A program made the position numbers and the translations under genes. From positions 1 through 33,450 of the forward strand of contig QHNJ01000144.1 of NCBI GenBank assembly GCA_003218395.1: a DNA stretch of 33,450 nt, given 5' to 3'. Positions 1-33,450 of the stretch are shown here, one piece after another (positions within the stretch are counted from its first letter, which is position 1; every line of letters starts with the position of its first letter). Below the pieces are notes generated by a model that did not search any database, was not told the origin of the DNA, and was given only the letters and a program-made list of their open reading frames with translations. The stretch is from Verrucomicrobiota bacterium (GTDB taxonomy: Bacteria > Verrucomicrobiota > Verrucomicrobiia > Chthoniobacterales > UBA10450).

Positions 1-528
1 CACCGCGCGCGCTACGATCCCCAGCACCTCGGCGATCGGCATCTCGAGGTGGAGCGAATCGCCGCGTTTCTTCATGTATTCGATTACCCGCGGCCCATAA
101 GCCAGCTTCGACATGTAAAACGAAGGCACATCGCGCAGCGCCACCTTCACACCTTTCTCGGGACTGGCCGCGGCGATGCAACTGATGGAGTTTGGCGCGC
201 CCTTGGAAATGTTGGTCGTCCCGTCGATCGGATCGATGGCGATATCAAACTGCGGCGAACCGGGGACCCAAGTGCCGAGTTGTTCGCCTTTGAAAATGCC
301 CGGCGCCTCGTCCTTGATGCCTTCGCCGATCACGACCTCACCGCAGATGTTCATTAGATCGAACATGCCGCGTATGGCGTCGGAGGCGGCTGCGTCGGCT
401 GCTTCCTTGTCGCCGCGCCCGAGCCAGCGCAACGCATTCAGTGCAGCCGCCTCGGTCGCGCGAACAAAATCGAACTCGATGATCCGCTCGATGTCCCGAT
501 AATCCTGTTTTGGCAGTCGCAGAGCCAC
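1..528 (-). CDS. glpX: class II fructose-1,6-bisphosphatase, N-terminal 176 residues (runs off the window)
   Basis: It hydrolyses fructose-1,6-bisphosphate to fructose-6-phosphate in gluconeogenesis, in the cytoplasm. Read on the minus strand, the visible part contains VVIGEG followed by KDEAP (about residues 65-75) and the metal-binding DPIDGTTN (99-106). These are hallmark motifs of the GlpX/class II family, which belongs to the Li-sensitive phosphatase superfamily. An in-frame TGA lies only 6 bp upstream of the GTG at 528, so GTG is the best start; no clear Shine-Dalgarno sequence is seen. The C-terminal half lies outside the window. It is divergent from the sigma factor gene at 630, with about 100 bp between. 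Family assignment is firm, and SBPase activity in the same protein is possible. Confidence 0.93.
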   Translation of the reverse strand, partial: MALRLPKQDYRDIERIIEFDFVRATEAAALNALRWLGRGDKEAADAAASDAIRGMFDLMNICGEVVIGEGIKDEAPGIFKGEQLGTWVPGSPQFDIAIDPIDGTTNISKGAPNSISCIAAASPEKGVKVALRDVPSFYMSKLAYGPRVIEYMKKRGDSLHLEMPIAEVLGIVARAV

Positions 529-629
529 GGAGCGTCAATTTTCACGCATCTCGTGCGCGATGACAAGGAGAACACCGCCCGGGACACTCCAGGCTTGATT
601 TTCGCCTGAGTTTTTACTTCGATTGCAGT

Positions 630-1397
630 GTGTCTGCCGATGATGAAGGGACTTCATTGGGTGCGACGGGCTTGAGGGCCCAACACGGGGCAGTCGCCTT
701 CGCCACGACGCACTGGAGCGTGGTGTTGACCGCCCAAGGTGAATCGCCAGCTGCACAAGAAGCGCTCGAAAAGCTGTGTCGCACGTATTGGCGACCCATC
801 TACGGTTTTGTGCGGCGACAAGGTATCGGGCCAGAGGAGGCGGAAGATCTTACGCAGGGTTTTTTCGCGCTGATGCTGGAGCGCAGAGATTTGAGCACTG
901 TGCGTAAGGAAAAGGGGAGACTTCGTTCTTATCTGCTTGCTTCCGTCAAAAATTTTGTGGCCGACGAACAACGCCGCGCGATGGCGATCAAGCGCGGGAA
1001 AGGAGAGCGGCTCATTCCGTTGGAAGAGCTCTCTGGTGACAAGCGGACCGAGATGGAACCGGCAGATCCAGTGACCGCCGAAGTGATTTACGAACGGAGG
1101 TGGGCCTCCACGGTTCTGGCGCACGCGCTCAACCGATTACAGGATGAATACGCGGGCACACGTAATGCCGCATTATTTGATTCGCTCACGCAATTGCTGC
1201 CGGACGAACCCGGAGCGCCGTCGCGAGCAGACATTGCCGCGAAGTTTGGCATGACCGAAAATGCCGTCACGCAGGCCTTTCATCGGTTTCGGCGGCGCTA
1301 TCAATCATTATTGCGCGAGGAAATCGCTCACACGGTTGCGACTCCCGGCGATATTGAAGACGAACTGCGTCATCTGATTGCTGTGGTTCGGGCGTAA
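630..1397 (+). CDS. ECF-type RNA polymerase sigma factor, copy 1 of the inverted cassette
   Basis: A 255-residue sigma-70 family regulator. Region 2 is visible around residues 45-110, including the core-binding stretch AEDLTQGFFALML (71-83). Region 4 is a helix-turn-helix at about 198-228 (IAAKFGMTENAVTQAFHRF). The N-terminal signature FATTHWSVVL is typical of the ECF sigma factors that sit beside Ser/Thr kinases in Planctomycetes and Verrucomicrobia. The GTG start at 630 gives exactly the same length (255 aa) as the paralogue at 3642-4409, which supports both starts. The kinase gene follows 51 bp downstream, so the two are probably cotranscribed. No anti-sigma factor gene is present; kinase-based control is the likely replacement (inference). 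The two sigma copies look roughly 60% identical by eye. Confidence 0.9.
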   Translation: MSADDEGTSLGATGLRAQHGAVAFATTHWSVVLTAQGESPAAQEALEKLCRTYWRPIYGFVRRQGIGPEEAEDLTQGFFALMLERRDLSTVRKEKGRLRSYLLASVKNFVADEQRRAMAIKRGKGERLIPLEELSGDKRTEMEPADPVTAEVIYERRWASTVLAHALNRLQDEYAGTRNAALFDSLTQLLPDEPGAPSRADIAAKFGMTENAVTQAFHRFRRRYQSLLREEIAHTVATPGDIEDELRHLIAVVRA

Positions 1398-1448
1398 TGT
1401 GCGACCAAATTTTACGCAGTACACAGTGAACGTGATGCTTCTTTGGCG

Positions 1449-2615
1449 ATGATTAGAGTGACCAGAATTTGTCGGAAGTGCGGCGCGAAAATCTTTTCCG
1501 ACGCTCCGAAAGGGCTTTGCACTGGCTGCATGCTCGAAACAGCGCTCGGGGTCTTCGCCGAAGACTTCGTAACCGCTGGCGACTCGTCCGCCGCAGCCTC
1601 GGCGAAGGCAGACGATGCGAATGCTGCACCCGACGTAAAAGGGACCACGCGCGCCGCAAACATGTTGGGAGAGTTCGGCGACTACGAGTTGCTTGAGGAA
1701 ATTGGACGCGGCGGTCAGGGAGTGGTGTTCCGCGCGCGGCAGAAAAGCCTCAATCGGACAGTTGCACTAAAGGTCATCGGTCTTGGTCAGTGGGCGACCA
1801 AAGCACACTTGAAGCGCTTTCGCCGAGAAGCGGAAGCCGCCGCGAGCCTCGATCATCCATGCATCGTCCCTATCTACGAGGTGGGCGAGCGAGATGGCTC
1901 CTGTTATTTCAGCATGAAGTTCGTCGAAGGCGGCCAGCTTGACGAAGTGATTCACCGCACGCCGATGTCGATCCGACAAGCGGCGGAATTAATTGCGAAG
2001 GTCGCGCGCACTGTTCATTACGCGCATGAACACGGCATTTTGCACCGAGACATTAAACCGGGAAACATTTTGCTCGATACTAACGGCGAACCGCATCTGA
2101 CAGATTTTGGCCTTGCCCGATTACTCGAATCCGAGAGCACGATTACGCACACGCTGGAAGTGCTGGGCACACCCAGTTACATGGCGCCGGAACAAGCTGC
2201 CGGAAATAACGCAGGTCTTAGCAGCGCCACAGACGTCTATGGACTTGGCGCCGTGTTCTATCAACTGTTAACAGGTCATCCGCCCTTTGCTGGAGGAACA
2301 ACATTTGAAACCGTCCGGCTGGTTTTAGATACCGAGCCGCGGCAACCGCGCCTGTGGAATCCGAAAGTAGATCGCGACCTTTCGACGATTTGCCTGAAAT
2401 GCCTCGAGAAAGATCCCAAGCGTCGTTACTCGTCGGCTCTCGCACTGACCGAAGATCTTGAACGCTGGTTGCGCCACGAGCCGATTCGGGCCCGGCACAC
2501 TGGGGTCTTCACCCGCGGAAAGAAATGGGTACAACGCAATCCAACAAGCGCGCTGCTTGGATTGCGTTGCACCCATTTCTTCCCTCGAGCGAAAATTCCA
2601 GTGCGCCGCGCCTGA
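1449..2615 (+). CDS. zinc-ribbon Ser/Thr protein kinase, copy 1, C-terminally truncated
   Basis: A Hanks-type kinase of 388 residues as written. An N-terminal zinc ribbon has two CxxC pairs (C8, C11, C24, C27). The catalytic domain follows: glycine loop GRGGQG (~87-92), ATP lysine in ALKV (K108), HRDIKPGN (199-206), DFG (219-221) and APE (~247). The ATG at 1449 is preferred over the TTG two codons upstream because it matches the start of copy 2. After [14 protein letters not shown], relatives normally enter a transmembrane helix and a long sensor region. Here the sequence crosses a palindrome and the last ~18 codons are read from the antisense strand of copy 2. The kinase core looks intact, but the membrane anchor and sensor are missing. 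It is either a truncated gene or one side of a chimeric join. Confidence 0.85.
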
Positions 2616-3592
2616 ATCGGTTCGTGTTTTAGCCAGCATTCCAAGTCCTCAGCCAGCGCCAGGGCGGACGGATATCGGCGCTTCGGATCTTTCTCGAGAC
2701 ACTTGAGACAAATCGTCGAGAGATCTCGATCTACTTTTGGATTCAGCAATCGGGGTGGTCTCGGCTCAGTATCCAGTAGTAACTTAATAGTTTCGTAGGT
2801 TGTTCCACCGGCAAAAGGCGGCTGACCTGTCAGTAGTTGGTAAAGTACTGCGCCAAGTCCATAGACATCTGTCACGCTGCTGACAGCGGCGTTATTTTCC
2901 ACAGCTTGTTCTGGCGACATATAGCTGGGTGTGCCCAAGACTTCCAGCGTGTGCGTGACGCTGCTTTCAGATTCGACCAATCGGGCAAGGCCAAAATCGG
3001 TCAGGTGCGGTTCGCCTTTTTGGTCGAGCAGTATGTTTCCGGGTTTGATGTCGCGGTGGAGGATGCCGTGTTGATGCGCGTAATGTACGGTTCGAGCGAC
3101 CTTCGTGATCAGTTCCACCGCGTGCCGGATCGACATCGGCGTTTGTTTAACTACTTCGTCAAGCTGACCGCCTTCTATAAACTTCATGCTGAAGTAACAC
3201 TGGCCATCACGCTCGCCAACTCCATGGATTGGAACGATACCGGGATGCTCCAGGCGAGCTGCCGCTTCCGCTTCGAGCCGAAAGCGCTTCAAGTGGGTTT
3301 TGCTTGCCCACTGACCGAGGCTAATAACTTTTAAGGCGACTGTGCGATTGAGACTCTTTTGCCGGGCGCGAAACACTACGCCTTGTCCGCCGCGGCCAAT
3401 TTGCTCAAGCAACTCGTAGTCGCCGAAGTCCATCAGCATCGACGAGGACGCGAGATTCACATTTGTTTCACGCTCGGGATCAGCTGGGCCGAGACCCGTC
3501 TCCAGCAGACACGCGCCGCAAGATTGCTGCGGGGAATCGGGCGGAATGGCTGCTCCGCATTTGCGACAAAATCTGGCGGTTGTGATTCTCAT
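2426..3592 (-). CDS. zinc-ribbon Ser/Thr protein kinase, copy 2, C-terminally truncated
   Basis: Paralogue of the kinase at 1449, also 388 residues from the ATG at 3592. An upstream in-frame start would overlap the sigma gene and add an unrelated 44-residue tail. The zinc ribbon CRKCG...CGACL is near the N-terminus. The catalytic motifs are all present: [25 protein letters not shown] and a SPEQA variant of the APE motif. The linker between ribbon and kinase is about 20 residues shorter than in copy 1. After [12 protein letters not shown] it crosses the same palindrome and ends in ~37 codons that are antisense to copy 1. It overlaps copy 1 by 190 bp on opposite strands. It follows its own sigma factor by 49 bp, the same spacing as in copy 1. 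Confidence 0.85.
2514..2587. repeat. palindromic junction between the two sigma-kinase cassettes
   Basis: An inverted repeat with no spacer, centred between 2550 and 2551 on the perfect palindrome AGCGCGCT (2547-2554). Pairing outward from the centre is nearly continuous to 2514/2587, with about five mismatched pairs in 37. Beyond that the symmetry continues as diverged coding sequence through both kinases and both sigma factors. The junction lies inside the coding region of both kinases. As RNA it would form a long hairpin, but there is no T-tract, so it is not a standard terminator. Confidence 0.9.
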
Positions 3593-3641
3593 CGCGTGGC
3601 CATTGCTTTCACTCAAATAATGCACGGAAATTCCTGATAGG

Positions 3642-4409
3642 TTACGAGCGCAACGCGGCGATGAGGTGGCGCAGTTCATCTTCAATCTCGGCTGGCGTTG
3701 CCACCGTGTGCGCGACTTCCTCACGCAACAGCTGTCGGTAACGCTGTCGCAGTCGATGGAACGCTTGTTTGATCGCGTTCTCGGTCATGCCAAACTCGCG
3801 CGCGATTTCCGCTTGCGACGGTCGATCCGGTTCGTCAGAGAGCAATGTGTTCAACCGCTCCAGCAACGGCGCGCTAGCTGATCCCTGAGATTCCTCGCGC
3901 AAGCGCGCGAACACCCGGTCTAGCACGGTGAACGCCCAGCGGCGATCATAAAGCAGATCGGCGCTCAGCATGTCGCTGCGATCGAACTCGCCAGAATCAT
4001 CCGACCCAATCCCGTCGAGCGGAATCAGCGTCCGGCCGCCGCCACGCTTGATCGTCGCGGCATCACGGCGCTCGTTCATCATGAAATGCTTGAGTGAAGC
4101 CAGAAGAAAGGAGCGCAAGCGGCCCTTTTCCTGTCGTACGGACTGGAAATCTTTGCGTTCAAGAATCAGCGCGAAAAAACCCTGGGTGATATCTTTCGCC
4201 TCCTCTGGTTTAGTACCCTCTCGCCTGACGAAGCCATAAATAGGTCGCCAGTAAGTGCGGCAAAGATTTTCGAGCGCCTCCTGTGCGGCTGGCGATTCAC
4301 CTTGTGCCTCCAGCACCACACTCCAATGCGTAGTGGTAAACATAGCCGCGCCACCAGACGCCGAACCAGTCGCGCTCAGTGAAGTCACGTCATCGGGAGC
4401 GGCGCTCAC
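3642..4409 (-). CDS. ECF-type RNA polymerase sigma factor, copy 2 of the inverted cassette
   Basis: A 255-residue ECF sigma factor paralogous to the one at 630. It shares the TTTHWSVVL signature, the region 2 stretch ITQGFFALIL and a region 4 helix-turn-helix (IAREFGMTENAIKQAFHRL), and ends HTVATPAEIEDELRHLIAALRS, nearly the same as copy 1. The frame stays open upstream to 4568. The GTG at 4409 is chosen because it gives the same length as copy 1 and the same SL-ATG spacing; the extra upstream residues have no counterpart there. It is divergent from ileS and upstream of kinase copy 2. Mismatches are spread throughout, so this is not a simple duplicated read of copy 1. Confidence 0.88.
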   Translation of the reverse strand: MSAAPDDVTSLSATGSASGGAAMFTTTHWSVVLEAQGESPAAQEALENLCRTYWRPIYGFVRREGTKPEEAKDITQGFFALILERKDFQSVRQEKGRLRSFLLASLKHFMMNERRDAATIKRGGGRTLIPLDGIGSDDSGEFDRSDMLSADLLYDRRWAFTVLDRVFARLREESQGSASAPLLERLNTLLSDEPDRPSQAEIAREFGMTENAIKQAFHRLRQRYRQLLREEVAHTVATPAEIEDELRHLIAALRS

Positions 4410-4566
4410 ACCATAATCACAGTCAAAAGGTGTGCCGAAAGCAAGCCTGCATCGAGCATGTTGTACTTGGGCTTTGGACGGATCACCGGGCCAAGAGCAT
4501 GCCTGTCTCAGTGTACATGCATTGATTTGTGGAGGCGCGAATGCTACGTAGCGGCGCCCGGCCATC

Positions 4567-7017
4567 ATGACCCAGAATTACAAAGAAACGCTGAATTTGC
4601 CGCGGACAGAGTTTCCGATGAAGGCAAACCTTGCCGCGCGCGAGCCGGAAATGCTCAGGGCGTGGGAGGAGACGCGACTTTACCACCAAATTCAGAAATC
4701 GAGAGAGGAGCGAGAGTTATTTGTCCTGCATGATGGGCCGCCATTCGCGAACGGCGATGTCCACATGGGCACGGCGCTAAACAAAATCCTCAAAGATTTC
4801 GTGGTGAAATCGCAGACCATGCTCGGGAGACGCGCGCCTTACATCCCCGGCTGGGACTGTCATGGTCTGCCTATCGAATACAAAGTGGTGAAGGAGTCCC
4901 GCGGCCTTTCTCCGCTCGAAGTCCGCAAAAAATCCGAAGCGTTCGCCCGAAAATTTGTCAATGTGCAGCGCGAGCAATTCAAGCGGCTCGGCGTCTTCGG
5001 CGATTGGGAAAATCCATATCTAACGATGGATCCCAAATACGAAGCGGAAATTCTGCGCGCGTTCGCCGTTTTCGTTGAGGAAGGTCTCGTTTATCAATCG
5101 AAGAAGCCGGTCTTTTGGAGCACCGGCGCGCAGACCGCGCTCGCCGAAGCCGAAGTGGAATATCAGGAGCGCGACGACACCGCGGTTTACGTTAAATTTC
5201 CGATCGTAAGTGGTGAGTTCAAGGATAAGGCGAGCATCGCAATCTGGACAACAACTCCGTGGACTTTGCCCGCGAACCTTGCCATCGCTGTCGATCCAAA
5301 AACAGAATATCTCGTCGTGATGGCTGGCAAAGATGGCAAGGCTGAAAACTTGATTGTGGCCAAGCCGTTACTCGACGCCTTCATGCAAGCGACTGGTTTG
5401 ATTGTGATGAAACAAACCGGCGCGATCGTCGGAGAAAAACTCTCCGGCAGCACAGCGCAACATCCGTTTCTAGATCGACAATCAATCGTCCTCACGGCTG
5501 ATTTCGTCACGATGGATAGCGGCACAGGCGCCGTCCACATCGCCCCCGGTCACGGCGAAGATGATTATTGGCTAGGCCGGCAAAATAAATTGCCAGTTTT
5601 GTCGCCTGTGGACGATCACGGCCGTTTCACTGAGGAAGCCGGTCTGCCAAACCTTGTTGGCAAATACGTCTTCGACGCCAACCGCGACATTGTCGAATTG
5701 CTGCGCGAGCGCGGCATGCTGCTTGGCGAACAGAAGTTTCATCACTCCTATCCGTATTGCTGGCGCTCAAAAACACCGATCATCTTCCGCAATGTCGAGC
5801 AATTCTTCATTCGGATTGATGAGCTGCGTGGCAGAGCGCTCGATGCCATTCACAAAGAAGTGAAATGGATTCCAAAGTGGGGCGAAAATCGCATCGCGGG
5901 CACAGTCGAATCGCGGCCCGATTGGGTGATCTCGCGCCAACGCAGCTGGGGCGTGCCGCTGCCGGTTTTTTATTCAAGAGAGGGACGCGCGATTCTCGAT
6001 GCAAAAATTATTCGCAAGCTCGCTGATCTCGTCGCACAGCGCGGGTCAAATATTTGGTTTGAGTTGAATGATGTCGATCTTGCGCGCGAGCTCGGCTTGC
6101 CGGAGGGCGCCGCGCATCGCAACGACACGATCGACGTTTGGATCGACAGCGGCGTTTCACACAAAGCCGTTTGTGCGCTGCATCCTGAACTGCGCGATCC
6201 CGCTGACATGTATCTCGAGGCGACCGATCAGCATCGGGGTTGGTTTCAATCGTCACTCCTGACAAGCGTCGCATTGAACAATCGCGCGCCGTACAAAACC
6301 TGCGTCACTCACGGTTTTGTTGTCGATCTTGACGGAAAAAAGATCTCGAAATCGGGAACGTACGACAAACCGACAGCCGCCGAGCATTTCGTTGGCCGCC
6401 ATGGCGCCGATCTGGTTCGGCTATGGGCCAGTAGTATCGATTACACCGACGACGTGCCCTTCTCTGAGGAAATGTTCGCGCGCCTCGGCGATACATACCG
6501 CCGAATTCGGAACACGCTGCGCATCTTGTTGGGAAATCTTTTTGATTTCCCTGTCGCGGCGCTCTCTGAGCGTCGTGCCAATCTGCGATCGGAGATCGCC
6601 ACTACAGACTTTACATTGATTGATCGCTGGATTCTTCACCGTCTGGACAACGTGATTGCGGATTGTCGATTCGCTTACGAAACGTTCGAATTTCACAAGG
6701 TTTATCACACGCTCAATGAATTTTGTGCTGTGGACCTGAGCAGCCTGTATATCGACATCACCAAGGACCGCATGTATTGCGACGAGTCGGATTCGCCGCG
6801 ACGCCGTGTGACGCAAACGGTCATGCATGAAATTTTCGACGCGCTCTGCCGGTTGCTTGCGCCAATTCTCGCATTCACAGCCGAGGAAGCATGGCGCCAT
6901 TCCGGCACGGGCGCCTCGGTTCACCTGCAGGAATTTCCGGACCAAATAGTGTATCGCGATCCGGATGCAGATCGGCAAATGAGCGAGGTTCTACAAATGC
7001 GTTCCTCGAAGAGATAA
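4567..7017 (+). CDS. ileS: isoleucyl-tRNA synthetase, prematurely terminated (816 aa)
   Basis: It charges tRNA-Ile with isoleucine and edits misacylated valine, in the cytoplasm. The class I signatures are present: HMGT (66-69, the HIGH motif) within DGPPFANGDVHMGT, and KISKS (592-596). The CP1 editing domain and the anticodon-binding domain are present. Family members run about 900-950 residues, but this frame stops at 816 just after EVLQMR, where the linker to the C-terminal zinc domain should begin. The zinc domain is found downstream in another frame (see 7002-7223). Compared with E. coli IleS, roughly 40-45 residues of linker are missing and the frame is shifted. This suggests an internal deletion of about 125-135 bp, real or from assembly. 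The gene lies upstream of lspA, a common bacterial neighbourhood. Confidence 0.92.
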   Translation: MTQNYKETLNLPRTEFPMKANLAAREPEMLRAWEETRLYHQIQKSREERELFVLHDGPPFANGDVHMGTALNKILKDFVVKSQTMLGRRAPYIPGWDCHGLPIEYKVVKESRGLSPLEVRKKSEAFARKFVNVQREQFKRLGVFGDWENPYLTMDPKYEAEILRAFAVFVEEGLVYQSKKPVFWSTGAQTALAEAEVEYQERDDTAVYVKFPIVSGEFKDKASIAIWTTTPWTLPANLAIAVDPKTEYLVVMAGKDGKAENLIVAKPLLDAFMQATGLIVMKQTGAIVGEKLSGSTAQHPFLDRQSIVLTADFVTMDSGTGAVHIAPGHGEDDYWLGRQNKLPVLSPVDDHGRFTEEAGLPNLVGKYVFDANRDIVELLRERGMLLGEQKFHHSYPYCWRSKTPIIFRNVEQFFIRIDELRGRALDAIHKEVKWIPKWGENRIAGTVESRPDWVISRQRSWGVPLPVFYSREGRAILDAKIIRKLADLVAQRGSNIWFELNDVDLARELGLPEGAAHRNDTIDVWIDSGVSHKAVCALHPELRDPADMYLEATDQHRGWFQSSLLTSVALNNRAPYKTCVTHGFVVDLDGKKISKSGTYDKPTAAEHFVGRHGADLVRLWASSIDYTDDVPFSEEMFARLGDTYRRIRNTLRILLGNLFDFPVAALSERRANLRSEIATTDFTLIDRWILHRLDNVIADCRFAYETFEFHKVYHTLNEFCAVDLSSLYIDITKDRMYCDESDSPRRRVTQTVMHEIFDALCRLLAPILAFTAEEAWRHSGTGASVHLQEFPDQIVYRDPDADRQMSEVLQMRSSKR

Positions 7018-7223
7018 TGATGGTAAGCTCCTTCCGCTTGGAAGCTGGAACTATCGAAGCGGTACACGCCAGTGTTGGCCGAACCCGTTACAAGAAATGT
7101 GCGCGTTGTTGGCGTCATCGGCCAACGGTTGGCGCGAGCAAAGCGCATCCCGACTTGTGCGACCGCTGCGAGAGCGTAGTGGAGGCGAACAAAAGCCGTG
7201 TCGCACACGAGATTACCGAATGA
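7002..7223 (+). pseudogene. ileS: C-terminal zinc-binding domain of IleS, out of frame with the main gene
   Basis: In frame 3 the sequence reads FLEEIMMVSSFRL, then KCARCWRH and LCDRCE, ending at a TGA at 7221. This is the usual IleS C-terminus with a four-cysteine zinc site (CxxC...CxxC). It is shifted relative to the frame that ends at 7017. Two ATG codons follow at once: the ileS stop TAA (7015-7017) overlaps the first (7017-7019) as TAATG. A separate 68-residue zinc peptide could therefore be made by translational reinitiation. A deletion artefact or pseudogene tail is the simpler reading. Confidence 0.8.
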
Positions 7224-7277
7224 CTTCGCGACAATCGGTTATTGTCATGTCGAGCGGAGTCGAGACGTGTCTTATTC

Positions 7278-7327
7278 GTAGCGGCGGTTCACTGAACTGC
7301 CGGGGCGATTGGGTCAGTCGCCCCTAC
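7278..7327. repeat. GTAG-hairpin-hairpin-CTAC intergenic repeat (copy 1)
   Basis: Bounded by GTAG (7278-7281) and its complement CTAC (7324-7327). It holds two adjacent hairpins with three-base loops: stem CGGCGGTTC/GAACTGCCG (7282-7302, one G-T pair) and stem GGGGCGATTG/CAGTCGCCCC (7302-7324). It lies between the ileS remnant and lspA. Similar elements lie at 7833-7889, 16857-16914 and 21046-21147. Confidence 0.7.
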
Positions 7328-7359
7328 CTACGCTCCGCTCGGAATGACAGAGGATCGGG

Positions 7360-7842
7360 ATGAAATTCATCTTCTTTCTGTCGTTGCCGCTCTACGCGCT
7401 GGATCAATGGACGAAACAGTTGGTTCTGCGGTTTATCAGCCCAGACGCGCCGCGCATGGTGATATCGGGTTTCTTTAATCTGGTTAACGTCACGAACACC
7501 GGCGCAGCCTTCGGTTCCTTCAGGAACAACAACACTTTCTTCATCGTAATTTCATCTGTCGCGCTTCTCGTCGTTCTGGTGCTCCTCGTGCGACGGCGGC
7601 CACCCGATCTTTGGCGCGATATGTCACTTGCGCTTCTACTCGCCGGCATCCTGGGAAACGTTACCGATCGTCTTCTTTATGGGCACGTGATCGATTTCCT
7701 TCTTTTCGATTTGCACATTCCATACGCGCATCCCTGGCCGGCGTTTAATGTCGCCGATTCATGCATCTCAATTGCAGTCGTCTTGTTTATCATTCATTCA
7801 TTTTGGCAAGGTAAAGGCGCGCCTAAAAGCAGGGGCGATTGA
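7360..7842 (+). CDS. lspA: lipoprotein signal peptidase (signal peptidase II)
   Basis: An inner-membrane aspartyl protease that removes the signal peptide from prolipoproteins after diacylglyceryl transfer. It has 160 residues, the usual length. Family motifs are present: NTGAAFG (46-52), GNVTDRLLYGHVIDF (99-113) and FNVADS (129-134). The expected catalytic aspartate pair is D112 and D133. Four hydrophobic segments fit the four-helix topology. The ATG at 7360 follows GAGGATCGGG, a plausible ribosome binding site. It is downstream of ileS on the same strand, but a repeat element separates them. The stop codon lies inside the hairpin repeat at 7833. Confidence 0.95.
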   Translation: MKFIFFLSLPLYALDQWTKQLVLRFISPDAPRMVISGFFNLVNVTNTGAAFGSFRNNNTFFIVISSVALLVVLVLLVRRRPPDLWRDMSLALLLAGILGNVTDRLLYGHVIDFLLFDLHIPYAHPWPAFNVADSCISIAVVLFIIHSFWQGKGAPKSRGD

Positions 7843-7889
7843 CCTCAATCGCCTGCGCTCGCAAGATAGATGGACGGTTCGGTGAACCG
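7833..7889. repeat. double-hairpin intergenic repeat (copy 2, modules in swapped order)
   Basis: The first hairpin, GGCGATTG-ACCT-CAATCGCC (7834-7853), spans the lspA stop codon. The second, CGGTTC-GGT-GAACCG (7875-7889), follows 21 bp later. The two stems carry the same sequence modules as the element at 7278-7327 but in reverse order. The second hairpin overlaps the most upstream possible start of the next gene (7870). Confidence 0.6.
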
Positions 7890-7899
7890 CCCTCACCCA

Positions 7900-9234
7900 A
7901 TGAAAGCTTCGCCGATGGAAAAAACCGCGCGTGAAATTGCCGCCCATTTGCGGGAAAGCGGTCATATTGCGTATTTCGCGGGGGGATGCGTGCGCGATAT
8001 CGTCCGGGGCCAGACCCCGAAAGACTTCGACATCGCCACGGATGCCAAACCGGAAAATGTTCAGAAACTTTTTCCGCGCACCTACGCGGTTGGTGCGCAT
8101 TTTGGTGTGATCCTGGTGTTGGAAAACGGTTTCCAATTCGAGGCCGCGACCTTTCGCTCAGATGAGGCGTATATCGATGGAAGGCACCCGAGCGCGGTGC
8201 ACTTTTCATCTCCCGAGGAGGACGCAAAACGCCGCGATTTCACGATCAACGGAATGTTTTACGACCCGGTCGCGGAGGAAGTGATCGATTTCGTGGGCGG
8301 CCGCGCCGATATCGCGGCGAAATTGGTGCGCGCAATTGGCGATGCGGCGCAGCGTTTCGCGGAAGATCGGTTGCGCATGCTGCGCGCGGTGCGTTTCGCC
8401 ACGGTGCTTGGTTACAAGATCGACAGTCAAACGTGGGACGCGCTGGTGGCGAATGCGGCCTCGGTCAATAAGATCAGCGCGGAACGAATTCGTGAAGAGC
8501 TGGCGCGCATTTTTCTCTCGCCAAACAGAATGCGCGGCTGGGATTTGCTCGATTCGAGTGGGCTAATGCGTGCCATTCTGCCCGAAATCGACGCTATGAA
8601 AGGTTGCAAGCAGCCGGAGCAATTTCATCCCGAAGGCGACGTTTTCGAGCACACGCGCTTGATGCTGCAATTTCTTCCAGAGAAAGTTTCTGTGCCGCTC
8701 GTTTTCTCTGTGTTGCTTCATGATGTGGCGAAACCGCGCACGGCAGTTGTCGATGAAACGGGGCGAATCCGATTCAACGGCCATGATCGCATTGGCGCAG
8801 AAATGACCGAAGAAATCATGAGACGTTTGCGGTTTTCCGGTGCTGAGATCGACGCCACGGTCGAAATGGTGCGGCAGCACATGGTTTTCAAGGACGTCCC
8901 GAAAATGCGGGTGGCGAAATTAAGGCGTTTTATGGCACGACCAACTTTTGATGACGAGCTCGAGCTGCATCGGGTCGATTGCGAAGGCAGTCATCGCATG
9001 CTCGACAATTACGAGATCCTCCTCCGCAAACGCGACGAATTTGCGAACGAGCCGATTGTTCCACCGCCGCTGGTGCGCGGGGACGATTTGATTGCACTTG
9101 GTTTGAAGCCGGGCCCAAAGTTTGGCAAAATTTTGGAGGCGATCGAGACGCGACAGCTTGAGGGAAATCTGCGGTCGCGCGAGGAAGCGCTCGATTGGCT
9201 GAAGCGTGAGTATGCGCGGGGCGACAAACGTTGA
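7900..9234 (+). CDS. CCA tRNA nucleotidyltransferase / poly(A) polymerase family protein with HD domain
   Basis: A class II nucleotidyltransferase of the Pol-beta superfamily. It either adds or repairs the 3' CCA of tRNA or polyadenylates RNA in the cytoplasm. From the ATG at 7900: GGCVRD (28-33), the metal-binding DFDIAT (42-47), RRDFTING (111-118) and the neck motif EDRLRMLRAVRFA (155-167). A C-terminal HD-type phosphohydrolase domain has LLHDVAKP (HD at 274-275), as in bacterial CCA enzymes with an HD domain. An upstream ATG at 7870 sits inside a repeat hairpin and is unlikely. The ATG at 7915 (MEKTAREIAAHL) is an equally good alternative start. CCA-adding and poly(A)-adding members cannot be told apart by eye. 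Confidence 0.9.
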   Translation: MKASPMEKTAREIAAHLRESGHIAYFAGGCVRDIVRGQTPKDFDIATDAKPENVQKLFPRTYAVGAHFGVILVLENGFQFEAATFRSDEAYIDGRHPSAVHFSSPEEDAKRRDFTINGMFYDPVAEEVIDFVGGRADIAAKLVRAIGDAAQRFAEDRLRMLRAVRFATVLGYKIDSQTWDALVANAASVNKISAERIREELARIFLSPNRMRGWDLLDSSGLMRAILPEIDAMKGCKQPEQFHPEGDVFEHTRLMLQFLPEKVSVPLVFSVLLHDVAKPRTAVVDETGRIRFNGHDRIGAEMTEEIMRRLRFSGAEIDATVEMVRQHMVFKDVPKMRVAKLRRFMARPTFDDELELHRVDCEGSHRMLDNYEILLRKRDEFANEPIVPPPLVRGDDLIALGLKPGPKFGKILEAIETRQLEGNLRSREEALDWLKREYARGDKR

Positions 9235-9273
9235 GTCGCTAAATCGTTTTCAACGTCAAACATCGAACATCCA

Positions 9274-10725
9274 ATGAGAATTCTCATGATCAGCGCAGAA
9301 GGGCCACCGCTGCAGCGGGCCGGGGCGCTAATTGAAGTGATGGATGCACTGCCACGCGAGTTGCGCGCGCGGGGGCACGAAGTCAGCGTAGCACTCCCGT
9401 ATTATCGGGAAATTCGAGAGAACACCGTATTCAAAGAAGAGGACGCCGGCGTAGCTGTCGATGTACAAGTGGGCGACAGAACTTACGTCGCCAAATACCT
9501 CGAGGGGCGGAGCGCTAGCGGGGTGCAGTTATTTCTGATTCGTTGCGACGAGTTTTTTGATCGCGCAGGAATTTACGGTGAGCGAGGTCAGCCCTACGAG
9601 GATAACGCGGCGCGGTTCATTTTTTTCTGCAAGGCAGCATTGGAACTCGCACGGCGATTGACGCCGTCACTGCAAATTCTGCACGTGCACGATTGGGCGG
9701 CCGCGCTGGTGCCGGTCTTTGTGCGCGCGCACCGCTTGCCGTTCGCAACAGTGCTGACGATTCATCACGTCGCCGACCAGGGCAGTTTCTGGGGACTCGA
9801 CTTCAACCTCACGAATCTACCGGAGCGATTTTTTACTCTGCACGGCATAGAGTTTTTTGGACGGCTGAATTTTCTCAAAGGCGGAATTCTCTACGCCGAT
9901 AAGATCACAACGGTAAGCGAACATTACCGGCGCGAAATACAAACGGCGGCCGGTGGCCACGGTCTCGACGGCGTGCTACGCGAAAATGCCTATCGCCTCA
10001 CCGCGGTTTTGCATGGTGCGGATTACCAACGTTGGAATCCGGCGTCCGATCGTCTCCTCCCGGCGCATTATGACGCGAGAAGGCTTCGGGGAAAACAGGT
10101 TTGTCGTGACGCGCTGGTGAAAGAAATGGAGCTCGCGTCTGCGCCGCGTGGTCCGGTCTTTGGCATGGTAACTCGTGTCGTCGAGGAAAAAGGCTTCGAG
10201 ATTCTTATGCCGCTTCTTGATCGACTTCTTTGGGATGACGTCCGCATGATCATTCTCGGCGAAGGTGACCCGGCCTATGAAACTGCTCTTGCCATCGCGG
10301 CGAGAAAATTCCCAGGCAAGTTCGCATACCAAAAGGATTACGACGAGAAACTCACGCACCTGATTGAAGCAGGCATGGATATCAGCCTGATGCCGTCGCG
10401 GTTCGAACCGGCCGGTTTGAGCGGGATGTACAACTTGAAATATGGTGCTCTCCCGGTTGCGCGGGCAACCGGCGGCATCCGGGAGATCATCGAGGATTAC
10501 GATCCGACAATCGATCGCGGTTACGGTTTCCTTTGTTACGAATATTCAAGCGAAGCCTTTTGGGATTCGATCAAACGCGCGCGGGAAATTTATCGCGACC
10601 GCAACGTGTGGGCGAAGCTGATGAAACGAGCAATGGCGCGCAATTTTTCTTGGGATGTTTCGGCGCAGCGTTACGAAGAGCTTTATAAGGAACTTGTCGG
10701 GACGACCGACGAAGTGGCGGCTTAA
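9274..10725 (+). CDS. glgA: glycogen/starch synthase family glycosyltransferase (GT5), divergent ADP-glucose loop
   Basis: A GT-B fold glucosyltransferase that would extend alpha-1,4-glucan from ADP-glucose. It has 483 residues, normal for GlgA. The N-terminal domain starts MRILMISAEGPPLQRAGAL; the C-terminal domain has SRFEPAGLSGMYNLKYG and VARATGGIREI, the GT5 donor-site signatures. Two family positions differ. The N-terminal KxGGL loop, whose lysine contacts ADP-glucose, reads RAGAL (15-19). The usual SRFEPCGL cysteine is alanine. Either this is a specialised branch or the donor differs. It starts 39 bp after the CCA enzyme gene on the same strand and may share its transcript. No other glycogen gene is visible. 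Confidence 0.82.
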   Translation: MRILMISAEGPPLQRAGALIEVMDALPRELRARGHEVSVALPYYREIRENTVFKEEDAGVAVDVQVGDRTYVAKYLEGRSASGVQLFLIRCDEFFDRAGIYGERGQPYEDNAARFIFFCKAALELARRLTPSLQILHVHDWAAALVPVFVRAHRLPFATVLTIHHVADQGSFWGLDFNLTNLPERFFTLHGIEFFGRLNFLKGGILYADKITTVSEHYRREIQTAAGGHGLDGVLRENAYRLTAVLHGADYQRWNPASDRLLPAHYDARRLRGKQVCRDALVKEMELASAPRGPVFGMVTRVVEEKGFEILMPLLDRLLWDDVRMIILGEGDPAYETALAIAARKFPGKFAYQKDYDEKLTHLIEAGMDISLMPSRFEPAGLSGMYNLKYGALPVARATGGIREIIEDYDPTIDRGYGFLCYEYSSEAFWDSIKRAREIYRDRNVWAKLMKRAMARNFSWDVSAQRYEELYKELVGTTDEVAA

Positions 10726-10813
10726 CGCGTCTCAAGCGAGCCGGCGTGTGGGTGGATCGAGCGTTCCGCGCTCAATGTTACATGACTGCAGCGAAGCCGC
10801 ATATTAACTAGCA

Positions 10814-11032
10814 TCATGCGAACGGAGTGCCCGATCCGTCAGGGTTGTCGAAATAGACGTTCACAAAGTTGCCGCGAATAAAACCGAGCACGGTGTCGTC
10901 AAAGTTTGCCACCCAAACCAGCATAGACGACCCGGACACAATGCGATCCGAGATTGCCCTCGCCCACAACCGGACAAGTTCTTGCAATCTCGAGAGCTTT
11001 CCGATCTCCTCAGCGCTTCCTACTGATGACAT
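10814..11032 (-). CDS. small hypothetical protein or remnant in the glgA-glycosyltransferase gap
   Basis: A 72-codon minus-strand frame in an otherwise empty ~305-bp gap. Its second half reads like real protein (MLVWVANFDDTVLGF, then VYFDNPDGSGTPFA) and resembles an NHL/beta-propeller strand of the WVANxxDxTVLGF kind. It is too short for a propeller, so if real it is a fragment. Its start overlaps the start of the divergent glycosyltransferase gene by 2 bp. The rest of the gap (10726-10813) holds only a weak hairpin, GAGCG/CGCTC, near 10760. Confidence 0.3.
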   Translation of the reverse strand: MSSVGSAEEIGKLSRLQELVRLWARAISDRIVSGSSMLVWVANFDDTVLGFIRGNFVNVYFDNPDGSGTPFA

Positions 11033-12353
11033 GATGACTCATTCGTGGTCGCTGCTCAGGCCTTTGCTCGCGGGATTGATCCTGACCTTGCTGCAACTTG
11101 CAATGGCGGTGGGCCTGCTTGCGCCAGAAGGGTCTGCTTCAAATCGCTACTCCACGCTTCTCCAACACGATAGCTATTGGTTTATGAACATCGTCGACCG
11201 CGGGTACCAGACTATTGTCCCACCCGCTGATCACAAGGTAATGGAAGTATCGAACGTCGCATTTTTTCCCGCCTATCCTGCGATAGCTGCTTTGTTTCGC
11301 TATGGTCTCAACATCGACACCGGCACTGCCTTGCTGATCGTGGCTCAGCTCGCTGCCTGGGGGTTCTGGAGTTATTTTTTTCTCTTTTGCAAGCGCTGGA
11401 GTATTTCGCCTGCGCTCCAGGTTTGCGGTTCAATGTTGATTCTCACCCATCCCGCCGCCTTTTTTCTGATTGCCGGCTACTCAGAGTCGCTTTTTTTGAT
11501 GGCATTGCTGGGCTTCATTTATTGGAGCAGCGCGCAGGGTCGCGCCGTCAAATTCTGGGCCGCTTTACATGGCATTGTGATGTCGGCGACGCGTATTGTC
11601 GGAATCGTGTGTGCGGCTTTTCCGGTTGTGCACTCGGTTTTCGCAATGGCGTTGGCCCGATCCTTTCCACCCGGTGAGCTGGAAGCGCCGCCGGCCGCAC
11701 AGACCTCGAGGCCTATATTACAATCATGGGCCGGCTTGCGTGAGCCGCGAAGGTTGTTCCGCCAACACGGGGCGGCGATCGGTTTGATGGTTGTGGCAAC
11801 ATTGGGCGCACTTTCGTTCTTCCTCTACTGTCAACTGCGCTGGGGCCATTGGGACATTTATATGCTAACGCAAGCGGCCGGGTGGGGCATCATCCCCGAT
11901 TACTTGGCGGTGTTCAGGCCTTCTAATTATCGCTGGCTCGTCCCGGCTCTGAATAATCCGACCGAGGCCAGCCAAATGTCGATGACTCTGGGCGCGCTGC
12001 TCCTTATCGGTATCGCGTTTTGCGAAATTTCGGTTGCACTCGGGCGCACCCGGTCCGCTCGATGGGCGAACGGGTTACCAACGCGCGCCGGCATCTATTT
12101 CTGCGCCGCCGCGATCTATTACCTCTCAGTCAGTGGAGTGGCCTGCGTGGATATGGAAAGCATGCTTCGCTACGAATTTTGCGTGCATGTGCTAATCGTG
12201 CTGGCGCTTTTGAATTATCTGCGTCAATTTCGCATGCCGCCGATGTTCGTGCGGGCGTTCGGCATCGCGGCAGTCGCGTTGATCACTGCGGCGGGGTTAA
12301 GCGTACAGGGCTGGTACGTCTGGAATTTCACCCGGGGCAACTGGGTTGCGTAG
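11031..12353 (+). CDS. PIG-V-like integral membrane mannosyltransferase
   Basis: A polytopic membrane protein of 440 residues with about ten hydrophobic segments. It resembles the bacterial branch of the PIG-V/GPI mannosyltransferase 2 family, which transfers a sugar from a polyprenyl-phosphate donor on the outer face of the membrane. Supporting motifs: HDSYWFMNIVDRGY (46-59), with the conserved aspartate after the first helix, NVAFFPAYP (75-83), GYSESLFL, and SATRIVG. The ATG at 11031 starts just before the first membrane helix; the frame opens earlier but the added residues look non-coding. The stop is 6 bp before the flavoprotein gene, so the two are probably cotranscribed and act in one glycan or glycolipid pathway (inference). 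Confidence 0.75.
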   Translation: MMTHSWSLLRPLLAGLILTLLQLAMAVGLLAPEGSASNRYSTLLQHDSYWFMNIVDRGYQTIVPPADHKVMEVSNVAFFPAYPAIAALFRYGLNIDTGTALLIVAQLAAWGFWSYFFLFCKRWSISPALQVCGSMLILTHPAAFFLIAGYSESLFLMALLGFIYWSSAQGRAVKFWAALHGIVMSATRIVGIVCAAFPVVHSVFAMALARSFPPGELEAPPAAQTSRPILQSWAGLREPRRLFRQHGAAIGLMVVATLGALSFFLYCQLRWGHWDIYMLTQAAGWGIIPDYLAVFRPSNYRWLVPALNNPTEASQMSMTLGALLLIGIAFCEISVALGRTRSARWANGLPTRAGIYFCAAAIYYLSVSGVACVDMESMLRYEFCVHVLIVLALLNYLRQFRMPPMFVRAFGIAAVALITAAGLSVQGWYVWNFTRGNWVA

Positions 12354-12359
12354 ACGAAG

Positions 12360-13877
12360 ATGAAAACAAGAGTCGCCATTATCGGTGCCGGGCCAGCAGG
12401 TTTGACGGCGGGTTACCTCCTGTCGAAGGAGGAAGTCGCCGTCATTGTTTTGGAAGCCGATCCCAGTTATGTAGGAGGCATTTCGCGCACTGTCACCTAC
12501 AAAGGTTTTCACTTCGATATCGGCGGACACCGTTTCTTTTCCAAATCCAAAGCGGTCGAAGATCTGTGGACCGAGATTTTGCCCAAGGACATGCTCGTGC
12601 GCCCGCGTTCCTCGCGTATTTTTTACGACGGGAAATTTTTTTCCTATCCGTTAAAACCGCTCCAAGCGCTGCTTAAGCTTGGGATCTTCAGGTCTACCCT
12701 GTGCATCCTTTCGTGGATGAAAGCGCGCCTCCTTCCGGTGCGAAATCCACGTAATTTCGAAGAGTGGGTAAGCAATCAGTTTGGCAAACGGCTCTTCAAT
12801 ACGTTCTTCAAAAGTTACACTGAAAAAGTTTGGGGCATGAGCTGCAAAGAAATTTCCGCCGACTGGGCTGCGCAGCGCATTAGAGGACTTTCTCTCGGTA
12901 GCGCCATCAAGAATGCGCTGATTCCGCAGCGCTATAATGGGGATCGAACAAACGTCATTAAAACGCTGATCAATTCTTTTCGTTATCCACGAAAAGGACC
13001 TGGCATGATGTGGGAGGCCTGCGCGGAAAAGATGAGGGCGCTGGGCGGCAAGCTGGAGATGGGCTGCAGAGTAACTCGCTGTTCATACGATGAAACGGCC
13101 GGCTGGACGGTCGAATGCAAAGATCAACAGGGCGAATCGCAGACTATCGAAGCTGAACACATCATTTCATCTGCCCCGATGCGAGAGCTGGTCTGCGGAT
13201 TGTCGCCGAGCGTGAGCGAGCGGACGAAGTACGCTGCCCAGAGCCTCAAGTATCGCGATTTCCTCACCGTCATGTTGATCTTGAAAGACCGACACATGTT
13301 TGATGACAACTGGATCTACATTCACGATCCAAGCGTCAAAGTCGGTCGTGTTCAAAACTTCCGTTCGTGGTCGCCGGAGATGGTGCCCGAACCAGATAAG
13401 GTTTGTTACGGTCTCGAATACTTCTGCTTTGAGCACGACGGACTCTGGGACTCGAGCGATAGCAACTTAATTGAGCTCGCCAAGCAAGAGCTAGTTAAGA
13501 TCGGGCTGGCCAGGGAAGGGGACTTCGTAGATGGCTGCGTTGTTCGCCAGAAAAAGGCGTATCCCGTTTACGACGACGATTACGCACGGCACGTCGCTAC
13601 CATCCGCGAGGAGTTGGACCACCGTTATCCGAACCTGCACCTCGTCGGTCGCAACGGCATGCATAAATACAACAACCAGGACCACGCCATGATGACTGCC
13701 ATGTTGTGCGTCGAAAATATTCTGGCGGACGCAGAGCTTTACGATCTCTGGCAAGTTAACAGCGATGCGGAATATCACGAGTCCGGTCCCGGAGCGGCTG
13801 AGGAAACAATCGGCACAGGACTACGGCTTGTCCCCACCCGCGTCGTCGCTGCTCCCGAGCTCGCGCCCGAAGGGTAA
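12360..13877 (+). CDS. FAD-dependent oxidoreductase, UDP-galactopyranose mutase/amine-oxidase-like
   Basis: A 505-residue flavoprotein. The Rossmann FAD motif [10 protein letters not shown] is at the N-terminus (9-18), followed by E32-type ribose contacts in [19 protein letters not shown] (~55-62) and the C-terminal [10 protein letters not shown] match the NAD(P)/FAD-dependent oxidoreductase family related to UDP-galactopyranose mutase and protoporphyrinogen oxidase. Members sit in surface polysaccharide and glycolipid clusters. The substrate cannot be read from sequence. It follows the membrane glycosyltransferase by 6 bp. Its stop TAA (13875-13877) directly abuts the stop of the convergent gcvP gene with no spacer. 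The last ~35 residues are low-complexity Ala/Glu/Pro and probably disordered. Confidence 0.82.
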
Positions 13878-16817
13878 TTATCCTTCGCTGAATTCTTCGA
13901 CCGGCGGACAAGAGCAAAACAGATTCCTATCTCCGTAAACGTTGTCGATCCTGGCGACGGCTGGCCAGAATTTGTGTTCGCGAGTCCAAGGCGCGGGAAA
14001 AGCCGCCTGTTCGCGCGAGTAAGGCCGGTCCCACTTTCCGGAAGCAATTTGCTGCGCGGTGTGCGGCGCGTTTTTCAGGATATTGTTTTCCCGATCCATC
14101 TTTCCGTTCGCGACCGCTTCGATCTCTGCGTGGATCGAGAGCATCGCGTCGCAAAAACGGTCGAGCTCATGTTTTGGTTCACTTTCTGTTGGCTCGATCA
14201 TCATCGTCCCGGCGGCCGGCCAGGAAACCGTCGGCGCGTGGAATCCGAAGTCTATCAACCGTTTTGCTACATCTTCCACCTCGATGCCTGCGCTTTTCCA
14301 CTGGCGAAGATCCACGATGCACTCATGCGCAACGAGCCCGCGTTTGCCTTTGAAAAGCACGGGAAAATAAGAATCGAGTCGTTTGGCGATATAATTCGCA
14401 TTTAAGATCGCGACCTCGCTGGCTCGTTTCAATCCTTCCGCGCCCATCATGCGGATGTACATCCATGTGATCGTAAGAATGCTGGCGCTACCGTAAGGCG
14501 CGGCAGCGACGTTACCTCCCTTGCCTCCGCCGTGGCGGTAATCGGAGCCGCTCCCAATCGGCGGACGCTTCCCATGCTCCCCTTCGCCGAACAAGATTCG
14601 GCCGGTCTCCGGATCGAGAATGAATTCTCTCGGTAAAAACGCGGCGAGATTTTTGGCAACACCGATCGGTCCCACGCCAGGCCCGCCGCCGCCGTGCGGA
14701 ATGCAAAAAGTCTTGTGCAAATTTAAGTGACAAACATCCGCGCCGTAGTCGCCGGGGCGACAAAGACCAACCTGCGCATTCATGTTCGCGCCGTCCATGT
14801 AAACCTGACCACCGTGCGCGTGCACGATGTCGCAGATTTCGCGGATGGTTGGTTCGAAAACGCCGTGTGTGGAAGGATACGTGACCATTAGCGCGGCGAG
14901 GTCGCGGGCGTGCTCATCTGCTTTGGCGCGAAGATCGGCGAGATCGATGTCTCCATCTTTCAAACAGGCAACCGGGACAACCTTGAAACCGGCCATCACC
15001 GCGCTGGCTGGATTAGTTCCGTGTGCCGAGGTCGGGATGAGACACACGTTGCGATGCGCTTCACCGCGCGACGCGTGATACTCGCGGATCGCAAGCAGAC
15101 CTGCGAATTCCCCCTGCGATCCGGCATTGGGTTGCAATGAAATCGCCGCGAACCCGGTGATTTCAGCAAGCCATTTTTCAAGCTGCCGGCAAATTTCCAT
15201 GTAGCCTGCGGTCTGTTCGGTGGGCGCGAACGGATGCAGCTTGGAGATTTCCGGCCATGAGATCGGAAACATTTCCGCCGTGGCATTCAATTTCATCGTG
15301 CACGAGCCGAGCGGAATCATCGAAGTAGTCAGCGAAAGATCGCGCGATTCGAGTTTTTTTAGATAACGCAGCATTTCCGTCTCGGTGTCGTGCGTGTTGA
15401 AGATAGAATGTGTCAGGAAATGCGAAGTGCGGATCGCGAATTGCGGAATGCGAAGCGGCGGCTCGCCAAGATCGTCATCGGTAAAATCGCGCACATGTGT
15501 GCCGCGAAAGATCGACATCAACAATTCGATGTCGCGGGGAGTTGTCGTTTCATCGAATGAAATCCCGACGGCGCGCGCGCCGAGAGAGCGCAAGTTGCAG
15601 CCCATTTTTTGAGCGTGATCAATAAGCGTACCGCTCGATTCGACCTGTACGCGAATCGTATCGAAAAAGTTTTCGTGCGTGATTTTGAAATCAAGAGCCT
15701 GCAGACCATCCGCAAGTTGGCTCGTTAGGCGATGAATTCGCTCGGCGATTGCGCGCAAGCCACGAGGTCCGTGGTAGACTGCATACATCGAGGCGATAAC
15801 AGCGAGAAGTACCTGGGCCGTACAGATGTTGCTCGTCGCTTTGTCGCGGCGGATGTGTTGTTCGCGCGTTTGTAGGGCGAGTCGATAAGCAGGGCGGCCT
15901 TCGGCATCATGCGAAACGCCCACGAGACGACCAGGCATGTGGCGCTTGTATTGGTCACGCGTGGCGAAGTATGCCGCGTGCGGTCCACCAAACCCCATTG
16001 GCACGCCAAAACGTTGCGTGTTTCCCACCGCGACGTCGGCGCCGAATTCTCCTGGCGATTTCAATAATGTCAGTGCGAGAATGTCGGCGGCGGCAACAAC
16101 AAGCGCTCCGGCGTCATGCGCTTGCCTGACGAATGCGGCGTAATCACAAATCGCGCCATCCGTGGCGGGGTACTGGACGAGTGCGCCGAAAACGGCGTCG
16201 TCGAATTTGAACCGCGAGTAATTGTCGATCTTGATCTGGATGCCAAGCGGCTTCGCGCGGGTCTGAATGACGGCAATAGTTTGGGGATGACAATTGTCGG
16301 CGACGAAAAATTTGTTTCGACGGGAAGCGACCGCATGACAAAGCGACATCGCTTCGGCGGCGGCGGTCGCTTCGTCCAAAAGAGACGCGTTTGCGATATC
16401 GAGCCCAGTCAAATCGGTCGCCATCGTTTGGAAATTTACCAGCGCCTCCAAACGGCCCTGCGCCAACTCGGCTTGGTACGGGGTGTAAGCGGTATACCAG
16501 CCGGGATTTTCAAGAATGTTTCGCTGGATAACCGGTGGCGTAATGCAGTCGTAGTAGCCCGCACCGATAAATGAGCGCTTGACCTTGTTTTTCTTTGCGA
16601 TCGCGTGCAACTCGGCCAGTGCTTCCATCTCCGATTTCGCTTCCGGCAAGTTCAGTTCTCGATCTAAGCGGATATTTTTGGGGACGGCAGCGTCGATCAG
16701 TGCATCGAGATTTTCGAAGCCAAAGTCGCGCAACATTTCGCGCATTTCTTCTTCGCTGGGGCCGATGTGGCGGCGCGCAAATGAGCCGAAATCAGTCGTT
16801 CGTTCGCGCAATTTCAT
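13878..16817 (-). CDS. gcvP: glycine dehydrogenase (decarboxylating), single-chain P-protein
   Basis: The pyridoxal-phosphate P-protein of the glycine cleavage system. It decarboxylates glycine and passes the aminomethyl group to lipoyl H-protein. It has 979 residues, the full length of the fused alpha2-type enzyme; two-subunit types are split near the middle. The N-terminus has FARRHIGPS. The PLP lysine is K702 in [17 protein letters not shown]. Other family blocks present are [12 protein letters not shown] and [11 protein letters not shown]. Genes for gcvT, gcvH and lpd are not in the window. No glycine riboswitch is visible in the 102 bp upstream, which carries a hairpin repeat instead. 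It is on the same strand as ilvA and ppdK. Confidence 0.97.
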
Positions 16818-16856
16818 TTGAAGAGACTACGGAAGGCAAATCGCGCTTCAAGTCCT

Positions 16857-16914
16857 GTAGCGGCGCTCTGTGAGCGCCGAAAGAATTAATGCGACGGACA
16901 GAGACCGACGCTAC
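16857..16914. repeat. GTAG-hairpin-hairpin-CTAC intergenic repeat (copy 3)
   Basis: It starts with GTAG (16857-16860) and ends with CTAC (16911-16914). The first hairpin is perfect: CGGCGCTC-TGT-GAGCGCCG (16861-16879). The second is decayed: CGGAC-AGA-GACCG with an A-A mismatch (~16894-16906). It lies between ilvA and gcvP, just upstream of gcvP. It could act as an mRNA processing or attenuation structure. Confidence 0.65.
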
Positions 16915-16919
16915 GAGAA

Positions 16920-18131
16920 TTATTTAGAGTCGTAGGTTTTGACGCCGTGACTTTTCAACAGCGCGCGAAGCTCGGCGAGATGCTGATGGTTTCGGGTCTC
17001 GACCGTGCAGAGAACGTTTACGGCGGAAACGTCCGAACTGGCGAAAGCGCGATCGTGCACGACTTGTTTGATGCTTGCGCCGGTCGAAGCGATTTGCGTC
17101 GCCAAATCGGCCAAGCCACCTGGCCGATCGCTAATGATGGCAGTGAATCGGCCAAGGCGGCCGTCGGCGACGAGACCGCGTTCGATCACGCGACTAAGCA
17201 CATTGGGATCGATGTTGCCGCCGCAAATCAAAAGGACCACTCGCTTGCCGGTGAGTTCTTTCAGTTTTCCGGACATGCACGCGGCGAGCGGCGTCGCCGC
17301 GGCTCCTTCAACGACACTTTTTTCGAGTTCGACGAGACGCAGGATCGCCAGGGCGATCTGTTCCTCGGTCACACTGACGGCAAGATCGACCAGTGGCTTC
17401 GCGATTCGAAACGCGTTCGAGCCGACCTGTGGTATGGCGAGCCCATCGGCCAGCGTTGGACGCATCGCGATCTTCGTCGGTTTTCCGGCTTCAAGCGCCG
17501 CTGAAAAGCTCGCCACGTTCTCCGCTTCAACGGTGACAATCTTCACTTTCGGCCGCAACGTTTTGATTGCTAAAGAAACGCCGGCGAGCAGACCAGCGCC
17601 GCCCACGGGAATAATCACTGCCTCGAGATCAGGAGTTTGCTCGACGATTTCTAGGCCCATCGTTCCCTGGCCGGCAATGATTGCGGGATCATCGTAGCCG
17701 TCGATATAAGCGAGGCCTTTTTCCGTCGCGATCTCGTGCGCGTGCGCTTTCGCCTCACCGAAATCTTTGCCGTGCAGAACGACTGTCGCGCCGAGTTTCT
17801 GGCAATTGTTTACCTTCACAAGGGGCGCAAATTTCGGCATCATGACGGTCGCGGGAATTCCGAGCAACTTGCCTTGGTAGGCAAGCGCCTGACCGTGATT
17901 GCCTGCAGAGGCGGCGATGACACCGCGTTCCTGCTGTTCGACGGACAATTGTGCAAGGGCATTCCGCGCGCCGCGTTCCTTAAAACTTCCCGTGCGCTGC
18001 AAGTTGTCGAGCTTGCAAAAAATTTCGATACCCGTGATTTCACTTAGCGGGATGGAAGGCGGACAAGGCGAATCGTAAACTGCGCCAGCGATCCGTCCGC
18101 GCGCTGCTTCGATTTCCTGAAACGTGACCAC
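16920..18131 (-). CDS. ilvA: threonine ammonia-lyase with C-terminal ACT domain
   Basis: A PLP fold-type II enzyme that deaminates threonine to 2-oxobutanoate, the first step towards isoleucine. It has 403 residues. The PLP lysine is K51 in GSFKERGA, and the phosphate-binding loop is in IPVGGAGLLAG. The C-terminus (about 325-400) is an ACT-like domain starting RFTAIISDRPGGLADL. This is the ~400-residue TdcB-plus-ACT form, not the ~510-residue E. coli IlvA. The start is GTG at 18131, 3 bp after the ppdK stop, so the two genes are almost certainly cotranscribed. Whether its role is biosynthetic or catabolic cannot be told from sequence. Confidence 0.92.
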   Translation of the reverse strand: MVTFQEIEAARGRIAGAVYDSPCPPSIPLSEITGIEIFCKLDNLQRTGSFKERGARNALAQLSVEQQERGVIAASAGNHGQALAYQGKLLGIPATVMMPKFAPLVKVNNCQKLGATVVLHGKDFGEAKAHAHEIATEKGLAYIDGYDDPAIIAGQGTMGLEIVEQTPDLEAVIIPVGGAGLLAGVSLAIKTLRPKVKIVTVEAENVASFSAALEAGKPTKIAMRPTLADGLAIPQVGSNAFRIAKPLVDLAVSVTEEQIALAILRLVELEKSVVEGAAATPLAACMSGKLKELTGKRVVLLICGGNIDPNVLSRVIERGLVADGRLGRFTAIISDRPGGLADLATQIASTGASIKQVVHDRAFASSDVSAVNVLCTVETRNHQHLAELRALLKSHGVKTYDSK

Positions 18132-18134
18132 GCG

Positions 18135-20939
18135 TTAACTCGCGAGAGCCGCTTGTGCCGCTGCCAGACGCGCAATGGGAATCCGGAACGGACTGCAGCT
18201 TACGTAATCCAGGCCCAGCCAGTGACAGAATTTAACGCTCGTGGGTTCCCCCCCGTGTTCGCCACAAATTCCGAGTTTAATATTTGGTCGAGTTTTTCGG
18301 CCCAGGTCGCGGGTGATTTCCATCAATCGCCCAACTCCCTTCTGGTCAATCGTCGCGAATGGATTCGTATCAACAATATCAAGCTCCGCGTAAGCCGGCA
18401 AAAAACTGCCGGAATCGTCCCGGCTCATTCCCAATGTCGTCTGTGTAAGATCATTGGTCCCAAAACTGAAGAACTCAGCGTCGCGCGCGATCGGGTCGGC
18501 CACGAGCGCGGCACGCGGGATTTCGATCATTGTCCCGACGAGATAATTAAACTTCGTCTGCTTTTCCCTAGCCACTTCGTCGGCGACGCGGCGAACGATG
18601 TCGATCTGAAGCTTTAGCTCACGCGGAAATCCTACCAAGGGAATCATGATCTCAGGATGGACCTTGATCCCTTTGCGCTGCACCTCCGCGGCGGCTTCAA
18701 AAATTGCGCGTGCCTGCATTTCGGAAATTTCGGGATAAACGATGCCGAGCCGGCAACCACGATGACCGAGCATCGGATTGAATTCGTGCAGCTCGTGCAC
18801 GCGCCGGGCGATTTGATCAGCGGGCACGCCAAGTTTGTTTGCCAGTTCGCTTTGTTGTGCGTGATCGCTCGGTAAAAATTCATGCAGCGGCGGATCGAGA
18901 AATCGGATCGTCGCAGGCAAACCTTTTAACGCCATAAAGATTCCGACGAAATCGTCGCGTTGATAGGGAAGCAGTTTGGCCAATGCGCGCGCCCGCTCGT
19001 CTTTCGTGCCAGCAAGAATCATCTCACGCATGGCGTCGATCCGGTCGCCTTCGAAAAACATGTGTTCCGTGCGGCAAAGCCCGATCCCCTCTGCGCCGAA
19101 AGCGACCGCGTTTGCCACCTGTTCGGGTGTATCGGCATTTGTACGCACGCCAAGGGTGCGAAATTCATCCGTCCACTTCATCAGTTTCGCGTACTCTTGA
19201 TACGTAACGCTCTTCTTCGGATCGAGCGATTGATCGACGAGCACCTGGACAATCTCCGATGGCGCAGTCGCAACTTCGCCAGCAAAAACTTCGCCCGCGG
19301 TTCCGTCGATCGAGATATAATCCCCTCGATTTAACGTCGTGCCATTCGCGCTCAGTGTGCGGTTTCGGTAATCGATTTGAATCCCGGTCGCGCCGCACAC
19401 GCACACTTTTCCCATTTGCCGCGCAACCAGCGCTGCGTGCGACGAGACGCCGCCGCGCGAAGTGAGAATTCCCTCCGCCGCAATCATGCCGCGCAGGTCT
19501 TCCGGCGAAGTTTCAATGCGGGCGAGCACAACTTTCTCCCCTTTTTCCGCGCGCACGACGGCTTCCTCCGCGCTGAAAACGACGTGGCCTGATGCCGCGC
19601 CTGGTCCGGCCGCCAAACCGCTGCCGATTTTTTTCGCTTCCTTTGCTGATTGTCGATCGAAAATCGGCGCCAAAAGGTGAGCGAGCGAATCTGCCGGGAT
19701 GCGTTGGACCGCCTCTTTTTTCGTAATCAATTTCTCGCAGACCATATCGACGGCGATGCGCACGGCAGCATGGCCAGTTCGTTTGCCGTTCCGCGTCTGC
19801 AAAATGTAGAGGCGATTTTCTTCCACGGTGAACTCGAGGTCCTGCATGTCTTTGAAGTGATGTTCAAGGATTGCGCGGACTTTCATCAGATCTTTGTGCG
19901 CGGCCGGCATTTCCGTCGCCAGATCGGAAATAGGATGCGGCGTCCGTACGCCCGCGACGACGTCTTCGCCCTGCGCGTTGATCAAATATTCGCCATAGAA
20001 GACTTTTTCGCCGGTGGCGGGATCGCGCGTGAATGCGACCCCTGTCGCGCTTGTTTTCCCCATGTTGCCGAAGACCATCGTTTGCACGTTGACTGCCGTG
20101 CCCCAGTCGTGCGGGATGCCGTAATTCCGGCGATAAACGATTGCACGATCGTTCATCCACGAGCCGAAAACCGCGCCGATCGCGCCCCAAAGTTGTTCGG
20201 TTGGATCTTGCGGAAACGATTTTCCGGTCCGTTCTTTGATCAACGCTTTGAAGCGGTGCAGCAGCTCCTTCAAATCGGCGACCGTTAGCCGTACGTCTGG
20301 GAAATCATGTTTGCCGTAGCGTTCATCTTTTAAGTGTTCGATCACGCTTTCGAATGGTTCGTGGTCTTCGCCGGCTCGTTTCTGCACGCCCATCACCACG
20401 TCGCCGTACATTTGCAAAAGGCGCCGATAGGAATCCCAAGCGAAGCGCGCATTGTTTGTTTTTTCCGCAACGATCTCCACCACCTCGTCGTTCATCCCGA
20501 GGTTCAGGATCGTGTCCATCATTCCCGGCATGGAATCGCGCGCGCCCGAGCGTACGGAGACAAGCAAAGGCCGGTCTTTGTCGCCGAGCTTCTTCTCGAC
20601 GGACTTTTCAACCTTTGCCAGCGCATCCGCCACCTGCGCTTCCAACTGCCGCGGATAGCTGCGTTTGTGATCGTAGAAATAACTGCAAACTTCGGTAGTG
20701 ATTGTGAATCCCGGTGGCACAGGTAAACCGATGCGCGTCATCTCGTGGAGGTTTGCCCCTTTGCCGCCGAGGAGCGGCTTCATGCCGCCTGACCCGTCGG
20801 CGTGCCCGTCGCCGAAATAATAAACATACCGCCGCGTTTTCTTTTTTTTCCCAGGAGACGTCGTGCGCGCCTTCGGTGTCGATCTTGTCTTTGAGCGCTG
20901 GCTTCGTTTTTGAACGGTGGGTTTTTGTTTTGTGACCAT
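18135..20939 (-). CDS. ppdK: pyruvate, phosphate dikinase with a basic N-terminal tail
   Basis: It interconverts pyruvate + ATP + Pi with phosphoenolpyruvate + AMP + PPi. It has 934 residues from the ATG at 20939; the family usually has about 870-900. The nucleotide-binding domain begins around [10 protein letters not shown] (58-67). The swivelling phosphohistidine is H501 in [12 protein letters not shown]. The C-terminal TIM barrel includes [11 protein letters not shown]. The first ~37 residues are rich in Lys, Arg, Ser and Thr and are not part of the catalytic fold; they account for the extra length. An upstream in-frame start at 21095 would add 52 unlikely residues read through a repeat element. 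Its C-terminus lies 3 bp from ilvA. Confidence 0.95.
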
Positions 20940-21045
20940 GGTTGAGAAGCGCAGAAACCCGACAGTGGACGAACGCGCCAAAGTAGTTTCACCCGTCTCG
21001 GTGTCAACGCGACGAGCAAATAATAGAAAACGAAGTCGCCTGGTG

Positions 21046-21147
21046 ACAGGCGTGCCGCCTGTGGATTCAAGAGGCTGCAGCCGACACGACTGCATCTAAA
21101 GCAGACCGAAGAAAATCTCCAACAGCGGCTGAGACAGCCGCCTCTAC
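21046..21147. repeat. two hairpins of the GTAG/CTAC repeat family (copy 4, spread out)
   Basis: The first hairpin is ACAGGCG-TGC-CGCCTGT (21046-21062). The second is GCGGCTG-AGA-CAGCCGC (21125-21141), followed by CTAC (21144-21147). Both have three-base loops like the other copies, but about 60 bp separates them here. They occupy the 238-bp gap between ppdK and the PUR-domain gene. Confidence 0.5.
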
Positions 21148-21177
21148 ACTACGGGATTCAAACTGCAGCCCGTCAAT

Positions 21178-21387
21178 TTACAGCGGCGCGCTTCCGTTGT
21201 TGGTCAGAACTTCAGAAATTGCCGCGGTAAATTCATCCACGCCGGTGCTCGGTACGATGATGCTGTTACGGCGGCCGTGAGCTTCCTCAATGATGCGCAA
21301 GAATTTCCCGCGATCGTTCTCGCGGAGCTCCACGTAGAAATACTTGCGCTCAATCTGCAGTTCTCTCGCCTCGATGATGTTATCCAT
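21178..21387 (-). CDS. PUR-domain nucleic-acid-binding protein (DUF3276-like)
   Basis: A 69-residue protein with a single PUR repeat. The pattern ERKYFYVELRENDRGKFLRIIEEAHGRR (split here as ERKYFYVELRENDRGKFLRI then IEEAHGRR) matches the small bacterial PUR-alpha-like family, which binds single-stranded DNA or RNA as a dimer. IIVPSTGVDEF closes the domain. It is of normal length for the family. It is on the same strand as ppdK, ilvA and gcvP, but 238 bp of repeat-bearing DNA lies between, so an operon is doubtful. It is divergent from the MFS gene. Its cellular role is unknown. Confidence 0.85.
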   Translation of the reverse strand: MDNIIEARELQIERKYFYVELRENDRGKFLRIIEEAHGRRNSIIVPSTGVDEFTAAISEVLTNNGSAPL

Positions 21388-21529
21388 TTCTTCCTGGCGC
21401 CGCCGACTCTACCCCAGTCGGTTTGGGGAAGGGAAGAAAAAAAGGCGGCCTTTTGGCACTTTTCTCAGCCGGGCGCCTGTTGCCCTTTCGGACCGAAAGC
21501 GCACCATTACCTTCGCGCTTCTCCCGGGG

Positions 21530-21557
21530 TTGCGACTCTGACCGCTCCATCTACAAT
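21530..21557 (+). promoter_or_regulatory. candidate sigma-70 promoter for the MFS gene
   Basis: A -35-like TTGCGA (21530-21535), a 16-bp spacer and a -10-like TACAAT (21552-21557), 34 bp before the chosen ATG. It is a good match to the general consensus, but verrucomicrobial promoters are poorly characterised. Confidence 0.4.
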
Positions 21558-21590
21558 CTCGGGCGCGTGTTCGAACGAACGCGCTCGAGC

Positions 21591-23003
21591 ATGCCGCATC
21601 CAACCGACCCAGCATCCTATGAATCGCCGAAGGGTCAGCGTCCGGCGGTTCCCTCGCCAATCGAATTGGAGCCTCGAGCGCATGATCCGTACGCGGCTTT
21701 CCGTTTTGGCGGATTCAGCTTGTTCACGGCCGGTAATTTGCTTTCGATCACTGGCCGTTTGATGCTCGCTGTGGCGGTTGAATGGGAGCTTTATGCCCGC
21801 AGTCATTCCGCGACCGCGCTTGGGCTCGTTGGATTGGTCATCGCCGTGCCGGTGGTTACCCTGTCGTTGCCTGCCGGCCATTTGGCGGATCGATTCAGTC
21901 GAAAACGAATTATTCTGATCTCGCAGATTTTCAGCGCACTCGCGTCCATAGCGCTCGCGCTCGTTTCCTGGAGGCATCTCTCCATTCCTCAGTTTGCGGT
22001 ATTGCGCGGCGGCAATCACGCGCTGGCGGCGATCGCTGCTGTCTTCGAGCGTCATCATCCAGCGTTCCATTTTGACGATGCTTCGATCCCGCTGGTTTAC
22101 CTGCTCCTTTTCATCGGAGCAGTGGCGCGCACATTCAGTTGGGCGGCGCGTAGTTCGTTTTTCCCGACGCTTGTTTCCCGCGATGCGTTCGCGAACGCCG
22201 TCACCTGGAACAACAGTATTTTTCAAGTGGGATCAGTCGTTGGCCCGGCCATGAGCGGCCTACTTGTCGCGTATATTGGCTTCCCATTTGTTTATCTGCT
22301 GGATGCCCTCTGCGCATTTTCCTTTTTTCTTCTGGTTGTTCCGATCCATCGCAGCACGCAGGTGCGGGACCAGACCGGTGCAAGCACTTGGAAAAGTCTT
22401 ATCGCGGGAATGCGGTTCGTACTCCGCAAAAAGGTAATTCTGGCAACCATCACACTGGATCTGTTTGCAGTACTGCTCGGTGGGGCAACGGCGCTGATGC
22501 CGATTTTCGCCGACCAAATTCTGCACTGTGGACCTGTCGGACTCGGCTGGCTGCGCGCCTCACCCGCGATCGGCGCTTTCGCGATGGCGCTCGTGGTGGC
22601 GCATCTGCCGCCGATGAAACAGGCCGGCAAAACTTTGCTCTGGTGCGTGACCGCCTTTGGCATCGCGACCATCATCTTTGGTTTATCCAAGGCGTTCTGG
22701 TTCTCGCTCGTCGTATTGTTTCTGATCGGAGCGTTCGATAGTGTCAGCGTGATCATCCGCGGGTCCATTGTGCAACTGGTGACACCAGACGAAATGCGCG
22801 GCCGCGTTTCTGCGGTGAACAACATTTTCATCGGTACATCGAACGAGTTCGGCGCACTCGAATCGGGATTGACCGCCGCGCTGTTTGGTCCGGTCATTTC
22901 GGTTGTCGCCGGAGGCATCGGGACAATTCTGGTCGTGCTTGGCGTGGCATTGCACTGGCCACAGACTTGCCGGATCGGCGCGCTCGATCGGACCTTGTGC
23001 TAA
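21591..23003 (+). CDS. major facilitator superfamily exporter (MFS_3/EntS-like)
   Basis: A 470-residue inner-membrane transporter with about twelve hydrophobic segments. The cytoplasmic loop motif after helix 2 is GHLADRFSRKRII, the MFS motif A. The overall layout resembles the EntS/TetA-like drug or siderophore efflux subgroup. The ATG at 21591 is chosen because the ~56 residues upstream in the same frame look non-coding and a promoter-like sequence sits in between. A ~25-residue loop insert around HALAAIAAVFERHHPAFHFDD is unusual between helices 4 and 5. The stop is 10 bp before the amidase gene, suggesting a two-gene operon. The substrate is unknown. Confidence 0.85.
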   Translation: MPHPTDPASYESPKGQRPAVPSPIELEPRAHDPYAAFRFGGFSLFTAGNLLSITGRLMLAVAVEWELYARSHSATALGLVGLVIAVPVVTLSLPAGHLADRFSRKRIILISQIFSALASIALALVSWRHLSIPQFAVLRGGNHALAAIAAVFERHHPAFHFDDASIPLVYLLLFIGAVARTFSWAARSSFFPTLVSRDAFANAVTWNNSIFQVGSVVGPAMSGLLVAYIGFPFVYLLDALCAFSFFLLVVPIHRSTQVRDQTGASTWKSLIAGMRFVLRKKVILATITLDLFAVLLGGATALMPIFADQILHCGPVGLGWLRASPAIGAFAMALVVAHLPPMKQAGKTLLWCVTAFGIATIIFGLSKAFWFSLVVLFLIGAFDSVSVIIRGSIVQLVTPDEMRGRVSAVNNIFIGTSNEFGALESGLTAALFGPVISVVAGGIGTILVVLGVALHWPQTCRIGALDRTLC

Positions 23004-23013
23004 GATCGACGTC

Positions 23014-23799
23014 GTGAAAATTGCTGCCGCCCAAATTTCCTGCGTTCTGGGTGATCGTGCGGCAAACCTTGGCAAAGTGCGCGAATTTTCTTCGCGAGCA
23101 AAGCAATCCGGCGTTCAGCTGGTCGTTTTCCCCGAGATGATCGATACGGGCTATTCCATGCCAACGATTAAACGACACGCTGCGGCTTGGAAAGAGGGCG
23201 CAGTGCCGGAAGTGCAAGAGATTGCCAAGGAATTGGCGCTCGGAATCGTGTGCGGGATTTCAGATCGCGACGACGAGTCCGTTTACAACGCGCAGGTGTT
23301 CGTCGATGCCAGCGGAAAAGTCGTCGCGAAATATCGCAAGACTCATTTGGTGACGGCTGCTCCGCTGGACGAGCGCACCTGCTTTTCACCGGGCAATGAG
23401 TTCGTCAGTTGCAAGATGGGCAAGTTCAACCTCGGGCTGAGCATTTGTTACGATCTTCGATTTCCGGAGATGTGTCGCGCGCTCGCCGTTCAGCACGGCG
23501 TAAACATGTTCATTACTTCCTCAGCGTGGCCGCTCGTTCGAGTGGAGCATTTGCGAATCCTGGCGCTGGCGCGTGCGATTGAAAACCAGAGCTATCTCAT
23601 TCTCGCCAATCGAGTGGGAACCGACAACGGAGTTACGTTCTGCGGTACCTCCACGATCATTGATCCGTATGGTGTAATTGTTGCGGCTGCGTCGGTCGAT
23701 CGCGAAGAGCTGATTCACTCTGAGATCTCGAACGATGTTATCAATTCCGTCCGAAGCCGCATGCTGGTATTCACTCATCGGCGGGGAGACCTGTATTAA
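23014..23799 (+). CDS. carbon-nitrogen hydrolase (nitrilase superfamily amidase, Nit/omega-amidase-like)
   Basis: A cytoplasmic amidase of 261 residues. The Glu-Lys-Cys catalytic triad is E41 (VVFPEM), K109 (KYRKTHL) and C145 (SICYDLRFPE). The pattern ICYDLRFPE is typical of the Nit1/Nit2-like branch, which clears deaminated glutathione or 2-oxoacid amides. The start is GTG at 23014, right after the MFS stop at 23003; longer readings would overlap that gene with implausible sequence. Which amide it hydrolyses cannot be told. Confidence 0.9.
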   Translation: MKIAAAQISCVLGDRAANLGKVREFSSRAKQSGVQLVVFPEMIDTGYSMPTIKRHAAAWKEGAVPEVQEIAKELALGIVCGISDRDDESVYNAQVFVDASGKVVAKYRKTHLVTAAPLDERTCFSPGNEFVSCKMGKFNLGLSICYDLRFPEMCRALAVQHGVNMFITSSAWPLVRVEHLRILALARAIENQSYLILANRVGTDNGVTFCGTSTIIDPYGVIVAAASVDREELIHSEISNDVINSVRSRMLVFTHRRGDLY

Positions 23800-24035
23800 T
23801 CGTCGCAGATCGACAATTCGATCCCATCCGGCTACACCAAGTTATGCTATTACGAGCGCGAGCCGGTTTGGCGACGGCGACTCGGCGCACTCGCCAGGAC
23901 TTTGCACTAGAATTTGCAGTGCCGACTGTCTTGCTACTATCGAATGATTTTCAAATGACATGGCTACCGCTACAACAGATTCCCGATCAGACAGCCGATT
24001 TGACTTGGAGGAACGATGCTGTTTTAAGGGATGAA

Positions 24036-24449
24036 ATGATGAAAGAAAGTATGCGCTTCTGTCTAGCAACAGCGACTATATTTACGGCGTTGAGTTTGAG
24101 CGCGGGCGGCGCAGCATCGAACGAGGCCGATGCCTCGACACCCCAGCAGGTGTTCGATGGGATGCGCGAAAGTTTCAAGGCCGACAAAGCTAAAGGCGTG
24201 CACGCGCGTTATCAGTGGGAACTTAGCGGCCCGAACGGCGGCGAGTGGTGGATCGACGTGAACGACGGGACCTACAAGATGGGAAAGGGAAAGATCGACA
24301 ATCCAAGTGTCACGTTCATCACCAGCGACAAGGATTGGGTCGCCATGTCGAATGGGAAACTCAAGGGCACATGGGCTTTCATGACTGGCCGGCTAAAAGT
24401 TCGCGGCAGTCAGACGGTAGCGAGAAAACTAGACGAGATATTTCCCTAG
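24036..24449 (+). CDS. exported SCP2 sterol-binding-domain protein
   Basis: A 137-residue protein. The first ~27 residues look like a Sec signal peptide (basic start, hydrophobic CLATATIFTALSLS, small residues before ASNEADA). The mature part is an SCP2-like domain: QQVFDGMRESFKAD, GEWWIDVNDGTY, then WVAMSNGKLKGTWAFMTGRL near the end, the usual lipid-pocket strand and helix. SCP2 proteins bind hydrophobic ligands and are mostly cytoplasmic in bacteria, so an exported one is uncommon. The start is ATG at 24036 or 24039, with AAGGG just upstream. Its stop overlaps the stop of the convergent barrel gene. Confidence 0.8.
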   Translation: MMKESMRFCLATATIFTALSLSAGGAASNEADASTPQQVFDGMRESFKADKAKGVHARYQWELSGPNGGEWWIDVNDGTYKMGKGKIDNPSVTFITSDKDWVAMSNGKLKGTWAFMTGRLKVRGSQTVARKLDEIFP

Positions 24450-25354
24450 AATTTCGCCTCGATCTCGACCTTGACGAAGGGTGCGGGCCTCGTTTTAGCG
24501 CTCGCCTCGGCCCGGAAGAAATCAAAGTCGCGCCTGACAGTAACGCCGCCGCCGAGCGTGATCTCAAACGGCTTGAAGCCGGAGTAACTTGCCTGTAATC
24601 CAGCGCGATCCTCGCTGTATTGAACGACAGCGTTATGGACTTGCAACTTCCTCTCGGGAGTTATGACATCATCGGTGCGGTAACTTTCGTAAAAGAGATT
24701 ACCGTATAGACGGAATTCCCAATCGTCGCTCGGATTATAAACCAAGGCCGGTTTTGGGAAGACGCCTTCTAGGCGGAATTTATCGGTGAACAGCCAAATC
24801 AGGCCACCGCCGGGGGAGACTATGGGGTTCTGGTAAATCGCGAAGCCCACTCCGATCACGGCAAAGATTTTATCTTTCTTCAGCGGAAATGTGACGAACG
24901 CTTTAGTTGGGATGTCGAACGTGTCGCTGGTGATACTGTTCTGGAAATAGGGTCCGGGATCGATTTCCAGGGACATGCCGGCATGATCGTGCACCACGTA
25001 CTCAAGCGCCAATAGAGCGTGCACGGTTTGGAGATGGTCAGGCAACCCGTTGTCTGTGCCGCCAAAGTCGAACCTTTCGTACTCAACGCCTGCCCGGAAA
25101 TACCAATTACCTTTGATGAGGAAGCGATGAGCGTAGCTGAAGTCATTGTAGAGCGACTCGCCGTTTCCGAATTTGCCGTGGTCATCGTAGAAATTGCTGT
25201 TGAACGTGTAGTCCATCTCATAATCGAACAGATCTCGGTGATTTGCTTCCGCTGGCGTGGGCGTGGGTTGGGCCTCGAACGCCGGCGGTCCGGCAATGGC
25301 TGAGGCAGCGGCGCTGAGAAACAGGCTGATAAAGAACACTCGTATGTTTTTCAT
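24446..25354 (-). CDS. outer membrane beta-barrel protein, DUF6268-like
   Basis: A 302-residue secreted protein. The signal peptide is MKNIRVFFISLFLSAAASAIA, with cleavage likely after AIA (residue 21). The mature protein shows alternating aromatic strands such as YRAGVEYERFDFGG-type repeats and FRLYGNLFYESY. It ends in VEIEAKF, with the terminal phenylalanine typical of BAM-inserted barrels. The length and the strand pattern resemble DUF6268 proteins of Verrucomicrobia. The function is unknown. It is convergent with the SCP2 gene: the stops overlap in CTAG (24446-24449). A link between exported lipid-binding protein and barrel is possible but unproven. Confidence 0.75.
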   Translation of the reverse strand: MKNIRVFFISLFLSAAASAIAGPPAFEAQPTPTPAEANHRDLFDYEMDYTFNSNFYDDHGKFGNGESLYNDFSYAHRFLIKGNWYFRAGVEYERFDFGGTDNGLPDHLQTVHALLALEYVVHDHAGMSLEIDPGPYFQNSITSDTFDIPTKAFVTFPLKKDKIFAVIGVGFAIYQNPIVSPGGGLIWLFTDKFRLEGVFPKPALVYNPSDDWEFRLYGNLFYESYRTDDVITPERKLQVHNAVVQYSEDRAGLQASYSGFKPFEITLGGGVTVRRDFDFFRAEASAKTRPAPFVKVEIEAKF

Positions 25355-25379
25355 GGTTAAGGCGATTCGGCTACCGACA

Positions 25380-25415
25380 TATCGGATGAGAGAGCTAATT
25401 CCCGTGTATCGGATG
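25380..25415. promoter_or_regulatory. spaced direct repeat upstream of the barrel gene
   Basis: TATCGGATG occurs at 25380-25388 and again at 25407-25415, 27 bp apart, 26-61 bp upstream of the barrel gene start. The spacing is close to 2.5 helical turns, so it could be an operator. No regulator is known. Confidence 0.3.
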
Positions 25416-25480
25416 CAAGATATTCTGGCAAGGCAATAATTCGAGAAAATCGCGAGGCGCTCGCTGCGTTACCAAAACAG

Positions 25481-25512
25481 ATCCGCCCCCCGGAATGAGC
25501 CAGCGGTCGGAT
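25481..25512. repeat. inverted repeat, degenerate copy (pair with 26941-26972)
   Basis: ATCCGCCCCC, a 12-bp spacer and GCGGTCGGAT. It has the same arms, spacer length and spacer sequence type (CGGRATGARCCW) as the perfect copy at 26941, with two arm mismatches. Confidence 0.6.
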
Positions 25513-25732
25513 GGCGAACGTTAGGTTGCGCCATCGTGACGGCAGTCACTCCAGCTGAAATCGATCCGCGAAGCGCCCGGAGGGCAGCCGGTTCGCAGAA
25601 CCAGCTGGATCGCCCAGCCTCTTCGGGTCGCGTGCTACTCTCGACGTGTTTCCGCTCAAGGGCGGTCCGCCTTGGGGCGGGTTCGACGACATGGAATCCA
25701 TGGCGCAACATAGCGGTTGGTACGTCGGCTGA

Positions 25733-26149
25733 TTAGGCTGAAGGTTCCGCATTCCATATGTCCACCGCGCACCGCCATTCTCCGTCAGCTCCTCGGCGCC
25801 AGACTGTGACCGCGCGTCCCTTGGCTGTTACAGGCACGCCATCTGGACCATTCATGGTGACGACATTATTGCCGAGCAGATACGCAAACTGTCCGTCGGG
25901 CGAAAAGACGGCTTCATGACTCGACCAAGTGATCCGAAATCCGGGAATTTGCAGGCTGCTCTCCACGTATTTGCGCAAGGCGGCTTTGCCAACGATCGCA
26001 GGAAGAGCCGGTGGCAGAACGACAGCATCGTCTGTCCAAAACGAAAGGATACGTTCGAGATCGCGGCCTTCCGAAGCAGCGAGCGCCCATTCGGCGTCAC
26101 GCTGTAGTAGTCGCGCTCTTTCCGCGTTGATGTCAAGTCTACCGCTCAC
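25733..26149 (-). CDS. SnoaL-like/DUF4440 protein (NTF2 fold)
   Basis: A 138-residue cytoplasmic protein with the NTF2-like alpha+beta cone: helix DAEWALAASEGRDLERILSF, then WTDDAVVLPP, then the strands FAYLLGNNVV and GRAVTVWRRGADGEWRCAVD. This matches DUF4440/SnoaL-like ketosteroid-isomerase-type proteins. They bind small ligands or act as enzymes, and the ligand cannot be deduced. No signal peptide is seen. A perfect 10-bp palindrome lies 26 bp upstream of the start. It stands alone on the minus strand between repeat-bearing gaps. Confidence 0.8.
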   Translation of the reverse strand: MSGRLDINAERARLLQRDAEWALAASEGRDLERILSFWTDDAVVLPPALPAIVGKAALRKYVESSLQIPGFRITWSSHEAVFSPDGQFAYLLGNNVVTMNGPDGVPVTAKGRAVTVWRRGADGEWRCAVDIWNAEPSA

Positions 26150-26174
26150 AATTTAGTGCACATAAGAACGTATC

Positions 26175-26184
26175 TTAGGCCTAA
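26175..26184. promoter_or_regulatory. palindrome TTAGGCCTAA upstream of the DUF4440-like gene
   Basis: A perfect 10-bp palindrome 26 bp upstream of the start at 26149. It could be an operator; chance cannot be excluded. A related GCCTAA...TTAGGC inverted repeat lies at 26822. Confidence 0.25.
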
Positions 26185-26283
26185 CGAGACACAAGATCAG
26201 CCACCGCTGGCGAGAGCGAGCTTTGCTGCAGGTTAAATGGAAGTCACGTTGAGCGAGAACTCAAAGGAGCCAGCAGTGCCTGG

Positions 26284-26766
26284 TCACGCCACATTCGCGA
26301 TGATGGCGCCGACATAGAAGCAGGTAGCTAAAAACATACCCCGAAATGGTAAACGAACCCAATACAGCCGACTGAGGATGACAAGCAGCAGAAGATACGA
26401 CAAGCCGACGCCGAGCAAGAATGGCGACTTGAACAGCAGTCTTGTTGGCTCAAGCGCAAGATAGGTGTAAACGACGCTGAACAGCATCGCGCCAATGCTG
26501 TGACTTGCGTGAAAGCTCGGAATCCGATGGGTTCGGCATTCTTTATGTCGCCATACAGAATGCTTACCTTCACTCCTGCCGGCAAAGCCGGACTGTCTGA
26601 CCATTGCAACTCCGAGCTGCACGATAACCGGCTTGTGCTCCTTGGTCTCTGGATCGGCCGCAATGGATGGTCCGGGGAGGGCGGCCAGGAAGATGGCAAA
26701 CGTAAATGTGAGCAGTGGTGCGGCGCTCACGATGCCTTTTCTGCTTTCGCGTCTGGTTGTGTTCAT
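26284..26766 (-). CDS. hypothetical membrane protein
   Basis: 160 residues, not recognised. The N-terminus looks like a signal peptide or anchor (basic NTTRRESRKG, then LLTFTFAIFLAALPGPSIAA). Three further hydrophobic segments follow in the C-terminal half, around GAMLFSVVYTYLAL, FLLGVGLSYLLLLVILS and GMFLATCFYVGAII. The middle is Arg/His-rich (HSVWRHKECRTHRIP), and SFHASHSIGA precedes the first of these segments. It ends TGA at 26284. The membrane pattern makes it likely to be real. A frameshift inside a longer family protein is possible, because the polar middle looks unlike the ends. Confidence 0.55.
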   Translation of the reverse strand: MNTTRRESRKGIVSAAPLLTFTFAIFLAALPGPSIAADPETKEHKPVIVQLGVAMVRQSGFAGRSEGKHSVWRHKECRTHRIPSFHASHSIGAMLFSVVYTYLALEPTRLLFKSPFLLGVGLSYLLLLVILSRLYWVRLPFRGMFLATCFYVGAIIANVA

Positions 26767-26821
26767 GTGTTCTGTTTTGTGGTTTTTGGTTATTTGCTAC
26801 TCTTTGGACTCTCCCTGAGTC

Positions 26822-26839
26822 GCCTAACAGTGTTTAGGC
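26822..26839. promoter_or_regulatory. inverted repeat GCCTAA-N6-TTAGGC
   Basis: Perfect 6-bp arms (26822-26827 and 26834-26839), 56 bp upstream of the membrane protein gene start. It is a possible operator or a small hairpin. Confidence 0.25.
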
Positions 26840-26940
26840 CGAATTTCTCGGTTTATCTGGATTATGGACTCAAAAAAATGCGGCCTTGAATAGGAACAAT
26901 CATGGCTGAGCGAGCCTTGATACACAAGAATACAAACCAA

Positions 26941-26972
26941 ATCCGCCCGCCGGGATGAACCTGCGGGCGGAT
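26941..26972. repeat. perfect inverted repeat ATCCGCCCGC/GCGGGCGGAT
   Basis: 10-bp perfect arms with a 12-bp spacer. The degenerate copy at 25481-25512 lies 1.46 kb away on the same strand, with similar sequence continuing ~15 bp past the right arm. No T-tract follows, so it is not a simple terminator. It is likely a small dispersed repeat of the REP or miniature-element kind. Confidence 0.65.
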
Positions 26973-27214
26973 CGCAAAACTTACGCAGTGTTATCGCACC
27001 TTAAGCCACCAGGATGGTCGCCGGATCGCTCCACGCCCCGGCGCCATTTGCCCCGACCGCGCGAATGCGAGCGCAACCGGCTCGGGGTTCGTCGGGACGC
27101 GAGGAGCCGTGCGACAACACGATTTCAAACGCGCAACCAGAGGATACTTAACGGTGTTGAATAATTGACTCCCCTATCTTGTCTAAGGTCTCGATGGAAA
27201 ATTGAGGGAAAATT

Positions 27215-28123
27215 ATGAAACGAATTCTGTTTTCAATATGGGTTGGAAGTCTCGGGCTGGCGCTTACCGCGTGGGGTCAGCAAATCAACAACACAACGCT
27301 TGACACAGCGAAGGCGCATCGAACGACATCAGATGTTCGGACGACAAGACCTGCAAACACCAGTGCGATGATGGGTGCGCACCGTTACACTTCGACCGCG
27401 CCATTTCGGCAGCGGACTTACATGACGCCGCGTACTAGTTCAAACGCGGTGGTCAATCAAAACGCCCGCATGCGCGCGTTTCGCGAGCGAAACTTCTCGA
27501 GTAATCAAGATTTTCGTGCGCGGAGCAACGTTGTCGTTGATCGCGACCGAAACGTCGCGATGAATCGGACAAGAAATTTCGATGTTAATCGCGATCGTAA
27601 CACTGCCGAGTTTCGTTCTCGCAACGGCTTAGCGATTAATCGCGATAGAAACTTCGCGGTCAATCGGACAACAAACTTCGACGTTAATCGTCGGCGCAAC
27701 GTGACGATCGATAATAACTTTCGGAGCGGCGCGTTTCGCGGCCAACAGTATGCGGCCTTTCGCAATTACCACACACAATGGCACGATCGCGGTTGGTGGA
27801 GGAGCCATTTCGATCGGATCGTCTTAGTGAACGGCGGCTGGTATTACTGGGATGCGGGCTACTGGTTCCCGGCATGGGGTTATGCCCCTTATGCTTATTA
27901 CCCATACGATGGCCCAATCTATGCCTACAATGGATTGGCTCCCGACCAAGTAATTGCCGATGTTCAGGCGCAGCTGCAGCGCGACGGTTATTACGATGGA
28001 CCGATCGATGGTATTCTTGGGCCGATGACCCAAGACGCCATCGCAGCCTTCCAGGCCGACAACGGCTTGGAGGTCACATCGACAATTGATGAGCCGACAC
28101 TTTCCACGCTCGGCATCTCGTAA
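27215..28123 (+). CDS. secreted octapeptide-repeat protein with C-terminal peptidoglycan-binding domain
   Basis: 302 residues. The signal peptide ends near residue 21 (LGLALTAWG/QQ). Residues 109-166 form a run of about seven eight-residue units of the form NRxRNxxV (for example NRTRNFDV, NRDRNFAV, NRTTNFDV), very rich in Asn and Arg. Then comes a Tyr/Trp/Pro-rich linker (207-241). The C-terminal domain (243-300) is a PG_binding_1 fold: ADVQAQLQRDGYYDGPIDG, then TQDAIAAFQADNGL. It should bind the cell wall after export. The basic repeat could bind polyanions or form a beta-roll; that is inference. GAGGG 6 bp before the ATG and a strong terminator right after support a single-gene unit. Confidence 0.82.
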   Translation: MKRILFSIWVGSLGLALTAWGQQINNTTLDTAKAHRTTSDVRTTRPANTSAMMGAHRYTSTAPFRQRTYMTPRTSSNAVVNQNARMRAFRERNFSSNQDFRARSNVVVDRDRNVAMNRTRNFDVNRDRNTAEFRSRNGLAINRDRNFAVNRTTNFDVNRRRNVTIDNNFRSGAFRGQQYAAFRNYHTQWHDRGWWRSHFDRIVLVNGGWYYWDAGYWFPAWGYAPYAYYPYDGPIYAYNGLAPDQVIADVQAQLQRDGYYDGPIDGILGPMTQDAIAAFQADNGLEVTSTIDEPTLSTLGIS

Positions 28124-28143
28124 CTTATCGGGGCCATTTGGAG

Positions 28144-28178
28144 AGCCGCGTGATGTGTTCCATCGCGCGGCTTTTTTT
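28144..28178 (+). terminator. intrinsic terminator after the repeat-protein gene
   Basis: A 12-bp stem AGCCGCGTGATG/CATCGCGCGGCT (one G-T pair) with a 5-base loop TGTTC, followed by a run of seven T (28172-28178). It starts 21 bp after the stop at 28123. Confidence 0.9.
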
Positions 28179-28196
28179 CTGAGAAACAAAATTTAG

Positions 28197-28283
28197 TTAT
28201 GGCAGAGGCCGGCCGCTATCAGGACCGTTTCGCTGGCTGTCGCGCAGCCATTTCAGATTGTCGCCGAAATACAGCCGATTCAC
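28197..28283 (-). pseudogene. N-terminal remnant of an N4/N6 DNA methyltransferase (copy A)
   Basis: From the GTG at 28283 the sequence reads VNRLYFGDNLKWLRD and then unrelated residues to a TAA at 28197. The opening matches the conserved start of Mod-type adenine/cytosine DNA methyltransferases (NRLYFGDNLxWLR), which should continue into the DPPF catalytic motif. That motif is absent. A second remnant with the same opening is at 29577-29675. The assignment rests on ~15 residues. Confidence 0.4.
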
Positions 28284-28395
28284 TCTCGCGACAAAGTCAT
28301 TGTGGCTCGTACGAACACGAGCAAAAGAAAAGTCATCACGGGGCAAAACCAGTTCAACCGGCGCAAGCCATCAACCAATTCGGTAGCGGTACAGT

Positions 28396-28608
28396 TTAAA
28401 CGCCGGTTTTCCTGAACGTGACCCGAATGCCTGGGTCTAGGACTGTGGCAATCCAACCGTGGGTGGCTGCGAACGCGTGAATTTCCTTTTCGCGTTTCAG
28501 TTGATCTCGTTCGTCTCGCGGCCAAATAAGGGCCAAATCGTGTTCAAAAATCGTGCAAGACCGCCTGCTACGAAGGCGTTCTTCAATGCGTTTTTTGAGC
28601 GCGTCCAC
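28396..28608 (-). CDS. small hypothetical protein, basic
   Basis: 70 residues from a GTG start at 28608, not recognised. The N-terminal helix is strongly charged (DALKKRIEERLRSRRSC). CTIFEHDLALIWPRDERDQLK follows (split: CTIFEHDLALIWPRD, ERDQLKREKEIHAF), then HGWIATVLDPGIRVTF, which looks like a strand pair. The amino-acid pattern is protein-like and no gene lies opposite. It lies between the methyltransferase-domain remnant and the frameshifted methyltransferase, on the same strand. Confidence 0.5.
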   Translation of the reverse strand: MDALKKRIEERLRSRRSCTIFEHDLALIWPRDERDQLKREKEIHAFAATHGWIATVLDPGIRVTFRKTGV

Positions 28609-28691
28609 CGAACACCATTCTCGTCTTATTCCTCTAGAACACCAAGTAATTCGTCGATGTCGCGGGTTGACAGTAAGGGTCGTTCGATTCG

Positions 28692-29539
28692 CTATACGGC
28701 GGCTTTTCTGCCGCTAACAATTAATGCCTCTGCGGGGAAACTCATTGTTCCGCTCACAAAGTATCTCCGTGCTGCATCGGCAACAGCCTGCTTTATGGTT
28801 GGTAATTGAGCGGGCGCGAGTCCGGCCATTTTTTCTCGCAAGGTTCCAGACATTTCAGTCCGCAATTGCCAGAACTGATCAAATGAGATCGCCGCAGTAA
28901 TCTGAAAATTCAGCTGGCGTTCGATCACATTTTTAGCGTCAGCGTTTTCCAAGATTCCAGCCAGTTTACCACGAGCGGCAAAACGGAATGCATCTGGCGC
29001 ATCGGGATCCTCTCGCGGAACCTCCGCAAATCTGTCTATCACGTCTGTGACAGTCGAAAAGAAAGGATTAGCTTTTCTGGACCCCAGACGACAAACGAGA
29101 CATATCCGTCCTCGCGAATCACTCTCAGCGCCTCCCGCACCGCAGTGATGGGATCGACGAAAAACATTGCTGATAATCTGCCTACGGCCACATCAAATGT
29201 ACGGTTTGCGAACGGTAGGTCATCGCCAGAACATTGCTTGAAGTGGATGTTTGTCAGGCCCCGGCTGCCTGCTTCGGCCTGAGCAGTCTCCACCATAGCG
29301 GCTACAGGATCCGTGTACGTTAGTGATCCTGTTGGCCCGACAATGGATGAGATAGTGAGCGATGGCTCGCCGCTTCCGCCCCCGATATCGAGTACCTCCT
29401 GGCCGGTCCCGATCCGCGCTTCTTCGACTAGACCGGACGTTAGTGGCGCGAACATCTGTTCGATGAGCGCTCGATACTTGTCCCAATACCGCGCAGAGGT
29501 TTGCCACGCGTCCAGCACTTTCTGTTCCTCGGGAATCAT
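28692..29539 (-). pseudogene. class I SAM-dependent methyltransferase, disrupted by a one-base frameshift
   Basis: The first frame (from ATG 29539) has the AdoMet motif VLDIGGGSGEPSL, YTDPVAAMV and the UbiE-like stretch LPFANRTFDVAVGRLSAMFF. It then runs off after VVWGPEK to a stop at 29039. The continuation ANPFFSTVTDVIDRFAEVP and FRFAARGKL to FPAEALIVSGRKAAV is in the next frame, down to 28692. Together they give a normal ~280-residue Methyltransf_11/UbiE-like enzyme. The shift falls at the four-T run at 29073-29076 (AAAA in the gene sense), so a missing base, real or sequencing error, explains it. The substrate is unknown. Confidence 0.75.
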
Positions 29540-29565
29540 TCTGGTTCCACGGAAGCTGACCCGTT

Positions 29566-29675
29566 TCACTTCGGCGCTAGCGAGGCGACAATTTTTCGGA
29601 GCGCGGATGATTCCGAAGCGGATCGAACATTGGATCCAGCCACTCTAAATTGTCGCCGAAAAACACCCGGTTCAC
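29566..29675 (-). pseudogene. fused remnant: DNA methyltransferase start joined to a TPR/kinase-type C-terminus (copy B)
   Basis: From GTG 29675 it reads VNRVFFGDNLEWL, the same methyltransferase opening as copy A, then DPMFDPLRNHPR. The latter, with the next frame's KIVASLAPK and a TGA at 29566, is the usual C-terminal end of large TPR-containing signalling proteins (LRxDPRFxKIVASLAPK). A one-base shift separates the two halves of that tail. The methyltransferase part covers 29637-29675. Both assignments rest on short matches. Confidence 0.35.
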
Positions 29676-29784
29676 TCCTCTTTTTCGACCGGCACTGGGA
29701 CTTTGATGCAACGACCCGTACTGGCACGCTCCGGCGTAGCCGGATTGAGGAGCTCATCGGTGGCGAATTTCGAGTTTTTTCCGT

Positions 29785-30510
29785 TTGACAGGTGTTAAAT
29801 CGGCACTAGGCTCACTCGCCCTTTTTGTGATAAACGCCCTCATTCTCCTCCAGAATTACGTGGCCTTCGCCATGCTCAACCCCCTTGCCGGACCAGATCA
29901 TGAAGTCGCCGGATGGTTCCACGCGCATTTGACGCGCACATTTGTCAGCGTGCTGCGAGCGTTCACCGAGTTCGGTTCAAGCGAGTGGATCGGAATCGTT
30001 CTATTTTTCATGGTGCTCTATTTTGTGTGGAAAAAATATTGGCCTTCGCTGGTGACCCTCGTTGTGGCTGTACCGGGCGGGATGTTGCTCAACGAATGCG
30101 TGAAGATCGCCGTTCATCGACAACGTCCCTTTTTACACGGCTGGTTTGTCGATTGGTCGGGCTACAGTTTTGCCAGCGGTCACACGATTGGAGCAACGCT
30201 GCTTTACGGTCAGCTCGCTCTTTTTATCCTGCCGGCGATGAAAGCGCGGCATTGGCGGCGGCTGACGGTCGCTAGCGCGGCATTGCTGATCGCCTTGGTC
30301 GGATTCAGCCGCATCGCTTTGGGCGCGCATTTTTTGACCGATGTTCTCAGCGCGATCGTATTCGGAATTTTTTGGCTGGCGTTTTGCTTATTTGCCACCA
30401 AGCCAATGCGGCGACGCATGGTTCCAATTCCTGCCATACCCTTTATTCGCGAACCTGCCATGGTGCGCGTGGAATCGGCAGAAACACCCGCGCAGAGTTT
30501 ACTGAGCTAA
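29785..30510 (+). CDS. PAP2-family membrane phosphatase
   Basis: An integral membrane phosphatase of 241 residues. It probably dephosphorylates a lipid phosphate (undecaprenyl pyrophosphate, phosphatidate or lipid A) on the periplasmic face. The three PAP2 motifs are complete: K107-x6-RP (KIAVHRQRP), SGH (131-133) and S175R176-x5-H182-x3-D186 (SRIALGAHFLTDV). Six hydrophobic helices fit. The start is TTG at 29785 with a poor ribosome binding site; a GTG at 29827 would cut into the first helix. It precedes the HpnL-like gene by ~100 bp on the same strand. Confidence 0.9.
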   Translation: MTGVKSALGSLALFVINALILLQNYVAFAMLNPLAGPDHEVAGWFHAHLTRTFVSVLRAFTEFGSSEWIGIVLFFMVLYFVWKKYWPSLVTLVVAVPGGMLLNECVKIAVHRQRPFLHGWFVDWSGYSFASGHTIGATLLYGQLALFILPAMKARHWRRLTVASAALLIALVGFSRIALGAHFLTDVLSAIVFGIFWLAFCLFATKPMRRRMVPIPAIPFIREPAMVRVESAETPAQSLLS

Positions 30511-30614
30511 TCAGGAGCCGTCCAGCGCCAGGTCTTCCTGCGCGGGATGTACGCATTTCTCTTGAGCGATAGGCGCATCTTCTTGCGTCCGCTCGAATTG
30601 CTCTCGAACACGTG

Positions 30615-31625
30615 ATGAAAGGACCGGGAAAAATCCAAATAACAGTATGGTTGCTTGGTCTTGGTGGAGCCGCACTCTTTACCTTCCTGCTGATTCGCCA
30701 GGGTGCCTCGCAGGTAGGCATGGCGTTCGCTACCGCGCGCTGGGCCCTTGCTGCCGTGGTGATTTATCACTTCGTCGTTCCGGTCGTCCTCGATGCAACT
30801 GCTTGGTGGGTTCTTTTTCCAAAATCCGATCGGCTGCCTTTGCGTAAGCTGCTTTGGATGCGTTGGATCGGTGAGTCGGTCAGCACACTTGTCCCCTCCG
30901 CCGCGGTCGGCGGAGACATCGTCCGGGCGCGGTTGGCTTCGATCAATGGGACCTCGGTACCAGTCGCGGCGGGCACCGTGCTCGTGGACGTTACGCTGGG
31001 CGTTTTCACGCAGGCCGCATTCACCGTGCTTGGGCTGGCACTGCTTGTCGGTGTAACTGGACAGAGAAATTTCGTTCGTCCAACTTTGGTCGGAACGCTC
31101 GTCGGTGTTCTCGGTGTTGCGGGTTTCTACTTCGTGCAACGGCTGGGAATGTTCCGTTTCCTCGCTCGCGTCATAGCGCGCCTGGCGAATTCGCCGGAGT
31201 GGCATTCGCTGGTGCAGGGCGGCGAGACGCTCGATCAGACCGTTCGCATGCTTTACGCCCGGCGGCATGCACTAGTGATGTGTTGCGTGTGGACGACTAT
31301 TTCGCTGGTCGGTGGGTCCGGCGAAATTTGGATCGCACTTTATGCGCTCGATCTTCACGCGACATTCGTTAACGCGCTGATCTTGCAAAGTATGGTGTTG
31401 ACGATTCGCTCGGCGGCGTTTGCGGTTCCCGGAGGTTTGGGCGTGCAGGAAGGCGGTTATCTTTTCGTGGGCAACCTTCTCGGCATCCCCGGGGACGCGG
31501 CTTTCGCCCTATCGCTGATCGCAAGAGTGCGGGAACTAGCGCTCGGCATCCCGGGGCTCATTTCCTGGCAAGTGATTGAAGCGCGTCGCCTCTTGCGGAC
31601 TCGCTTGGCAGCGATGGTTCGATAA
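30615..31625 (+). CDS. HpnL-like / lysylphosphatidylglycerol-synthase-TM family membrane protein
   Basis: A polytopic membrane protein of 336 residues from ATG 30615 (GTG 30612 is equally possible). It belongs to the flippase-like domain family shared by MprF N-termini, AglD and HpnL. The signature AVPGGLGVQEGGYLFVGNLL and ALSLIARVRELALGIPGL near the C-terminus are close to HpnL proteins of hopanoid clusters. Members probably move or modify polar lipids. No hopanoid gene is visible here, so the HpnL role is not implied. The 3' end overlaps the convergent kinase-like gene by 169 bp. Confidence 0.85.
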   Translation: MKGPGKIQITVWLLGLGGAALFTFLLIRQGASQVGMAFATARWALAAVVIYHFVVPVVLDATAWWVLFPKSDRLPLRKLLWMRWIGESVSTLVPSAAVGGDIVRARLASINGTSVPVAAGTVLVDVTLGVFTQAAFTVLGLALLVGVTGQRNFVRPTLVGTLVGVLGVAGFYFVQRLGMFRFLARVIARLANSPEWHSLVQGGETLDQTVRMLYARRHALVMCCVWTTISLVGGSGEIWIALYALDLHATFVNALILQSMVLTIRSAAFAVPGGLGVQEGGYLFVGNLLGIPGDAAFALSLIARVRELALGIPGLISWQVIEARRLLRTRLAAMVR

Positions 31626-32446
31626 CGCCCCAGATTGGCGATTATGTCTCGGAGCTTCGCCAGACGCCGTTTTACTTTCGCCTGGTTAGCGAAGCTTGTG
31701 CGGACGCCCCACCAGATCCAAGCCATGCCGTTGGGAAGCGCCAGTTGATCTTCCAACGCGGCAATCACACGCTGATTTCCGTAGGCGTTCAGAAAATAAA
31801 GCGCGAAAGGCAGCCATTGCCGGCTGGGAACGATTGCCAGGATGTCGAGCAAGAAAACGAGCAAATCGTCGGCATGTCGCGATTTGGCCGGAAGCGATTT
31901 CTCGTGCCCCAGTTCGAAGTCAATCAGCCGCGCACGGCCAGTCTTCTCGTTATAGATAACATTGCTCATGGTCGCATCGCCGTGAGACCACGGGCCGGCA
32001 AATTCATCGCTCCAGAATTGATGAGTCCGGTCAAACTCGCGCCCGGCTGCTTGCAGCATCTGCCGAGTCAGTGTGCCACGGTTGATGTGTTCCCAAAGGC
32101 TCTCCCCCGGCAACTTGTCGAAGCAAACGGTCTTTGCTCCCGAAGCAAAAACACGAAACCGATCGCCGTTAAGCATTTTGAAACACTCCACTTCCCAGCG
32201 CTTCCAGTCTTCGGTCTTGCTCCAAAAACGGATCGGTATGCCTGATATGCGAAAGTACAAATTGGCTAAATCAGCCAGTTGTTCGCCATAGATGTTGCGG
32301 TGCTTAATCACCATTTGCCGCCCACGACGGACCGTCTCGGAGGTCGAACTGATCTTTAAAGAATCGACGAACGTCGCTGCGGCGTTGGTCAGAGCTTGAG
32401 GTATAGGCAGCTCTGCCAAACTTGTCCCATTTTCCCGGATTGGCAT
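31457..32446 (-). CDS. APH/LPS-kinase-like phosphotransferase
   Basis: 329 residues with a protein-kinase-like fold of the aminoglycoside phosphotransferase/LPS kinase kind. The ATP lysine is likely K48 (QMVIKH). The catalytic loop is HGDATMSN (155-162) and the metal site is IDFE (D176). No signal or membrane segment is evident, so it probably acts at the inner face on a lipid or sugar. The last ~56 residues (Arg/Lys/Ser/Pro-rich) are read antisense through the conserved end of the HpnL-like gene. They are unlikely to be functional, so the real stop may have been lost. The neighbours suggest lipid or glycan modification. Confidence 0.72.
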   Translation of the reverse strand: MPIRENGTSLAELPIPQALTNAAATFVDSLKISSTSETVRRGRQMVIKHRNIYGEQLADLANLYFRISGIPIRFWSKTEDWKRWEVECFKMLNGDRFRVFASGAKTVCFDKLPGESLWEHINRGTLTRQMLQAAGREFDRTHQFWSDEFAGPWSHGDATMSNVIYNEKTGRARLIDFELGHEKSLPAKSRHADDLLVFLLDILAIVPSRQWLPFALYFLNAYGNQRVIAALEDQLALPNGMAWIWWGVRTSFANQAKVKRRLAKLRDIIANLGRYRTIAAKRVRKRRRASITCQEMSPGMPSASSRTLAISDRAKAASPGMPRRLPTKR

Positions 32447-32522
32447 TATCCCTCCCTATTCGACTTCATTGCTTCTGATGGCCGTATGGCGCGGTGGTGG
32501 CAGCGCGTCAGCGCAAAGGAAT

Positions 32523-33275
32523 TTACGATTCGGAGAGCGTGACTGTCTCACCGATACTAATGACCCGCAGTTCGGCCTTTACGTTGCGTTTTTTTAGTTC
32601 ACGATCGAACGCTTCCGGCGTGCCGGTAAGCACGGGAAATGTGGCGTAGTGCATTGGAACCACCGTTCGCGGTGCGACCAGCTTCACAGCTTCAGCCGCG
32701 CGTGCCGGTCCCATCGTAAAATGATCGCCAATGCAAACGAGCATAATGTCGATCTTGTTAAACCGCGACACCAGCGCCATGTCGGAAAACAAATCTGTGT
32801 CCCCCGTGTGGTAGATAGTTGGGCCGGCGCGAATCGTGATCACGAGACCTCCGGGTGAACCGCCGTAGCGCGCTCCCGATTCATCATCAACAGTAATGCC
32901 GGAGCCGTGATGCGCGCGGACGAAAAGCACCTTCACATCCCCATTAAGCAGAGTTAGTTCGCCGCCAAAGTGACCGATGGTTTCCGTTTCCGCCAACTCC
33001 GCGGGATAGCCGAGGGACTTCACCATCGCATCGCCCAGGTCGTACGTCGCTACGAGTTTGGCGCGCGTGCGCTTCGCGATTTCGACTGCATCACCGACAT
33101 GATCGGAATGTCCGTGCGTGATCAAGATCAATTCAACCCGCTTGAGCGCTGCGATTTCCTCCTTGCCTCTCTTGTAAACGGGATTCGTGAGCCAGGGATC
33201 GATAAGAAGAACATTACCGCTCGGCGTAACGATCTTAAAAGCCGATTGTCCATACCAGGTCAGTTGACTTTCCAT
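32523..33275 (-). CDS. UPF0173-type metal-dependent hydrolase (metallo-beta-lactamase fold)
   Basis: 250 residues, cytoplasmic. The metal motif is HGHSDH (54-59), followed by RAHHGSG, HTGDTD and PMHY in the usual order of the UPF0173/YtkL family. It starts MESQLTWYGQSAFKI, the classic N-terminus of this family (WxGHSAF-like). The family has an unknown physiological substrate; the fold hydrolyses phosphoesters or thioesters in relatives. It stands alone on the minus strand. The kinase-like gene ends its upstream leader 76 bp away on the same strand. Confidence 0.92.
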   Translation of the reverse strand: MESQLTWYGQSAFKIVTPSGNVLLIDPWLTNPVYKRGKEEIAALKRVELILITHGHSDHVGDAVEIAKRTRAKLVATYDLGDAMVKSLGYPAELAETETIGHFGGELTLLNGDVKVLFVRAHHGSGITVDDESGARYGGSPGGLVITIRAGPTIYHTGDTDLFSDMALVSRFNKIDIMLVCIGDHFTMGPARAAEAVKLVAPRTVVPMHYATFPVLTGTPEAFDRELKKRNVKAELRVISIGETVTLSES

Positions 33276-33450
33276 ACTTGTGATGAAACTGAAAAGATTT
33301 CACGGAGCAAGAGCAATGATAGGAATAACGATGGACAAATACAGATGACGAAGCCTGAACCTGAGACACGCCGGCGTCATTCGTTACTCTGTTACACCGA
33401 CTTGGCTTCAACGCTCCAGCGGTTTAACGCTTTATCGTGGCGGAGCTATT

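Follow-up and report, generated by a model that had tools for sequence, protein, structure and literature searches.

A probable chimeric join between two sigma factor-kinase cassettes in a draft genome of a soil verrucomicrobium

In ECF43 systems, a sigma factor is paired with a Hanks-type kinase that phosphorylates it, as in EcfK-PknS of Xanthomonas citri and EcfP-PknT of Vibrio parahaemolyticus, and a QTTA-type motif bearing a phosphothreonine typically takes the place of the acidic DxxD residues in sigma region 2.2 (PMC13147305). Repeats limit the contiguity of metagenome-assembled genomes (MAGs) built from short reads (available text of PMC7283042), and palindromic, inverted chimeric reads arise after MDA (available text of PMC13265396). 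The window, 33,450 nucleotides in all, is the whole of contig C144 of a draft MAG of 2.95 Mb in 335 contigs (88% complete). The closest named matches of this MAG are Ca. Udaeobacter and other soil Verrucomicrobia MAGs, and its genus is Ca. Udaeobacter-like. Comparisons covered 35 genomes of the genus, the MAG itself and 34 others.

Two cassettes meeting tail to tail

A preliminary description of this DNA reported two cassettes between 630 and 4409, each a 255-aa sigma factor gene followed by a kinase gene, with gaps of 51 bp (sigA-kinA) and 49 bp (sigB-kinB), meeting tail to tail without a spacer at AGCGCGCT. Its coordinates were exact (Table 1). The core is an inverted repeat with arms at 1662-2550 and 2551-3439, 889 nt each, 78% complementary, and with 0 nt of spacer; additional inverted matches span the sigma genes (703-1024 with 4015-4336 and 1193-1397 with 3642-3846). 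The arms resemble each other far more closely than chance would allow. The sigma factor proteins, judged by eye to be about 60% identical, are 63% identical when measured, and the kinases are 82% identical across most of the kinase domain. These values bear out the earlier exclusion of a simple fold-back copy of one locus.

Both kinases easily pass as Hanks-type Ser/Thr kinases, with PF00069 matches far over the cut-off, the lysine, HRD and DFG motifs, and DFGLA in each. Profile matches of the sigma factors (sigma70-ECF and Sigma70_r2 among them) fall just below the curated cut-offs: TIGR02937 at 35.8 and 33.6 bits (cut-off 42.9), PF04542 at 23.9 (cut-off 24), and PF08281 at 20.9 (cut-off 25.7). 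The report that both kinases are cut at one codon needs refinement. Homology is indeed lost at the identical codon in kinA and kinB, after QRNP-x-SAL, but neither frame has a stop codon at the join; each reads on through the antisense of the opposite arm until a chance stop, kinA to 2615 on the plus strand and kinB to 2426 on the minus strand.

Table 1. Features around the join, with coordinates in the window
Feature	Coordinates	Strand	Evidence
glpX, class II fructose-bisphosphatase, 5′ part, truncated by contig edge	1..528	-	TIGR00330; glpX-sigma-kinase order in relatives
Promoter-like element GCTTGATTT-N9-TTTTTACTTCGAT, upstream of sigA	593..623	+	0 mismatches to genus consensus
sigA, 255-aa ECF-like sigma factor, GTG start	630..1397	+	sigma matches below cut-off; 94% identical to G014:C197 protein
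kinA, N-terminal part of Hanks-type Ser/Thr kinase, ATG start, cut before transmembrane helix	1449..2554	+	PF00069, E=1e-56
Join of arms, AGCGCGCT, probable chimeric junction	2547..2554	.	similarity collapse to all relatives compared, both directions
kinB, N-terminal kinase part, ATG start, cut at the same codon as kinA	2547..3592	-	PF00069, E=7e-54; orthologous N-half full length in relatives
sigB, 255-aa ECF-like sigma factor, GTG start	3642..4409	-	63% identical to sigA; 95% to G014:C210 protein
Promoter-like element upstream of sigB	4416..4446	-	2 mismatches to consensus
ileS	4567..7223	+	TIGR00392; first frame ends at 7017, C-terminal part in another frame

Separate loci of the two arms in related genomes

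Congeneric kinases of the same type do not stop at RNPxSAL. After this motif comes a hydrophobic helix (LLAASLVALAAAAGWIIWKSE), followed by a TolB/FlgO-like part and TPR repeats, the complete proteins being about 810-990 aa long; the C-terminal transmembrane sensor ascribed to such kinases in the preliminary description thus has its counterpart in the membrane helix and C-terminal domain of these full-length proteins.

The left arm, intergenic DNA included, matches G014:C197 without a break over window positions 1-2569 (89% DNA identity) and is colinear with it to the join. The kinase on that contig has 876 aa, and kinA is 86% identical to it. In 11 relatives the sigma gene adjoins glpX and points away from it, with a kinase gene next wherever the contig extends far enough. 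The gene order of the right arm (ileS, intergenic region, sigma, kinase) is that of G017:C116, where the kinase has 967 aa; this contig is colinear with window positions 3489-5300 and on to 12516. G017 carries both loci on different contigs, the ileS-linked one on C116 and the glpX-linked one on C77 with a 971-aa kinase. Separate loci with full-length kinases are therefore documented by G014:C197 and G017:C77 on the glpX side and by G017:C116 on the ileS side, which was the pattern named in advance as the mark of an assembly chimera. Because each arm has its own locus in relatives, the proposal that two diverged paralogous loci were joined is supported.

Exactly at the join, identity to the relatives compared sinks to the level of random sequence: values of 0.72-0.96 give way to about 0.3-0.5 within one 50-bp bin on either side. 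The preliminary description had proposed looking for the same tail-to-tail order in related genomes. Among 176 kinase-bearing loci screened for it, some of them overlapping, there was no other immediate tail-to-tail kinase pair; the sole loose case was a convergent pair of unrelated kinases more than 1.2 kb apart in a planctomycete.

Orthology of the right-hand cassette by locus is not wholly clean. The closest relative of sigB by sequence (95%, G014:C210) does not lie beside ileS, nor does the G028:C46 cassette, which has a sigB-like gene (87%) and a kinB-like N-half (84%). These positions mean that cassettes also move or recombine naturally in the genus. Two further cassettes were observed in passing. 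On G003:C339 (L132, 7498-9998), a B-type sigma-kinase cassette directly adjoins glpX and its kinase skips about 48 and about 27 residues, which suggests either cassette exchange between loci or misassembly. A third cassette similar to sigB and kinB lies in the MAG itself, on C180 (L163, 6086-7250); its sigma gene is split over two frames and its kinase similarity ends after about 95 aa in the middle of the contig, as might be expected of a pseudogene or of another misjoin.

Origin of the join

The comparisons above make it very probable that the join is a chimera in which two native paralogous loci from a single genome were brought together by assembly, by scaffolding or gap closing, or by library amplification. 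An assembly error, rather than a new kind of gene arrangement, is the most likely reading. One soil verrucomicrobial genome would carry glpX-sigA-kinA at one locus and ileS-sigB-kinB at another, and, past the join position, each native kinase would have a membrane helix and a domain of TolB/FlgO-like plus TPR type. We infer that the arms were falsely fused at the single short stretch where the sense strand of A agrees with the antisense strand of B, of which 8 bp are certain and which perhaps reaches about 13 bp; fusion at the sole agreeing stretch would make both kinases look cut at the same codon. A chimera predicts that each arm occurs at a different locus in close relatives and that the gene there continues past the join, and this is what the relatives show. 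Several observations count against it: an overlap of 8-13 bp is below the usual k-mer overlap length, the 3′ half of kinA was not found elsewhere in the assembly, the kinase tail on contig C23 (below) starts well past the join, and the cassettes of G014:C210 and G028:C46 do not adjoin ileS.

The preliminary description had offered two origins, a palindrome-mediated fusion and a chimera made during amplification or assembly. The chimera is much the better supported of the two, and the palindrome did not hold up as evidence for a cause. The window contains two copies of AGCGCGCT, with 1.64 expected from shuffles, and intact relatives have it at the same kinase position (as in CCAACAAGCGCGCT|ACTAGCAGC and CCAAGCAGCGCGCT|ACTTGCAGC). 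A palindrome at the join is expected, because homologous tails joined at the same position are palindromic wherever both copies agree; here the two copies agree for 4 bp on either side of the join and then differ at two positions. AGCGCGCT is thus a possible native microhomology and not an independent sign of mechanism. The longest exact match between sense A and antisense B elsewhere in the arms is 10 bp, and relatives put the overlap at the join at about 13 bp at most, so a long k-mer overlap was dropped as a candidate. The 28-mer spanning the junction was not present in viral contigs.

The missing 3′ halves were sought in the same assembly. The gene that follows the ileS-linked kinase of G017 has its counterpart on contig C23. 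This contig begins in an open frame for the C-terminal domain of a kinase, within the final ~220 codons, and is then colinear with G017. The kinase tail on C23 begins about 360 codons beyond the join, and C23 holds no intact kinB across the join position. The tail that follows the right-arm-type kinase on G028:C46 is 93% identical to C23. Given the content of C23 and its link to G028:C46, the right arm probably continues naturally on another contig of the same genome. The 3′ half of kinA was not found elsewhere in this 88% complete assembly, in which the gene downstream of the glpX-linked kinase of G017 has a weak match at most. Contigs C99, C130, and C315 were considered as the missing half and rejected, as their best matches belong to other families. 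While the first 1.3 kb of C23 is 93% identical to G028:C46, a 4.8-kb stretch of it (L251, 1505-6316) is 97.6% identical to G012:C86, other shared regions being mostly 80-93% identical. Recent transfer and mosaic assembly are both suggested by this near-identity.

Several other signs of assembly trouble were seen. kinA is a mosaic that resembles G014 to about 2200 and G012:C87 in the closing ~250 bp; the switch within 2150-2554 may reflect a wandering assembly path or gene conversion among the kinase paralogues. Of the 11 relatives that have a glpX-linked copy, 5 show a contig end inside the cassette, so these paralogues do break assemblies. The essential gene ileS, 2.5 kb to the right of sigB and the sole ileS in the assembly, is short of about 40 codons and changes frame near 7005. 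In a tblastn search with a 911-aa G006 protein, residues 6-810 matched and then residues 850-908 in frame 3; the affected stretch is about 6939-7223. This frame-breaking deletion is likely to be a second assembly defect; split ileS genes are present in other MAGs of the genus.

Could the strain nevertheless have this arrangement in its chromosome? If both kinase genes broke at the short palindromic homology, inversion or template switching would then fuse the two 5′ halves tail to tail and leave two truncated soluble kinases. The arms meet cleanly at an 8-bp inverted homology that is real and native, both open reading frames are intact up to the join, and a recent event would be compatible with the sequence alone. 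We nevertheless consider such a rearrangement unlikely. It would have stripped both kinases of their membrane and sensor regions at one and the same codon, a loss seen in no relative; the kinase tail on C23 lies in an uninterrupted frame with the usual genes after it; no reciprocal 3′-3′ junction was seen in the assembly and the left 3′ half is absent from it; and the same contig has a further defect in ileS. Slightly less credence still can be given to its strongest form, a strain-specific inversion at the palindrome inside the kinase genes that uncoupled both kinase domains at once from their membrane sensors and thereby rewired two sigma circuits.

The zero spacer and the homology of the arms throughout would also fit an ancient event in which one cassette was duplicated tail to tail, the copies later diverging and losing the center, with both 3′ halves, by palindrome-driven deletion. 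Deletion of the center is the usual fate of long palindromes and would suit this history. That history is very improbable, however, given that the neighbors of the arms differ (glpX and ileS) and occur in relatives at separate loci with separate cassettes, that G017 has the two loci apart, and that a two-armed ancestor survives in none of the relatives. A real join would amount to a natural double truncation of two signaling kinases. Under the preferred reading, a chimera, draft genomes of these abundant soil bacteria break and misjoin at their multi-copy sigma-kinase cassettes, and truncated or oddly ordered cassettes in such drafts should therefore not be taken as biology.

Native cassettes, their promoter-like element, and known systems

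An element of the form GCTTG[A/C]TTT-N9-TTTTTANTTNGAT (that is, GCTTG[A/C]TTT-N9-TTTTTA-N-TT-N-GAT) ends 7-10 nt before the GTG starts of sigma genes across the genus. It matches at least 17 of 20 positions in 58 of 70 distinct upstream regions, while shuffled sequence reaches at most 13. With up to 3 mismatches allowed, the 2.95-Mb genome contains only the two sites listed in Table 1 and none for the reversed pattern; genus-wide there are about 80 sites, versus 2 for the reversed pattern, and 27 of the 31 sites inspected precede a recognizable sigma gene. The sigma gene would be expressed from this short conserved promoter, and with the start codon so near to its end the transcript probably has no leader, or almost none. 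The element is a candidate autoregulatory, near-leaderless promoter and offers a concrete handle on the control of sigma-kinase cassettes. The native full-length kinase may be membrane anchored, sense through its C-terminal domain, and control the sigma factor encoded upstream, probably by phosphorylation.

As in ECF43 systems, a sigma gene and a Hanks-type kinase gene are immediate neighbors in these cassettes, and the native full-length kinase is a membrane protein. Unlike ECF43, both sigma factors in the window retain the acids of region 2.2 (EEAEDLTQG and EEAKDITQG), so the phosphothreonine switch does not fit; neither sigA nor sigB has the ECF43 form of region 2.2, without DxxD acids and with a QTTA-type phosphothreonine motif. 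Phosphorylation elsewhere in the sigma factor, or of a partner, is possible. The join itself differs from the fold-back chimeras of MDA, as far as these are covered in the available text of PMC13265396, in that its arms are diverged paralogues (63-82% protein identity) and not one molecule, and a plain MDA hairpin mechanism would thus be insufficient. What it shares with the short-read assembly and library chimeras at repeats treated in the available text of PMC7283042 and PMC13265396 is an inverted join within a multi-copy gene family, frequent contig ends, and a fragmented draft.
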